Shown here: positions 1 to 64,000 of the stretch, piece after piece | How the letters are laid out: each line of letters starts with the position of its first letter | Position numbering within the stretch: position 1 is the stretch's first letter | Assembly (NCBI RefSeq): GCF_000263735.1 | Contig: NC_017946.1 | Span: forward strand, 1 to 64,000 | Origin: Pyrococcus sp. ST04 | Lineage (GTDB): Archaea > Methanobacteriota_B > Thermococci > Thermococcales > Thermococcaceae | DNA length: 64,000 bases | Direction of reading: 5' to 3' | The notes under the pieces: model-generated | What the model was told of the DNA's origin: nothing | The model's input: only the letters and a program-made list of their open reading frames with translations | Database searches by the model: none | Position numbers and translations under genes: made by a program

Positions 1-99
1 AGGAAATATGGATTGGACATAATAAGCTTCGAAAAATTCTTAGAAGAAATAAACAGTCTCGCAAAAGAAGAGGCAAAGAAAGAGAGAATAATACTATAG
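1..99 (+). CDS. C-terminal end of an unknown protein (truncated by window edge)
   Basis: An open frame enters from the left edge and encodes 32 residues ending in a Lys/Glu-rich helix (EEAKKERIIL) before a TAG stop. Nothing in this tail identifies a family. The 72 bp that follow hold no gene before the next reading frame. The reading frame is the only one open here and has typical Pyrococcus codon use, so I take it as the end of a real gene whose body lies outside the window. Confidence 0.5.
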   Translation, partial: RKYGLDIISFEKFLEEINSLAKEEAKKERIIL

Positions 100-171
100 A
101 CAATTCAACATGACAATGCCAGATTAGAAAATATTTTAAATTCTTCCAAAAACCTCCTAAGGGGTTTCACC

Positions 172-436
172 ATGAGGGGGGATCGACTTTGCTAAACTTC
201 CTAGATCCGCAATTCTAGTTCTACAAGCACTAGACAGGCCTAAATCTTCTCGAGAATTGGCAAAAGCGACAAACCTTTCTGAAAGAACCGTTAGATACGC
301 ATTAAAAATCCTGAAAGAGAATGGTATTGTGAGGGAGATCTTTCTCCTCGAAGATGCCAGAAAGAGAGTGTACACCATAAACAATACAACGAACCTAGAG
401 CAACTCAAGGAGTCCATCGAGGTCAGTGCGCTCTAG
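172..436 (+). pseudogene. Small winged-helix DNA-binding protein with a frame break at its start
   Basis: From about base 182 one frame encodes an 84-residue winged-helix protein: a DFAKLPRSAILVLQAL helix, then SSRELAKATNLSERTVRYAL (helix-turn-helix) and a wing (NGIVREIFLLEDARKRVYTI). It resembles short ArsR/MarR-like archaeal regulators. That frame has a TGA at 173-175 and no ATG, GTG or TTG before the recognition helix. An ATG at 172 lies one frame away, separated by a run of six G (176-181). With five G the protein would read MRGIDFAKLP and be intact. It is therefore either a frameshifted gene, a sequencing error in the G run, or a gene with an unusual start. The 3' end overlaps the convergent cysteine-cluster gene by 42 bp. 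Confidence 0.6.
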
Positions 437-895
437 CTCCTCCTCAAACTTTATACCCAACTCCAATATCTCTTCGGGGGTTATAACGTCCTCTGCCCCC
501 TCGGCATTTATCCCAGGACAGCTTTCATCATAATATAACCAAAACTTCTCCCCATTTACCTCAATTGGCTTCTCTCCTTCAATTCCAAGAGGCTTTCTGG
601 ATACCATAAACGGGTATATCCTGCATATTAGAGGCCTATACGGGTGAACTTTACACATTCCAGTTTCCGGATCATGAAATACACACCCCAAATCCCACTC
701 CCTAATCGAAAGAACAAACCTAATCTTTCCATTCTCTATGGAAAACGTAAGAAAATCTTGAGGATCATAACCAGCATCGACTAACCTCTTTATATCCCCC
801 AAAGTTAAGTAAACATGCCTTCCCCTGCAACAGTCTAAACAAAATAAACATTTAAACCGAACAGGCTCAACGAATGGTTTTGGTTTGAACCTCAT
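395..895 (-). CDS. YkgJ-type cysteine cluster protein (UPF0153-like, metal binding)
   Basis: 166 residues. The N-terminal CLFCLDCCRG, a central CVFHDP...MCKVHPYRP and CRIYPF make up the CxxCxxxCC / C-x-YPxRPxxCRxYPF pattern of the YkgJ/UPF0153 family, thought to bind zinc or an iron-sulfur cluster. The function in archaea is not known. It is probably cytoplasmic, since no signal or membrane segment is seen. It overlaps the upstream small gene by 29 bp and lies in a minus-strand run with Elp3, suggesting co-transcription. The family call is secure from the cysteine spacing; the role is unknown. Confidence 0.75.
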   Translation of the reverse strand: MRFKPKPFVEPVRFKCLFCLDCCRGRHVYLTLGDIKRLVDAGYDPQDFLTFSIENGKIRFVLSIREWDLGCVFHDPETGMCKVHPYRPLICRIYPFMVSRKPLGIEGEKPIEVNGEKFWLYYDESCPGINAEGAEDVITPEEILELGIKFEEELERTDLDGLLELL

Positions 896-1133
896 CCTCC
901 TTAACCTCGCTCACGATTCTCAAACCCTGGCCTAGAAGGAACATTGCATAACCAAACTCTGCTCTGTCCTTATATTCAGAGTCTATAGCTTCCATAATTC
1001 TACTCACACTATCAAGCTTTCCATCAACTAAAAGCATTATCTGCTTAGTAACAAACATTGCAATCTCCTTCGCCTTCCACTCTGGAATTCCAAGGGCTTC
1101 GTTTATTGTTTCACTATCGTGCCTAAACTCCAT
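867..1133 (-). CDS. Conserved small helical protein of unknown function
   Basis: I do not recognise this protein. It has 88 residues, is acidic and mostly helical, with no cysteine motif or membrane segment. I prefer the ATG at 1133 because an AGGTG ribosome binding site sits about 8 bp upstream; a GTG at 1142, right after the Elp3 stop, lies inside that site. Its end overlaps the cysteine-cluster gene by 29 bp, so the three minus-strand genes (Elp3, this one, the YkgJ-like one) look like one transcription unit. Confidence 0.6.
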   Translation of the reverse strand: MEFRHDSETINEALGIPEWKAKEIAMFVTKQIMLLVDGKLDSVSRIMEAIDSEYKDRAEFGYAMFLLGQGLRIVSEVKEDEVQTKTIR

Positions 1134-1142
1134 GCCCGACAC

Positions 1143-2906
1143 CTAAGTATTTAGGTGAGCGTCAAATTTATCACTCTTTCCATAATCAGCGTATCTCCTG
1201 TCGAGCCTCTTACTGACATATGGACCATCCTTCCTGTACCCAAACTTCCTATAGTACTCCCTCACACCAACCCCACTTATGACGAGCATCTTCTTAGCAT
1301 CAAACTCCTCCCTTGCAATTCTTTCTGCCTCAGCCAGTAACTCTCTTCCATATCCGCGATGTTGCCACTCATATTTGGGCTTCTCCCCTATTGGAACCAA
1401 AGGTCCATACACATGAAGCTCCCTAACTATAGCTGAGGGGCAACAATTTATCTCCTTCCTATGAGCTCTCTCACTGGGAATCCTCAGCCTTAGAAATCCT
1501 ATCAGAATGTCATTCTTAACATCTTCAAAACTGAGGAATATTTCCATCCCGCCAGCGGCTTCATAATCTTCCCTAAGCAACTTTATGTGCTCAACCTCAG
1601 GCACTTTTCCAAACTTTTGCATCTGATGCCCAACTTCCCTAAAGCGAATTTCTCTTGGCCTGATCCCTCTCTTTATTAATTCTTCAAAGACTAGCTGACC
1701 CAGGTTTGAGTGCTTAACACCGGCAACTATCAGATGAGCAGGTATGTCTCTCTGAATCCTCATTACCCTAACCCACTTTGGAAATATTTTATATGCCTCA
1801 ACCAGAAGCTCCAACGCCTCCTCAGTTGTATATGGCTTATAGAGACCGGCCTTGTACCAAGCATATAGGGGAGCATCCCTCGTAACGAGGGTGGGATATA
1901 TCTTTAGCATGTCCGGTCTAAATCGTGGGTCTTCAAAAATAGTCTTAAATGTGTATAGATCCCTCTCAAAGTTGCTCCCAGGAAGACCAGGCATTATATG
2001 GTAGTTTATCTTAAGTCCAGCATCCCTAAGAAGTTGTGTGGCCTTCACGATTTCCTCAACGCCGTGACCCCTCTTGGTTCTCTCATGGATGAAATTGAAT
2101 ATAGTCTGAACTCCCAGCTCAACCCTTGTCGTTCCAAAGGAGAGCATCCTATCTATCTGCCTCTCAAAGGCCCAGTCAGGTCTTGTTTCGATTGTCAAAC
2201 CCACCATTCTAACTTTAGCCTTCTCGTTCTTCCTCTGTTCGTCTTCAAGGTAGTAGTACTTTTTCCTGTGTGTCCTTTCCCAGGCTTTCTTAAACTCTGG
2301 GTCTTCTTCAAGAACAGACTCGTCTCCTTGAAGAATAAATCTAACTAACTTTTCTTCGAGGTTGTCTATATCTTTGAAGTAGGGGAAGTCATTCATAGCC
2401 TTGAATGCACACTTTATAAACCACTCTTGATAATCAAGGTCAACGGCTGGAAAAGTTCCCCCTTGAATTATAACTTCAACTTTATCTATTGGATGACCAA
2501 TATCGTAGAGTTGCTTCAATCTCGCCATCATTATTATGTACGGATGATAGCCATATTGAGCAGCCCTAAGTGCAGAGGGCTCCTTTCCAGTATAGCTTTG
2601 AGGTGATCCAACGGAAGGACCCCCAGGACAGTAAATGCATCTCCCATGAGGGCATGGAAAAGGCTTTGTCATCATCGCAACTACAGCAACGCCACTAATA
2701 GTCCTCGTCGGCTTCTTCTTAAGGAGATCCCTAAACTCTTCCCTTCTTTCCTTAGGAAGAGCTCTCCAGATCTCAGAGTTCCTCGGAAGTCTAGAGAGAT
2801 GATATTTCCTAGCAACCTCTATCTTTATCTTGTTAAGTTCCTCCCTATCTCTAATCCTCCCTTCAAGTAGAAGGTCAACAATTTCTTTAATTGCTTCCTC
2901 CTTCAT
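1143..2906 (-). CDS. elp3: Elp3: tRNA uridine-34 carboxymethyl-modifying radical SAM/acetyltransferase
   Basis: 587 residues, normal for archaeal Elp3. The radical SAM motif CPHGRCIYC (about residues 85-93) is followed by the Elp3-specific PGGPSVGSPQSYTGKEPS segment. A GNAT acetyltransferase domain fills the last 150 residues, with the acetyl-CoA loop HRGYGRELL. Elp3 uses acetyl-CoA and SAM to make the cm5 group on wobble uridine of tRNA; archaea have Elp3 alone, without the other Elongator subunits. The start is either TTG 2915 or ATG 2906; the ATG is better placed behind a short GAG. A TTTAAG element near 2933-2938 could be its TATA box. Confidence 0.93.
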   Translation of the reverse strand: MKEEAIKEIVDLLLEGRIRDREELNKIKIEVARKYHLSRLPRNSEIWRALPKERREEFRDLLKKKPTRTISGVAVVAMMTKPFPCPHGRCIYCPGGPSVGSPQSYTGKEPSALRAAQYGYHPYIIMMARLKQLYDIGHPIDKVEVIIQGGTFPAVDLDYQEWFIKCAFKAMNDFPYFKDIDNLEEKLVRFILQGDESVLEEDPEFKKAWERTHRKKYYYLEDEQRKNEKAKVRMVGLTIETRPDWAFERQIDRMLSFGTTRVELGVQTIFNFIHERTKRGHGVEEIVKATQLLRDAGLKINYHIMPGLPGSNFERDLYTFKTIFEDPRFRPDMLKIYPTLVTRDAPLYAWYKAGLYKPYTTEEALELLVEAYKIFPKWVRVMRIQRDIPAHLIVAGVKHSNLGQLVFEELIKRGIRPREIRFREVGHQMQKFGKVPEVEHIKLLREDYEAAGGMEIFLSFEDVKNDILIGFLRLRIPSERAHRKEINCCPSAIVRELHVYGPLVPIGEKPKYEWQHRGYGRELLAEAERIAREEFDAKKMLVISGVGVREYYRKFGYRKDGPYVSKRLDRRYADYGKSDKFDAHLNT

Positions 2907-2993
2907 TGCTGGCAACTCTGTCTAGGGGGCTCTTAAAGGTTGAGGAAAGATTTTAAAAATATAAAATTACTACTTTTGTATGGTGTTATTGAT

Positions 2994-3644
2994 ATGAAAG
3001 GCAAGTTAATCTTAATTATACTTATAATAGTGGCCACTCTTGGATGTATTTGGAGTAGTGAGAAAACTGCAACAATCAATGAAAATTTAAAAGCAACATT
3101 GTCAATAACCAACTCCCCCACCCCTTCAAAGGAGTCAGCAGAGGCTAGCTATCCAGGTTTGACATTAGAAGTTCCAAAAGAAATAGCTGACGACGTGGTA
3201 GGATACATCAAGAAACTTGATGTGCAAAGAGTAAGTATAAGAGTAGAGCTTAAAGAAAACAGAGAGCTCCTCGTAAGTGGAGGCTTCGACCTCTATGTAA
3301 TAAAGCCAACTGTTCAACCAAAAAACTTTAGGATAAAAATTGAGGGAAGCCCCGGAATCGTGGTAACTCCCTCAGCTATACTTAATATCCTGGTAGAGCA
3401 TGAAGGAAAGCTGTACTTTGGAGAACTCAGAGTGAAAAACGTCACCAATGAATCGACATTTGAATTTTCAGTGGATGTTAAAGAATTGCGGAGCATTCAA
3501 GACGAGAAACTTCTGGGAACCCTCAACATCAATGGCGTTATGATAGACGTTTACATAAAACCGCTAGAAAACAATACTGCCCAAGTATATGCCGTGTATA
3601 ATGGAGAAGACGTTGGAAGAATGTTATTCAAGTATTCGAGCTGA
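2994..3644 (+). CDS. Secreted lipoprotein of unknown function
   Basis: 216 residues from the ATG at 2994, which follows a GGTGTT site; a longer frame begins at 2940 but would put 18 residues ahead of the signal peptide. The N-terminus is Met-Lys-Gly-Lys, then a hydrophobic stretch ending in a lipobox (ATLGC), so the mature protein should be lipid-anchored outside the cell. A Ser/Thr/Pro-rich linker (SITNSPTPSKES) precedes a beta-rich domain. I do not recognise the domain. It heads a group of exported proteins running to 5064. Confidence 0.7.
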   Translation: MKGKLILIILIIVATLGCIWSSEKTATINENLKATLSITNSPTPSKESAEASYPGLTLEVPKEIADDVVGYIKKLDVQRVSIRVELKENRELLVSGGFDLYVIKPTVQPKNFRIKIEGSPGIVVTPSAILNILVEHEGKLYFGELRVKNVTNESTFEFSVDVKELRSIQDEKLLGTLNINGVMIDVYIKPLENNTAQVYAVYNGEDVGRMLFKYSS

Positions 3645-3766
3645 TAACATTAGTTACTCTCCAAGGAGATTTCTCAATTTATATGTCCACGCTTACAGTA
3701 CCAGTACTTTCACTTCCTTAGAAGCAAGGTTAAGTAATGCTTGAATAAATCAATGATTAACAAAAT

Positions 3767-3808
3767 CTTAGGGATTACAACCCCAAGTTTACTAGTTGTA
3801 TCCCTAAG
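3767..3808. repeat. Long inverted repeat (14-bp stem with one bulge)
   Basis: The left arm CTTAGGGATTACAAC (3767-3781) pairs with GTTGTATCCCTAAG (3795-3808); only one T is unpaired, and the loop is 13 bases. The stem is too strong to be chance in such AT-rich DNA. No T-run follows, so a terminator is less likely than a protein site, a structured RNA or the end of a lost element. Confidence 0.6.
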
Positions 3809-3938
3809 GAGCAATGTATTCATCAGCTTACTGTGTTACTTTCCTTTCTTTTGACTTGTTCTCTTCGCGAAACTTGATTCTGAAAAAATTTATACTCGAA
3901 AAAAAGAAAGAGAATTTACTCATAGTAAAAGGAAAAAG

Positions 3939-3946
3939 TTTATATA
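3939..3946 (+). promoter_or_regulatory. TATA box for the 3992 operon
   Basis: TTTATATA preceded by purine-rich GGAAAAAG. Transcription would begin about 25 bases on (about 3968), leaving a 24-base leader that holds the GGGGG site at 3979-3983, eight bases before the ATG at 3992. Confidence 0.5.
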
Positions 3947-3991
3947 GTAAAATGTTCAAATTTGTTATGAAACTCACTGGGGGCAAGACAT

Positions 3992-4270
3992 ATGAGATGG
4001 AAGCCTCTGTTGGACGTTCTAAGTGCCAAGGTTGGATTTGATGTAACTAGAGGTTTTACCCAAGTAGCTGAATACCAAGCAATTGTTCAATATGATGGGC
4101 AATACGTCGAGATTTTCTATGCAAGTGTCTACGATAAATACAAGGTTATCCAACGACACTATGTTCACATTGATGGTAGGACTTATGCGGGAGAGACAGC
4201 CACAGTATATGCCTTAAAGTGGAAACGCTTTTATTTCCCAGTAATAAGAAGGGATGGTAATATACAATGA
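3992..4270 (+). CDS. Small beta-rich protein of unknown function
   Basis: 92 residues, rich in aromatic and beta-forming residues (YQAIVQYDGQYVEIFYASVY). No family is recognised and there is no signal peptide. The start at 3992 is backed by a GGGGG site and by a TATA box at the right distance. Its stop overlaps the next start in an ATGA, so the two are translationally coupled. Upstream, another frame from ATG 3952 encodes a plausible MFKFVMKLTGGKTYEM; if real, the gene would be a frameshifted longer one, but the promoter placement argues against it. Confidence 0.55.
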   Translation: MRWKPLLDVLSAKVGFDVTRGFTQVAEYQAIVQYDGQYVEIFYASVYDKYKVIQRHYVHIDGRTYAGETATVYALKWKRFYFPVIRRDGNIQ

Positions 4271-5064
4271 AAGGCAGAACTGTCATTGTGATAAGTGGAA
4301 TACTTTTAACTGCGTTATTTATATATTACACCACAAATGCCCATGAATCCTGGGAACTCCAAAGAAAAGAGCTTTTTATATCCAACATCACCGGCTACGT
4401 CGCTGGATACTTAAACGAAACAATTAGCCTAAATGTTTACTGGATAAAGGTCGGAGATACAGACTTCAATGCCACAATTGGGGTTAGAGGGCTTCCCTCC
4501 TGTCTCGGCGCGGATGGAGTAAGTCTTACTGGAGATTATGATTACGCTAACTCGGAGATAAAGGAGATAGTCGTGAGCGTAAAGGTAACCCTCAAGGAGT
4601 CTGGCCACTGTATTATGAAAGATGCATATCTAGAGATAAAGGAGGGCAACCAGACCAAAAAAGTATCACTAGGAAATGTAGAGTTTGAGATATTGGAGCC
4701 TACAAATAAGAAAAGCCTAAAGATAAAGTCTTACATAGGCGGCTCTGTTGGCCCAGAACCCTCAATTCCAACTCTCATGTATACTCTCTTCAACCCGTTT
4801 AATGAGTCTGTTGAGATACTAAACGTGACGTTTGACATCCCAGGCCTTCAGATTTCCAATTTTAAACCCAGGGAGATCCCTCCTGGAAAGACAGTTAATC
4901 TCACGATAACCCTCGTGAACACGACAGAGCTGGGTAACTTGTATGTAATCAAGCCCCTCATCGTCTACAGGGTAGGAGAAGAAATCCAAGTAATACCAGC
5001 TGAAACTTACTACTATGCAACGATTCCAGGTGAGAATACGCTACTCAAGATGTTTAAAGACTAA
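4267..5064 (+). CDS. Membrane-anchored extracellular protein of unknown function
   Basis: 265 residues: a short positive N-terminus, one membrane segment (VIVISGILLTALFIYY), then a beta-sandwich-like outer part with many N-x-S/T sites. The last 100 residues (FNPFNESVEILNVTF, PGKTVNLTITLVNTTE) look like a CARDB/Ig-type domain, known from archaeal surface proteins. Coupled by an ATGA overlap to the 92-residue gene. It could be a surface partner of the lipoprotein at 2994; the function is unknown. Confidence 0.65.
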   Translation: MKGRTVIVISGILLTALFIYYTTNAHESWELQRKELFISNITGYVAGYLNETISLNVYWIKVGDTDFNATIGVRGLPSCLGADGVSLTGDYDYANSEIKEIVVSVKVTLKESGHCIMKDAYLEIKEGNQTKKVSLGNVEFEILEPTNKKSLKIKSYIGGSVGPEPSIPTLMYTLFNPFNESVEILNVTFDIPGLQISNFKPREIPPGKTVNLTITLVNTTELGNLYVIKPLIVYRVGEEIQVIPAETYYYATIPGENTLLKMFKD

Positions 5065-5100
5065 AAAGGGCACATTATCTTTTATAATCTTTAGTCTTTT
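5063..5100. terminator. T-rich transcription stop between convergent genes
   Basis: Between the two converging stops lie T-rich runs on both strands: ATCTTTTATAATCTTTAG followed by TCTTTTT on the plus strand, and a TTTTT tract at 5063-5068 read from the minus strand. Archaeal RNA polymerase stops on such U-rich tracts without a hairpin. Confidence 0.4.
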
Positions 5101-5562
5101 TCATTTCCCAAGTTTATTATCATTAGCAACGGTTTTTGACCTTCCAAAAATTAGAGCCAGCTCCTCTCCCCATCTTTGAGCGTCAATAATGGTTTTCTTG
5201 TTCTCATTAATTAGCCATCCTCTAAAAATCTTCTCATCAATTACATCTCCCTTTATTTTTTCCTTTAAGAGTCCAAGATACTTTCTCTCAGCGTACCTCC
5301 TTCCAACAACTCCAAAAATATCAGCCATACAAACAATAAACACGGCAACCACTTTATCCTTTAGCCCATTGTTTTCCTCTATGAACCTTAGAACTTCCGG
5401 GAGGGGTCTCTCGTAATATATCGGGGATCCGATAACTATGAAGTCGTCAAGCTCTTCAGGGAGTTTTCTTTTCAAGTTTACGATATTTTCCTCTCCCATC
5501 CCCCTAGCTATGGCAATTGCAATCTTTTCTGTAGATCCCCTTCTGGTTGAATAGATTATCAT
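5101..5562 (-). CDS. Flavodoxin-like protein
   Basis: 153 residues with a flavodoxin fold. The FMN phosphate loop near residue 5 reads STRRGSTEKIA; IVIGSPIYYERP is the second flavin-contact region. It resembles HemG/flavodoxin-domain proteins of archaea, which move electrons or act as quinone or protoporphyrinogen oxidoreductases; the partner is unknown. It starts 37 bp from the divergent gene at 5600-5618 behind a GAGGAGAC ribosome binding site; CCTTTAAG on its strand may be the TATA box. Confidence 0.75.
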   Translation of the reverse strand: MIIYSTRRGSTEKIAIAIARGMGEENIVNLKRKLPEELDDFIVIGSPIYYERPLPEVLRFIEENNGLKDKVVAVFIVCMADIFGVVGRRYAERKYLGLLKEKIKGDVIDEKIFRGWLINENKKTIIDAQRWGEELALIFGRSKTVANDNKLGK

Positions 5563-5617
5563 GTCTCCTCGGAAACCTTAAAGGTAAATCTCTTTATCAA
5601 TGATGTGGTGGTGGCTA

Positions 5618-6784
5618 ATGTTTTACATTGCCAGTGAGAAGGATATAAAAGAAGGTAGGACTACCGACGTTTACTTTATAAGAACCAAGAAAATCCTTGA
5701 AGCTAAAGGAATAAAAAAGAAGGTCTTCGCTGACGTTACAACGACATCTCTTCCAGAAAACTGGAAGTGGGGGGTTCTTGTTGGAGTTGAGGAAGTTGCA
5801 AAGCTCCTCGAGGGGCTGCCAGTAAATGTCTATGCAATGCCTGAAGGGACAATCTTCCACCCCTACGAGCCTGTTCTTCAAATTGAAGGAGACTATAGGG
5901 ATTTTGGGATTTATGAGACGGCCCTGCTAGGAATGCTGAGTCAGGCAAGTGGAATAGCAACCGCCGCCCTTAGGATAAAAATAGCTGCAAAGTTTAAGCC
6001 CGTGTACTCCTTTGGTATAAGACATATGCACCCAGCTATAGCGCCAATGATAGATAGAGCTGCATTTATTGGAGGATGTGATGGTGTATCTGGAGTCCTC
6101 GGAGCAGAAATGATAGGGGAAAAGGCCGTTGGAACAATGCCTCATGCCTTGATAATAACTGTCGGAGATCAAGTCAAAGCCTGGAAGTATTTCGATGAAG
6201 TTATAGAGGAGGAAGTTCCACGAATAGCACTAGTTGATACATTCTATGATGAAAAGATCGAGGCTGTTATGGCCGCAGAAGCATTAGGGAAAAAACTATT
6301 TGCCGTTAGACTAGACACACCCAGCTCAAGAAGGGGGAACTTTAGGAAGATAATCGAGGAAGTTAAATGGGAGCTGAAGGTTAGAGGATACGATTGGGTC
6401 AAAATATTCATTTCAGGAGGGCTAGATGAAGAGAAAATTAAGGAAATCGTTGATGTTGCAGATGCGTTTGGAGTTGGAGGAGCTATTGCAAGCGCCAAAC
6501 CAATAGACTTCGCTTTAGACATAGTAGAAGTTGAAGGAAAACCAATAGCGAAGAGAGGGAAGCTCAGTGGAAGAAAGCAGGTGTATAGATGTGAAAATGG
6601 CCACTACCATGTCGTTCCTGCAGATAAAAGGCTTGAGAGATGTCCAATATGCAACTCCAAGGTTGAGCCTCTCTTAAAGCCCATAATAAAGAACGGAGAA
6701 ATCGTTACAGAATTTCCAAAGGCAAGAGAGATCAGAGAATACGTCCTTGAACAGGCAGAGAAATTTAACCTACAATTAGAATGA
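5618..6784 (+). CDS. pncB: Nicotinate phosphoribosyltransferase
   Basis: 388 residues. It joins nicotinate and PRPP to give nicotinate mononucleotide in NAD salvage. Seen: TTTSLPENWKWGVLVGVEE, the phosphate-binding strand FSFGIRHMHP-like region (YSFGIRHMHPA), VDTFYDEK, RLDTPSSRRG and FISGGLDEE, all of the archaeal NAPRTase line. The C-terminus adds a zinc ribbon (RCENGH ... ERCPICNS). I chose ATG 5618, behind GGTGGTGG, over ATG 5600 which would lie inside the ribosome binding region. Confidence 0.88.
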   Translation: MFYIASEKDIKEGRTTDVYFIRTKKILEAKGIKKKVFADVTTTSLPENWKWGVLVGVEEVAKLLEGLPVNVYAMPEGTIFHPYEPVLQIEGDYRDFGIYETALLGMLSQASGIATAALRIKIAAKFKPVYSFGIRHMHPAIAPMIDRAAFIGGCDGVSGVLGAEMIGEKAVGTMPHALIITVGDQVKAWKYFDEVIEEEVPRIALVDTFYDEKIEAVMAAEALGKKLFAVRLDTPSSRRGNFRKIIEEVKWELKVRGYDWVKIFISGGLDEEKIKEIVDVADAFGVGGAIASAKPIDFALDIVEVEGKPIAKRGKLSGRKQVYRCENGHYHVVPADKRLERCPICNSKVEPLLKPIIKNGEIVTEFPKAREIREYVLEQAEKFNLQLE

Positions 6785-6801
6785 ATGAAAAGGAAAAGAA
6801 A

Positions 6802-7011
<210 letters not shown>

Positions 7012-7035
7012 TCACCGTCTTTACCTAAGCCAGAG

Positions 7036-7047
7036 TAAATATAAACC
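7036..7047 (-). promoter_or_regulatory. Ferredoxin promoter (BRE/TATA)
   Basis: Read on the minus strand: CGAAAG (BRE) then GGTTTATATTTA (TATA). The predicted transcript starts near 7015, leaving about ten bases of leader that are almost entirely the GGTGAT ribosome binding site. A textbook strong Thermococcales promoter. Confidence 0.7.
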
Positions 7048-7128
7048 TTTCGTATTGCTTTCGAATTTTGAATCCCCTTTTTCTCAAAAACAAAAAGTTT
7101 AAATCCCAAAGTTGAAAATTAGGGAAGC

Positions 7129-8559
<1,431 letters not shown>

Positions 8560-9429
8560 TCACATCACCCCCTTAGTCTTGAGCTCTTCAAGATATTTCT
8601 CTAAGGCAATTCTCTCAAGTTTCGAGTAGAATCCAACTCTGTGAATTAGTTCATCCCAATCAACTTGATAGGCATCAAATTCTGGCCCATCAACACATGC
8701 AAACTTCACTTCCCCGTTAACTCTAACTCTACAAGCACCACACATTCCCGTTCCATCCACCATAATTGGGTGAAGATCGACTCTCATTGGAATTCCAAAT
8801 TCCTTTACAACTTCGAAAACTGCTTTCTGATCTCCTGGAGGACCAACCATAAAGACTAAGTCCCAATCTTCCTTCTCCAGAAGTTCCCTAACTTTCTCAA
8901 CAAGCCTTTTCGTTACGTACCTCATGTTAACCTTGAAGTCAAATCTTGGGTTTAATTTAACTGGCTCAACTATGTGCCTTGAGACAGCTTTCTCCAAGTA
9001 TTCCTTTAGGAGAACCATCGGCTCAAATGTTACATGGAGTGTTGTTACGTCGTTGCCTATTTCTTGCCATGCCTTAGCTATTGGATAAACTTCCACTATT
9101 CCTGTATAGGCTCCAATTGCAAGAACTTTGCCAAATTTCTCCATTGGAGCAGGATTGCCTAAAGGACCCGCAACGTTCAATATATAATCCCCCTCGCTCA
9201 GCTCAAGGGCCATTTTCATCGTTGTTTTACCTCTAGTAAAGGCTATCAGTACTATCCAGCCCTCTTCCCTGTCCCACATTACTGGAGTCAAAGGAATTCT
9301 CTCACCGTTTGGAAACGCCCTAATGATGACAAACTGTCCTGGTTGCACCTTTCTGGCTACATGAGGTGCGTGAATCTTATACCAAGTGTTTCTCATAGCA
9401 ATCTCTCTCTTTTCAAGGATCTTATACAC
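8560..9429 (-). CDS. nfnA: NfnA-type small subunit, ferredoxin-NAD(P) reductase-like with [2Fe-2S]
   Basis: About 289 residues: N-terminal FAD-binding barrel, a nucleotide-binding middle part (VFMVGPPGDQ), and a C-terminal [2Fe-2S] site DGTGMCGACRV...FAC in which the Asp before the cysteines is the unusual fourth ligand known from NfnA. It is the DHODH electron-transfer (PyrK-like) family. The start is GTG 9429, six bases behind GGAGGTG; the alternative GTG 9438 lies within that ribosome binding site. First gene of the nfnAB unit, with a SurR-like site over its promoter. Confidence 0.85.
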   Translation of the reverse strand: MYKILEKREIAMRNTWYKIHAPHVARKVQPGQFVIIRAFPNGERIPLTPVMWDREEGWIVLIAFTRGKTTMKMALELSEGDYILNVAGPLGNPAPMEKFGKVLAIGAYTGIVEVYPIAKAWQEIGNDVTTLHVTFEPMVLLKEYLEKAVSRHIVEPVKLNPRFDFKVNMRYVTKRLVEKVRELLEKEDWDLVFMVGPPGDQKAVFEVVKEFGIPMRVDLHPIMVDGTGMCGACRVRVNGEVKFACVDGPEFDAYQVDWDELIHRVGFYSKLERIALEKYLEELKTKGVM

Positions 9430-9442
9430 TATGAACACCTCC

Positions 9443-9501
9443 GTTCAAATGAACATCTTTGAACATTACATAAGGTTTTGAACATTTTGTGCTTATAAAA
9501 T
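9443..9501 (-). promoter_or_regulatory. nfnAB promoter with SurR-like operator
   Basis: On the minus strand TTTTATAAG (9492-9500) is the TATA box, with the transcript expected from about 9468. Just downstream lies GTTTTGAACATTTTGTG (9475-9491), which fits the SurR consensus GTTn3AACn5GTT except for the last base. Two further TGAACAT repeats and a perfect GTTCA-AA-TGAAC palindrome (9443-9454) follow in the leader. SurR is the redox regulator of Thermococcales that leaves DNA when sulfur is present; a site downstream of TATA would mean repression. The same TATA read on the plus strand could serve the 9636 gene. Confidence 0.5.
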
Positions 9502-9635
9502 TATTGTAAACTAAAGGTTGACATCTCTACTTAATGCTGGAGATACTCAAAACAAATTAATGAAAATTTAGGATAGATGTTAAGTTATTGTGTTTAACAA
9601 AAAGAGACTTAAAGCAAGACAATTTCCTTCGAGTG

Positions 9636-10913
9636 ATGGTGAGAATTTACATAGAGAATTACGGATGTGCGAGAAATAGAGCAGATGGGGAGATGATGGC
9701 TGCCCTGCTTTACTTAGCGGGGCATGAACTTGTTAGTGACGAGAATGATGCTGAAGTAGTTGTCGTAAATAGTTGTGCTGTTAAAGACCCAACGGAGAGA
9801 AAAATTGCAAGGAGGATAAAGGAACTCCTAGATGAAGGAAAAAAAGTTATAGTCACGGGATGCCTACCTCACGTCAATCCAGACGTTATAGATGAGAGAG
9901 TTTCCGCGATTTTGGGCGTTAAAAGTATAGATAGAATTGTGCAAGCAGTTGAATATGCCTTAAGAGGGGAGAAATTAATAAGTGTACCCGACTGGAAAAA
10001 GAGGAATCTTGACAAGCTTGACTTACCTAGACTTTCACCCAGGGGAGTTCATTTCATTGTTCCAATAGCCGAAGGCTGTCTAAACGCATGCACATACTGT
10101 GCAACGAGACTCGCAAGAGGCGTTCTCAAGAGTTATTCTCCAGAAAAAGTCGTTGAGTGGGTGAAGTGGGCTATAAGACAAGGATACAAGGAGATATGGC
10201 TCTCCGCAGAAGATACTGGATGTTATGGGTTTGACATAGGGACTAACCTTGCAAAGCTTCTTGACGAAATAACCTCGATAGAAGGGGAGTTCAGAGTTAG
10301 GGTTGGCATGATGAATCCAAATCATGTAATGAAATTCCTTGACGAACTAATTGAAGCTTACAAGGACGAAAAGATATACAAGTTTCTCCATCTCCCAGTC
10401 CAGAGCGGAGATAATGAAATTCTAAGGAAGATGGGAAGGACTTACACAGTTGAAGAGTTTGAAGAAATTGTGAACGCATTCAGGAGAGAGTTTCCAGACC
10501 TTAATCTCCATACCGATATAATAGTGGGCTTTCCTGGGGAGAGCGAGGAGGCATTTCAAAAAAGCGTTGAGTTGATAAAGAGGATAAGACCCGATAAGGT
10601 CAATGTGTCACGTTATTCCCCAAGACCTGGAACCATAGCAGCAAAGTGGAAACAACTTCCAGGGTGGATTGTAAAGGAGAGATCTAGAATAATGCATAGA
10701 ATAAGGCTACAGATAAGCTATGAGATTAATCAAAGATACATTGGAAAGAAGGTAGATGTCCTAGTTCATGGAGAGGGTAAGAAGGGAAACATAGATGCAG
10801 TAACAATGAACTACAAGCATATAATCCTTCCCCATGGAGAAAAAGGGGAGTTTGCAACTGCAAAAGTTAAAGGAGCTACATCAACATATCTTTTAGGTGA
10901 GATAGTTAGCTAA
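9636..10913 (+). CDS. tRNA methylthiotransferase (MiaB/CDKAL1 family)
   Basis: 425 residues. N-terminal UPF0004 domain with three cluster cysteines (IENYGC, VNSCAV, TGCLPH), radical SAM motif CLNACTYC near residue 148, and a C-terminal TRAM RNA-binding region. Archaeal members (MtaB/CDKAL1-like) add a methylthio group to t6A at position 37 of tRNAs. I chose ATG 9636 (MVRIYIENYGC), because the family begins just before the IENYGC strand; the frame stays open to 9588 but that part has no match in the family. It heads a three-gene RNA-processing operon. Confidence 0.85.
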   Translation: MVRIYIENYGCARNRADGEMMAALLYLAGHELVSDENDAEVVVVNSCAVKDPTERKIARRIKELLDEGKKVIVTGCLPHVNPDVIDERVSAILGVKSIDRIVQAVEYALRGEKLISVPDWKKRNLDKLDLPRLSPRGVHFIVPIAEGCLNACTYCATRLARGVLKSYSPEKVVEWVKWAIRQGYKEIWLSAEDTGCYGFDIGTNLAKLLDEITSIEGEFRVRVGMMNPNHVMKFLDELIEAYKDEKIYKFLHLPVQSGDNEILRKMGRTYTVEEFEEIVNAFRREFPDLNLHTDIIVGFPGESEEAFQKSVELIKRIRPDKVNVSRYSPRPGTIAAKWKQLPGWIVKERSRIMHRIRLQISYEINQRYIGKKVDVLVHGEGKKGNIDAVTMNYKHIILPHGEKGEFATAKVKGATSTYLLGEIVS

Positions 10914-10954
10914 GGTTTTTAATAACTTATTCCAAAATTATTCTGGTGAGGTAA

Positions 10955-11419
10955 ATGGGGAAAAGGTTGCAGGCTCACAATATCAGGATAAGAACGTTCA
11001 TTCATGCTACAGAAGACCCTGAAAAAGTTTTGGAGGCCTTGGAAACATTATTCCCCGAAGATATTTCGGCAAAGGATGTCGAGTTTGAAGTCATAGAAAC
11101 AGAGGGCTACTTTGGAAACCCAATTCTTGTCGTGGATGCTGAACTTAGGCACTCAAGAAATGTAAGAAAATTCCTTGAGAATCTCAGAAATCTCCTAAGT
11201 GAAGAAGATAGAAAATACCTCTGGGAGCATGCGGAGGAAAAAGTTGATGAAACAGGAACTTTTTACATAAGATTTGATAAGCAAAAGGCATATTTGGGAG
11301 AGGTAAAGGTGAGTGAAGGCGAGGATGTAATACACGTAAGGATAAAGGTAAAAGCATTCCCAATGAAAAAAGAGAGTGTAGTTAAAGCCGTAAGAGAGTG
11401 GTTGGAGGGTGAGGAGTGA
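10955..11419 (+). CDS. Archaeal RNA-binding protein (COG1325-type)
   Basis: 154 residues. It fits the archaeal RNA_binding (PF01877-like) family: two-layer alpha/beta with [19 protein letters not shown] at the front and [16 protein letters not shown] near the end. Structures exist but the RNA target is not settled. It starts with ATG behind GGTGAGG and overlaps the RNase P gene by 4 bp (GTGA), so it may act with RNase P or in tRNA maturation. That role is inferred from position only. Confidence 0.75.
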
Positions 11420-12036
11420 AGTTCATTGAGATGGATATTAGGGGTGAGGATGCATATAATTTTGCTAGAGAATTCTTCGACGATGTTGTATTCTCGTATG
11501 AAGTCCCTCCCGGAAAGCTCGAGAAGGAAGAGCTAAAAAAAGTAAAGGATGTATATGGTAAAGTTGCAATAGTCCTTGTAAATCCTCAACCTTCAACAGT
11601 AAAAGAAGCCCTAAGGTTCAAGCAGAATTACCTGATTTACGTCGAATCTAAGGATCTTAGGGTTGTAAGGTATTCAATTGAAAGAGGCGTCGATGCAATA
11701 ATATCCCCCTGGGTCGGAAGGAAGGATCCCGGACTTGATCACGTTCTGGCAAGGATGATGAGTAGAAAAAACATTGCCCTTGGGTTTTCTCTGAGACACC
11801 TGTTAGGAGTAAACTCATATGAAAGGGCAAACATGCTTAAGTTCATGATAAAGGCGTGGAAACTCGTGGAGAAATACAAAGTTCCAAGGTTTATAACGAG
11901 CTCGGCAAAAGAGAAATGGGAAGTGAGAGGGCCCAGGGACTTAGCAAGTTTGGGAATAGCACTTGGCATGGAGATCCAACAAGCAAAAGCATCACTTTCT
12001 ACATATCCGGAGATCATCCTGAAAAGGCTTAAATAA
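11416..12036 (+). CDS. rnp3: RNase P protein component 3 (Rpp30 homolog)
   Basis: 206 residues of the Rpp30 family, a TIM-barrel-like subunit that joins Pop5 in the archaeal RNase P holoenzyme, which trims tRNA 5' leaders. Characteristic segments: [33 protein letters not shown] and [16 protein letters not shown], the last strongly conserved in archaeal and eukaryal members. GTG start overlapping the upstream stop, so coupled translation. Third gene of the tRNA operon. Confidence 0.93.
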
Positions 12037-12120
12037 TATCATCTCACAATTTTAGTGATACAGTATCTGGACACAATTACCCAAAATGAGAACAGGCTAA
12101 AAGTTAGGGAGGGTGGAGGG

Positions 12121-13308
12121 TTGGACATAGATCTTCTCTTGTCAACTCCTGAAGAACTCGAAAGGGAGGGATACAAGAAAATAAAGGAAGGTAAAATTAA
12201 AGACGGTGTTAAAATGCTTGTGAGAGCAGCAAAACTCTACGAAGACAAAGGAGAGATCCAAAAAGCTGCAAGCTTGTATAAAGAGGCTGGGGTAATACTA
12301 AAGGAGAGGCTCAATCTTTATGAACAGGCGAAACCTCTAATGCTCAGAGCAGCTTATCTATACATAAGGATTATCGAGAGGGAGATAGACAAGAATGAAG
12401 TAAACCTAGAAAGACTAACATCTTCTTGTCTTAATGTAATTGAAGCGTTTACGTTTTTAGGAGACTCAAGAAATCTAAAGAAATATGCTAGAGAGTTCGC
12501 AAAGATGTATGAGGATCTGGGAGCTAATTATGAGGAGGCTGGTGAGATAGAATCTGCCATAGTCGCATATGAGTCAGCATATAGGTATTATGACCTATTA
12601 AACGACAAGGAAAGCCTTGAGAAGATAGCAGGTAGACTTGTTGAGATATTTGGAAACATAGCAGAGGAAGCAATAGCAGAAGAAAGATATGAGGACAGCG
12701 GAGAAGCTTTTGAGAAAGTTGCAAACTATATAAAGACTATCTTTGGCTACGAGGAGAGGTACAGAGAACTAATGGAAAATGCCGGGAAACATTATGAAAA
12801 GGCTAGCAAACTAGCATATGCAGAGGGAGATCTTGAAACAATGACAAGACTACTTCTAAAAGCTCAGTATGCATACCTCCTCGCTAGGAATTTTAACAGG
12901 GCAAACCTCATTGGTGTTAATCTAATAAAGATGCTCAATCAAGTTATTGAAAACTATAGGAGGTCTGGAAGGTTTGAAGTTGTCGGAGACAAGTTGCTTG
13001 AACTTGCAGAGGCCTTAATTGGTCTAGGAAAGTTTGAGAATGCTATGAAAGCCTACACAGAAGCTCTTGAGGAAACTGAAGGGAGAGTAGATTTGAGGGC
13101 CAGAATAAGAGTCGCAATAATTAAGTACCTTGCGGCAAAAGACATGAGTCTAGAGCTCTTAAGGGTGCTCGATGCTGTAGATTTCCTGATAAAGCATGCA
13201 AAATTCTTAGATGCAATTGAACTGGCAGAAAATGCTATTAGGGAGTACGAAGAAGGGGAGGAAATAATAAAGGCACTCTACAAAGCCGAGGGAATATCCC
13301 TCAAGTAA
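12121..13308 (+). CDS. TPR/alpha-solenoid protein of unknown role
   Basis: 395 residues, almost wholly helical, with repeated motifs of TPR type (GVKMLVRAAKLYEDKGEIQK, YEEAGEIESAIVAYESAYRY, ALIGLGKFENAMKAYTEA). Such solenoids in Thermococcales are scaffolds; the partner is unknown. I start at TTG 12121, because GGAGGGTGGAGGG lies directly in front; the open frame continues to GTG 12055, with no ribosome binding site. It begins 85 bp after rnp3 and may belong to the same transcript. Its end overlaps the convergent glycosyltransferase by 8 bp. Confidence 0.65.
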   Translation: MDIDLLLSTPEELEREGYKKIKEGKIKDGVKMLVRAAKLYEDKGEIQKAASLYKEAGVILKERLNLYEQAKPLMLRAAYLYIRIIEREIDKNEVNLERLTSSCLNVIEAFTFLGDSRNLKKYAREFAKMYEDLGANYEEAGEIESAIVAYESAYRYYDLLNDKESLEKIAGRLVEIFGNIAEEAIAEERYEDSGEAFEKVANYIKTIFGYEERYRELMENAGKHYEKASKLAYAEGDLETMTRLLLKAQYAYLLARNFNRANLIGVNLIKMLNQVIENYRRSGRFEVVGDKLLELAEALIGLGKFENAMKAYTEALEETEGRVDLRARIRVAIIKYLAAKDMSLELLRVLDAVDFLIKHAKFLDAIELAENAIREYEEGEEIIKALYKAEGISLK

Positions 13309-14449
13309 ACCATCTCTCGATCAGATAACCCTTCTCCCTGAGAAATACTCTAGCCCTTTCCCTGATAAGCTTTTCAGCCTCCATCGTACTCATATCCATG
13401 GTTCTCATTACGAAGTCCGCAGTTTTTGCGAAGTATAATGGTATCAACGGTTCTGCATTTGATATCACACCATTCTTGTAAGCTACTGCACCATCAAAGA
13501 GAACATGAGCCCAGAGATCATCCGGGAACTCAAATGTCCTTATTGCCTCTTCCACATGCTTGAACGTTTCGTCGGATAGAACTCTCTTTAAAACTTCTTT
13601 CTCTTTCTCCCATAATTCCCTTGCCCTCTGCTTAAGCAACTCCAAGGTTACCTTAACTGCCTCAGGCTCTCCTTTAACTTCTTCTCCCCAGGTTTCAACT
13701 GGCTTTATATCTCTCACATCCTTCCAAGCATTCTCGTACCTTTTCATTAGCATGAAGAGGGTTCCTACGACCTGGTTGAACATTGGACCTAATGAAGCCG
13801 CTGGATCCTTCGGATTGTGAATCTTCATACCGAGACTAACTTGAATGACCTTCCTCCTGTTCGCTATTGCTGTAGTTGTGAGGAATATGTCCACACCAAA
13901 CCTTGCAACATCCGTCTTCCAGACTTCCTCGTTTTCCAAGTATATATCAAGCATCTTTGAGCTTATCCCAAAGTCCCCTCCAATCGGTTGCCTAATGTCA
14001 ACCCCGTAAAGAGAAGCTGTCATAGGGTAGGCTATGTTGTTTGTAATCGTCCCGTCCCACTTATGTCTTAAATACAGGGGAGCGACAAAGTCATAGCCAT
14101 CTTCTATAGGCTTGGCAAACTTGTAAATCCATTCTGGGGTTATGCTTCTCAAGTCACTATCAACAAACACAACAGCATCAGCATCCCTCTCCCTGGCAAA
14201 CTCCATGATCTCCTTCATAGCACTTCCTTTCCCCGGAATCGGCCACTTGTAGACAAAACTATGAACTTCAACTCCCTCTGGAACCTTGGTTGATAGTACT
14301 ACATCCCTAGTACCATCAGTACTCCCACCGTCTGCATTGACTATAATCCCTCCCCCAAAATACTTCTTTAAGCCCTCAGCGGCTTGCTTCACTACATACC
14401 CTATAGTATCGGCATTGTTATAGCTAGGTATTCCGACTACTACTTTCAT
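13301..14449 (-). CDS. GT-A glycosyltransferase (GT2/GT81-like)
   Basis: 382 residues, cytoplasmic with no membrane segment. The N-terminal GT-A domain shows VVVGIPSYNNADTIGYVV, NADGGSTDGT and the metal-binding DSD (VVFVDSDLRSITPEW). A GDFGISSKM acceptor-side loop and a long helical C-terminus follow. The absence of a lipid or membrane domain and the length resemble glucosyl-3-phosphoglycerate/mannosylglycerate-type synthases, so a role in making a glycosylated compatible solute is possible but unproven. Start ATG 14449 behind GGAGGTGG. Divergent from two Gfo/Idh genes. Confidence 0.7.
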   Translation of the reverse strand: MKVVVGIPSYNNADTIGYVVKQAAEGLKKYFGGGIIVNADGGSTDGTRDVVLSTKVPEGVEVHSFVYKWPIPGKGSAMKEIMEFARERDADAVVFVDSDLRSITPEWIYKFAKPIEDGYDFVAPLYLRHKWDGTITNNIAYPMTASLYGVDIRQPIGGDFGISSKMLDIYLENEEVWKTDVARFGVDIFLTTTAIANRRKVIQVSLGMKIHNPKDPAASLGPMFNQVVGTLFMLMKRYENAWKDVRDIKPVETWGEEVKGEPEAVKVTLELLKQRARELWEKEKEVLKRVLSDETFKHVEEAIRTFEFPDDLWAHVLFDGAVAYKNGVISNAEPLIPLYFAKTADFVMRTMDMSTMEAEKLIRERARVFLREKGYLIERWFT

Positions 14450-14586
14450 CTTCACCACCTCCACATATAGCCTCCCGAAATATCTTTTTAAAACTTTCAG
14501 TAACTAAATCCTCCGTTAAGGGAACCTAAAAGAGTTTGAACTTTTTATGATCAACGAAGTCATTTAGATGTCTATTTTTGACATTG

Positions 14587-14610
14587 AAAAGTGACCGTCA
14601 CTTTTTTTAA
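14587..14610 (+). promoter_or_regulatory. Perfect palindrome over the promoter of the 14647 gene pair
   Basis: AAAAGTGAC-C-GTCACTTTT (14587-14605) is a perfect 9-bp inverted repeat with a one-base centre. It runs into the T/A-rich TTTTTTTAA (14602-14610), the likeliest TATA box for the gene starting at 14647 (transcript about 14632). A dimeric regulator bound here would cover the BRE/TATA region and repress. Confidence 0.5.
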
Positions 14611-14646
14611 CCTTAACTAATTCTAAGTAGTAATAGGTGGGTCACC

Positions 14647-15681
14647 ATGCCAGAGAGACTAAAGGTAGGCGTGGTAGGCTGTGGTAACATCTTCAATCTC
14701 GCACATAAACCCGCATTAAAGGCCATGAGGAAAACCGTGAAAGTAGTTGCCGTTATGGACATAGATGAGGAGGCAGCAAAAAAAGCTGGAAAGGAGCTGA
14801 ATGCAAAAGTGTACACGAATCTTGACGAATTTTTAGAGGAGGATATGGACGTTGTAGAAGTGCTAACGCCAACATACACTCACAAGGATATCACAATAAA
14901 AGCTCTAAAGGCTGGAAAGCATGTGATCGTTGAAAAGCCAATTGCTCGGACTATAGAAGAGGCAAAAGAAATGATAAAAGAAGCCGAGCAACAGGGATTA
15001 AAGTTATTCGTAGGTCATGTAAGGAGGTTTGACAAGAGATGGATACAGATAAAGGACGTCATAAAATCAAGGAACATCCTGCCGATGCAGATCAGAAAAA
15101 CTGAAGTACAACACCTTCCATTTCCAGCGGATTACTGGTATTGGGATGAGAGTAAGAGCGGAGGCGTCGCCGTCGATTTAGGAGTCCACGTGACAGATTT
15201 CCTCAGATGGTTCTTTGAAAGCGAGCCCATAGAAGTTTTTGCCGCTGGAAAGGCAATTAGAGGGGAGGCAAGAGTAAACAAGACGTATGACCACGTTATA
15301 ATGTTCATAAAATTCGAAGGAGACAAAACTGGAATAGCCGAGGTTAGCTGGAGCTATCCACTCCCAGCTAAGTACGGAGTGTTCTACCACCACTTAGATA
15401 TAATAGGTAAGAACGGAAGGATAAGGTACACTCCCCTTGATACTCCAGTAGTTGGAGTTGTAAAGAGCACCTTCGAAATGCCAAGGTTCTCTCCAATGCT
15501 ATCAACCTTCCCAGAGGCATTTGAAGCTGAGCTCAGACACTTCTTCGAATGCATCAGGAGCGACTGTGAGCCAGTAGTTACAGCAAAAGACGCTTTGATA
15601 GCCCTTTACATAGCCGAAAAGGCCAGAGAGAGTATCAGGAAGGGAGAACCTGTAAAACTCGACATCAGCGAGGTGATGTGA
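14647..15681 (+). CDS. Gfo/Idh/MocA family sugar oxidoreductase, first copy
   Basis: 344 residues. N-terminal Rossmann fold with VGVVGCGNIFN, the family EKP motif (IVEKPIARTI, about residue 96) and a C-terminal Gfo/Idh domain with GGVAVDLGVHVTDFLRW holding the active-site His. These enzymes oxidise or reduce sugars, inositols or amino sugars with NAD(P). ATG behind GGTGGGTCACC. It is separated from the second copy by one base, so they are co-transcribed; a two-enzyme reversible oxidation/epimerisation of one sugar is a natural guess. Confidence 0.82.
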   Translation: MPERLKVGVVGCGNIFNLAHKPALKAMRKTVKVVAVMDIDEEAAKKAGKELNAKVYTNLDEFLEEDMDVVEVLTPTYTHKDITIKALKAGKHVIVEKPIARTIEEAKEMIKEAEQQGLKLFVGHVRRFDKRWIQIKDVIKSRNILPMQIRKTEVQHLPFPADYWYWDESKSGGVAVDLGVHVTDFLRWFFESEPIEVFAAGKAIRGEARVNKTYDHVIMFIKFEGDKTGIAEVSWSYPLPAKYGVFYHHLDIIGKNGRIRYTPLDTPVVGVVKSTFEMPRFSPMLSTFPEAFEAELRHFFECIRSDCEPVVTAKDALIALYIAEKARESIRKGEPVKLDISEVM

Positions 15682-15682
15682 A

Positions 15683-16690
15683 ATGGTTAGGTTCGGTGTA
15701 ATTAGCTATGCTCACCCCCATGCAATTAGATATGCATCCACAATAAGAGCGAGTAGGAGGGCAAAGCTTGTTGCAATTTCGGGAGATGGAGCAAACTCAA
15801 ACGTTGCAAAAGTAGATGCAAGAAAATTCGGAGCAAAATTCTACCAAACTTATGAGGAGCTACTAAAGGACAAAACCGTAGAAGCAGTTTACATAGCAAT
15901 CGAAACTTACAGGCACAAAGAAGTCGCAATTAGAGCTGCCGAGGAAGGAAAGCATATACTGTTAGAGAAACCAATAGCACTAACAATAGAAGATGCAAAG
16001 GAAATAATCAAAGCAGCAAAAAAGGCTGGGGTCAAGCTCATGGTACCCTTCAACCCAAGATTCACCCAGCCACTAAAGAAAGCCAAGGAAATGATAGTTA
16101 ATGGGGAAATTGGAAAGCTAGAATACATCTATGCAATATCAGAGTACGTGAAACCACCGATGTTTCTGGAAGGGCTCGACACAAGCTGGTTCTTCGATGA
16201 AAGGAAGAGCGGTGGGGGAGGGTTCATGGACACAGCACCTCATGGGATTGACTCATTATTCTGGCTAACAGAGAGTGAACCAACAAGAGTATATGCAGAC
16301 ATAGGATCAAAGATATGGGGATTTAAGGTAGATGATATAGGAACGGCCCTCATAGAGTTCAAAAACAACGTTGTTGCACTGCTAACAGCAGGGTGGGCAA
16401 ATCCCAAGGGCTATCCCTACGGACTTGAGATGAAGTACTACATCGTTGGAGATGACGGCTTCCTCGACATAAGAACTGCATACCCAGACTTTACAGTCTA
16501 CCAAGAAAGAACAGAGAAAATCTACTGGGAGAGGCCAGATGTTGAAGGTATAATAAACGCATTCATTGATGCAATAATCCAAGACAAAGAGCCACCCATA
16601 ACTGGAGAAGATGCTCTTAAGAATCTAGCAGTAGTTCTAGCCGCCTACGAGTCATCAAAAACAGGAAAAGCAGTAAAAATAAAGCTCTAA
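15683..16690 (+). CDS. Gfo/Idh/MocA family sugar oxidoreductase, second copy
   Basis: 335 residues of the same family as its neighbour but clearly diverged: the dinucleotide loop is GVISYAHPHAIRY in place of the usual GxGxxG, which may mean different cofactor handling. LLEKPIALTIEDA is the EKP motif and GGGGFMDTAPHGIDSLFWL the substrate-site helix with the conserved His. Start ATG overlaps the region just after the TGA of the first gene (GGTGATGTGAA serves as ribosome binding site). The substrate is unknown. Confidence 0.78.
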   Translation: MVRFGVISYAHPHAIRYASTIRASRRAKLVAISGDGANSNVAKVDARKFGAKFYQTYEELLKDKTVEAVYIAIETYRHKEVAIRAAEEGKHILLEKPIALTIEDAKEIIKAAKKAGVKLMVPFNPRFTQPLKKAKEMIVNGEIGKLEYIYAISEYVKPPMFLEGLDTSWFFDERKSGGGGFMDTAPHGIDSLFWLTESEPTRVYADIGSKIWGFKVDDIGTALIEFKNNVVALLTAGWANPKGYPYGLEMKYYIVGDDGFLDIRTAYPDFTVYQERTEKIYWERPDVEGIINAFIDAIIQDKEPPITGEDALKNLAVVLAAYESSKTGKAVKIKL

Positions 16691-16692
16691 TT

Positions 16693-17427
<735 letters not shown>

Positions 17428-17473
17428 TCACAACAGGACTAACAATGGGTAAAATACCTTCGAAGAAGTTGAA

Positions 17474-18813
<1,340 letters not shown>

Positions 18814-18867
18814 TTATACAGAATGTACCTCTCTATTATTCTAGAACCCCTTCAGGAGGTACTAAAA

Positions 18868-20466
18868 ATGAGAATAGCCCTTGTCCGAGTGAATCCTGGA
18901 AAAAGTGGGTATACATCAGCCTATGGATATATTGCGCCGCCTTTAGGTCTTTTATCTCTCGCGGGAGCAGTTAAAGACATTGCAAAGGTCAGAATAATTG
19001 ATGGAGAAGGGAGAGGGTTATCAAACCAAGAAACCATTGAGGAAATTGAAGAATTTAATCCTGATATAGTCGGGTTTACCACAATCGCCTCAACCTATAT
19101 AAACACATCCCTCAAGATTGCAAAAAGTCTAAGAAGAGAAAAGTTGGACAGTCTCATAGTATTTGGAGGTCATCATGCCACCTTCACTTATCCACTGATT
19201 TTAAAAGAAGGAATAGACGCCGTCGTTATTGGGGAAGGAGAAGCTACTTTTAGGGAGTTAGTAGAAAAGTTAGAAGAGGAAGGGGACATAAAGGAGGTTA
19301 GGGGAATAGCCTATGCGGAGGATGGGAGAATAAGAGTTTCATACAGAGAACCAATAGTCAATCTTGATGATTTGCCCATGCCAGCTTATGATCTTGTTGA
19401 TCCAAAAACATATACGGCTACTATCCTTGGAGAGAACGTCAAGATAGCTTCAATAGAGACGTCTAGAGGATGTCCATACAATTGTGAATTTTGTAGTGCT
19501 TCTGCAATGTGGGGACATGCATGGAGGTGGAAAAGTAACGATCGTGTTATTAGAGAGCTAGAATACGTGAAAAATCTAGGCTACAACTGGGTCTTTTTTG
19601 TGGATGATAACTTTGTAGTTCCCCTCAAATATCAAGAAAGGCTAAAACTGCTAGATGCAATCATAGAAAACGGCCTCAACGACCTTAATTTTATAATACA
19701 AATTAGAGCGGATATAATAGCAAAACACCCTGAGCTTGCTAAAAAGCTGGCAAATGCAGGTGTTAAAATTGCGTTTATAGGGATAGAGTCAGGAAGTGAA
19801 GAAGTCCTTAGAGGCATGAGGAAAGGGCTTAAAAAAGAGGACACAGTAAATGCGGTTCAACTATTAAGCGAGCATGGAATCGTTGTCTATGGAGGAATAA
19901 TAATTGGTGCACCTTATGAATCCAGGAAAGACAGAAAAGCTACATACAAATTTGTTCAAATGCTTGGAGACAATGGCCTTGATGCAATACAGATCTCGAT
20001 ATATACTCCACTTCCTGGAAGCGATTCCTTTTACAAGGCTCTCAAAGATAAAGCTCTTTTAACTCTTAATTGGGACTTTTACGATGCCCTCCATCCTGTA
20101 ATGAGAGTGAAGGAGAAACTTTGGAGGCTATACTTTGAAAGCAGAGAAAAGACGTATATGTTTTACCTAAAGAAGTGGTGGCATGGCGTTACTAAAAAAG
20201 CTAAAAGGTACTCAAAGCCAATTTTAAGCAATGCAAAGCGTTATGTGATGCTCAGGCTCCCACGCTATATAAAGAACTTCCTCAAGCTTCCAATTGAGAG
20301 CATCCTAGTTCAAAGGGAAATTTTAAGATCAGGAAAAAATATCGATGAACTCACGGCCAAAATCCTCGAAGAAGTCTACATTGAGCATATAACGTCTTAT
20401 TTAAAGCTGTTCCACGAAACAATATTAAAACAACAGAAGCAATTAAGGTATGCAAAAAGAAGCTAA
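18868..20466 (+). CDS. Cobalamin-binding radical SAM enzyme, substrate unknown
   Basis: 532 residues. N-terminal B12-binding domain (VRVNPGKSGY ... PPLGLLSLAG, then IVGFTTIAST and VFGGHHATF), radical SAM motif RGCPYNCEFC near residue 204, and a long basic helical C-terminus (WWHGVTKKAKRYSKP) of about 110 residues with no clear match. Members methylate unreactive carbons in lipids, cofactors or natural products (BchE, HpnJ and similar). In an archaeon a lipid or cofactor target is possible. Start ATG 18868 behind GGAGGT. It stands alone, divergent from pcm. Confidence 0.8.
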   Translation: MRIALVRVNPGKSGYTSAYGYIAPPLGLLSLAGAVKDIAKVRIIDGEGRGLSNQETIEEIEEFNPDIVGFTTIASTYINTSLKIAKSLRREKLDSLIVFGGHHATFTYPLILKEGIDAVVIGEGEATFRELVEKLEEEGDIKEVRGIAYAEDGRIRVSYREPIVNLDDLPMPAYDLVDPKTYTATILGENVKIASIETSRGCPYNCEFCSASAMWGHAWRWKSNDRVIRELEYVKNLGYNWVFFVDDNFVVPLKYQERLKLLDAIIENGLNDLNFIIQIRADIIAKHPELAKKLANAGVKIAFIGIESGSEEVLRGMRKGLKKEDTVNAVQLLSEHGIVVYGGIIIGAPYESRKDRKATYKFVQMLGDNGLDAIQISIYTPLPGSDSFYKALKDKALLTLNWDFYDALHPVMRVKEKLWRLYFESREKTYMFYLKKWWHGVTKKAKRYSKPILSNAKRYVMLRLPRYIKNFLKLPIESILVQREILRSGKNIDELTAKILEEVYIEHITSYLKLFHETILKQQKQLRYAKRS

Positions 20467-20477
20467 AGCATTTACCT

Positions 20478-20510
20478 TTTGAAAGCCTCACCCTTTATAG
20501 GGAGAGTTAA
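20478..20510 (+). repeat. IS200/IS605-end-like hairpin, copy A
   Basis: CCTTTTGAAAGCCTCACCC then TTTATAGGGAGAG: a T-rich lead-in and a short hairpin (CTCaCCC/GGGaGAG). It is the most diverged of four related copies in the window. It begins about 10 bp after the stop of the B12 radical SAM gene, where it may serve as its transcription end. No transposase gene is near. Confidence 0.4.
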
Positions 20511-20663
20511 AATACCTTGATTTCCGGGATCTTCATAAGCTTTAGTGTTCCATGGCAGGATTTTAAAGTTTTTAATCAGGCATCTTCAAGATTAGCCCTC
20601 TACATTTGCCTGGTTTTGGGTTTTAAATTATCTCATCGAATTTTTATCCTCAATCTACGAAAA

Positions 20664-20673
20664 CTTTATAAAT
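20664..20673 (+). promoter_or_regulatory. tRNA-His promoter
   Basis: CGAAAACTTTATAAAT: purine-rich BRE followed by TTTATAAA, centred about 32 bases before the mature tRNA 5' end, giving a leader of a few bases for RNase P to remove. Confidence 0.6.
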
Positions 20674-20700
20674 CTCATCCAAAAGCACACGAATGGGAGT

Positions 20701-20778
20701 GGCCGGGGTGGTGTAGCCTGGTTAGCACAGGGGACTGTGGATCCCCTAGCCCGGGTTCAAATCCCGGCCCCGGCCCCA
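20701..20778 (+). tRNA. tRNA-His (anticodon GTG), CCA encoded
   Basis: A full cloverleaf is visible: acceptor GCCGGGG/CCCCGGC, anticodon stem GGGGA/TCCCC around the loop CT-GTG-GA, T arm CCGGG-TTCAAAT-CCCGG. The base before the acceptor (20701) is G and the discriminator is C (20775), the G-1:C73 pair that marks histidine tRNAs and is encoded in archaea. CCA follows at 20776-20778. No intron. It is flanked by IS-end-like hairpins and gene relics, so its 3' side looks like an old integration site. Confidence 0.95.
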
Positions 20779-20914
20779 GAAAAGAACTATTCTGAAGATA
20801 AATATTTAGAAGGGCCTCTTCAAGCAATTGAGACATGTTAATCCCGCTGTTCTTTGCAAACTCAACTAAATTAGCCTGACTGAAAGTGTTACATTTTCTT
20901 TTTTCAGGCCTCAT
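20779..20914 (-). pseudogene. Relic of a ribbon-helix-helix (antitoxin-like) gene abutting tRNA-His
   Basis: On the minus strand the frame reads NLVEFAKNSGINMSQLLEEA then LLNIYLQNSS, the pattern of the second half of a ribbon-helix-helix antitoxin or CopG-type regulator (GIN-x-SQLLEEALL). Upstream, the beta strand is missing and the frame begins inside hairpin copy B; downstream the frame runs into the tRNA. I read it as a fragment of a lost toxin-antitoxin or plasmid/virus gene. No toxin partner is seen. Confidence 0.45.
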
Positions 20915-20935
20915 CCCTTGGGGCGGGGAGTAGGT
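20895..20935 (+). repeat. IS200/IS605-end-like hairpin, copy B
   Basis: TTTTCTTTTTTCAGGCCTCA then TCCCTTGGGGCGGGGAGTAGG. The core shares 22 of 23 bases (GGCCTC-A/G-TCCCTTGGGGCGGGGA) with copy D at 52193-52215, 31 kb away. The hairpin is CCT..TCCC/GGGGA..AGG. Same strand as copy A, 420 bp downstream, with tRNA-His between them. Confidence 0.6.
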
Positions 20936-20980
20936 AACCTCACAATGTTGTTCAGTCGCATAAAGAAGTCGAGGAATTAA

Positions 20981-21297
20981 ATGTTCGACAGGGAATATGA
21001 ATTCAACAAAATTATCTCAGCAATAAACGATGGGGTGCCGCTTATAGTAGTTACGGGCATTCACCGTGTAGGTAAAACGACGCTCGTAAAAGTCCTGCTC
21101 AACGAAATAAACATACCCATTATTCATACAGATGCAAGAACTCAAGTAAGAAAATTTAGATGAAGTATCCTTAGCTCTATAAAGCAGTTTTAGGAAAGTT
21201 GGGAAAAGTTTACAGTACTAGTCTGCACAGCCTTAATGAGGCATTGTTTATAAGACCTCTCAACAAAATTGTAGAAGGTAGGGTGAAAATAGTATGA
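20981..21297 (+). pseudogene. Broken archaeal ATPase (AAA, PF01637-type)
   Basis: The 5' part encodes MFDREYEFNKI ... VVTGIHRVGKTTLVKVLL, the start of an archaeal DExD-less STAND-like ATPase with its Walker A loop, ending at a TGA at 21161-21163. After an internal loss of most of the protein, another frame (about 21175-21297) encodes LGKLGKVYSTSLHSLNEALF and IRPLNKIVEGRVKIV, a fragment that would fit further on in the same family. The intact proteins are 350-450 residues, so this is a deleted and frameshifted relic. Its last stop (ATGA) overlaps the start of taw3. Confidence 0.6.
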
Positions 21298-21908
21298 AAG
21301 CTAAGCGTGAGGCACTAATAAGCTTGTTCCAGGCAATAGAAAGAGGAGAAGTTGACAATGACATAATAGATCTTCTACTTCTCATTAATTCTATAAAGGG
21401 GATATACACAACGTCATCCTGCTCTGGAAGAATAGGGATTCTTGAGGAACCAGCTTTAGGAGCAAAACCGCTTTCCAGATGGCTAATTAAAGTTCACAGA
21501 CCATTAAAGTTTGAAGAGGCGAAAGAAGCATTAAAAAGAGCAGAATCTGGGATAATCTTCCTTAAAAGCCAGCCACCGATTTTTCATGTTGTTGCAGAAG
21601 ATCTTGAAAAGGCGATAGCAGTTCATGAAATAGGACTAGCGAGTGGGTTTAAATACACGACATTTAAGGCGATATCATCACGATATCTCGTGGAGATAAA
21701 CGGAACAGAATACTTAACGACTCCACTCGGCAGAGATGGTAAGATTCTTGTTGATGATGAATACCTCGAGTTCGCTATAGATATAGGAAATAAAATGCTC
21801 GAGAGAGGCAAATCAAGACTCCCTAGACTCTACAAGAACTTTGAAAAATTAAAAGATGAGCTTGGGGAGGATCCCCTTTTCAAAAATCTGAGTAAGGCGA
21901 AGTTTTAG
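21294..21908 (+). CDS. taw3: Taw3: wyosine pathway tRNA-Phe N4-methyltransferase
   Basis: 204 residues. Taw3/TYW3 methylates the N4 position of the tricyclic base at position 37 of tRNA-Phe using SAM. The family signature TTSSCSGRI near residue 40, then LIKVHRP, EPPIFHV-like (QPPIFHVVAEDLEKA) and ASGFKYTTFKAI are present. ATG 21294 follows AGGTAGGGTG. The gene itself looks intact although its upstream neighbour is a relic. Its end overlaps the convergent RaSEA gene by 29 bp. Confidence 0.9.
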   Translation: MKAKREALISLFQAIERGEVDNDIIDLLLLINSIKGIYTTSSCSGRIGILEEPALGAKPLSRWLIKVHRPLKFEEAKEALKRAESGIIFLKSQPPIFHVVAEDLEKAIAVHEIGLASGFKYTTFKAISSRYLVEINGTEYLTTPLGRDGKILVDDEYLEFAIDIGNKMLERGKSRLPRLYKNFEKLKDELGEDPLFKNLSKAKF

Positions 21909-22866
21909 ATATAAGAAGCTGCCAGTCCAGAAGGGCATTCTCTACAATGTACCTCCACTTCTCGTAACAGTCAGTGGGCAGGCTCTCTAGGTGTGAAATG
22001 TCCTGAGTTAAGGAAAATTTTCTTATTGCTCGGTCAAAGGGCTTATCATTTCCACAGTTGTGAGGGCCTCTGGGCGAACCCGCACCGACGGGATCTGAGA
22101 GAAATCTCTTCCCTGGAAACTTCCTCTTAGCCCATTTAAGAATTTCAACAACGCTCCACAGCCAGGGTGTCCTATACTCCCCTCTCTCCCATATTTTTTC
22201 ATAAAGTGTCCCCTTCTGAATGTTGGTGATGTTTATCGAAAAGGTGTCTGTGTAAGGTTCTGCCTTTTCAATGCTATACTTGGCATCTTCTATTGCATCC
22301 CTCTCCGATAGGAAAATTGGCTTAAAGAGTAGGTAAGTTTTGACTCTTGCCCCTGCCTCGTGGATAATCTCACTAGCTCTAATAAACTGAGAGAAAGTGT
22401 TGCCCTTATTTATGGATACATCTGCTATGTCGTCATTTGCCGTCTCAAGTCCTAAGGCTACTTCAAACCACTTTCCTTCGATTATTTCAACAAGCTCCTT
22501 TACCCAATCTTTTCTGATTATCTCACTCCTGGTCTCAACGACAACCTCATAAACATTATCAAGCTTCGCAATTTCTTCAAATATCCTTCTCCTAGTTTCT
22601 CTTCTAACTTCAGCAGAATCAAAGAACGATCCAGATGTGAATATTCTTATTCCAAATCTACCCTCCTTCCCCTTTATCTTTTCTAGTGCCTTGAGAAAAT
22701 AAGATAGAATCTCCTCCTGAGAAGTTTTCTTAGGTGATTGGGCAGGATATGAGCACATATAACAAGGATTTCCAATTCTATACCTATAACACCCGATTGT
22801 TGGGAGAATAACATAAAGCACTTTCCCAGGTTTTCCAGCAACGTTATCTTCACTAACCCAATACAT
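21880..22866 (-). CDS. raSEA: RaSEA: archaeosine synthase radical SAM subunit
   Basis: About 328 residues. RaSEA works with ArcS to turn the lysine-preQ0 adduct at tRNA position 15 into archaeosine. Seen: PTIGCYRYRIGNPCYMC (radical SAM-type cysteine set with unusual long spacing), FTSGSFFDSAEV, VVVETRSEII and GLETANDDIADVSINKG, all of the TIGR01210-like family. I prefer ATG 22866 (MYWVSEDN) since homologs begin there; ATG 22908 is also possible, and a TTTATTTAAA element at about 22934-22943 would put the transcript start right at it. Confidence 0.85.
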   Translation of the reverse strand: MYWVSEDNVAGKPGKVLYVILPTIGCYRYRIGNPCYMCSYPAQSPKKTSQEEILSYFLKALEKIKGKEGRFGIRIFTSGSFFDSAEVRRETRRRIFEEIAKLDNVYEVVVETRSEIIRKDWVKELVEIIEGKWFEVALGLETANDDIADVSINKGNTFSQFIRASEIIHEAGARVKTYLLFKPIFLSERDAIEDAKYSIEKAEPYTDTFSINITNIQKGTLYEKIWERGEYRTPWLWSVVEILKWAKRKFPGKRFLSDPVGAGSPRGPHNCGNDKPFDRAIRKFSLTQDISHLESLPTDCYEKWRYIVENALLDWQLLISKTSPYSDF

Positions 22867-23103
22867 GGATTTGTCATCAGCCCTATTACTTAAAAGCATT
22901 ATTAACATGGAAAGGGCCAGCAAACGTTTTAAATAAAAAACAACAAAGAACTTTTTTGATGATTGACGGACAAGTAAGAACTTTTAGCAGGACAGTAAAA
23001 GCAACGATGCCTTTACATTTTTTGAGTAACCTACCTATACCTCCCGATGAAACGTTGAATTCAATAGATTACACTCTGAAAAATTTTCAGGAGGTGAACG
23101 GTG

Positions 23104-24705
23104 ATGAGTGATTTTGGTGTGTTATCCCTGTTGCCACCTCTAGTTGCTATAGTACTTGCAATATGGACTAAAAGGGTTGTCTTTGCTCTATTTGCAGGTG
23201 TTTGGACTGGAGGAGTCATGGCAGCAGGATGGAACCCAATAACTGGAACTATCAAAACGTTCGAATGGGTTATAAACAACGTTACCGACAGTTGGAATGC
23301 AACAATACTCGTATTCGACTTCCTCATCGGTGCTGGCGTTGGGCTGATTTATAAGTCAGGAGGAGTTCACGCAGTTGCTAACGCAATAACAAAGAGAATA
23401 AAAACAAGTAGGGATGCTTCATTGCTAGGATGGCTTCTTGGAGTGCTCGTGTTCTTTGATGACTATACGAACACGATTATAGTGGGTAACACGATGAGGC
23501 CTATAACGGACAAGATGAGGGTTTCCAGAGAGATGCTCGCCTATATAGACGACTCAACAGCAGCCCCAGTAGCGGGTATAGCTATAGTATCAACGTGGAT
23601 TGGATACGAGCTCGGTCTTATTAAGGAGGCCTTCTCAAAGCTCAACATTACGATGGGAGAGTACTATGCCTGGCTCCACAGTGTTCCCTATAGGTTCTAC
23701 TCAATATTCGCAATAATTCTCGTGTTCATAGTAGCATACACACACAGGCACTATGGTGCAATGCTGAAGGCCGAGATGAGAGCAAGAACTACAGGAAAAG
23801 TCGTGAGAGATGGAGCAAAACCACTCATGGCAACGGAGAGCGATCTTGGAACTCCAAAAATCGAGAAAGGTAGCATTCACTTCTTCGTATGGCCAATACT
23901 CGCCCTAGTTTTCGTGACCCTATATGGTCTCTACTACACTGGTAAATCAGCATGTGAAGGAACATGTGGCATGATGGACATTTTGGGTAATGCAGATTCA
24001 GCTACATCTCTGCTCTGGGGTTCATTTGCAATGGTGATAGTTGCCCTGGCACTAGTACTCTTCACAAAGACAATGACAGTAGAAGAAGCCGAGAATGCAA
24101 TAATTCAGGGAATGAAGCAGATGATGATGGCAACTGTTATTTTAGTTCTAGCATGGAGCATTAAGAGTGCAACCGAGGCAGTTGGAACTGCCGACTATGT
24201 TGTAAGGCTTGCGGAGAGTGCAAAGGTCCCAGCGGGGGTTATTCCAATAATAATATTCCTAACAGCAATGTTCATCTCATTCACGACGGGAACAAGCTGG
24301 GGAACCTTCGGAATTTTAATGCCGATAGCAATACCACTTGCCTATAAACTCGCTCCTCACGACCCACACGTTCTCTTCGCCAGCATAGGCGCTGTCTTCG
24401 CTGGAGGTATCTTCGGAGACCACTGCTCTCCAATTAGCGATACAACGATAATGAGTTCGATGTTCTCAGGTTCTGACCACATAGACCACGTCACAACCCA
24501 GATACCATACGCCGTAACGGCGGCAAGTGTTGGTATAGTTCTATACATCCTCTTCGCAGTCGGAATAAGAAGTCCAGTGGTGCTTCTCCCAATAGGCCTA
24601 GTTCTCTTAGTCTTAGCATGGTACTTCCTCAGCGAATGGTATGGGAAGAAGTACGGCATACCCCACGGAAGAGTTCCAATTTACCCAACTGAAATTTCTG
24701 AGTGA
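23104..24705 (+). CDS. Na+/H+ antiporter, NhaC family
   Basis: 533 residues with about 11 to 12 membrane segments. Family marks: LGVLVFFDDYTNTIIVGNTM with the buried acidic pair, IDDSTAAPVAGIAIVSTW, FTTGTSWGTFGILMPIAIPL and FGDHCSPISDTTIMSS. It exchanges protons for sodium across the membrane, which in Pyrococcus ties into a sodium-based energy system. Some members of this branch carry malate/lactate or amino acids instead. ATG 23104 lies six bases behind GGAGGTGA. Single gene, divergent from RaSEA. Confidence 0.85.
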   Translation: MSDFGVLSLLPPLVAIVLAIWTKRVVFALFAGVWTGGVMAAGWNPITGTIKTFEWVINNVTDSWNATILVFDFLIGAGVGLIYKSGGVHAVANAITKRIKTSRDASLLGWLLGVLVFFDDYTNTIIVGNTMRPITDKMRVSREMLAYIDDSTAAPVAGIAIVSTWIGYELGLIKEAFSKLNITMGEYYAWLHSVPYRFYSIFAIILVFIVAYTHRHYGAMLKAEMRARTTGKVVRDGAKPLMATESDLGTPKIEKGSIHFFVWPILALVFVTLYGLYYTGKSACEGTCGMMDILGNADSATSLLWGSFAMVIVALALVLFTKTMTVEEAENAIIQGMKQMMMATVILVLAWSIKSATEAVGTADYVVRLAESAKVPAGVIPIIIFLTAMFISFTTGTSWGTFGILMPIAIPLAYKLAPHDPHVLFASIGAVFAGGIFGDHCSPISDTTIMSSMFSGSDHIDHVTTQIPYAVTAASVGIVLYILFAVGIRSPVVLLPIGLVLLVLAWYFLSEWYGKKYGIPHGRVPIYPTEISE

Positions 24706-24747
24706 ACTTTTAATTTTCCTTTTCTATTTATCTCTTAGGTGTGACTC

Positions 24748-25338
24748 ATGGGATTGATAGAGGATAAAGCTCTAGTCGAAGCAGCACTTTTCGTGGCGGG
24801 AAGACCGCTTAGCGTCAAAGAGTTATCAAAAGCGTTGGGGATAAAATCCCTGGACTATCTAGAGAAGCTTATAGAACTGATAGCAAGTGAATACGCAGAA
24901 AGAAAAAGTGCAATAGAAGTGGTAAAAGTCGCCGGAGATAAGTGGGTAATGCAGGTAAAGCAGGAGTACTCACAGAGGGTCATTCATCTCATGCCAAAGC
25001 CCGAGCTAAGACCTGGAGAGCTGAAGACGCTTGCTCTGATAGCGTATCTTCAACCAGTTGAGCAGAGCAAGATAATAAAACTCAGAGGAAGCCAGGCGTA
25101 TGAGCATATAAAGAGGCTCATAGAAATGGGCCTAATTTATGCTGAGCCCTATGAAAGAACTAAGCTTCTAGGAACAACCCAGAAGTTTGCAGAGCTTTAC
25201 GGCTTTCCAGAGAACGATCCAAATATAATAAAAGAGGCCTTCAAGAAAGTTATACATGCGGAATACTCAGACCTTATGGAGAAAATAGAAAAGGGAGAAA
25301 AAAAGGGTAAGAGAGAGGAAGAAGGAGAAGAGAGTTAA
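24748..25338 (+). CDS. scpB: ScpB-like segregation and condensation protein
   Basis: 196 residues: two winged-helix domains (VEAALFVAGRPLSVKELSKA and PGELKTLALIAYLQPVEQ), then LGTTQKFAELYGFPE, the ScpB signature, and a charged Lys/Glu tail. ScpB binds the ScpA kleisin of SMC complexes. No scpA or smc gene is nearby. ATG with GGTGTGACTC in front; 42 bp after the antiporter, so possibly on its transcript. Confidence 0.88.
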   Translation: MGLIEDKALVEAALFVAGRPLSVKELSKALGIKSLDYLEKLIELIASEYAERKSAIEVVKVAGDKWVMQVKQEYSQRVIHLMPKPELRPGELKTLALIAYLQPVEQSKIIKLRGSQAYEHIKRLIEMGLIYAEPYERTKLLGTTQKFAELYGFPENDPNIIKEAFKKVIHAEYSDLMEKIEKGEKKGKREEEGEES

Positions 25339-25508
25339 AATAAGTCCTTTTAACCCCTTAACATTTTTCTACCAAAAAGAGAAAAGGTGTTTCTTGGAAA
25401 TCTTAGTAGAAATCAGAGAGAAAGCCAAATACAGCCACCAAAGGCTTTTCTTCCAAAAGGTTTAAATACCAAAACCACAAGATTACTACTTAGGTGAGTG
25501 GTGTGGCG

Positions 25509-26564
25509 ATGATCACGAAGGAAGAGATAGTCGAGAAAATTAGAAGAGAAACAGGGATGAGTATAGAAGAAATTGAAGATAGAATCCGAGAACTCATGAG
25601 GATACATGATATCTCAGAACATGCAGCAGCTCTATTGCTTGCAGAAGAACTTGGAGTTATAACAACAGAGGAAACCAGCGCCATGAAGATCTCCGATTTA
25701 AGGCCCGGAATGACAGATGTTAACATCGTAGGGAGAGTTCTCAAGAAATATCCGCCCAGGGAGTATACAAAGAAAGACGGCTCACTCGGCAGGGTGGCCA
25801 GCTTGATAATCTATGATGACACAGGAAGAGCGAGGGTTGTGCTTTGGGACTCAAAAGTTCTAGAGTACTATGACAAAATAGAAGTTGGGGACGTTGTGAA
25901 GGTTCTCGACGCTCAGGTTAGGGAAAGTCTTTCTGGACTACCAGAGTTGCATGTGAACTTTAGGGCGAGGATCGTTCTCAACCCAGAGGATCCAAGGGTT
26001 GAGGATATCCCCCCAATAGAAGAAGTCAGAATAACAACATACACTAGAAAGAAGATAAAGGACATTGAAGCTGGTGACAGGTTTGTTGAAGTTAGGGGTA
26101 CAATAGCAAAAGTTTACAGAGTCCTCGTTTACGATGCTTGTCCAGAGTGTAAGAAGAAAGTTGACTACGACCCAGGAATGGGTGTGTGGATTTGCCCAGA
26201 GCATGGTGAAGTCGAACCGATCAAAATTACAATACTAGATTTTGGCCTCGATGACGGAACTGGCTACATAAGGGTCACGTTATTTGGAGACGACGCCGAG
26301 GAACTGCTCGGTGTTAGCCCGAACGAGATCTCGGAAAAGATACGAGAAATGGAAAGCATGGGAATGAGCATGAAAGAAGCTGCCAGGAAACTTGCAGAAG
26401 AGGACTTTTACAAGATAGTTGGGAAAGAGATAGTTGTGAGAGGAAACGTCATAGAGGACAGGTTCTTAGGGCTAATACTGAGGGCATCTTCCTGGGAGGA
26501 AGTCAATTACAGGGAAGAGATTGAGAGAATAAAGAGAGAACTTGAGGAAATGGGGGTGATGTGA
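25509..26564 (+). CDS. rpa41: RPA41: large subunit of heterotrimeric replication protein A
   Basis: 351 residues. Binds single-stranded DNA in replication, repair and recombination. N-terminal helical part, an OB fold (NVIVGRVLKKYPPREYT-like, VASLIIYDDTGRARVVLWD), a zinc finger (CPECKKKV ... WICPEHGE) and a C-terminal OB region (GREIVVRGNVIEDRFLGLIL-like). Starts possible at GTG 25494, GTG 25503 or ATG 25509; the ATG gives MITKEEIVEKIRRETG. Promoter TTTAAATA near 25460. First of the three RPA genes, separated from the next by one base. Confidence 0.94.
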   Translation: MITKEEIVEKIRRETGMSIEEIEDRIRELMRIHDISEHAAALLLAEELGVITTEETSAMKISDLRPGMTDVNIVGRVLKKYPPREYTKKDGSLGRVASLIIYDDTGRARVVLWDSKVLEYYDKIEVGDVVKVLDAQVRESLSGLPELHVNFRARIVLNPEDPRVEDIPPIEEVRITTYTRKKIKDIEAGDRFVEVRGTIAKVYRVLVYDACPECKKKVDYDPGMGVWICPEHGEVEPIKITILDFGLDDGTGYIRVTLFGDDAEELLGVSPNEISEKIREMESMGMSMKEAARKLAEEDFYKIVGKEIVVRGNVIEDRFLGLILRASSWEEVNYREEIERIKRELEEMGVM

Positions 26565-26565
26565 A

Positions 26566-26931
26566 ATGGAACAGCAAATTCGAAGAAGAAAACCAGCTAT
26601 TGAGAGAAAAATAAGTGAGATTAGGGAAGATGACACGAGGATATCAATAATAGGTAAGGTAATCAAGGTCGACAAGATGGAGTACATGTTCTGGGTGGAT
26701 GACAAGACTGGAGTAGCGATGGTAGAGGCGGAAAGCGACCTGCCAAGAGTCGGTCAGGTTGTTAGGGTAATAGGGAGAATCATAAGGAATGAAGAAGGAA
26801 TGCACATATACGCTGAGGTTATTCAGGACTTCAGCGACGCAGATTTGGAGGCCCTTGAGGAAATTATGGAGCTTGAAAGAAAGATACTACCCCAGCTTGA
26901 TAGAGAAGTTATGATGTGGTGGTCAGAATGA
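26566..26931 (+). CDS. rpa14: RPA14: small subunit of replication protein A
   Basis: 121 residues forming one OB fold (ISIIGKVIKVDKMEYMFWVD, VGQVVRVIGRIIRNEEG) and a C-terminal helix for trimer assembly. Partner of RPA41 and RPA32. ATG follows GGGGGTGATGTGAA, which spans the RPA41 stop. Its own stop overlaps the RPA32 start (ATGA). Confidence 0.93.
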   Translation: MEQQIRRRKPAIERKISEIREDDTRISIIGKVIKVDKMEYMFWVDDKTGVAMVEAESDLPRVGQVVRVIGRIIRNEEGMHIYAEVIQDFSDADLEALEEIMELERKILPQLDREVMMWWSE

Positions 26932-27740
26932 AGAAGAGGATGCCCGCGACTAGAGTTTATATTAAAGATATCCTCGAGGGGTACTTCGTCAAAAGTGAGG
27001 GAGATTTTGAGCCCAATTACCTGATAACGAGGTACGGGAGGAAGATATACAGGGCAAAGATAGTTGGAACAGTAGTTAGGGAACCCCTAATAGCTGAGGA
27101 TGAAACTTACGGAAAGTTCCAGATAGATGATGGAACGGGTGTTATATGGGTTCTTGGATTTAGAGACGACACAAAGTTCGCAAAGCTAGTTAAAAAAGGA
27201 GACTTAGTTCAAGTTATAGGAAAGATAGCTGAATGGAGAGATGACAAGCAAATACTTGTCGAGGGTGTTGCAAGAGTTCATCCCAATATGTGGATACTGC
27301 ACCGCTATGAGGCCTTAAAGGAGAAGATAGAGCACATAAGGAAGGCCAGGATAGCACTAGAGATATACAACCAGTACGGAATTACAGCAAAATCCAAGGT
27401 CATAGCCAAAAATAAGGGAATAGATGAGGAACTCCTCGAAACAATCGATGAGCTCTACGGGATAATGATGGAGCAGAGGGCCGTTGAAGAGCCTGTTGAA
27501 GAACTCTTAGAAGAGGAAATTGGAGAAGAGACTGAAAAAGAAGAGAACGAACTCTTAGAAAAGGCAAAGAAAGATATTCTGGAGATATTGAAGCAAAAGA
27601 AAGTTGCTGTTTCGAGGAAATACATAATAAAGAAGCTAGGGGACAAATATGACGAAGAGACAATTGAAGATGCCTTAGCAGAGCTACTAATCGATGGAGA
27701 AATCTATGAGCCAGAAACTGGGTACTATAAGTTGCTCTAG
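26928..27740 (+). CDS. rpa32: RPA32: middle subunit of replication protein A
   Basis: 270 residues: N-terminal OB fold (ATRVYIKDILEGYFVKSEGD, KIVGTVVREPLIAEDETYGK, DLVQVIGKIAEWRDDKQILVEG), a linker, an acidic stretch (EEPVEELLEEEIGEETEKEE) and a C-terminal winged helix (DILEILKQKKVAVSRKYII) that in eukaryal RPA32 recruits repair proteins. ATG 26928 overlaps the RPA14 stop. The order 41-14-32 is the standard Pyrococcus operon. Confidence 0.93.
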   Translation: MKKRMPATRVYIKDILEGYFVKSEGDFEPNYLITRYGRKIYRAKIVGTVVREPLIAEDETYGKFQIDDGTGVIWVLGFRDDTKFAKLVKKGDLVQVIGKIAEWRDDKQILVEGVARVHPNMWILHRYEALKEKIEHIRKARIALEIYNQYGITAKSKVIAKNKGIDEELLETIDELYGIMMEQRAVEEPVEELLEEEIGEETEKEENELLEKAKKDILEILKQKKVAVSRKYIIKKLGDKYDEETIEDALAELLIDGEIYEPETGYYKLL

Positions 27741-27786
27741 AAAATGTTAAGTATTTGAAGGAAGGAATCCTAGAAGGTGGGCATTA

Positions 27787-28440
27787 ATGGAGGAGAGCTC
27801 GGGGATGCAACTTGTTAATAAGTTTGTAGTTTCACTGCCCGAAGGAAGGATCCTAGGATACGTTACCGACATTAATGTTGAAGTCTCTGGGGATCAGTAT
27901 GTATTTATTTTCAAAATGAAGGCAATAGAAAACGTCTCAAGAGGAGAATTCCACTCAGGTATGTTTTCATCCGAAAAGAAAGTAAAAGTAAAGCCCTCGG
28001 ATATTGTAAATGTAGGGCCTGACGTTATAGTTCTTGGAGATGGAAAAGTTCCCCCACTAAGGGAGATAGAGAGACTAGCCCAAATATCAGAGGAGTATAA
28101 CAATCTTGTTAGGGAGCTAGAGAAAAAAGAAGAAGAGATAAAGAAGCTAAGGGAGGAAAAAGAAAAACTCGAAAGAGAACTAGAAGAGCTTAAGAGAAAA
28201 TTAAGAAGACTTGAAGTTCTAGAAGATGACTTCGATCATCTGAAAGAACAACTTCTCAAACAAGAAGGTCAACTTGAGATGGCAAGGGAGTATATTAAAC
28301 TATTAGAAGGCATAAGGCATGACATTGACTCAATTAAAGCAAATATAGAGAATCTGATTTCAGGATACATAGAAGACATTATGAGGAAGGTGGTTAATGA
28401 CGAACTAAATGCCAGAGGACTAAAAAGAACACCTATTTAA
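27787..28440 (+). CDS. PRC-barrel-like protein with a long coiled coil
   Basis: 217 residues. The first 90 form a beta-rich domain (VSLPEGRILGYVTDINVEVS, KPSDIVNVGPDVIVLGD) of PRC-barrel type; residues about 95-165 are a highly charged coiled coil (EEEIKKLREEKEKLERELEE); a short helical end follows. PRC-barrel/coiled-coil proteins in archaea include CdpB-type cell-division proteins, but I cannot say more. It lies 46 bp after RPA32 with its own GGTGGG site, so it may be on the RPA transcript. Its stop overlaps the secG stop by 4 bp. Confidence 0.7.
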   Translation: MEESSGMQLVNKFVVSLPEGRILGYVTDINVEVSGDQYVFIFKMKAIENVSRGEFHSGMFSSEKKVKVKPSDIVNVGPDVIVLGDGKVPPLREIERLAQISEEYNNLVRELEKKEEEIKKLREEKEKLERELEELKRKLRRLEVLEDDFDHLKEQLLKQEGQLEMAREYIKLLEGIRHDIDSIKANIENLISGYIEDIMRKVVNDELNARGLKRTPI

Positions 28441-28607
28441 CCAAATATCTTTGGCCCGACAACATGGAGCAGTATTTCAACCATTATGAATATCAAAACT
28501 AATGCTATTGCTCCCTTTGGACTTATTTTTACTGCCCTTGTGTCTTCGTCAAAGAATCTCATCAAACCGGCTCCTGTAGGAGGTAGTGTTGTCTTCTCCT
28601 TTGCCAT
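28437..28607 (-). CDS. secG: SecG/Sec61-beta subunit of the protein translocon
   Basis: 56 residues, short enough to be missed easily. The cytoplasmic part reads MAKEKTTLPPTGAGLMRFFD and contains the conserved PP-x-GAGLMRF(F/Y)xE; then SPKGAIALVLIFIMVEILLH is the single membrane segment. It is the small Sec61-beta partner of SecY and SecE (SecE lies at 56.8-57.0 kb). ATG 28607 follows GGTGAGAGTGAA. The 3' end overlaps the convergent coiled-coil gene by 4 bp. A TATA element at 28641-28652 serves it. Confidence 0.95.
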   Translation of the reverse strand: MAKEKTTLPPTGAGLMRFFDEDTRAVKISPKGAIALVLIFIMVEILLHVVGPKIFG

Positions 28608-28640
28608 TTCACTCTCACCTTGCTACATTGATACAAAACT

Positions 28641-28652
28641 TATTTATAAAAA
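28641..28652. promoter_or_regulatory. Shared TATA element for secG (minus) and the GC-rich RNA (plus)
   Basis: TATTTATAAAAA. On the plus strand its centre is 25 bases before 28671, the first base of the GC-rich RNA. On the minus strand it reads TTTTTATAAATA, about 39 bases from the secG ATG, giving a 13-base leader. It could drive both. Confidence 0.5.
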
Positions 28653-28670
28653 TTCCCCCTAATTTAACAA

Positions 28671-28740
28671 TGCCCCCGGGAAACCGCGGCGGGGGAGCGA
28701 GGCGGCGAGCTGTGATCCCGCTTCGCTCCCCGGGGGCACA
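28671..28740 (+). ncRNA. GC-rich structured RNA, possibly an H/ACA-type guide
   Basis: A 70-base GC-rich island in AT-rich flanks, which in hyperthermophiles marks stable RNA. The ends pair (GCCCCCGG with CCGGGGGC) and ACA follows the closing stem (28738-28740), as in archaeal H/ACA sRNAs. Inside, GGAGCGAGGCGG pairs with CCGCTTCGCTCC, capped by CGAGCTGTGATC, which has the GA/GA elements of a K-loop (L7Ae site). The left side holds an unpaired AAACCGCGG region that could act as one guide arm. The pocket is lopsided, so the H/ACA class is uncertain; it may be one of the 'hgc' RNAs found in Pyrococcus by GC content. Confidence 0.65.
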
Positions 28741-28741
28741 G

Positions 28742-31018
28742 TTATTCATCCTCAATGTAAGGGGCTGTTATAACTTTTCTAATTTCTTTGGCTATTTTTT
28801 CACCAATTCCCTCAACTTTCATAAGTTCCGGAACACTAGCGGTGAATACCCTCTCAACGCTACCAAAATGCCTCAATAATCTCTTAGCTAAGGTTGCAGA
28901 GACATGCGGAAGACCCTCAACTATTAACCTCTGCCTTTCAGCTAGAGTTAATGCTTTTTTCTCGCTTCTTATCCTTACATCTTTCTCTTTCTCCTCCTGC
29001 TCTCTCTTGGCAATCAAATAAATATACTGGGCTGTCTCTTCAGGTGTTGAGGAGAATATTACGGGGACCCCAAAATCAACGGTAACGGCGGCTATCGCAC
29101 CCCTTATTGCATTTGGATGAACGTTCCTAATTCCGTATAATTGCCCCTCTATTATGATTATTGGCCGAGAATACGCATCTTTAAGTCTCTTTACCTGATC
29201 AAATAACCTCCCATCGATTATAGATTGAATGAAGTCATTTGCAGATTTTCTTTCTATCGCGACATCCTCACTAACTATATAATCCCCCACGTCGAGAGTC
29301 TTGAATTCTAAAGACACACCAAGCATTTTCAACCTCTTCACAACTTCACTCCTTAACTCCCTCGTATCCACCACTATCCTAACTCCCCTCTTTTCTATCT
29401 TTTCTGTTATACTCTTCTCCTCGCTTCTCTTCTCAAGCCAAGCTTCCAATGTCCTCTTTTCTTCCTGCTTTTTAACAAAGCTCTCCAATGAAGTTTGCCT
29501 TTGCTTTTTGACCATCTGGCTTACTTTCCTTATTGTTTCTTGCATAACCTTCTCCTTCTGTCTTGAACTCCAGTAATAGGCCTCATCCCTAGTGCCCTTC
29601 GCCATTAATATTACAACCCTTCCTGGCCTATGCCTTCCAGTTCTTCCTCTCCTTTGAATACTCCTAATTGCAGAGGGCACGGGTTCGTAAAATACCACTA
29701 GATCCACCTCAGGGACATCCAAACCCTCTTCACCAACGCTAGTTGCCACCAAAACGTTGAATTCACCCCTAGAAAATTCATCCAAAACCAGCTTCTGTTC
29801 CCTCTGACTCATTCCTTTATCGTTCTCCTTAGTAGCCTGGCCAACAAATCTCTTAGATTTTATTCCTTCCCTGGAGAGCTCCTCAACTATCTTTTTCGAC
29901 GTCTCCCTATAGTTAGTAAACACGATTATCTTCGAAGATGGCTTCTTTTTTAGCTGATCCTTTATTAAATCTTTCAGCTTGTCAAGCTTTGGATGATCCA
30001 AACCTATTTCTCTCGCCTGAACAAGGAGAGAAATAGCTTTTTTCATTCTCTTGTCAGCGAATAGTTCCTTACTCGCCTTTGTCGATCCAGATTTAGCCTC
30101 TTCATAAAGTTTCTTTAAATAGACCCTAAGAGCCGAAAGTCCCTGGGTCTCCAGAAGCTCTATGGCATGATGTAACTTAAGCGCCATTGCATGGAAGAGA
30201 AGTAACTTTCTTAGATCATGGTTTCCCTTGGCCATCTCCTCGTTTATTATCTGGCCAGCCTTCAGGACTTCTTTTTTTGGGATATCGGGGGATGCGGAAT
30301 CTATGAGGCCGGCTTCAGCAAGAGGTCTTAGAGCGTCTTTAAGCATCTCCCTCAGAAGCTTCCTAACCTCCTTATATAGCTCGGGCAATTCAACTTTAAT
30401 CCACTCAAATTTTATCCCTTGAACGTAAGGTTTGACGTCAGGAGAATTTTCAGATCTATATTCTATGTGCTCTATCCCTAAGTTGTCCAGAACCTCCATT
30501 ATCTTCTCAGGGGTGCTACCAGGTGAAGCCGTTAAACCAATAACTAGGGGATTCTTAGCCTGAGTTCTATACTCTTTAGCTATATAAACATAGGCATAGT
30601 TACCAACCGCTCTGTGGGCCTCATCAAATATTAGGAGGACAACGTCCTCAAGGCTTATTCTTCCAACGAGAATGTCATTTTCTATTGTTTGAGGAGTAGC
30701 AATAATTACTTTAGCCTTGGCCCATGCCTTTGCCCTTTCATTTGGGCTTGTCTCTCCAGTCAAAGCAACTATCTTATCGGATGGAAGTGCAAAGAACTTT
30801 CTGAAAGTTTCTGCATGTTGTAGAACTAATGGCTTCGTGGGGGCGAGCATGAGAACTTTTCCTCCGTACTTTCTAAGCCTGTAATCAGCTATCATCATTG
30901 CAATTATAGTTTTTCCTAACCCCGTTGGCAGTACTATTAAGCAGTTCCTGTCCTTACACTTTGCATATATTACCTCCTGATACACCCTTGGCTGTAGCAG
31001 ATCCCTTCGTAGATACAT
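28742..31018 (-). CDS. hef: Hef: fork-structure helicase/nuclease (FANCM/XPF family)
   Basis: 758 residues. N-terminal SF2 helicase with Walker A PTGLGKT, FDEAHRA box and the motif VI QRRGRTGRHRPG; C-terminal XPF-type nuclease with GDYI and ERKSANDF active site; tandem helix-hairpin-helix at the end (GLPHVSATLAKRLL, VEGIGEKIAKEI). Hef opens and cuts stalled forks and is the archaeal counterpart of FANCM and XPF. Length matches P. furiosus Hef. A CTTAAATG element near 31050-31060 (minus) may be the TATA box. Confidence 0.96.
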   Translation of the reverse strand: MYLRRDLLQPRVYQEVIYAKCKDRNCLIVLPTGLGKTIIAMMIADYRLRKYGGKVLMLAPTKPLVLQHAETFRKFFALPSDKIVALTGETSPNERAKAWAKAKVIIATPQTIENDILVGRISLEDVVLLIFDEAHRAVGNYAYVYIAKEYRTQAKNPLVIGLTASPGSTPEKIMEVLDNLGIEHIEYRSENSPDVKPYVQGIKFEWIKVELPELYKEVRKLLREMLKDALRPLAEAGLIDSASPDIPKKEVLKAGQIINEEMAKGNHDLRKLLLFHAMALKLHHAIELLETQGLSALRVYLKKLYEEAKSGSTKASKELFADKRMKKAISLLVQAREIGLDHPKLDKLKDLIKDQLKKKPSSKIIVFTNYRETSKKIVEELSREGIKSKRFVGQATKENDKGMSQREQKLVLDEFSRGEFNVLVATSVGEEGLDVPEVDLVVFYEPVPSAIRSIQRRGRTGRHRPGRVVILMAKGTRDEAYYWSSRQKEKVMQETIRKVSQMVKKQRQTSLESFVKKQEEKRTLEAWLEKRSEEKSITEKIEKRGVRIVVDTRELRSEVVKRLKMLGVSLEFKTLDVGDYIVSEDVAIERKSANDFIQSIIDGRLFDQVKRLKDAYSRPIIIIEGQLYGIRNVHPNAIRGAIAAVTVDFGVPVIFSSTPEETAQYIYLIAKREQEEKEKDVRIRSEKKALTLAERQRLIVEGLPHVSATLAKRLLRHFGSVERVFTASVPELMKVEGIGEKIAKEIRKVITAPYIEDE

Positions 31019-31088
31019 CCTAGTCTTGCCCTCCTAAAATTAACACAATTACATTTAAGCCTGTTTGGAATGGGAAAAGTGGAGGATA

Positions 31089-31853
31089 TTATCTTTTTAT
31101 TGAGGATAATATCGTCTGAAGGAGTTCTTGGCTATTGACGGCTATTATATCAAGCTTTTCAGTTGCACTAAACGAAACCACGATATCATTTCCATTTGAG
31201 TCTTTAACTAAAGCTCCAGCTTCCCTAGCTATTATCACCCCAGCTGCTATATCCGTTGGCCTTACGTATCTCCTAATGTCAACAACACCATCGAGAGCAC
31301 CCATGGCTAGGTAAGCCAGCTCAAGTGCTATTGCACCTAAAGTTCTGGTTCTCTTAACGTGATTAAGTATCTCAATTCCTTCTCCTCGGGTGTAGAAGCT
31401 TATTGCTGGCTTTTCTATAGGTTCTCTAACCCTAATTTTTTCCCCATTTAGGTAAGCACCTTTTCCCGGTATACCCTCGAACAATCTGTCTGTTATGGGT
31501 TCATATATAAAGGCATAAATAGGCTGGTTTTCTTCAAATATCGCAACACTAATTGCAAAAAAGGGTATTCCGGATATGAAGTTATAAGAACCATCTAAAG
31601 GATCAACCAGGGCAGTATATTTGCTTCCTTGGTTTATTGATCCAATTTCTTCGCTTACTATATTTATCCCCAACTTTCTGAGCTTCGCTAATATTGAATC
31701 TTCTGCAATTTTATCAATTAATTTAGTCTCATCTCCACTCGGGCTTATTGCTATGGTTTTTGAAGCCCTTGGATCTCCAAATAGTGGCATCACATTACTC
31801 TCAACTTCGTGGACAATATCTAAAGCTACCCTTCTCCACCATTTCACACTCAT
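31089..31853 (-). CDS. Inositol monophosphatase / fructose-1,6-bisphosphatase (MJ0109-like)
   Basis: 254 residues of the lithium-sensitive sugar phosphatase fold: metal-binding EE in IVSEEIG, DPLDGSYNF, and the distal RPTDIAAGVIIAREAG. Archaeal members act on both inositol-1-phosphate (for di-myo-inositol phosphate and inositol lipids) and fructose-1,6-bisphosphate. I prefer ATG 31853, eight bases behind GGGGG; ATG 31859 overlaps the DUF63 stop. Co-transcribed with the DUF63 gene. Confidence 0.9.
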   Translation of the reverse strand: MSVKWWRRVALDIVHEVESNVMPLFGDPRASKTIAISPSGDETKLIDKIAEDSILAKLRKLGINIVSEEIGSINQGSKYTALVDPLDGSYNFISGIPFFAISVAIFEENQPIYAFIYEPITDRLFEGIPGKGAYLNGEKIRVREPIEKPAISFYTRGEGIEILNHVKRTRTLGAIALELAYLAMGALDGVVDIRRYVRPTDIAAGVIIAREAGALVKDSNGNDIVVSFSATEKLDIIAVNSQELLQTILSSIKR

Positions 31854-31855
31854 GT

Positions 31856-32659
31856 TCATGCCCCCATAAGCATTCTGAGAAGGTTTCTAGTTCCCGGAGC
31901 AAAGCCTAATATGAATATTACCATCTTTATGAAATTTAAAAGTTCTTTTTCCTCTCCCTCCTCCTCAAGCTTTTTCATTATCCAAAGGGCTGCGTATAGG
32001 ACTATGAATTTTAATAGGTACATTACACCAGCAGTTCCCGTCAATCCAATCAACAACCTCGGTAAAACGTGCTGTTCCCAGTACCCCATGAAATCAACGC
32101 CAACAAAAGTTGTCGTGGCATCGTAGAAGTGAACATAGAATAGGTAAGAATTCTCACGGACTATTGCTAATTTTTTTGTCATAAGAAAAACGGTAGCTTC
32201 GGCCAAGGCTACAAATGGGATGAAATACTTTAGTACCTCCAAGTTAAAGTGTATCTTATTAAGATTAGCTCCCATGGCGGCGAAATCTACCATAACAAGA
32301 CCCCAGCCAAACCAGAGAAAGACACCACGCCAGTCTTTGAAGAATTTTTTACAGATTATCAAGGCTGGAAATGCTATTGAAAACACTAAAAAGTATATCC
32401 CTGGCGAAACCGTTATATATGTTCTCGGAAATACGCCAGCGTCAGTTAGTGCCCTGGTAAAAGCCCCAAAAACCATGTAAGGGATTAAAGCTCTAAAAAA
32501 CGCATTGTCAATCTCTATTTTTAATTTCTTCAGAACCTTATAAACTACTAAAGTTGCCACGCCGAGAATTATCGCATACACAAGCGTATTTACAGGGTTG
32601 TATCCCGTGTTATATTTTATCGGGTTGATGAAGTACTTCTCAAAGAACTCCTTCAGCAT
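31856..32659 (-). CDS. DUF63 family membrane protein
   Basis: 267 residues with about seven membrane segments. The family hallmarks DAGVFPRTYITVSPGIY, FVHFYDATTTFVG-like (YVHFYDATTTFVGVDFMGYWEQHVLPR) and FAPGTRNLLRMLMG are present. DUF63 is found across Euryarchaeota and has no assigned function; the conserved polar HFYDA and EQH in membrane regions suggest an enzyme. ATG follows GGTGATTGA. Coupled to the inositol/fructose phosphatase, which may hint at polar-lipid metabolism. Confidence 0.85.
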   Translation of the reverse strand: MLKEFFEKYFINPIKYNTGYNPVNTLVYAIILGVATLVVYKVLKKLKIEIDNAFFRALIPYMVFGAFTRALTDAGVFPRTYITVSPGIYFLVFSIAFPALIICKKFFKDWRGVFLWFGWGLVMVDFAAMGANLNKIHFNLEVLKYFIPFVALAEATVFLMTKKLAIVRENSYLFYVHFYDATTTFVGVDFMGYWEQHVLPRLLIGLTGTAGVMYLLKFIVLYAALWIMKKLEEEGEEKELLNFIKMVIFILGFAPGTRNLLRMLMGA

Positions 32660-32712
32660 TCAATCACCAAACTAGAGAAGGGGGATAGAAAATAAAAATA
32701 TATTGTAGGAGA

Positions 32713-34911
32713 TCAGAACATTGGACAAATATCCTTCTCAGTCGGTGGTTCTGGGTTGAGACCTTTCCTCTGTCTAATCTGCCTGATTATCTGCATTGCA
32801 AGCTCATTTGGAACTCTCTTGAATCCTGCATGTTCGGTGCTCCATAGTGCTCTACCGCTTGTTGCACTTCTTATGGCACCTGCGAATCCGAACATCTCAG
32901 CTACTGGGGCCTCAGCAATTATTGTCATGACCTCTCCTTCTTGCTTCATGTCAACAAGCTGTCCTCTCCTCTGGCTTATCTCTCTGCTAACGGCACCCAT
33001 GTATTCGTAAGGTATGTTGATGATAACCTTCTGGTAGGGTTCATAGAGAACTGGGCCTGCCTTCATCATTGCACAGTGAATTGCAGTTCTAATTGCTGGA
33101 TAAATTTGGGCTGGACCTCTGTGGACGTTGTCCTCGTGAACCTGAGCATCTAGGAGTCTAACTATAACCTTCATTACTGGTTCCCTTGCAAGTGGTCCCT
33201 CATCCATTGCTTGGTGGAATCCATCGATTAGCAAATCCATAACCTCGTTGAGGTACTGGATACCCTTGGTGTTGTCAAGGAACATGTTACCGTTGTAAAC
33301 GTCCACTATACCTCTAGCGATGTCATAATCCATTCCAAGTTCTGCAAGCTTCTTTGCAACTTCCTTTGGATTCCTAACCCTACCCTCCGGAATTATTCCC
33401 TCTTTGATTGCATTGTAGATCTCATCTGGCATTGGCTCAACTACAATGTAGAACCTGTTGTGCCTGTTTGGTGACTTACCTTCAACCATTGGACTTGGCT
33501 TGGTTATGCTCTCTCTATAGACAACTATTGGCTCCGATACCTCTATGTCAATTCCCCAGTCTCTCTTCAGCTTGTGAAGCTTAACTTCTAGGTGGAGCTC
33601 TCCCATACCGCTCAAGAGGTGCTGGCCAGTCTCTTCATCTATCTTAACGTGAAGTGTTGGATCTTCCTTAGCCAACTGTCTGAGAGCCTCAATAAGCCTT
33701 GGAAGGTCTTTAACATTCTTTGCCTCAATGGCAACTGTAACTACTGGCTCGCTGACGTAGTGGAGAGCTTCGAATGGCTCAATTGGCTCCTGTGCAACAG
33801 TTTCACCAGCCATTGCATCCCTGAGACCAGTGACAGCAACTATATTTCCAGCTGGAACTGCATCCATGTTGATTCTCTCTGGACCCATGTAAATACCGAC
33901 CTGCTGGATTCTAGCCTTCCTCTTGGTGTTGATGAGGTACACTTCCATACCGCTCTTTACAGTACCGCTCCAAACTCTTCCAGTTGCAACTTCTCCAGCG
34001 TGCTTGTCAATGATTATCTTGGTGACAACCATTACCATTTTACCCTTTGGATCACAGTTGAGCATTGCCTGTCCAATGTCGCTGTTTATGTCTCCCTGCC
34101 AGAGGTGTGGAATTCTGTATTTCTGGGCCTCAATTGGGTTTGGAAGGTGCCTAACTACCATATCAAGAACAACCACGTGGAGCGGAGCCTTCTGTCTTAG
34201 GGTCTTGTTGTCTCCCTTCAGGGTCAGGTCGATTATCTCATTGAACTTAACTCCCGTCCTCTGCATGAATGGAACGCTTAGAGCCCAGTTGTAGTAGGCT
34301 GAACCAAACGCAACGCTACCGTCTTCAACCCTCACCATCCACTTCTTCTTGTACTCTTCTGGGGCGTACCTCTGAATTAACCTGTTAACATCCATGATTA
34401 TCTTGGAGAACCTTTCCATCATCTGCTGGGGTGTGAGCTTGAGCTCTCTGATTAATCTATCAACCTTGTTAATGAACAATACCGGCTTAACGTATTCCCT
34501 AAGAGCCTGCCTTACAACGGTCTCTGTCTGTGGCATTACTCCCTCTACAGCATCAACCACAATGATAACACCGTCAATTGCTCTCATAGCCCTCGTAACG
34601 TCACCACCAAAATCAACGTGTCCAGGAGTGTCAATGAGGTTAATCAGGTAATCCTTACCTTCGTAGTTGTGAACCATAGAAACGTTTGCTGCGTTAATTG
34701 TGATACCTCTTGCCTGCTCTTGTTCGTCGAAATCCAAGACAAGCTGCTTTCCAGCCAGCTCTTCGCTGATCATTCCAGCCCCAGCCAGCAGATTATCACT
34801 CAGTGTTGTTTTACCGTGGTCAATGTGAGCAGCTATTCCTATATTTCTTATTCTTTCAGGCTGGAGCATGAGTTCCTTAATCTTTGCAATCATTTCCTCT
34901 CTCCTACCCAT
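32713..34911 (-). CDS. fusA: Translation elongation factor EF-2
   Basis: 732 residues, the standard archaeal length. GTPase motifs [20 protein letters not shown] and FINKVDRL; domain IV carries the diphthamide histidine in DNVHRGPAQ; the protein ends in CPMF. It moves the ribosome along mRNA with GTP. ATG 34911 is used; an upstream GTG would add three residues ahead of the usual MGRREEMI start. Strong promoter at 34958-34966. Confidence 0.99.
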
Positions 34912-34957
34912 TTCCACCACCCTTGATGAGCTTGCTCGGGTTTACTTAAAAGGTAGG

Positions 34958-34966
34958 GTTATAAAG
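34958..34966 (-). promoter_or_regulatory. EF-2 promoter
   Basis: Read on the minus strand: GGGAAAAGCTTTATAACC, with BRE-like AAAAG and CTTTATAAC as TATA. It predicts a transcript from about 34936 and a 25-base leader that includes GGTGG before the ATG. Confidence 0.6.
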
Positions 34967-35071
34967 CTTTTCCCAGCCACAAAAACCTTTGGAATCTTAA
35001 CGATATAAACAGAGTTCTTTGAAAAATCAGAAGAAGAGCTCTGCCTTATAAGCAAATCATCTAAAATGAGA

Positions 35072-35305
35072 TCACTCAACCTCAACTGCATCCATAGCAA
35101 CTTTAATCCATCTTAGGTAAGAGTTAACAGTTCCCCTCATTGCAGATGAATCAGTTGCTTTTATTTCAAGAATTATCCTATTATCGTCCAATAAGAACTC
35201 AATTTCGCTCCTTCTATAAGGAACACTTAGGTGCTCGTATAAAACAGCCTTGTAAACGACCTCAGCAACTTCCTTAGAAGGAAACTCAATCACTATTCTC
35301 CCCAT
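35072..35305 (-). CDS. pcc1: Pcc1: KEOPS complex subunit
   Basis: About 77 residues: IVIEFPSKEVAEVVYKAVLY, then NRIILEIKATDSSAMRGTVNS and LRWIKVAMDAVE, the alpha/beta fold of Pcc1. Pcc1 dimerises and joins Kae1, Bud32 and Cgi121 to add t6A to tRNA position 37. It overlaps the Brix gene end by 20 bp. The start is uncertain: ATG 35305 (MGRIVIEF) fits homologs best; a GTG 18 bases upstream is also open. Confidence 0.85.
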   Translation of the reverse strand: MGRIVIEFPSKEVAEVVYKAVLYEHLSVPYRRSEIEFLLDDNRIILEIKATDSSAMRGTVNSYLRWIKVAMDAVEVE

Positions 35306-35960
35306 TACTCTCTTCGGTTTCACGTCTGCCCCTCCTCCGTACTTTAAGACCCAAAATAGCCTCCTTATAATCCCATCTTCTGCCGTCCTCCATTATCCAT
35401 ATCTTAACGTTAATTAGGGGACCAACTGGCCTATCTTTCGTGACATCAAGTCTGTAAAAGTTTATGGACATTCCTCTCGGATGTCTCTCTATTACTGCCA
35501 AAACATCAGTGTTATACCTATCAGCTATTGACATCAGACTTTTATCCCCTCTAGGAACGAACTTACCCGTGGTTAGTTCAGCAAAAACTTGTGCAAACGC
35601 TATGTGATCCCATCCAACTCTCTTTGCCGTAGTTACAATAAGAGGCATGTCCTCCCTAATGGGATTTAGACCCTTAAATCCAATCTCTCTCTGAAGCTTT
35701 ATGCCGTGAAGGTAGAGATAGCCAAGGTAGCCCCAATCTTCAGGATCAACCTTTATGAATGTCATTTTCAGAGGGTTACCCTTCCAGACGTTAAGTATAA
35801 GCAACCTCTCGTAACCCCTATCATAGGCCTCCATGAGAAGCTCTTGGATTGTCTTTTTCCCCCTAGTTATGTAGAGAGAATTAGGGAACACCCTTTCTAA
35901 ATCGTGTCCAAAACTTCTAGTCCTCCTAGTCGGTCTGTGGGAAGTTGTTATTAACATCAT
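35286..35960 (-). CDS. Brix-domain ribosome biogenesis protein
   Basis: 224 residues. It begins MMLITTSHRPTRRTRSFGHD, the opening strand of the Brix/Imp4 fold, followed by KKTIQELLMEAYDRGYERLL and a basic C-terminus. Brix proteins bind rRNA during ribosome assembly; archaea usually have one, related to Imp4/Rpf1. The gene overlaps pcc1 and follows rpo12 and rpl37Ae, a usual archaeal grouping of translation and transcription genes. Confidence 0.88.
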   Translation of the reverse strand: MMLITTSHRPTRRTRSFGHDLERVFPNSLYITRGKKTIQELLMEAYDRGYERLLILNVWKGNPLKMTFIKVDPEDWGYLGYLYLHGIKLQREIGFKGLNPIREDMPLIVTTAKRVGWDHIAFAQVFAELTTGKFVPRGDKSLMSIADRYNTDVLAVIERHPRGMSINFYRLDVTKDRPVGPLINVKIWIMEDGRRWDYKEAILGLKVRRRGRRETEESNGENSD

Positions 35961-36004
35961 GACTATCCCTTCGAAGATTAAAGAGAAGGAGTTAAAAAGC
36001 TTAG

Positions 36005-36154
36005 CTAAATTGCCTTAACCCTTCTTGGAACTCTTGGCCTAGGTTTATAGAGAATCTTGCTTCCGCAGTAAGGGCAACGGAGATCCCTTGTGGTGGAAAG
36101 ATCTAACCTTACCTCCCTTCCACACTTAGCACATCTATATATGGCTTCAACCAT
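36005..36154 (-). CDS. rpo12: RNA polymerase subunit Rpo12 (RpoP)
   Basis: 49 residues, a short gene easily overlooked. MVEAIYRCAKCGREVRLD with a first CxxC, then LRCPYCGSKIL with the second CxxC, and a basic tail PRVPRRVKAI. This is the zinc-ribbon subunit P/Rpb12 of archaeal RNA polymerase. ATG 36154 follows GGGT; it starts 7 bp after the L37Ae stop, so the two are one operon. Confidence 0.96.
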   Translation of the reverse strand: MVEAIYRCAKCGREVRLDLSTTRDLRCPYCGSKILYKPRPRVPRRVKAI

Positions 36155-36160
36155 GACCCA

Positions 36161-36412
36161 TCACTCTACAACTCTCTTGGCAACCTTACCAGCAGGGGTA
36201 ACTGGAAGGTATGCTCCACCTGCAAATACAGCACCGCACTTCTGGCACTGCCATATTCCTGTACTTATCCTCTTAACTGCCCTCCTTCCACACACTGGAC
36301 AAACGTGCTTCTGTCTCATCTTAGCCTCTACTGCTGCAACCCTTCTCCTAATCTTGAGACCATACCTAGGGCCAAATCTTCCAGCTGATCCTACCTTTTT
36401 AGTGCCGCTCAT
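36161..36412 (-). CDS. rpl37Ae: Ribosomal protein L37Ae (eL43)
   Basis: 83 residues: [17 protein letters not shown] at the N-terminus, a zinc finger (CPVCGRRA ... [13 protein letters not shown]) and [10 protein letters not shown]. It is a small zinc protein of the large ribosomal subunit. The ATG at 36412 follows GGGGTGATG. First gene of a run rpl37Ae-rpo12-Brix-pcc1. ATGCTTTATAAAG at about 36457-36469 can act as TATA on the minus strand. Confidence 0.96.
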
Positions 36413-36470
36413 GAGCATCACCCCAATTATCGTGAGCTGAAGGGTTTAGGGGGGATATGCTTTATAAAGT

Positions 36471-36821
36471 TTAAGCTTCTCTTGTGGCTATTATCTTCAC
36501 ACCCTCGAACTCTGCAATTACATCTCCAATTTTTACCGGCGCCTTCACTTTTATTTTTGCCAACATACTCATGAGTTCTGGAATCTTATCCTTTGGTATT
36601 GGACGTTCGGTTTTTACGCTAACGGTTGGAAGCTTTCCTCCTTCCACCGGAACAACGCTCATAACAACCCTCTTTGGATTAATAACCTCTTCAATTGCCC
36701 ATTCCTTGCCCCTGGGGCACGTATAGCCTTTAATGTCTTTAATCTTTCCTCCTTCCATTTCCACCTCAATTGTACAGCTAAGAGGACAGACTATACACGT
36801 AAAACGATAAACCTTAGTCAT
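36471..36821 (-). CDS. DUF1667 protein, third part of the glycerol-3-phosphate oxidase set
   Basis: 116 residues with cysteine motif CIVCPLSC near residue 10 and CPRGKEWA near 35, the DUF1667 pattern, likely holding an iron-sulfur cluster. In Thermococcales and Thermotogae it follows a BFD-type glycerol-3-P dehydrogenase and an NAD(FAD) oxidoreductase and is taken as the third subunit. It overlaps the upstream gene by 8 bp and starts at ATG behind GGGTGA. Function inferred from this fixed gene order. Confidence 0.8.
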   Translation of the reverse strand: MTKVYRFTCIVCPLSCTIEVEMEGGKIKDIKGYTCPRGKEWAIEEVINPKRVVMSVVPVEGGKLPTVSVKTERPIPKDKIPELMSMLAKIKVKAPVKIGDVIAEFEGVKIIATREA

Positions 36822-38046
36822 TTTCTATCACCCGTATCGTTATCTTATTTTCTGCTTCTCTGATTTCTTTGGCACGCAGTTTTATTCTCAACATTTCCGC
36901 TGGCTTGACAACCGGAAGTCTAATCCTCTTTCCTATTTCAGGGAACTCTAAGACTACATTTTCCATTGGCCTTCTAACTCTAGCGTACAGCCAGACATCT
37001 CTCTCACCACTTACATAATGAGGAGCCACCAATCTAATGTTCTCTCCTTTCTCAATCTTTATCCAATGCTTGCTCAATATACCCCCATTGTCTATGAACT
37101 CTTTAGCTCCCTCAGCAGCCAACTCTCCCTGTTCAGCAACGTAGTCAACGAGATCATTTATCAATAGAGCATTCCCCGCAACAAAGATCCCCGGAATAGA
37201 CGTCTCAAGCCTATCATTAACTACAGGTCCTCCAGTTGAAGGATCAATGACGACACCTATGTCAGAAAGAAGTCTCACATTAGGGATTAAGCCGGCAGAA
37301 ATTACTAAGGTATCTGCCTTTATCCAGAACTCACTCCCGGGGATTTCTCTTAGATTTTCATCAACCTTCACAACCTTAACCCTTTCAACTCTTCCCCTTC
37401 CTCTTACCTCCACGACCTTGTGACTGAGGTAAAGTGGTATATTGAAATCTCTTAGTATCATTATGTTCCTAGCCAGACCACCAGGGTATGGCATCAGTTC
37501 AATTACAGCCTTAACCCTCGCCCCCTCTAACGAAAATCTTCTTGCCATAATTAGTCCAACGTCTCCAGATCCAACTATAACTATCTCCTTTCCGGGCATT
37601 ATTCCATAGATGTCCATCAAAGTTTGTGCTTCTCCAGCGGTATATATCCCAGAAACCCTATCTCCAACTATTCCAATTTCGAAAGCATGCCTTTCTCTGG
37701 CCCCAGCTGCGTAGATTATGGTTCTTGTTGGTACTTTCTTAACTCCCTCCGGGGATGTGTAAACAACGAATTTTTCGATGTCAGAGTAGTTTATTATCTC
37801 AAGAACTCTCGCTGAAGTCTTGACTTCTACCCCCTCTAAATTACTCATTAATTTATAAGCAAATTCTGGACCAGTCAGCTCTTCTTTGAAATAGTGAATT
37901 CCAAAGCCAGGGTGGATACACTGAGGAAGTATCCCACCTAAGTAATCGTTATCATCAAGTAGGAGAACTCTAAGGCCCAAATCTCTTGCCCTTATCGCTG
38001 CTGCCATCCCTGCAGGGCCACCACCAATGACAACAACATCGTACAT
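36814..38046 (-). CDS. FAD/NAD-dependent oxidoreductase of the glycerol-3-phosphate operon
   Basis: 410 residues, two-dinucleotide-binding flavoprotein: FAD loop VVVIGGGPAGMAAAI, NAD(P) loop IVIVGSGDVGLIMAR and GIFVAGNALLIND near the end. Related to the NAD(FAD)-dependent dehydrogenase that accompanies GlpA-like proteins. It probably passes electrons from glycerol-3-P oxidation to an NAD(P) or other acceptor. Start ATG 38046 (MYDVVVIGG) behind GGGGTGA; GTG 38052 overlaps the preceding stop. Confidence 0.85.
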   Translation of the reverse strand: MYDVVVIGGGPAGMAAAIRARDLGLRVLLLDDNDYLGGILPQCIHPGFGIHYFKEELTGPEFAYKLMSNLEGVEVKTSARVLEIINYSDIEKFVVYTSPEGVKKVPTRTIIYAAGARERHAFEIGIVGDRVSGIYTAGEAQTLMDIYGIMPGKEIVIVGSGDVGLIMARRFSLEGARVKAVIELMPYPGGLARNIMILRDFNIPLYLSHKVVEVRGRGRVERVKVVKVDENLREIPGSEFWIKADTLVISAGLIPNVRLLSDIGVVIDPSTGGPVVNDRLETSIPGIFVAGNALLINDLVDYVAEQGELAAEGAKEFIDNGGILSKHWIKIEKGENIRLVAPHYVSGERDVWLYARVRRPMENVVLEFPEIGKRIRLPVVKPAEMLRIKLRAKEIREAENKITIRVIEND

Positions 38047-38048
38047 TA

Positions 38049-39536
38049 TCACTCACCCCTTATTAGGGATTTAACATCACCAACCCCAATCTCACTTCCT
38101 CTACCCTTCAATGTCACTTTCCATGGTGGAATTCCGTATTCTCTGGCAAGTATCTGGATTATTCTAGGCCTACAGAACGATCCCTGACATGTTCCTGTAG
38201 TAGCTTTTGTTCTGAACTTTACAGAATCAACACTGGGAGTTTTTACACCTATGAACTTCATCCGTTCGATTGCCTCAAGAATGTCCCCTTCGCTAACTCT
38301 GTTACATCTACAGATAATTTTTCCATAGGCGGGATTCTTCCTCACTAGCTTATTTATCTCATCGTATGTTAAGGCGAAGAAGTGTGTTATCTCCTTCCTA
38401 TATGGATTCCACTTACTTTTTTCAACAAGCTTTATTCCAAGATCATTTTTTATAATCTCCACAACCTCATAGGCAATAGCCGGAGCACTTGTAAGGCCAG
38501 GGGATCTTATTCCTGCTACATTAATAAAGCCCCACACCTCTTTTTCTGCCCTTATTATGAAATCTCCACCAGTTGGTTCAGGTCTGAGTCCGGCAAACGT
38601 TCTTATGACCTTATTTCTCGGTGGCAAGTTTGGCCAAAGCCTCTTAGCCCCTTCCCAAACCTCTTCTAGGCCTTCTCTTGTAGTGGCAAGATTCTCCTTT
38701 TCTTCAGGGGGCAAATCCTGCGCATTTGGGCCTATCATAAGATGGCCGGAAATTTCCGTTGTAACAACGATTCCCTTACTGATTGGGGTAGGGGTTGGAA
38801 AGAGAACTCTCCGAGGTCCAGGAACCCCTTCATCAAATATCCAGTACTCTCCCTTTCTTGGGTGTATTTGGAAGTAATCTATACCAACCATCCGAGATAT
38901 GTCATCTGCATATAGGCCGGCTGCATTTATCACAACATCCGCCTCTATGAACCCAGAATTTGTCTCGAGACCAACGATCTCTCCATTTCTAACTTTTATT
39001 CCCCTAACTTCAGTCTCTAGGTGAGTTTTGACCCCATTCGCAACTGCATTTTCAGTTATTGCAATTACAGCTGGGATTGGGGCTATCTGCCCAACTATTG
39101 GAACCCAAAGAGCCCCTAATGCGTCTTTCGTAAGACCAGGCTCAAGCTTAAAGAGCTCCTCCCTATCAACAATTCTCATTTCCGGGACTCCATTTTCAAT
39201 CCCTCGTTTAAGGAGAGCCTCAAGTTCATCAAAGTCTTCTTCCTTTAATGCCACTATGAGCGCCCCATTCCAAATATGAGGAATTTCTAACTCCTTAACC
39301 CACTCATGCCACAGCCTATTCCCCTTTATACATAATTTTGCCCTCATTGGATACTTCTTGGGATCATCGTCATAGCCACCATGAATTATAGCGGTATTCG
39401 CTTTACTAACTCCCCAACCTACGTCGGGATTCTTATCTATCAGGTGAACCTCTAGGTTCTCATATCTGCTCAAAACCCTAGCTATACTTGCTCCAGTTAT
39501 CCCAGCTCCAACGATAGCGACCTTAACTTTCTCCAT
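38049..39536 (-). CDS. glpA: Glycerol-3-phosphate dehydrogenase (GlpA-like) with BFD-type iron-sulfur domain
   Basis: 495 residues. N-terminal DAO fold with VAIVGAGITGASIARVLSRY and TAIIHGGYDDDP; C-terminal bacterioferritin-associated-ferredoxin-like region with CRCNRVSEGD and TGTCQGSFCRPR giving four cysteines for a [2Fe-2S] cluster. It turns sn-glycerol-3-P into DHAP. Begins 13 bp after glpK with GGTGATTATAG. Works with the two downstream genes. DHAP can go to TpiA or, in reverse use, glycerol-1-P lipid synthesis. Confidence 0.9.
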   Translation of the reverse strand: MEKVKVAIVGAGITGASIARVLSRYENLEVHLIDKNPDVGWGVSKANTAIIHGGYDDDPKKYPMRAKLCIKGNRLWHEWVKELEIPHIWNGALIVALKEEDFDELEALLKRGIENGVPEMRIVDREELFKLEPGLTKDALGALWVPIVGQIAPIPAVIAITENAVANGVKTHLETEVRGIKVRNGEIVGLETNSGFIEADVVINAAGLYADDISRMVGIDYFQIHPRKGEYWIFDEGVPGPRRVLFPTPTPISKGIVVTTEISGHLMIGPNAQDLPPEEKENLATTREGLEEVWEGAKRLWPNLPPRNKVIRTFAGLRPEPTGGDFIIRAEKEVWGFINVAGIRSPGLTSAPAIAYEVVEIIKNDLGIKLVEKSKWNPYRKEITHFFALTYDEINKLVRKNPAYGKIICRCNRVSEGDILEAIERMKFIGVKTPSVDSVKFRTKATTGTCQGSFCRPRIIQILAREYGIPPWKVTLKGRGSEIGVGDVKSLIRGE

Positions 39537-39549
39537 CTATAATCACCAC

Positions 39550-41019
39550 TCATTCCACAACTTTAGCCCAACCTAAAGCCCTCTTAACTGCCTCTTTCCA
39601 TCCCCTATAGAGCTTATTCCGCATGGCTTCATCCATTCTAGGCTCAAATATTCTCTCAGACTTCCAGAGTGCCGTTATTTCTTCAAGATCTTTCCAAAAG
39701 TCAACCGCTAGACCAGCAAGGTATGCAGCACCTAAAGCCGTAGTCTCTCTAACCGCTGGCCTAATTACTCGCTTTCCAAGAATATCAGCTTGGAACTGCA
39801 TGAGAAAGTTGTTTGCAGTTGCCCCTCCGTCAACTCTAAGCTCTTTTATTTCAATGAGCTTCTCCATCTCCTCAACAACATCCCTTGTTAGATATGCTAT
39901 CGCCTCAAGTGTTGCCCTAGCAAGATGTTCTCTTCCGGTTCCCCTCGTGATCCCAATTATTAGCCCTCTTGCAAATTGATCCCAGTAAGGTGCTCCAAGA
40001 CCAACAAAAGCTGGAACAAAGTAAACTCCTTCATTACTCTCAAGCTTCTGGGCTAGTTCTTCTGTTTCTGAAGCTGAAGATATTATCTTTATTCCATCCC
40101 TAAGCCATTGAACCGCGGCACCAGTTATGAATACGCTCCCTTCTAAAGCATAGGTTACCTTTCCATTTAACCCCCAAGCAATCGTTGTGAGCAGATTGTC
40201 AGAATACAATATCTTCTTTCCAGTATTGACAAGAATAAAATTACCAGTCCCATATGTTGCTTTCACCATGCCTTCTTCAAAGGCAGCTTGTCCGAATAGG
40301 GCAGCCTGCTGGTCACCGGCATCACCACTTACCGGAACCTCCTTTCCAAGGATCTTGGTATAACCGTAAATTTCACTTGAATTCTTGACCTCAGGAAGTA
40401 TGCTCTCAGGGATCTTAAATATTTCAAGAAGCTCCTCATCCCATTCGAGCCTTTTTATGTTGAAGAGCATTGTCCTTGATGCATTTGAATAATCGGTAAC
40501 ATGTTCACCTGTAAGCCTGTAGATTAAGAACGTATCAACTGTTCCAAAATAAACCTCTCCCTTATTAGCCTTCTCTCTAAGTCCAGGAACATTGTCAAGC
40601 AACCATTTTATTTTGCTAGCAGAGAAATATGCATCTGGAACTAGACCAGTTTTCTCTTTTATTAATTCGCCATACTCCCTCTTTATTTCCTCAATCATCT
40701 CTGCAGTTCTTCTGCACTGCCAGACTATAGCATTGTACAGTGGCCTCCCATTTTTGTCCCAAATTATAGTAGTTTCTCTTTGGTTCGTTATTCCAATTGC
40801 CACAACTTCCTCTGGAGAAACTTTGGCGTTCTCCACTGCAACCTTTATCGCCTTGATCTGAGCCTCCCATATTTCTTCTGGATTATGTTCAACCCATCCC
40901 GGCCTTGGATAGTACTGGGGGAATTCAAATTGGCCAATTCCTCGAACATTTCCTTCCCTATCAAATACTATAGCCCTTGCAGATGTCGTCCCCTCGTCAA
41001 GTGCCAAAACAACCCCCAT
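39550..41019 (-). CDS. glpK: Glycerol kinase
   Basis: 489 residues. FGGY family: [15 protein letters not shown] at the N-terminus, [23 protein letters not shown] and [13 protein letters not shown], with [12 protein letters not shown] near the end. Phosphorylates glycerol to glycerol-3-P with ATP. It lies between the phosphodiesterase and the dehydrogenase; GGTGG sits before the ATG. Confidence 0.97.
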
Positions 41020-41034
41020 AAAACCACCTCAAGG

Positions 41035-41784
41035 CTATTGCCTCAGTCCTAACTCCTTGAGGTATCCTATCATTTTCTCAACGTCATTCGCTATGACAAC
41101 CTCAAAAAGCCCACTCATCTTAGCTAGGTTATCGTTTTGATAGAAAAGATTATCGTCTTCGGTCCATAAAACAACTTTTAGGCCAAGTGAACGAGCCCAT
41201 TTAATTGCACTAACAGTTTTTTCAAACCCTATTATTGGAATTGCCTCCATTGGAACATTTACAGACCATAAGTTTAACTCTTCTTTTAGTTGAGGAATTT
41301 TAGGAACTATCTCTTCATTATCGATCAAAAGACCAACTATAGTCTTGTCATCGAGCTCTCTAAACCTTCTGAGTGCCTCAACTTCAAATGAAGACACCAT
41401 AAACCTCCTGTAGTTATCGCTTGCTATAACCTCCGCAACTCTCTCAGTTGCATCCACATCTTTTATCTCTATATTTATCAGGGCATCCTTAGGTAAAACC
41501 TCTAGAGCCTCTTCAAGAGTTGGTATTTTTTGTCCCATTCCAAGACTAGCCCTCTTAAGTTCTTCAAGACTCATTTCCTTTTGTCTGCCTTTAAGATTAG
41601 TCGTTCTGTCTATTGTCTCATCGTGCATTATTATTACGTTTCCGTCCTTTGTCAGCCAAACATCAAACTCAACGCCATCTGCCCCACTTTCTATTGCTTT
41701 TTTAAAGGCTAAAAGCGTGTTTTCTGGGTACTTCCCCACCCACCCTCTATGACCTAGGACTATAACACCTTCCCTTTCCCACAT
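41035..41784 (-). CDS. glpQ: Glycerophosphodiester phosphodiesterase
   Basis: 249 residues. GDPD motifs: [19 protein letters not shown] (catalytic His and Arg), [14 protein letters not shown] (Glu/Asp metal ligands), [11 protein letters not shown]. Frees glycerol-3-P from glycerophosphodiesters. No signal peptide, so it acts inside the cell. ATG 41784 lies eight bases behind GGAGG; the frame is open to 41808. First gene of the glpQ-K-A-FAD-DUF1667 operon. Confidence 0.92.
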
Positions 41785-41882
41785 TCTTGCCTCCTCCAAT
41801 ATAACCACTTAATATCAAAGTTAAACACTTTGTCCTTGTTGCATACTCCTGGTTGTCGATGTTTCAAGTATTTTTCAGATAA

Positions 41883-41917
41883 TTTTTATAAGCATGGGTG
41901 AACATATTTAGTCACCC
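41883..41917 (+). promoter_or_regulatory. Promoter and operator of the MFS/hydrolase operon
   Basis: TTTTTATAAG (41883-41892) is the TATA box. Between it and the expected transcript start near 41912 lies GGGTGA-acatatttag-TCACCC (41896-41917), a perfect 6-bp inverted repeat with 10 bases between. The position suits a repressor. The arms differ from the TGM consensus. Confidence 0.5.
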
Positions 41918-41941
41918 TGACAAATAATAGGAGGTGCAATA

Positions 41942-43267
41942 ATGGACAGATTTAGGTACTCAATGATATTTCTCCTAGGGTTTGGATTCTTTGGAATAAG
42001 CATAATCTGGGCACTATACAATGCATATGTGCCAATATTCCTCCAAGATACATTCAAGCTCAGTAAGACAGTGACAGGCTTTATCATGACTATAGACAAT
42101 CTGTTCGCCGTTCTACTGCTGCCATTTCTTGGAGCACTAAGTGATATGACAAGAACTAGGTTAGGGAGAAGAAAACCATACATAATACTGGGAGCTCCAT
42201 CAGCAGCACTCATGTTCGCTCTAATCCCCGTGGCAAGAAGATATGAAAATCTCGCCCTCTTCATGGGTACGATAATTTTCATGAACTTCTTCATGGCACT
42301 ATTCAGGTCGCCAGTAATTGCATTTATGCCCGATATCACTCCAAGCGAAAAGAGAAGCCAAGCAAACGGTATAATAAACTTTATGGGCGGGCTCGGAGCA
42401 TTACTAGCGTATTTTGGGGGTAAAGTCCTGTATGATATGAATTACGCATATCCCTTCTATTTCGGTGCACTGATAATGCTTATTGCAAATATGTTAGTTG
42501 TCCTCTTTGTCCCCGAGCCCGAACAGTATAGGGTACCAGGGGCTAAGCTTGAGATAAAGAAGGTCTTAAAAGAAACTACCAAAAAAAGCTTTGGAGAGTT
42601 GAAAGAAAACCTAAAGGACGTCTTCGCCAGTAGAGAAAAAAGCTTGTTGGCAATATTAACAGCAATATTCTTCTGGTTTATAGCCTTTAACTCCCTAGAA
42701 ACGTTCTTCACAAGCTATGCAAAGTACCATCTTGGGATAGAAGAGAGCACAGGAGCATTCATGCTTGGAGTGTTCAGCCTAAGCTTCATGATATTCGCAA
42801 TTCCTGCAGGCTTCATTGGAGCAAGACTAGGAAGGAGAAAAACCATAAGCCTAGGATTGATAATAACGACGCTAATAGTGGTATTGGCCTTCTACATAGG
42901 AGAAACATCAAAACCCCAGAGTAGTTCCCTAACCGATCCCGTTGTTATGAGCTTCATGGGGCTCTTCTTCATAGGAGGAATTGGATGGGCCATGATAAAT
43001 GTAAACTCCCTGCCAATGGTAGTTGATATGACAACGGAAGAAAAGCTTGGGGGATACACAGGATTATACTATTTCTTTAGCCAGGCTGCAAACCTAGTGG
43101 CACCTCCTCTAGCCGGTGCATTTATAGATGTTGCAGGATACTCAACCCTACTCCCCTTTGCGGCAGTCTTCTTCGTGTTAGCGTTACTCGCGATGAAGTT
43201 CGTTAAGAGGGGAGATATCGTTAGAACAAAGCTTGAAGCCCACGAATATATTCCAGACATCGACTGA
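41942..43267 (+). CDS. MFS transporter (sugar:cation symporter-like), first copy
   Basis: 441 residues and 12 membrane segments. The loop GALSDMTRTRLGRRKPYIILG is the A-type MFS motif of the GPH/SLC45-like branch, which carries glycosides or pentoses with cations. A second copy of the motif (GFIGARLGRRKTISLG) lies midway. Substrate unknown. ATG behind GGAGGTG. Shares an operon with a second MFS protein and a hydrolase. Confidence 0.8.
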   Translation: MDRFRYSMIFLLGFGFFGISIIWALYNAYVPIFLQDTFKLSKTVTGFIMTIDNLFAVLLLPFLGALSDMTRTRLGRRKPYIILGAPSAALMFALIPVARRYENLALFMGTIIFMNFFMALFRSPVIAFMPDITPSEKRSQANGIINFMGGLGALLAYFGGKVLYDMNYAYPFYFGALIMLIANMLVVLFVPEPEQYRVPGAKLEIKKVLKETTKKSFGELKENLKDVFASREKSLLAILTAIFFWFIAFNSLETFFTSYAKYHLGIEESTGAFMLGVFSLSFMIFAIPAGFIGARLGRRKTISLGLIITTLIVVLAFYIGETSKPQSSSLTDPVVMSFMGLFFIGGIGWAMINVNSLPMVVDMTTEEKLGGYTGLYYFFSQAANLVAPPLAGAFIDVAGYSTLLPFAAVFFVLALLAMKFVKRGDIVRTKLEAHEYIPDID

Positions 43268-43276
43268 GGTGATAGT

Positions 43277-44572
43277 ATGGTGAGAAAATTTGATTGGAAA
43301 GTAGTTATAGGACTCGCCTTCCTAGGATTTAGTAGGAGCGTCGGATGGGCACTAAACAAGGGACTTTCATTTCCCCTTTTAAGTAGCTACTCCAGATCAG
43401 CCTTCATAAAAGGAAGTATACTTGCTACTGAAGGGATAATAGGACTGATAATACCTCCCCTACTGGGATATTACAGTGACACTCTCAAGTCAAAGTATGG
43501 GAGAAGGAGACCCTTCATAATGGCAGGAGGAATGCTCGCCGGGATTGCAGTTTTGATAATTTATACAGCTTATTCATTTGGAGTTCCCCTTGCAGGGTTT
43601 GCCTTAGCATTGGCATTCTTCTACCTCTCTATGCATCTCTACACCGCACAGTTCAGAGCATTAATGCCCGACACAATAGAGAGTGGAGAAAGGGGAAAAG
43701 CTAGTGGAGTGATAACCCTATTTGAGTGGGCCGGAAATCTTTTCCTATTTGGACTATCTGGATACCTGATAGCTAAGGCAGTCGCAATGACAGGGGAGAA
43801 AGAAGGAATAAAGGCCCTCATCCAAACCCCCTATCTAAAAGTTCCCTTCATAATAACAGCTTTATTCCTGATAGGAGCTGCATTGTTTGTGTACTTAATT
43901 ATCAAAGAACCAAAGGCCCCAGAAATAGAGGAGAACGAAAGTCTGATTGAGTACTTAAAGAGCATAGTTGATAATAGAGATTTCCTAAAGTTTTATGCTG
44001 CCCAAACCTTATGGTGGATGAGCTTCGAGTTCATAGCAATATTTCTGTATGGGATACTAGCCTACATCCTCTATGGTTCGGCCACAGAAGAGAACATTAA
44101 AGCGGTAACCTCCCTGGGTCTTCTTCTTATGGCCCTCTTCAACGTCACCGTGCTAATAGGAGCATTGCCAGGAGGAATAATATATGACAAACTTGGAAGA
44201 AGGCTAAGCATAATCCTTGGAGGAATAATCTTTGCACTTCCCCAGATCTGGGGCTGGTTTATATCATCCAGAATCGAGATAATCATGGCCTTGGCCATTG
44301 CAGGAATAGGATGGGGAATGTTAATGGCAGCTTCATACCCTGTTATAGGAGATCTGTTGACTAAATTCGAGAGAGAAGCATTCACTGGAAGGTACTATGG
44401 ATTCTTTGAAGCAACGAGATCCCTCCCCGTCTTACTCGCAGGAATTATCGGAGGAGCAATCGTTGATTTAGCAGGAGAGAATTACAGAGTTTTATTCCCA
44501 ATAGGAGCAATATTAGTTTTACTCGCAATGCCGATGATATGGATGATGAAAAACCTGGAGGTGGGAGAATGA
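43277..44572 (+). CDS. MFS transporter, second copy
   Basis: 431 residues, 12 membrane segments, same family as its neighbour but clearly distinct in sequence. The motif GYYSDTLKSKYGRRRPFIM and the repeat GGIIYDKLGRRLSIILG are present. Two tandem homologous MFS proteins could form a heteromer or serve two related substrates. ATG follows GAGGTGATAGT, 9 bp after the first. Its end overlaps the hydrolase start by 4 bp (ATGA). Confidence 0.8.
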   Translation: MVRKFDWKVVIGLAFLGFSRSVGWALNKGLSFPLLSSYSRSAFIKGSILATEGIIGLIIPPLLGYYSDTLKSKYGRRRPFIMAGGMLAGIAVLIIYTAYSFGVPLAGFALALAFFYLSMHLYTAQFRALMPDTIESGERGKASGVITLFEWAGNLFLFGLSGYLIAKAVAMTGEKEGIKALIQTPYLKVPFIITALFLIGAALFVYLIIKEPKAPEIEENESLIEYLKSIVDNRDFLKFYAAQTLWWMSFEFIAIFLYGILAYILYGSATEENIKAVTSLGLLLMALFNVTVLIGALPGGIIYDKLGRRLSIILGGIIFALPQIWGWFISSRIEIIMALAIAGIGWGMLMAASYPVIGDLLTKFEREAFTGRYYGFFEATRSLPVLLAGIIGGAIVDLAGENYRVLFPIGAILVLLAMPMIWMMKNLEVGE

Positions 44573-45423
44573 TAATAGGAATAATTCTCGGTATCGTATT
44601 AATCCTACTTATATTCTCGGCTATTGTAGGGTATAAGATGGTCACACCCCCAAGAAAGAAGGGAACTTGGACACCCAAAGACCTTGGCTTTGATTACGAG
44701 GACGTGGAAATAAAAACAAGAGACGGACTAAAGCTAAGAGGATGGTGGGTAAATAGAGGGAGTGACAAAACAATAGTTCTCCTCCATGGATACACTTCAA
44801 GCAGATGGGATGAAACATACATAAAGCCAGCCCTCAAGTTCCTAGCTGAAGCAGGCTACAATGTTCTCCTGTTTGATTTTAGAGCCCATGGAGAGAGCGA
44901 GGGAACAAAAACGACTGTTGGAGATAAGGAGTTAATCGACTTATTATCAGCAATTGATTGGCTTGAGAATAGAGGACTAAGGAGAATCGGAGTTGTAGGG
45001 TTCTCTATGGGAGCTATAGTAACAATAAGGGGTTTAGGAGAAGACGAGAGAATAGCATGTGGAGTCGCAGATAGCCCACCAATATACATGGAAAAAACTG
45101 CAGCTAGAGGCGTTAAATATTTCGCAAACCTTCCAGAATTCTTATACCCACTAATAAAACCGTTTACAATAATTTTTAGCGGAGGAAAAATAGTCAACGT
45201 TATCGAATATGCAGGGAAAATAAGAAAACCCCTTCTACTGATTGCAGGTAAAAAAGATCCACTAGTTAAGCCGGAGGAAGTTGAAGAATTCTACAGAAAG
45301 AACAGGGAGATAAACGAAAAGGTTCAAATCTGGATAACAGACTCTCCTCACGTTAGAACAATAGTCGACACACCTGAGGAATGGAAAAAGATGGTGATAG
45401 AATTCTTAGAATCTTCACTCTAG
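44569..45423 (+). CDS. Membrane-anchored alpha/beta hydrolase
   Basis: 284 residues. One N-terminal membrane helix (IIGIILGIVLILLIFSAIVG), then an alpha/beta hydrolase domain with LLHGYTSSRWDET, nucleophile VGFSMGAI, acid in GKKDPLVKPEE and His in DSPHVRT. Looks like the BEM46/ABHD-type esterases. Orientation is uncertain: with one short cytoplasmic end and no positive inside cluster the active part may face outside. Coupled to the MFS genes, so it may release a substrate they carry. Confidence 0.78.
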   Translation: MIIGIILGIVLILLIFSAIVGYKMVTPPRKKGTWTPKDLGFDYEDVEIKTRDGLKLRGWWVNRGSDKTIVLLHGYTSSRWDETYIKPALKFLAEAGYNVLLFDFRAHGESEGTKTTVGDKELIDLLSAIDWLENRGLRRIGVVGFSMGAIVTIRGLGEDERIACGVADSPPIYMEKTAARGVKYFANLPEFLYPLIKPFTIIFSGGKIVNVIEYAGKIRKPLLLIAGKKDPLVKPEEVEEFYRKNREINEKVQIWITDSPHVRTIVDTPEEWKKMVIEFLESSL

Positions 45424-46587
45424 CCTTTTTATTCTCCATTTATATGACAACACGGCAATTATCAAGGCAATTATAGAGCCTATCCCCAATATTAACAAAC
45501 TCCCACCAATATCCTCTATACTTCTATGATAAAGTTCCAGAGATCTCAAGGCTTTTAATCCAGCCCCAAGCGGAAAGTACTCACTAATGGGTCTAGCCCA
45601 GGAAGGTAAGAGAGACTCTGGAATTACGACCGCCGCAAAGAACATTAGAAACATAGAAACTATGTTAACGACAGCCGTAGTTGTTCTAATGCTCCCTGTG
45701 AGCATTGCTATGGTCAAACCGAGAGACATTGAAAATATCGAGCCAAGGATTATTATAAGCCACCCAATAGGGGAAGGGAAAAACCTGACCTTAAATACAA
45801 TAAATGCAAAAGAAAGACCCACCACTATACTTGCAAGTATAACCAAAAAAGTTGCAAGCATTTTTCCAGTAAGAAAGTCCCAAGGACTCGTCGGAGATGA
45901 CGCTATTCTCCTTAGAGTTCCCTTATCTATTTCCTCAAGAACGGAAGATGAGATAGTTAACATCGTTGCGAAAAGGAATTGGATCCCTATAAAGCTCGTT
46001 ACGTAAAACTCCATCGGCGTGACCTTCTCTCCCTTCACCTCCTTCTCAACAACCACAATCGGCTCAACTAGACCAAGAAGATAAGGCTTCCATTTATCTT
46101 CAACGTACTTAAATGCAAACTTCAATCTTTCCTTACCTAACCTTTTCTCAAACTCCATAAAGAAACCCTGAAGAGTACCCCTCACAATCTGATAATTCTG
46201 AGGATCTACCTTGTTAAAATAAACGTACACATGCGCCGGAAATCCATGAGTTAAGTTGAAAGTAAATCCCTCTGGAAGGATTACTAAGGCATCAACCTTT
46301 CCCTCTTTCAAGAACTTTAGTCCCTCACTCTCGTTGAGCCTGACTATATCGAACACGTTCACACCATCAACTTTCACTTCCCTCATGGCCTCTAACAATA
46401 TGGAGGAATTCTCATAACTGACAACCCCAACCTTAATTTTCACAGGACCTCCTTCCCCTCCCCAAATTCCACCAAGGATTACAAGCCATATTATAGGGAA
46501 TATGAATATCCAGAACACGGCCATCTTTTCTCTAGACAGCTCCTTGATCTCCTTTACCAGTATGCCCTTTATAGCCCTCGCTCTCAT
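45415..46587 (-). CDS. ABC-2 type permease (drug/polymer exporter)
   Basis: 390 residues of the ABC-2 family: first membrane helix MAVFWIFIFPIIWLVILGG, an extracellular loop of about 150 residues typical of YhgE/Pip-like or NatB-like permeases, then five helices. Exports an unknown substrate with the ATPase encoded upstream. ATG overlaps the ATPase stop by 4 bp. The end overlaps the convergent hydrolase gene by 9 bp. Confidence 0.82.
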   Translation of the reverse strand: MRARAIKGILVKEIKELSREKMAVFWIFIFPIIWLVILGGIWGGEGGPVKIKVGVVSYENSSILLEAMREVKVDGVNVFDIVRLNESEGLKFLKEGKVDALVILPEGFTFNLTHGFPAHVYVYFNKVDPQNYQIVRGTLQGFFMEFEKRLGKERLKFAFKYVEDKWKPYLLGLVEPIVVVEKEVKGEKVTPMEFYVTSFIGIQFLFATMLTISSSVLEEIDKGTLRRIASSPTSPWDFLTGKMLATFLVILASIVVGLSFAFIVFKVRFFPSPIGWLIIILGSIFSMSLGLTIAMLTGSIRTTTAVVNIVSMFLMFFAAVVIPESLLPSWARPISEYFPLGAGLKALRSLELYHRSIEDIGGSLLILGIGSIIALIIAVLSYKWRIKRLE

Positions 46588-47471
46588 TCAAGCCCCCTCC
46601 CCGTCAGCTTAAGAAATACATCCTCTAGTGTTGGCTCCTCAATTTTAACCATCCTAATCTCACTTCCAGCACTAAGAAGGACTTCAACTATTCTCGCAAG
46701 TACTTCCTTGGGATTGCTCGTAATTATTCTTACAGAATCTTCCTTTAGGACAATCTTCCCGAATTCACTTAGCCTTTCAAGACCCTTAAGGACACCAGAA
46801 ACCTTAATTACACTACTCTCTCCCGCAAGCCTCTTAAGTTCCTCCACAGTCCCAACTGCTATTACTTTTCCCTCATTAATAATACCCACCCTATCCGCTA
46901 GGATCTCCGCCTCCTCCATATAGTGAGTCGCTATGAGAATTGTTTTACCCTCTTCCTTCAGATTCTCAATTAGGCTCCAAAGCTCTCTCCTTGTTGGGAC
47001 GTCCAAACCTACGGATGGCTCATCAAGGATTAGGATTTTTGGATCATGCAACAACATCACGCCTATGCTCAATCTTTTCCTAAATCCCCCGCTCAGCTCC
47101 TTAACTTTCTTTTTCCTGGGAAGATCCAAGAGTTCTATTATCTCGTCGATTCTTTCGATAGGTGCATCAAATATGTCTGCATAGAACCTCAGGTTCTCCT
47201 CAACTGTTAAGAGGTTGTAAAGTATATCCTCTTGAGGAACATAACCTATCATCCTCAAACTTTCCCTGGAAATGGGCTTTCCGAATATCCTAACCTCTCC
47301 AGAATCGTAAGATAAGCCCTCAGCTATTATCCTCAGAAGAGTAGTTTTACCAGCCCCATTCGGCCCCAAAAGGGCAAATATCTCTCCTTCTTTAATCCTG
47401 AGGGTAATCCCATTGAGTACCCTATTCCCTCCATACCTCTTTATGAGGTTGATGATTTCTATAGCATACAT
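46584..47471 (-). CDS. ABC transporter ATP-binding protein
   Basis: 295 residues. Walker A GPNGAGKTTLL, Q-loop VPQEDILY, signature LSGGFRKR, Walker B ILILDEPSVGLD, switch His in ATHYMEEAE. The CcmA/NatA-like type pairs with ABC-2 permeases, as it does here. Promoter in the 64-bp gap to the divergent deacetylase. Confidence 0.92.
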   Translation of the reverse strand: MYAIEIINLIKRYGGNRVLNGITLRIKEGEIFALLGPNGAGKTTLLRIIAEGLSYDSGEVRIFGKPISRESLRMIGYVPQEDILYNLLTVEENLRFYADIFDAPIERIDEIIELLDLPRKKKVKELSGGFRKRLSIGVMLLHDPKILILDEPSVGLDVPTRRELWSLIENLKEEGKTILIATHYMEEAEILADRVGIINEGKVIAVGTVEELKRLAGESSVIKVSGVLKGLERLSEFGKIVLKEDSVRIITSNPKEVLARIVEVLLSAGSEIRMVKIEEPTLEDVFLKLTGRGLE

Positions 47472-47535
47472 AGTTGATAGTTAACTTCAAACATTAAAAA
47501 GTTACTAGAGAATCTATAACCCTAGGGGGAGAATA

Positions 47536-48261
47536 ATGAAAAAGCGCAACCTCACCGTGTTATCCCTACTTCTGATTACAATTATATTTGCGGGACTTAG
47601 TTTTCAAACAACATCCCAGTGTAAAAAGGGAAAAGTTGGATTCATTATTCTTGTTCATGATGTAAGTCCGGTATATATAAGCTATCTCCAAAACATAACC
47701 AAGATTATACAAGAGTACGGTCTTCAGAGTGATACATACTTGCTGATAATCCCTAATCATGCTGGAAATAATGAGATAAGCAAGTACCCGATGTTTGTGG
47801 CGATGATAAAGAGGCTTGAGAGGGAGGGGTTTAAAGTTGGAATCCATGGATATACGCATATTGGAGACGAATTCAACTGTAATTCCTCAGTTGCAGAGGA
47901 AAAGATAAAACTTGCCACCATTGCACTTAAAAAGGCTAACATAAGCTTTGAAAGGATATTTGTGCCTCCAAGGTATTCAATTTCAAAAGAGGCGTTGAAT
48001 GTTCTCTTAAAAGACAACTTTACGGTCATCTTGAGGGACAGGATTTACTATCCAAACGGAACATGTATCAAAGTTAAGAACAGAGAGTACACGTGGTATG
48101 CAAGTAACTTCACGCTTGGGATTAGACTTATAATAGCTAAATTTGAATTCAGAAAGAATAAAGAAAACTTTATCCTCTCCCTTCATCCAAAAGCAGCAAA
48201 CTACGGTTGTGGATTGGAATTTCTAAGGAGATTTTTGGAGTTCGTTAAGAGCCTCGGCTAA
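47536..48261 (+). CDS. Secreted DUF2334 deacetylase-like protein
   Basis: 241 residues. Signal peptide (KKRNLTVLSLLLITIIFAGL), then the DUF2334/polysaccharide-deacetylase fold: LVHDVSPVY, IHGYTHIGDE and VPPRYSISKEALNVL, with Asp/His ligands for a metal. It would remove acyl groups from a carbohydrate outside the cell. Divergent from an ABC-2 exporter, which might export its substrate. ATG with GGGGGAG. Confidence 0.75.
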   Translation: MKKRNLTVLSLLLITIIFAGLSFQTTSQCKKGKVGFIILVHDVSPVYISYLQNITKIIQEYGLQSDTYLLIIPNHAGNNEISKYPMFVAMIKRLEREGFKVGIHGYTHIGDEFNCNSSVAEEKIKLATIALKKANISFERIFVPPRYSISKEALNVLLKDNFTVILRDRIYYPNGTCIKVKNREYTWYASNFTLGIRLIIAKFEFRKNKENFILSLHPKAANYGCGLEFLRRFLEFVKSLG

Positions 48262-48306
48262 CCCTCTTTTCCTCACCGTTCAGCGTGGCTAACGGTCGTC
48301 ATCGGC
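48251..48306 (-). ncRNA. Candidate C/D box sRNA with altered boxes, minus strand
   Basis: Reading the minus strand: ATGACGA (C, 48302-48296), 12-base guide CCGTTAGCCACG, CTGA (D'), ACG, GTGAGGA (C'), 12-base guide AAAGAGGGTTAG, CCGA (D). The box spacing is exactly that of the canonical sRNA beside it. The U in the C box and the U in the D box that face each other in the K-turn have both become C, so the kink-turn GA pairs are kept. Short GCC/GGC ends could pair. It overlaps the end of the deacetylase gene. Altered boxes make it a candidate only. Confidence 0.35.
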
Positions 48307-48341
48307 CATAGCTTTTAAAAAGAAAAGAGGTTAAAAGTTTT

Positions 48342-48397
48342 GAGGATGATGAGCGTTTACCGGTCTGAGCCGTGATGAAATCGGCACTGTCTGACAT
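48342..48397 (+). ncRNA. C/D box sRNA (2'-O-methylation guide)
   Basis: ATGATGA (C, 48346-48352), guide GCGTTTACCGGT (12), CTGA (D', 48365-48368), GCC, GTGATGA (C', 48372-48378), guide AATCGGCACTGT (12), CTGA (D, 48391-48394). All four boxes are perfect and the 12-3-12 spacing is that of archaeal L7Ae-fibrillarin guides. By the N+5 rule the expected methylated bases are the second G of ACCGG in ACCGGUAAACGC and the U of ACAGU in ACAGUGCCGAUU; I have not identified which RNA holds these. A TTAAAA run lies about 10-14 bases upstream. Confidence 0.88.
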
Positions 48398-48398
48398 T

Positions 48399-48434
48399 TT
48401 CCTTTTGTAAGCCTCGTCCTTTAGGGGATGTCAG
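48399..48434 (+). repeat. IS200/IS605-end-like hairpin, copy C
   Basis: TTCCTTTTGTAAGCCTCGTCC then TTTAGGGGATG, a shortened copy of the repeat. CTGACAT (48391-48397, including the sRNA D box) and ATGTCAG (48428-48434) form a 7-bp inverted repeat around it. It sits between the sRNA and the convergent GcvPB stop. Confidence 0.5.
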
Positions 48435-48435
48435 T

Positions 48436-49944
48436 TTAATAGTCCACTTCACCCTTTTCCTTTAGCTCCTTGTACATCTTCCAAGTTATTATCGGCTTCT
48501 TCGCCGCGAGAACGTCATCCACTCTTCTGACGGCCGTGTTATGAGGTGCCGACTTAACGACTTCGGGGTTAGTATAGGCCTCCTCGCTTATCTTCTTGAG
48601 GGCTTCAACATATGCATCAAGCTCTTCCTTAGTTGCAGTTTCTGTAGGCTCTATCATTAATGCCTCGTGGACTATCAATGGGAAGTATATTGTTGGAGCG
48701 TGCATTCCAAAATCTAAGAGTCTCTTTGCAACGTCAAGAGCTTTAACTCCCGTATCCCTTCTCATGGGCTCTGCAGAGAACACAACTTCGTGCTTTCTAA
48801 GTTCTTTATGAGGTAACTCGTAGCCTCTTGTTCCCTTCAGCTTCTGTGTGAGGTAGTTAGCGTTCAAAACGGCAACCTCGCTCACTTCCTTAAGACCATC
48901 CCTACCCATTATCTTAAGGTAAGTTAGAGCCCTTACCAATACTGAAAAGTTGCCAAAGAGTTCCTTAACTTTCCCTATGCTCTTAGGAACATTGTAGTCT
49001 AAATAATACCTGTCGTTCTCTTCATCATAGCTGACAAGAGGAACTGGTAGGTAATCTTTAAGAAAGTCTTTGACTCCAACGGGACCTGCACCTGGCCCTC
49101 CTCCTCCGTGAGGTGTTGAGAAAGTCTTGTGAAGGTTCAGGTGGACGATGTCAAATCCCATATCTCCGGGCCTTATCTTTCCAAGTACAGCATTTAGATT
49201 GGCCCCATCGTAGTAAAGAAGTCCCCCAGCTTTGTGAACTATCTTTGCTATTTCCAGAATTTCATCCTCAAAAATTCCCAGGGTGTTCGGATTCGTAAGC
49301 ATTAGTCCTGCAGTTCTCTCACTTACCGCATTCTCAAGTGCCTCTAGATCTACTGTTCCATTTTCATTTGATGGAATTTCAATAACCTTAAATCCAGCCA
49401 TTGCTGCAGAGGCAGGATTTGTTCCGTGTGCTGAATCTGGAACGAGCATTTCTGTTCTCTGGGTTTCTCCCTTATCAAGGTGGTAAGCCTTTATTATCAT
49501 AACACCAGTAAACTCCCCATTAGCTCCAGCGGCCGGTTGCAATGTGAAGCGATCCATTCCTGTAATCTCCTTAAGCCACTGTTCAAGTTCCCACATTATC
49601 TTTAGAGCTCCCTGAACAGTTCTTTCATCTTGATATGGGTGGAGGAAAGCTACCTTCGGATGAGTTGCAAGTTCCTCGTTTATCTTAGGATTATATTTCA
49701 TTGTACATGATCCTAGGGGATATATTCCCGAGTCAACACCATAGTTCATCTCACTGAGCCTTGTATAGTGCTTAACAACCTCCGGCTCGCTAACTTCAGG
49801 TAAGTTGAGAGGGCTCTTTCTCCTGAGCTTTTCAGGTATTTTAACATCCACATCCTCTATTGGCTTTGGTAATGTGTAGCCAACCCTTCCGGGATGTGAA
49901 AGTTCAAAAATTAGGGGCTCATCCCACTTTGCCTGCCTGAACAT
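48436..49944 (-). CDS. gcvPB: Glycine decarboxylase P-protein subunit 2
   Basis: 502 residues, the C-terminal half of P-protein encoded alone. PLP lysine in [18 protein letters not shown], cofactor contacts in [16 protein letters not shown] and [12 protein letters not shown]. With GcvPA it decarboxylates glycine and loads the aminomethyl group on GcvH. The two halves are contiguous (GcvPA stop next to this ATG), sharing GAGGTGTTGTAA. GcvT, GcvH and lipoamide dehydrogenase are not in the window. Confidence 0.97.
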
Positions 49945-51291
49945 TTACAACACCTCCCTAAGAGCATCCATAAGGGCATCTACCCATTCCTTCCTAGTGG
50001 TTTCAGTTGCAGCAAAGAGGGCACTCTCTCCAAGCTCTGGGAAGTGGGGCTTGACATAGTAACCTCCGTGGATGTTTCTCTTCAGCAGTTCATTGTGTAT
50101 CTCTGGGTAGGGCTTCTCAAACCGAACTAGAACATCTTTAAAGTTAACTCCATCAAATGGAAGTTCTGCTACCTCACTAAGTCTCTTCTTTAGATATGCA
50201 GTGTTCTTCAGAATAACCTCTCCGAGCTCTTTAATTCCCCTTGGCCCTAGGGTGGCTATGTGAATAGCCGCAGCTACGGCAACGAGGGCCTCATTTGAGC
50301 ATATATTGGATGTTGCCTTGGCCCTCCTTATATGTTGCTCTCTAGTCTGCAAGGTCATTACGAATGCTCTTTTGCCTTCTGCATCCTTGGTCATTCCTAT
50401 AAGTCTTCCAGGCATCTGTCTTATTAACTTAGGATCATTTCTCACCGCAAATATTCCAGCTCTCGGACCACCAAAGTTCATTGGGTTTCCAAAGTAAGAC
50501 GCTTCACCCACAACTATATCTGCCCCAAGCTCTCCAGGAGCCTCGACTATTCCCAGTATCGTTGGATCCACACCGACAACAAAGTAAGCCCCTGCCTCAT
50601 GAGCTATCTTTCCTATCTCCTCTATTTCTTCCTCCAAAAGCCCGAAGAAGTTGGGGATTTCGACATAAACTCCCGCAGCATCTTTAACCTTCTCTTTCAG
50701 ATCCTCTATGTCAACCTGGCCTTTCTCATTCCATTTAACTGTAATCACTTCAACTCCTGGCCCCTTTGCATAGGTTTTAAGGACCTGCATTCTCTCTGGA
50801 TGTGTATGCTTAGGAACGACGAATTTCTTCCTCTTTCCTCTATGGAGCCTGACGGTCATGAGGGCAGCTTCAGCCATTGCACTACCCCAGTCGTACATCG
50901 AAGCGTTAACAACTGGTAGTCCAACTAACTCTGCAATGAGGCTTTGGTATTCAAAGAGAGCCTGCAACATGCCCTGGCTGATTTCTGCCTGATAGGGGGT
51001 GTACGATGTTAAGAATTCACTCCTTTCTATTAGGTATTTTACATGGGCGGGTATATAGTGGAAGTATGTACCAGCTCCAAGGAATGATGGCATCTCAAGG
51101 ACAGTTTTATTCTTACTGAGTATTTCATTCATCTCAAGGAAAACCTCATATTCACTCTTGCCCTCGGGTAGGTTGAATTCCTTGATGAAACCTTTTGGCA
51201 CGTCGGCGAAGAGATCTTCGATTGACGAGAATCCTATCTCCTTTAACATTTCTTCTTTATGGGCAGAATTAGGTATGTAGTGCTTGGCCAT
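49945..51291 (-). CDS. gcvPA: Glycine decarboxylase P-protein subunit 1
   Basis: 448 residues. Starts [20 protein letters not shown]; contains [59 protein letters not shown] and [14 protein letters not shown], all typical of the PA subunit, which lacks the PLP lysine. ATG follows GGGGACTTACA. First of two genes; a TTAAATATATAC element (about 51324-51336, minus strand reading GGTATATATTTAA) is the TATA box. Confidence 0.96.
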
Positions 51292-51348
51292 TGTAAGTCC
51301 CCTTTAAGAGTTTCACATAGATTAAATATATACCTTTCTCAAAATTAG

Positions 51349-52032
51349 TTAACGGGATAACAAACTTTTTCTTTCGGCCTCTATCCTCTTAATAACGTCA
51401 AAAAGGCTCCAAAGATCCCTTATCACATGGAGGTGCTGAACCATTGCCAATATTTCATCACTAACGAACCTTGCAGTGTAAGGGAAGTACATCCACACAT
51501 ACTCCGTATTCTCATCTCCCCTACCAATGAACCTCCAGGGCTTATCATCGACCCATACAAATACATCATCTCCATACTTCTCTCTAACCATGAAGAATGC
51601 CTCACAAAGGCTGTATTTATGACCGAATATTATTACATCATCAAACAAATCATACAAACCACTCTCCCTTAGCCGAAACTCCTTAATTCCAGGAATGAAG
51701 TCCTCTGCCGAAAACGAAATGACTACATGACCTTCCTCCTTTAACCTCTCAAGAACTTCCCTAGCACCTTCTAAGGGCTTTGTAAGCTTAGCTCTCTCCT
51801 CGAACCATGCCCTTGCGAATTTTCCCTTGAAAATGTTTGGAGCCCTAATCTTCCGCCCTCGCTTTCCAAACTTTGGCCTCTCAAATTGCTCTTCAATTTT
51901 TGTGAGAAACTTAGCTATCCACCTCTTTCCTGGAAGCCAAGGGTAAGTCCGCTTTAGTGCCCTATAAAATGCCTCCTCAATACATGAATAGCTATCCACA
52001 AGTGTTCCGTCGAAATCAAAGGCTATTATCAT
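51349..52032 (-). CDS. HAD-family hydrolase with an unusual basic insertion
   Basis: 227 residues. Motif I is AFDFDGTLVDS; motif II is VISFSAED; the distal acid motif is VFVWVDDKPWRF. Between motif I and the rest is a long basic segment (KFGKRGRKIRAPNIFKGKF, about residues 54-72) where a cap domain would be. VDDKP resembles NIF/CTD-type or polynucleotide phosphatase-like HADs more than simple phosphoglycolate phosphatases. Substrate unknown. ATG follows GGCGGGAAG. Confidence 0.75.
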   Translation of the reverse strand: MIIAFDFDGTLVDSYSCIEEAFYRALKRTYPWLPGKRWIAKFLTKIEEQFERPKFGKRGRKIRAPNIFKGKFARAWFEERAKLTKPLEGAREVLERLKEEGHVVISFSAEDFIPGIKEFRLRESGLYDLFDDVIIFGHKYSLCEAFFMVREKYGDDVFVWVDDKPWRFIGRGDENTEYVWMYFPYTARFVSDEILAMVQHLHVIRDLWSLFDVIKRIEAERKSLLSR

Positions 52033-52379
52033 TGAACTTCCCGCCGATTATGAGAGGGCTCTGTTTATAAGGATTAAGTAGGCATGATGATATTCAGTCA
52101 GTATTCGAACTCAAAACCTCCTACAACCTTTGTCTTTTTATAACGTTAGAGGAATTGAGTCTCCAAATGATGTAATTACTTTTTCTTTTGAAGGCCTCGT
52201 CCCTTGGGGCGGGGACGAATGAATGTTCGATGTGTCTCGGAAAACCGGAACCTTTTTAGACACTTGTATAGTGCCCGACTTTCTCGGGGGAATATACGTA
52301 TTTCTCGCAATAATACTCACCAGTTTCGTATTATCTCGACATTATAAAAGAGTCGTGGGAGAAAGTTTTGCTTTTCATA
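52033..52379. other. 347-bp gene-free stretch with hairpin copy D
   Basis: Between the HAD gene and tRNA-Arg. It holds copy D of the IS-end-like repeat and an ATGATGA (about 52085-52091) with no matching D box. Open frames here run into the tRNA and look like chance. A GTTTATAAGG element near 52059-52068 can serve as TATA for the HAD gene on the minus strand (read CCTTATAAAC). Confidence 0.5.
52180..52222 (+). repeat. IS200/IS605-end-like hairpin, copy D
   Basis: TTTTTCTTTTGAAGGCCTCG then TCCCTTGGGGCGGGGACGAATG. The hairpin CGTCCC/GGGACG with loop TTGGGGCG is the best of the four copies. Its core matches copy B in 22 of 23 bases. In TnpB elements such a hairpin ends the omega RNA and is followed by the guide; here the following bases are GAATGTTCGATG. 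No tnpA or tnpB gene is in the window. Confidence 0.6.
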
Positions 52380-52457
52380 TGGCGGGCCCGCCGGGATTTG
52401 AACCCGGGACTACCGGCTCCGAAGGCCGGCGCCCTCTCCAGGCTAGGCCACGGGCCC
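52380..52457 (-). tRNA. tRNA-Arg (anticodon TCG), CCA encoded
   Basis: Cloverleaf on the minus strand: acceptor GGGCCCG/CGGGCCC, anticodon stem CCGGC/GCCGG with loop CT-TCG-GA, T arm CCGGG-TTCAAAT-CCCGG, discriminator G and an encoded CCA (52382-52380). Reads CGA and related arginine codons. No intron. TATA-like GCTTTATTAC (52482-52491, minus strand) lies about 29 bases upstream of the 5' end. Confidence 0.95.
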
Positions 52458-52504
52458 CCGGAAGGCTTTAAAAATGATGAGGTAATAAAGCTTGCGGTGA
52501 TAAA

Positions 52505-52978
52505 ATGCTGTTGCCAGACTGGAAAATTAAAAAAGAAATTCTCATAGATCCCTTTTCCGAAGAATCCCTTCAACCAGCTGGTTATGACTTGAGGGTGGGA
52601 AAGGAAGCTTATGTTCAGGGAAAGTTAGTTGACGTAGAAAAGGAGGGCAGAGTAGTAATTCCCCCAAAGGAATACGCCCTAATTCTAACGCTCGAAAGAG
52701 TCAAGCTCCCAGATGATGTTATGGGAGATATGAGGATAAGGAGTAGCTTAGCTAGGGAAGGCGTTCTTGGGTCATTCGCATGGGTTGATCCAGGATGGGA
52801 TGGGAACTTGACCTTAATGCTTTACAATTCCTCAAATGAGCCAGTAGAGCTTATGTATGGAGAAAGGTTTGTGCAGATAGCATTCATCAGGTTAGAAGGA
52901 CCGGCTAAAAGCCCTTATAGGGGAAACTATCAGGGGAGCAGAAGGATAGTGTTTTCAAAGAGGAGACGTAAAAATTAA
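52505..52978 (+). CDS. dcd: dCTP deaminase family protein (Dcd/Dut-like)
   Basis: 157 residues. Trimeric dUTPase/dCTP-deaminase fold: SLQPAGYDLRVG, MRIRSSLAREGV (catalytic Ser-Arg region) and WVDPGWDGNLTLML with the NTP-contact residues. It makes dUMP/dUTP from dCTP; some archaeal forms also hydrolyse dUTP. The family is unambiguous, the exact product is not. ATG behind GCGGTGAT. Ends overlap the convergent gene by 4 bp. Confidence 0.9.
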   Translation: MLLPDWKIKKEILIDPFSEESLQPAGYDLRVGKEAYVQGKLVDVEKEGRVVIPPKEYALILTLERVKLPDDVMGDMRIRSSLAREGVLGSFAWVDPGWDGNLTLMLYNSSNEPVELMYGERFVQIAFIRLEGPAKSPYRGNYQGSRRIVFSKRRRKN

Positions 52979-53523
52979 TCTTCTTTTTTCCCAAAAAATT
53001 CCAAAACTTTGTTTATTGCATCATTGATGTTATCAGTGAAATAGTCTATGTAAATTGATGATGGGTGCCTTCTAAGTTCTTCATACTCATAGGGAGGCCC
53101 AGTAAAACAATACACTATTTTTACATCTTCCCCTATCAGCTTCCTATGAGTAAAGAATCCAACGTCGACTGATGTTCCAAACGATACCGTATGAGTTATC
53201 ACGAGGAGAACCTTTGCTTTTTTCTCAATCTCAAACTCAAAGACACCTTTTTCTTTTGGTGGTAAAACTACCATCGCTGGATGATACACGGACAAACCTT
53301 TTGATTCAAGTTCCTTGGTTATTTGATAGAACATTCCAACGGTTTCAAAGTCTATATGACCAGTTAAATATATATCAAAGTTGTCAGCACTTCGAAGCTC
53401 TTCCACTATTTTTGAATTCTTTTCCTTAGCCCTTGGGAGAATTGTCTTCTCATATTCAGAAAGATACATACCCAGACTATCCTTCAGTAACGCAAGGAAC
53501 TCTCCTATGTCTAGTCTCACCAA
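52975..53523 (-). CDS. Rossmann-like protein of unknown function
   Basis: 182 residues. A helical N-terminus (about 50 residues) leads into DNFDIYLTGHIDF, KAKVLLVITHTVSFGTSVDV and GFFTHRKLIGEDVKIVYCF. The strand/loop order with SxGTxxDxGF resembles nucleoside 2-deoxyribosyltransferase/TIR-like folds, where such a turn binds a nucleotide, but the typical catalytic Glu is not clear. I do not assign a function. TTG 53523 and GTG 53520 are both possible starts behind GGTGGG. Next to dcd, so a nucleotide role is conceivable. Confidence 0.6.
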   Translation of the reverse strand: MVRLDIGEFLALLKDSLGMYLSEYEKTILPRAKEKNSKIVEELRSADNFDIYLTGHIDFETVGMFYQITKELESKGLSVYHPAMVVLPPKEKGVFEFEIEKKAKVLLVITHTVSFGTSVDVGFFTHRKLIGEDVKIVYCFTGPPYEYEELRRHPSSIYIDYFTDNINDAINKVLEFFGKKED

Positions 53524-53672
53524 TTTAATCCCACCTATATTAGGATGCTCTTAGAATACTTAAGAATTATGCCATTAAGGTTTCAAGCCATATTTTATGG
53601 GCAAAAAAGATTTTGCTTACTTTCATTCCCTAAAGTAAAAAATGTATAAGTGAAAAATATTGGGAAAAGAAT

Positions 53673-53996
53673 TCATCCGAAGAGAGCGCTGAGACCTGCA
53701 AGGGCTTCTTCTTCGGAGACTTCTTCCTCTTTCTCTTCCTCTTCCTTCTTCTCTTCTTCCTTCTTCTCCTCAGCTGCCTCAGCTGGAGCTGCTGCTGGAG
53801 CTGCAGCAACTGCAACTGGCATTGCAGCCTTCTCAATAACTTCGTCTATGTTGACACCCTCAAGGGCAGCAACTAGGGCCTTTATCCTTGCCTCATCTGG
53901 CTCAACTCCGGCAGCCTGAAGGACAGCCTTAAGGTTCTCCTCATTTATCTCCTTTCCAACACTGTGGAGGAGCAGAGCAGCATACACATACTCCAT
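53673..53996 (-). CDS. rpl12: Ribosomal protein L12 (P1/aL12)
   Basis: 107 residues: [20 protein letters not shown] helical dimer domain, Ala-rich hinge, Glu/Lys-rich stretch and the factor-binding tail ending [10 protein letters not shown], shared with L10 next door. Several copies bind L10 and recruit EF-1A and EF-2. T-rich DNA at 53600-53660 (minus strand) can end the transcript. GGAGGTGTGAAGAA precedes the ATG. Last gene of the operon. Confidence 0.97.
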
Positions 53997-54043
53997 TTCT
54001 TCACACCTCCGATTAGCTTTATATTTGAATCAAATCCGCGTAA

Positions 54044-55069
54044 TCAACCAAACAGAGCGCTCAATCCAGCAAGAGCCTCCTCCTCAGAGGGCTCTTCTTC
54101 CTCCTCTTCCTTTTCCTCAACTTTCTCCTCTTCTTTCTTCTCCTCAACCTGGGTTGCAGCTGCAACTTGGGCCTGTGCACTTAAAAGCTCTTTGGTCTTC
54201 TCATCAAGCAAGTCCTCGGGCAACTGCTGTGCTATGAGTAGCATAGCCCTGAAAGCCCTGCCAAGTATCTCGTCGATTGTCTCCTTTGTAATATAGCCAG
54301 CCTCGACTGCAACTGCTTTTGCATTGAGGAATGCCTTTTGGAGTATTGCTTCGATTGTTTCTGGAGTTGGATATGCTATGTTAACTGCAAGGTTGAAGGC
54401 ATGCATGTAGGCTTTCTGTATCATGTTTATGTATTCCTCTTCATCAATCGCCAGCACGTCTGGAGTGTAGACTATACCATCCTCATAAGCCGCTAGTAAG
54501 TCGAGTCCAACTTCTAAGGGCTGAATTCCAAGGGCATTTAAAATTGTTGCGAGCTCAGGAGTTATCTCCTCACCAGCCTTCAAAACGACGGTGTCTTTCT
54601 GGATAGTTACCTTACCCCTTTCAATTCTCGCGGGAATTCCCATTGCCTGCATTTGACCGACTAGTGGACCAGGGGTGAGTGGTGTTGGACCCGCGGGTAT
54701 TACAACGTCTTTAGGAACCTTTGCTCCAGCCTTTGCTGGAGCAGGCTGTCTGTTTTGCTGAAGGAACTTGTAGAGCTTGAAGGGATTCATAGTTGTTACA
54801 AGAATTCCAGCTCCTCCCTGGATGTAGTCTATAAGCTTTTCAAGCTCGGGCTTTCCAAGTTCTTGGGCCGCTTTCTTTATTGCAAGTTCGATTAATGTGT
54901 TTCTTGAAACTCTAAGCAGGCCTCCATTTTCCTTTATTAGTCTTCTCATTTGTGAGAGTGGGTAAGCGGGCATGCTTGAGACGTCAACAAGTGCTATTAC
55001 TGGATAGCTCTTGATTAGGTTAGCGAGCTCTTCAACTTCCTTCTTCTTCCACTCAGCTACGTGGGCCAT
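54044..55069 (-). CDS. rpl10: Ribosomal protein L10 (P0/uL10)
   Basis: 341 residues. [20 protein letters not shown] start, rRNA-binding part ([17 protein letters not shown]), three helical spine segments for L12 dimers, and the acidic tail ending [12 protein letters not shown] like that of L12. It is the base of the ribosomal stalk. GGGGTGAGGTAA precedes ATG, and it starts 6 bp from the L1 stop. Confidence 0.97.
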
Positions 55070-55074
55070 TTACC

Positions 55075-55725
55075 TCACCCCTTAACCTTCACAGCTGGAC
55101 CCATTGTCGTCTTAACGTACACTGACTTTATCTGGCTCTCTCCCCTCTCCAGCTTTCCTATTATTGCGTTTAGCACTGCTTCTATGTTTTCAGCGAGCTC
55201 CTCATCACTCATCTTTTCAGTTCCCACTGGAGCATGAACTACTGGATTGTTCTTTAGCTGTATTCTCACGGTTTTCTTAAGTTTATTTACTATTGGCTCG
55301 AGGTTCGTCATTGTTGGAGGAACAACAACTGGCATCTTGTTCCTTGGACCTAGGTATCTACCCAAGTATCTACCTATCTTTGGCATCAGAGGGGCTTCTG
55401 CAATGAAGAAGTCGTATTTCTTGGCTAACTTTCTCGCTTGCCTTGGGCTTTGGGCAATCTCCTCTAACTCAGCACTACTAATAACATCAAGCCCGAGCCT
55501 CCTCGCCGCTTCAGCAACGGCACCATCAGCGATGACCGCGATCTTTACGTCTTTTCCTCTCCCGTGGGGAAGGACAACCTCAAGCTTGAATCTATTTTCG
55601 GGACGTTTTAGGTCTATATCTTTAAGGTTCACTGCCACTTCGACACTCTGTGTGAAGTTACGCGGCTTGGCCCGGGCTTTAGCCTCCTTCACCGCTTCCG
55701 CGATTTTCTGCCTATCAAAGGGCAT
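55075..55725 (-). CDS. rpl1: Ribosomal protein L1 (uL1)
   Basis: 216 residues: [20 protein letters not shown] start, [31 protein letters not shown] and the end [14 protein letters not shown]1 forms the other ribosomal stalk and in some archaea represses its own operon by binding its leader; no obvious mimic of its rRNA site was recognised here. ATG 55725 follows GGAGGGCTAC; a longer frame to 55758 adds residues not seen in L1. Confidence 0.97.
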
Positions 55726-55803
55726 TGTAGCCCTCCCTCCTATTTGTTTTTTAAACAAAAATCAAGTGGGGGTAAAAAGAGATATTTTTAAATTTTTTTA
55801 TCT

Positions 55804-56298
55804 TCACTCTTTCTCAGCCTTTTCAAAGAGCTCGTCATAAACACCCTCATCTATTTCCTTCTGAACTACTCTCGGATCTTTGCCCTCTACTGTCACTCCC
55901 ATGCTTAAAGCTGTTCCAATAACTTCCTTGGCAGCAGCTTTTAGTGTTAAGGCTAACATCTGCTCTCTCTTCATCTTTGCTATCTTGATGACCTGCTCCA
56001 TCGTGAGGTTACCCACTATGTTGTGCTTTGGCTCACCGCTTCCCTTCTCTAGGCCAAGCTCCTTCTTTATGAGCTGGCTCGTTGGAGGAATACCAACCTC
56101 GATTTCGAACTGCTTGGTTACTGGATCAACTATTATCTTCACTGGAACCTGCATTCCTGCAAACTCTTTTGTTGCCTCGTTGATCTTATCAACTACCTGC
56201 TTAACGTTTAATCCAAGTGGACCAATTGCTGGACCGAGTGGAGGACCAGGAGTTGCCTTCCCTCCCTCAACGAGGACTTCTACAACCTGCTTTGGCAT
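55804..56298 (-). CDS. rpl11: Ribosomal protein L11 (uL11)
   Basis: 164 residues: [20 protein letters not shown] near the front and a C-terminal rRNA-binding domain ([20 protein letters not shown]). It supports the GTPase-associated centre. ATG behind GAGGTGAGAAGAA, 11 bp after the spt5 stop. A T-rich spacer of 78 bp separates it from L1 and includes a TTTTTAAA element that could be an internal promoter. Confidence 0.97.
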
Positions 56299-56309
56299 TT
56301 CTTCTCACC

Positions 56310-56768
56310 TCATTCCTCCTTCTGACGCTTGCTTATAAGCCTAACGTATTCCCCTCTAACGGTCACTGGAATAGGGACTATGGCTCCTATAAGTTCAACG
56401 ACAATTTCATCTTTGCTCTCATCAACCCTAACAACTTTCGCCTTTTCACCCTTGAAGGGTCCAGATATTAGCTCAACGATATCTCCAGGTTCAAGACCAC
56501 TAACAGCTGGCTTTTCTTCGAGGAAGTGTTCAATCTCACTAAACGGTATCTCTCCAGGCAAAACTCCTCTAGCGTGTCTAATTCCTCTAATAGCTTCATC
56601 AACCGCGCTCTTATTGGGGGCTTCAATGAATATATACCCTTTAACCTTTGAGGGAGCAAGTATTGCATATATAGGAAGATTATACGTCCTAACTTTACTA
56701 TATATCAGCCTAGCAGTATTCTCTTCTTGACCTTGGGTAACTCTCACTGCAAATATCTTTCCACCCAT
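56310..56768 (-). CDS. spt5: Transcription elongation factor Spt5 (NusG)
   Basis: 152 residues: NGN domain ([55 protein letters not shown]) and a C-terminal KOW domain ([20 protein letters not shown]). With Spt4 it clamps RNA polymerase for processive transcription. ATG 56768 follows GCTGAGGAG, 4 bp after the secE stop; an upstream frame to 56798 lies inside secE and is not used. Confidence 0.96.
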
Positions 56769-56772
56769 CTCC

Positions 56773-56958
56773 TCAGCCCCCAAGCACGAGGATACCAATG
56801 ATCCTTATAAGCATCCCTATAAGACCGATTAGTATTATTCCAAGCCCAGTAATTTTTGCAGCTTTCTTATACTCATCCCATCTGGGCTTTTTCGTCACAA
56901 GAAAGACCCTTTTTGATTCCTTCCAGAAATCTCTGAGCCTCTCCTGGAACGTTGCCAT
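56773..56958 (-). CDS. secE: SecE (Sec61-gamma) translocon subunit
   Basis: 61 residues: [19 protein letters not shown] amphipathic helix, [16 protein letters not shown], then one membrane segment [20 protein letters not shown]. It clamps SecY. secE next to spt5 is the usual archaeal order. ATG follows GGTGGGGGTTAGAGG; the 73 bp in front include TTTAAAAATTTAA, so a separate promoter is possible after ftsZ. Confidence 0.96.
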
Positions 56959-57031
56959 CCTCTAACCCCCACCACTTGATTGGTATTCAATTTAAAAATT
57001 TAATTCTTCTAGAGAAGAAAAAGGAAAAACA

Positions 57032-58159
57032 TTAAAGCTCAGGTATGTTAAGTGCGATCCTTTTGACTTCTTCCTCCTCAGCAGAAACCGGGGTTTCTTC
57101 CTGGAACGTTACATACCGTGATGTGACTCCAGTAACTATTATCATTACCCTTATCGTCTTCTCAAGCTCGGGCTCAAGCTGGATTCCCCAAATAACCTGA
57201 GCCTTTGGATCAACGTTTCTCGTCACGTATTCAATAATCTGTTGAGCCTCCTCAAGCTTTACATCAGCACCGCTGATGCTTATCAAGGCTCCCTTTGCTC
57301 CACTTATGTCAACATCGAGTAGTGGACTATTAAGTGCCTGTTCAGCTGCCTCCATAGCTCTCTTCTCACTATCGCTTTCTCCGATTCCAATCATCGCAAC
57401 TCCACCATCTTTCATGACAGCCCTAACATCGTTGAAGTCTAAATTGACAAGTCCTGGCTTGGTTATTAGCTCAGTTATCCCTTTTACGGCCTGAACTAGA
57501 ATTTCATCTGCAACCTTAAATGCCATCTGGATTGGGAGCTTTGGTGCAACTTCTAGCAACTTGTCATTCGGGATAACTATTACGGTATCAGAGCTCTTTG
57601 CTAGTCTCTTCAACCCATACTCAGCGTTCTTAGCTCTCCTTATTCCTTCCATAGTGAACGGTAGCGTAACAACAGAAACTGTTAAAGCTCCCATTTTCTT
57701 TGCCATTTCAGCTATAACTGGAGCGGCACCTGTTCCCGTTCCTCCACCAAGACCGCATGTTATGAAGACCATGTCAGCCCCTTCAAGAGCCTCTCTGATT
57801 TCTCTCTCGCTTTCCTTTGCGGCCTCTTCTCCTATTTTTGGATCATTTCCAGCACCTAGTCCTCTAGTAAGTTCCTTACCTATGAGGATTTTTTGATGAG
57901 CTTTAATCTTTAGAAGATCTTGAGCATCGGTGTTTACTGCAATTATCTTTGCACCAGTGACACCAACCTCCATCATCCTATTAACCGTATTTCCACCAGC
58001 ACCACCAACACCAACAACATAAATCCTTGCTTTTATCTGCTCAACTATCTTTTTAAGCTCTTCATCAATGCTTGACTGAGGAACCTGAACTTCCTGAACT
58101 TTCTTCTCCCCACCTTCATTGGCAACCCTTTCAACAACGTTCTCTACAAGCTTCAGCAT
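57032..58159 (-). CDS. ftsZ: Cell division GTPase FtsZ
   Basis: 375 residues. GTP loop [14 protein letters not shown], tubulin signature [10 protein letters not shown], and T7 region [11 protein letters not shown] with the catalytic acid. Forms the ring that constricts the cell. Archaea with FtsZ usually carry two paralogs (FtsZ1 and FtsZ2); this copy heads the secE-spt5-ribosomal run, where FtsZ1 is usually found. ATG follows AGGAGGGGTTGGAAC. Confidence 0.95.
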
Positions 58160-58213
58160 GTTCCAACCCCTCCTAGGAGATGCTAAAGTCTAAGGGAGGA
58201 TTTAAAGTTAAGA

Positions 58214-58222
58214 AATATATAA
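58214..58222 (-). promoter_or_regulatory. ftsZ operon promoter
   Basis: Minus strand: GTGAAGTTTATATATTTC, a strong TATA (TTTATATAT) that starts just behind the stop of the upstream gene. Transcription should begin near 58191, leaving a 32-base leader that includes AGGAGGGG before the ATG. Confidence 0.65.
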
Positions 58223-58225
58223 ACT

Positions 58226-58642
58226 TCACTCTCCTTTAACCATGACCCTAGGAAGTGGAATCGGATAAGGGATTCTCATTTCTTTAGCTAGGGTCATAAG
58301 CAGAGGCATTAGCTCGGATGTCGTGAAGTTAACTACCTCAGCAACCAAGTCTCCAGGGAGAACTTTTTTCTCCTCCCACTCGTCAAGAATCGAGTCTATA
58401 GCATCCTTATTTTTTGGAAGATAGAACAATCTTATTTTCACATTAACTTTGGCAACTTCCGGATTATACTTTACTTCATAATTTACATCAACTTCTATTC
58501 CCTTAACCCTGCCAGTAGGAAGATAAAGCTCCCCCAATCTAAGGTTCTCTATTCTTGGGTTCAATGATACCTCAACCTTGCCTCCAGGGGTAGGGGATTT
58601 AGTTACCTCTATCCCCAGTATGTTATGTCCAAGTATTGGCAC
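58226..58642 (-). CDS. Conserved protein of unknown function
   Basis: 138 residues. I do not recognise the family. The pattern (IEVTKSPTPGGKVEVSLNPRIENLRLG, YKVKYNPEVAKVNVKIRLFY-like) suggests a beta-rich N-terminal half and a helical C-terminal half ending PYPIPLPRVMV. No signal or membrane segment. GTG start behind CGGTGACAGGAA. It lies 29 bp after another unknown gene and 66 bp before ftsZ on the same strand. Confidence 0.65.
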   Translation of the reverse strand: MPILGHNILGIEVTKSPTPGGKVEVSLNPRIENLRLGELYLPTGRVKGIEVDVNYEVKYNPEVAKVNVKIRLFYLPKNKDAIDSILDEWEEKKVLPGDLVAEVVNFTTSELMPLLMTLAKEMRIPYPIPLPRVMVKGE

Positions 58643-58671
58643 TTCCTGTCACCGATGGTAGGAGAAAATAA

Positions 58672-58944
58672 TCACTTATTAATGTTTGCATGGATTCTTA
58701 GCTTTACGTCCCTAATAACGTCCTCCTTTTTCATATCTGGATTTTTAGAATATAGGTAAGATATGTCCTCTAAGATGTAGAGGAGCTTTTCAAGGATATC
58801 TTTACCATGGTTCCAAGGTGTCGCATACCTAAATTGCAACAGCTCAGCTATCTCATCAACGTCAAATTCAGCTAAAACATTTTCAACTTCCCCTTTTGCT
58901 ACTACAACCTTCTTGCCATTAATAATTAGCGTTATGTCAGACAT
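58672..58944 (-). CDS. Small protein of unknown function
   Basis: 90 residues. A beta hairpin (ITLIINGKKVVVAKG) is followed by helices (FDVDEIAELLQFRYATPWNHG, MKKEDVIRDVKLRIHAN). The family is not known to me. Three ATGs lie close together (58953, 58950, 58944); I use the last, which keeps GATGGAA in front. Same strand as the next unknown gene and ftsZ, so a small operon is likely. Confidence 0.55.
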   Translation of the reverse strand: MSDITLIINGKKVVVAKGEVENVLAEFDVDEIAELLQFRYATPWNHGKDILEKLLYILEDISYLYSKNPDMKKEDVIRDVKLRIHANINK

Positions 58945-59165
58945 TTCCATCATTTAATAGTTTGGAAGTTCAAGTAAATTAACTTTACGTTTTTCCTTAA
59001 ACATCACCTCCCAGACAAAATATAACTCAGCATTCCTCCTAGAGAAGCAAGATTTGCAAAGAAGAGAAAATTTCTCACTTTCCTCATTTGAATGACAAGC
59101 ATTGTCCGAAGGCCACTAAATTAAGGCAAAAGGACAAGAGATCAACATAGCACACTAAAAGTTAG

Positions 59166-59981
59166 TTAATCCTTGATAAACTCAAGGCCAAGCTCCTCTG
59201 CCAGAGATCTTGCCAATTGCCTAGTCTCGCCTCTGCTCCCCTTCCAGTCTACGTAAATCGCCTCAACTTTTTCAGCGAACCTATCTAGGGCCTTAAGAAT
59301 AACCTCTTTAGGAACGGGCTGAGCATACTTTGGCAGGATATGCCCAAATGCAATCTCACTCTCCAAAGCAACTTTAGTCTGTTTAGGGGCATAATGGCCC
59401 CCACCAATCCCAAGGGCAACCTTAAACTTCTTTCCATAGTTTTTAAGGACATAAATTATTGTCTCGGCAATGATTTCCCCAGCCCTATCATTAACCCACT
59501 CTTCTTCACTAGAGCCAATCTCTATGAAAAAGCTAGGAACTTCCAGCTCACTCGGTCCATGGTGAGTTGCCTCATAACAAACTGTCCAACCAAGATCATT
59601 AAGCTCACTCATTTTTAGTAGTGCAAGTTTCATTGCACTTGGAAGGGCTATTGCAAAGCTTTCATCCCTGCCACCATACATAGCCTTTCCCCAGTTCCCA
59701 GTAACGTGAGTAGTTAAAGAAGGAAGCTTCTGCTTACTCGAGTGCCTAGAGGCGAAGGCTATTACCTCGGGCTTAAATCCAAGTTGCTTCTCAATTTCTC
59801 TGTCCAAATAATCGTAGTATATCATCTCATCATTGGTCGTTAGGATTAAGATATCACCCTTCTCATAAATCCTATTTCCATCAAAAACTCTCTCACTCTC
59901 CCTAAAGCCAAAGTGTTCAATTAGCTTTTCCTTTATATTCATTGAAGCCTTGTCAATCTTCGTTGTCATTATAACCTTCAT
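59166..59981 (-). CDS. dtdA: D-aminoacyl-tRNA deacylase DtdA (DTD2/GEK1 type)
   Basis: 271 residues. Hydrolyses D-amino acids wrongly attached to tRNA. Archaeal/plant-type family marks: [19 protein letters not shown] near residue 80, [21 protein letters not shown] near 140, and [11 protein letters not shown]. These conserved His residues sit at the active site. ATG 59981 follows GGTGGCCTGC; the frame is open to 60188 but the extra 69 residues have low-complexity composition and no match. TATA at 60012-60021 (minus). Confidence 0.93.
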
Positions 59982-60304
59982 GCAGGCCACCGAAGTAGAA
60001 GTAAGGCCAGAACTTATAAAGATTTCAAAATAAGCCCAACATATGAAGAGAGTATCAACTTCTAGGATAACGGTTTCAAAAGGACAACGAGGTTTTTCAA
60101 AGATGCACTTGAAAAGCCATTCTGGAATTTCTAAAAATTTTTGATATAAAATGTTCGAATTTGGACTTAACATTAAAAGATTAGGCATTATGTGAAATTA
60201 GCTTCAGAGCATTAATACGTGAATTTGAAAAACGTAAAGTATATAAGTGAAATGCTACATAAAATTAAGAACACACTAGTTCATCCATGTACGAGGTGGA
60301 CACT
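59982..60304. other. Divergent regulatory gap with two promoters
   Basis: On the minus side TCTTTATAAGT (60012-60022) is the dtdA TATA box, on the plus side AGTATATAAG (60237-60246) is the TATA for the TAXI transporter, predicting a transcript near 60270. Between them is AT-rich DNA with no gene or RNA I can recognise. Confidence 0.5.
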
Positions 60305-61315
60305 ATGAAGAAAATTGTGCTACCCCTACTTGCAATTCTTTTAATATTTGGGGTTGTTATTTCGGGTTGTATAGGAGGAACCACACAGACAACAACAACT
60401 CAAAAAGAAGTAGTAAAGGAAGTTACAATATACACCGGAGGTACCAGAGGAGTTTATTATCCACTGGGAACAAGATATGCAGAATTACTAAGAAACGCAG
60501 GGATAAACGCAAAGGCAGTAACTAGTGGAGCAAGTGTCTCCAATGCCAAAGCTATTGGGGAAGGAAATGCTCAAGCGGCCATAATGCAGAATGACGTGGC
60601 ATATTATGCCTACCACGGCCTCTACATGTTTGAAGGCAATGCTATAAAGAACTTGAGAGGGGTTGCTGCATTATATCCAGAAACCATTCAGTTTGTAGTA
60701 AGAGCAGACAGCGATATAAAGAGTCTCCAAGATTTAGCTGGGAAGAAGGTAGCAATTGGAGCTCCTGGAAGTGGAACAGCAGTCGCTGCTGAACAAATTC
60801 TTAAAGCGGCTGGAGTATGGGATAAGATACAGAAAGTTAATCAGGACTTCTCCCAAGCAACACAAGCTTTAAAATTGGGACAAATCGACGCCGCTGTTAT
60901 AGTAGCTGGAGCCCCAACACCAGCTGTCGTTGAGATAGCAGTTACAACTCCAGTAAGAATAATTCCCATCCCAGATGATATACTTAAGAAATTGAAAGAG
61001 GAAGGTTACATATTCTACGTTAGGCAGGTGCTACCCAAGGACACATATAAGGGCATGACAGAAGATACTCCAACATTAGCAGTGAAGGCAATCCTCGTGG
61101 TAAGTGCCGACCTTCCAGAGGATCTAGTGTATAAGATGACCAAGGTTCTATTTGACAATGTTGAAGAATTAAGGGCTGTCCACCAGAAGGCTAGATTCAT
61201 AAGCCTGAAAACTGCCCTAGATGGAATGAGTGTTCCTCTTCACCCTGGAGCATATAAGTACTACGAGGAGAAGGGCATCCAGGTTCCAGACGAAATTAAG
61301 CCCCCAAGCGGGTGA
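60305..61315 (+). CDS. TAXI-type TRAP transporter substrate-binding lipoprotein
   Basis: 336 residues. Signal with lipobox (VVISGC), then a Thr-rich linker (GTTQTTTTQK). The binding fold shows IYTGGTRGVYYPLGTRYAE, AIGAPGSGTAVAAEQILKAAGV and LKLGQIDAAVIVAGAPTPAV, all of the TAXI family (COG2358). It catches a solute, probably a dicarboxylate or amino acid such as glutamate, and hands it to the fused permease encoded two genes on. ATG 60305 behind GAGGTGG. Overlaps the next gene by 4 bp. Confidence 0.92.
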   Translation: MKKIVLPLLAILLIFGVVISGCIGGTTQTTTTQKEVVKEVTIYTGGTRGVYYPLGTRYAELLRNAGINAKAVTSGASVSNAKAIGEGNAQAAIMQNDVAYYAYHGLYMFEGNAIKNLRGVAALYPETIQFVVRADSDIKSLQDLAGKKVAIGAPGSGTAVAAEQILKAAGVWDKIQKVNQDFSQATQALKLGQIDAAVIVAGAPTPAVVEIAVTTPVRIIPIPDDILKKLKEEGYIFYVRQVLPKDTYKGMTEDTPTLAVKAILVVSADLPEDLVYKMTKVLFDNVEELRAVHQKARFISLKTALDGMSVPLHPGAYKYYEEKGIQVPDEIKPPSG

Positions 61316-61767
61316 AAAGTTTGAAGCATTTACTTATTTTTATTCCTTTTTTGTTTTTATCATTATTTTTAGTCAAAATTTATGTGCCAACGGAGGAGGT
61401 ATGTTTAATTTCAGAAAGAGGATGTGTGTGCACTCCAACGCCTACTGTCATTAAGGTTGAATATATCCACAGCGTTCAAAGAATTCCAATAACAGAAATA
61501 TTGATAGCAAACTCTTCGGGAATTTTCTTCACAGAAATGATATGGCACGATTTTGGAGCCGGGCTTCCGGAAGAGTTTGATGAGTTTGTAAACGGATCAT
61601 ATGTAATACGCGATAAAAAGTACTTGGGAACAGAGATGGAATATTGGTTTATTCCGGAAAATAATGCTACAATAATTCTTGGATCAAAGGTTGTAGATGT
61701 CAACGGACTAATAACTTTGAGGGTTGAAAAGGTTTCTTACTTAAAGCACAGACTTGGGAGGTGTTGA
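61312..61767 (+). CDS. DUF1850 protein of the TAXI-TRAP operon
   Basis: 151 residues: one N-terminal membrane helix (LIFIPFLFLSLFLVKI), then a short outer beta domain with VEYIHSVQRIPITEIL and FTEMIWHDFGAGLPEEFD, the DUF1850 pattern. Found between binding protein and permease in many TAXI-TRAP operons; role unknown, possibly an accessory to the permease. GTG start overlaps the stop of the binding protein. Its last base is also the first base of the permease ATG (TGATG). Confidence 0.82.
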   Translation: MKSLKHLLIFIPFLFLSLFLVKIYVPTEEVCLISERGCVCTPTPTVIKVEYIHSVQRIPITEILIANSSGIFFTEMIWHDFGAGLPEEFDEFVNGSYVIRDKKYLGTEMEYWFIPENNATIILGSKVVDVNGLITLRVEKVSYLKHRLGRC

Positions 61768-64000
61768 TGGTGGAAGAAGCAAAAAAAGTTGAAGAAATCG
61801 TCACAAGAACGAGGAAGTTGCCAAAAAAATATGAAACGATAATAAAAGTAGCTGCAGTTTTAATTGGTATTTATGAGATAATATTTATTTTCAACTTTAA
61901 TGGGGCACTATATAAGCTCCTCTCTAATATGGGAATAAAACTCGACTTCCTATTATACACCCTCCAGACTCAGCAGGGGGAAGCCTTTATTCTCGCAATG
62001 ATTCTAGTTATGGCTTACCTCCTGTACCCGATGAGAAAAAAGAAAGAGTATTTCGAAAAAATACACCCTATAGACTACTTGTTCCTCGGGTTAAGTTTAC
62101 TCACAATGGGATATCTGTTTTATAGATACCCAGAATATGCCCAAACTGCAACAACATATGGGAGGGACATTATATTTGCATTAATCGCAATTATCGTAGT
62201 CCTCGAGGCTACTAGAAGAGTAATAGGATGGGTGCTCCCTCTAATAGTTAGTATATTCCTCCTCTATGCCCTGCACAATATAGGATTCAATTTGAAAGTT
62301 TTCACTGAGCACATGTACCTTGCAAGTGAGGGAATTTTTGCAACCCCCTTATATGTTATGACAATTTACGTCTTTGCATTCATCTTTTTCGGAGCGTTCC
62401 TTCTCAAAATTGGAATTAGCGACTATATAACAGAGTTCATGATAAGTGTATTTGGATCAAGACCTGGAGGGCCTGCAAAGGCAGCGGTCATAGCTAGCGG
62501 GTTAATGGGAACCGTAAGCGGTTCAAGCGTTGCCAATGTCTTAACAACCGGTACATTTACAATACCATTAATGAAAAAGGCTGGGTATCCGCCAGAAATT
62601 GCTGGGGCTGTAGAACCCGTTGCATCTACGGGAGGACAGTTAATGCCTCCAATAATGGGAGCGGCAGCCTTCATAATGGCGGAGTTTATAGGAGTCCCAT
62701 ATAATAAGATAATAATAGCAGCAGTCTTACCAGCACTTGTATATTACTCAGGAGTGTACTTATTCATAGACAGAGAAACGAAAAGGCTCGGTCTAAAAGG
62801 GATGCCAAAAGAGGAATTCAAACCAATAAGATACTTTTTAAGGAAAAGTTACATACTCCTTCCAATAGTCGTCATAACGATAGCACTAGTATGGGGTATA
62901 CCGGCCCATATCTCCGCGATATCCTCATTAGGGGTAGCTATATGGGTCGCCTGGATCTCAAAAGACAATATACAGGGAAACGAACTGCTATACGTTGCAA
63001 GTGTGATTGCAGGAACAATAGTTATGTTTTCTGGAAGAGGATATCAATTATTAGTCCTCTTGTCCATAATGTTAATTGTATTAGCAATACAAGGGAAATA
63101 CGCAAAATTCAACGAGAAATTATACATAACACTTCTATTTTATGGGTTCATTGTTTTAAACCAAATTGTTGGGATGAATAAAGAGAACCTCTTGTTCTTA
63201 ACGGGAATATTTGGAATAGTGTTCTCCCTAATAGTGGGCCTGCTCTCAAAAACAGAAGACGGAAAGATAATGTTGTCCGCCACATACACATCTATGATAG
63301 AAGCCGGTAAAACGAGTGTGGCAGTAATGCTGGCAGCAGCAAGTGCAGGTTTAATTCAAGGATCTTTAACAATCACAGGATTAGCGAATTCCCTCGGATA
63401 CAAACTAGCATCTTTAACTGGGGGCAATCTATGGCTTCTCCTCATATTCACCATGGTATTCAGCCTTATACTTGGAATGGGAGTTCCTACAACGGCAAAC
63501 TATATCATAACTTCACTAGTCATGGCACCCGCAATTTTTAATGTAGTTCATTCCCTACCCCCATATAATGAGCCAGTTCCAGGATTTTCAACCCCAATAG
63601 CTATGTTAGCAGCCCACTTCTTTGTATTCTACTTTGGAATTCTCGCAGATGTAACACCACCAGTAGCACTTGCAAGCTATGCAGGCTCCACACTAGCCGG
63701 AGGAGACTTCTGGAAAACCGCTATGAACGCAGTAAAATATGCTCTAGCCGGATATTTAGGCCCGTATATATACTTCACACATCCCCAAATGTTCCTAATC
63801 ACAGTCAAACATTGGACCCTTACCACGGCCCTCCAGGTTATATACTACTTTGCAGGGACAATACTCTTAATGTACATGCTATCCATAGCAATCACCGGCT
63901 GGTACAACGGCCGCCTCAAAATGCCATGGAGGATCCTTATGATCGCAGTTGCCCTAGCCTCCACAACACTTCACTACTTACCAATCCTCCTCTCCCTAAT
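61767..64000 (+). CDS. Fused TRAP transporter permease (4TM+12TM), 3' end outside window
   Basis: The frame is open from ATG 61767 through the window edge (744 codons). A short charged N-terminus is followed by the four-helix DctQ-like part and the DctM part: FGAFLLKIGISDYI, GTVSGSSVANVLTTGTFTIP, EPVASTGGQLMPPIMGAAAF, LGMGVPTTANYIITSLVMAP and FGILADVTPPVALASYAGST are the two re-entrant hairpin regions. This is the TIGR02123-like fused TRAP permease that pairs with TAXI proteins and imports solute with Na+ or H+. GGGAGGTGTTG precedes the ATG. Incomplete. Confidence 0.93.
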   Translation, partial: MVEEAKKVEEIVTRTRKLPKKYETIIKVAAVLIGIYEIIFIFNFNGALYKLLSNMGIKLDFLLYTLQTQQGEAFILAMILVMAYLLYPMRKKKEYFEKIHPIDYLFLGLSLLTMGYLFYRYPEYAQTATTYGRDIIFALIAIIVVLEATRRVIGWVLPLIVSIFLLYALHNIGFNLKVFTEHMYLASEGIFATPLYVMTIYVFAFIFFGAFLLKIGISDYITEFMISVFGSRPGGPAKAAVIASGLMGTVSGSSVANVLTTGTFTIPLMKKAGYPPEIAGAVEPVASTGGQLMPPIMGAAAFIMAEFIGVPYNKIIIAAVLPALVYYSGVYLFIDRETKRLGLKGMPKEEFKPIRYFLRKSYILLPIVVITIALVWGIPAHISAISSLGVAIWVAWISKDNIQGNELLYVASVIAGTIVMFSGRGYQLLVLLSIMLIVLAIQGKYAKFNEKLYITLLFYGFIVLNQIVGMNKENLLFLTGIFGIVFSLIVGLLSKTEDGKIMLSATYTSMIEAGKTSVAVMLAAASAGLIQGSLTITGLANSLGYKLASLTGGNLWLLLIFTMVFSLILGMGVPTTANYIITSLVMAPAIFNVVHSLPPYNEPVPGFSTPIAMLAAHFFVFYFGILADVTPPVALASYAGSTLAGGDFWKTAMNAVKYALAGYLGPYIYFTHPQMFLITVKHWTLTTALQVIYYFAGTILLMYMLSIAITGWYNGRLKMPWRILMIAVALASTTLHYLPILLSL

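Follow-up and report, generated by a model that had tools for sequence, protein, structure and literature searches.

The window (the whole stretch analyzed, 64,000 nucleotides from Pyrococcus sp. ST04) contains two box C/D guide RNA genes, sR34 on the minus strand and sR12 on the plus strand. The pair sits between two convergent protein genes. The features of the locus are listed below; boxes were read from the sequence, and "own" positions are those in this genome's 23S rRNA.

47536..48261, plus strand: DUF2334 / polysaccharide-deacetylase-like gene (open reading frame, Pfam)
48250..48253, minus strand: 3' side of the sR34 terminal stem, GGCU; antisense to the 3' end of the DUF2334 gene
48251..48306, minus strand: C/D box guide sRNA sR34 (RF01273; Rfam match 48252-48306), 5' end near 48306
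48254..48257, minus strand: sR34 D box, CCGA; has C rather than U at its second base, 3n (48256)
48258..48269, minus strand: sR34 D guide, AAAGAGGGUUAG; 10 Watson-Crick bp with 23S AUAACCCUCUU, predicted target C at own 2042
48270..48276, minus strand: sR34 C' box, GUGAGGA
48280..48283, minus strand: sR34 D' box, CUGA
48284..48295, minus strand: sR34 D' guide, CCGUUAGCCACG; 23S duplex of 9 bp, or 10 with G-U, predicted target G at own 2316
48296..48302, minus strand: sR34 C box, AUGACGA; has C rather than U at its fifth base, 3b (48298)
48304..48307, minus strand: 5' side of the sR34 terminal stem, GGCC; its partner is GGCU at 48250-48253
48312..48322, plus strand: TATA-like box, CTTTTAAAAAG; centre ~25 bp upstream of the sR12 5' end
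48330..48339, minus strand: TATA-like box, AACTTTTAAC; centre ~28 bp upstream of the sR34 5' end
48342..48397, plus strand: C/D box guide sRNA sR12 (RF01147; Rfam match 48344-48395)
48346-48352, plus strand: sR12 C box, AUGAUGA
48353..48364, plus strand: sR12 D' guide, GCGUUUACCGGU; 11 bp with 23S, predicted target own G2019 (E. coli 1897 in the alignment)
48365-48368, plus strand: sR12 D' box, CUGA
48372-48378, plus strand: sR12 C' box, GUGAUGA
48379..48390, plus strand: sR12 D guide, AAUCGGCACUGU; 8 Watson-Crick bp, or 10 with G-U, predicted target U at own 1978 (E. coli 1841)
48391-48394, plus strand: sR12 D box, CUGA
48436..49944, minus strand: glycine cleavage P-protein subunit gene (gcvPB-like; open reading frame, Pfam), converging on the sRNA pair

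Both RNAs have 12-3-12 spacing, and 43 bp lie between their C boxes. In sR34, the 3b and 3n bases (we follow the Lilley nomenclature) are opposed in the K-turn, and the tandem G.A/A.G bases are intact. The first-pass annotation, which was made from the sequence alone, was right about the box letters, the spacing, and the way in which the two changed bases face each other. The last codons and stop (48259-48261) of the DUF2334 gene run antisense over the D box and D guide of sR34. (Elsewhere in the window, at 28672-28740 on the plus strand, is the H/ACA sRNA Pab160; RF02796, 81.3 bits.)

The minus-strand RNA belongs to a known family, because the Rfam sR34 model matches it above the curated cut-off. 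(With cmscan, positions 1-54 of RF01273 match 48252-48306 on the minus strand at 75.6 bits, with a gathering cut-off of 40.) On the plus strand, positions 1-52 of the sR12 model, RF01147, match 48344-48395 at 61.4 bits, with a gathering cut-off of 38. The E-values over the window are 2e-12 for sR34 and 3e-10 for sR12. The general snoPyro_CD model also matches both RNAs, each time below that model's cut-off. The match to sR12 is full-length, with no difference of note. The minus-strand RNA is like RF01273 in its guides, boxes, spacing, and terminal stem across the full 54-position model, but its 3b.3n pair is C.C where the model has G.C, and its D'-C' spacer is one base longer. (The RF01273 consensus, AUGAGGA with CCGA, is itself not U.U.) It has the C-D'-C'-D order, the 12-nt guides, and the terminal stem (GGCC/GGCU) of a C/D guide sRNA. 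Its C and D boxes, AUGACGA and CCGA, depart from the strict consensus RUGAUGA/CUGA, but the K-turn core bases and the box C uridine are kept. Both sR34 and sR12 are thus already catalogued, and the K-turn pair of sR34 is a common variant among relatives. In the literature that we searched, and leaving to one side the first survey of Pyrococcus sRNAs (Gaspin et al. 2000), we found no paper that names Pyrococcus sR34.

sR34 is present in 92 of 94 genomes from the host family, including all 74 of good quality, and has no match in 14 control genomes. We read its boxes in 89 orthologues. The guides are near-invariant, the spacing is 12-(2,3,4)-12 in 87 of the 89, and a terminal stem of at least 3 bp is possible in 85. 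The stem shows swaps between G:C and A:U at the fourth pair and between C:G and G:C at the first two. Loss of the box spacing in relatives, which the first-pass annotation had named as a sign against a second guide RNA, is therefore not what we see. An sR12-like RNA lies divergent to sR34 in all 58 g3 genomes, 8 of 8 g1 genomes, 7 of 7 g5 genomes, and 7 of 13 g4 genomes that we read; it is absent from g2, g6, and six g4 genomes. The two RNAs are on opposite strands, and the spacer between them ranges from 8 to 86 bp among relatives. The divergent arrangement is itself conserved, which is of some interest.

Several relatives depart from the usual form. Six g4 genomes (G075, G078, G079, G082, G083, and G084) have lost sR12 but retain sR34 and the TATA on its spacer side. 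This suggests that two 23S methylations were lost or that the guide was replaced. Some g4 genomes have a second sR34-like match (L098-L103), which is a paralogous C/D sRNA with guides ACGUCAGCACG / GGGACUUGG and G.C at 3b.3n. T. kodakarensis sR61 looks like a relative of this paralogue, but with U.U. In four g3 genomes (G025, G028, G038, and G040), the D'-C' spacer of the sR12 orthologue is not the usual 3 nt but a long GC-rich insert, such as GACCGCGCTCCGTGCGGCAC.

Orthologues of both RNAs are known to be expressed in T. kodakarensis. The published sRNA coordinates from this organism land on C/D sRNAs in its genome (G023), and those of sR41 (1226838-1226899) and sR42 (1226948-1227017) correspond to sR34 and sR12, respectively. 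In a small-RNA data set, sR41 had 31 circular reads and 1,967 aligned reads, and sR42 had 7,194 circular reads and 12,085 aligned reads (PMC9014305). Both were found in linear and circular forms, and the circularisation depends on Rnl (PMC9014305). sR41 and sR42 form a divergent pair like that in the window. Since the sequenced sR41 carries C.C boxes identical to those of the window's sR34, an RNA with these altered boxes is made and is stable in a relative. sR42 differs from the window's sR12 in having a longer D'-C' spacer and A.C at 3b.3n.

These results bear on whether the minus-strand pattern is a chance or decayed look-alike of a C/D sRNA, with sR12 alone being functional. Two of its box bases are changed, and it overlaps the 3' end of a protein gene, as a look-alike might. 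But a 75.6-bit match to Rfam, near-invariant guides in 92 of 94 genomes, and an expressed circular orthologue with the same boxes leave this idea with virtually no chance of being correct; we consider it ruled out by the Rfam scores and the conservation. The first-pass annotation had thought that such a pair would be unusual. The minus-strand RNA is neither new nor in doubt as a gene, as it is Rfam's sR34 and its T. kodakarensis orthologue has been sequenced in linear and circular forms. The proposal that two divergent guide RNAs lie here holds up: Rfam matches both, and the arrangement is mostly conserved in the host family.

To find candidate targets, we scanned the guides against the organism's own 16S and 23S rRNAs and compared each guide to 60 shuffled guides. 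The D guide of sR34 forms 10 consecutive Watson-Crick pairs with 23S, in which C2042 faces the fifth base counted upstream from box D; 1 of 60 shuffled guides did as well. C2042 aligns with C1920 of E. coli, in helix 69. The D' guide of sR12 (11 pairs, target G2019) was equalled by none of its 60 shuffled guides. The other two guides are weak by this measure. The D guide of sR12 (own U1978) was equalled by 7 of 60 shuffled guides, and the D' guide of sR34 by 9 of 60, so the latter match is weak on its own, yet this guide is near-invariant in relatives. The best targets of the two RNAs flank helix 69 or fall within it. Published predictions of archaeal methylation cluster in this helix (PMC4644070), and the bacterial equivalent of C2042, C1920, is methylated by a protein enzyme, TlyA (PMC12805891).

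The main role of the minus-strand RNA might instead be to regulate the overlapping DUF2334 mRNA, and not to guide on rRNA, as it covers the last codons and stop of that gene in antisense. We think that this is very unlikely. The overlap is not found everywhere (the gene stops short of the sRNA in L004-L005, where the guides and boxes are unchanged), and the D guide fits helix 69 over 10 bp. We are nearly certain that two archaeal box C/D guide genes, sR34 on the minus strand and sR12 on the plus strand, form a conserved, divergent pair here, whose RNAs should guide 2'-O-methylation of 23S rRNA. Anatomy, family membership, conservation, and guide complementarity are our own evidence, along with the published expression of the orthologues; from these we infer expression in this genome, assembly into RNPs, and methylation.

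If so, each RNA would be driven by its own TATA within the 43-bp spacer. Boxes C and D would fold into a K-turn and boxes C' and D' into a K-loop, and the folded RNAs would bind L7Ae, Nop5, and fibrillarin. (sR34 retains what L7Ae needs: the sheared G.A pairs, the bulged uridine of box C, and the terminal stem.) The D guide of sR34 would then direct 2'-O-methylation at the 23S C that is equivalent to E. coli C1920 in helix 69, and its D' guide would direct methylation at own G2316. The sR12 guides would direct methylation at the 23S equivalents of E. coli 1897 and 1841.

We also compared the 3b.3n pair across relatives and across the sRNAs of this genome. Biophysical work has singled out this pair as controlling the folding of K-turns. 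Archaeal box C/D K-turns are strongly U:U at 3b:3n (PMC5689011). Among the 89 orthologues of sR34, 55 have C.C, 16 have U.U, 12 have C.U, 3 have G.C, and U.C, A.C, and C.G occur once each. The pair is mostly C.C in genus g3, and the window's own genus has C.C, G.C, and U.U; the three cases of G.C are from Pyrococcus. sR12 is equally variable in g3 (A.C, C.C, A.A, A.U, A.G, G.C, and others) and has U.U in the window. Of the C/D sRNAs from the window's genome, 45 are readable (counting the window's sR12, whose C box we assigned by eye): 33 have U.U, 4 have G.C, 3 have A.U, 2 have A.C, and there is one each of G.U, C.U, and C.C. About a quarter are therefore not U.U. Of 20 circular sRNAs from T. 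kodakarensis that are readable at the published coordinates (including sR41 and sR42), 11 have U.U and 4 have C.C. We conclude that C.C in sR34 is a lineage variant that is tolerated in place of the usual U.U, and the view that such altered boxes are unusual has to be given up for this clade.

The first-pass annotation had also called the two changes compensated. What stands is that the two sides of the pair are coupled. A D-box C with a C-box U was never seen among the readable sRNAs of the window's genome (Fisher p = 1.7e-5) or of T. kodakarensis (p = 0.002), although these tests assume that the sRNAs are independent, and the set from the window's genome was selected with a model biased towards canonical boxes. 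This coupling is real but is not strict compensation. C.C is not a Watson-Crick pair, and one-sided C.U (12 genomes) and U.C (one genome) exist, so the term "compensated" holds only loosely. Strict Watson-Crick compensation is rejected for this genome by its C.C, although three Pyrococcus do have G.C. We also considered whether the change in the D box is forced by the overlapping protein gene. We reject this as a general cause, because the box is still CCGA in relatives whose gene stops short of the sRNA.

Could the C.C pair tune the K-turn, so that sR34 folds with metal ions alone while the orthologues with U.U, and especially G.C, need L7Ae? Under the published rules, C at 3b (if not with G at 3n) allows ion-induced folding, and a Watson-Crick 3b.3n pair blocks it (PMC4382518). 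In box C/D K-turns, the effects of -1b:-1n, 3b:3n, and 4b:4n add up, and G at -1n favours folding (PMC5689011). The window's sR34 has C:G at -1b:-1n, C.C at 3b.3n, and G:C at 4b:4n. These rules predict somewhat better ion-induced folding for its K-turn than for a typical archaeal box C/D K-turn. The first two pairs, and the retention of C.C across most of g3, fit with tuning. But G:C at 4b:4n impairs folding, and close relatives have U.U, C.U, or G.C in sR34. Because the pair varies among relatives in both sR34 and sR12 (the latter within g3), we see no sign of selection for one folding class, and we doubt that C.C is there to tune folding. A broader idea, which we rate as slightly less probable still, is that the C/D K-turns of Thermococcales include a recurring class that leaves U.U in a coupled way (to C.C, G.C, or A.C, with U.C avoided) and in which C.C folds without L7Ae. 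If this were true, RNP assembly would depend on protein-driven folding to different degrees for different guide RNAs in the same cell. Either way, sR34 provides a natural series in which a single sRNA keeps its guides nearly fixed and has U.U, C.U, C.C, U.C, A.C, C.G, or G.C at one K-turn pair. The RNAs themselves were catalogued; this comparative side is what we add, and it is of modest interest.

The spacer between the two genes seems to hold one divergent promoter in three states: crossed TATA boxes, a shared TATA, or no spacer to speak of. Spacers of 41-43 bp (the window, g4, and g5) have two TATA-like boxes, each ~25-28 bp from the RNA that lies beyond the other box. The offsets of these boxes are identical in all 14 of the g4 and g5 spacers that we read and that have both RNAs. 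Spacers of 56-59 bp (g3 and one g1) have a single central TATA. In T. kodakarensis, this TATA (1226921-1226929) is 22-23 bp from both of the mapped starts, which are at 1226903 on the minus strand for sR41 and at 1226948 on the plus strand for sR42 (PMC9014305). The bidirectional BRE-TATA-BRE promoters of P. furiosus have one symmetric TATA and divergent starts ~49-50 bp apart (PMC6640164). The sR41/sR42 promoter resembles these, with starts 45 bp apart around one TATA midway between them, while the window differs from both in having two crossed TATA-like boxes. Also, the bidirectional promoters of P. furiosus mostly yield non-functional antisense RNA (PMC6640164), whereas here both products are conserved guide RNAs. 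A scan for sigma-70 promoters found nothing, but such a scan does not apply to archaea. Finally, in three g1 genomes (Pyrococcus), the spacer is just 8 bp. So short a gap cannot accommodate promoters, and it must therefore also be possible for the two RNAs to be processed out of longer transcripts. Such transcripts are believed to be the source of most archaeal C/D sRNAs (PMC7994747), and probably of sR34 and sR12 with the 8-bp spacer as well.

At the 3' end of sR12 is a ~45-bp repeat (48392-48435) of the form TGAC..TTTTC..AAGCCTCGYCCTTTAGGG(CGGGGAGGAG)GTCA, whose 16-base core occurs at 18 places in the genome. Because this copy starts within the sR12 D box, that box doubles as the end of the repeat. 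The repeat resembles either a small mobile repeat or one end of an IS200/IS605-type element. Copies of the same type lie within the sR34/sR12 spacer of two other genomes (G007 and G010).
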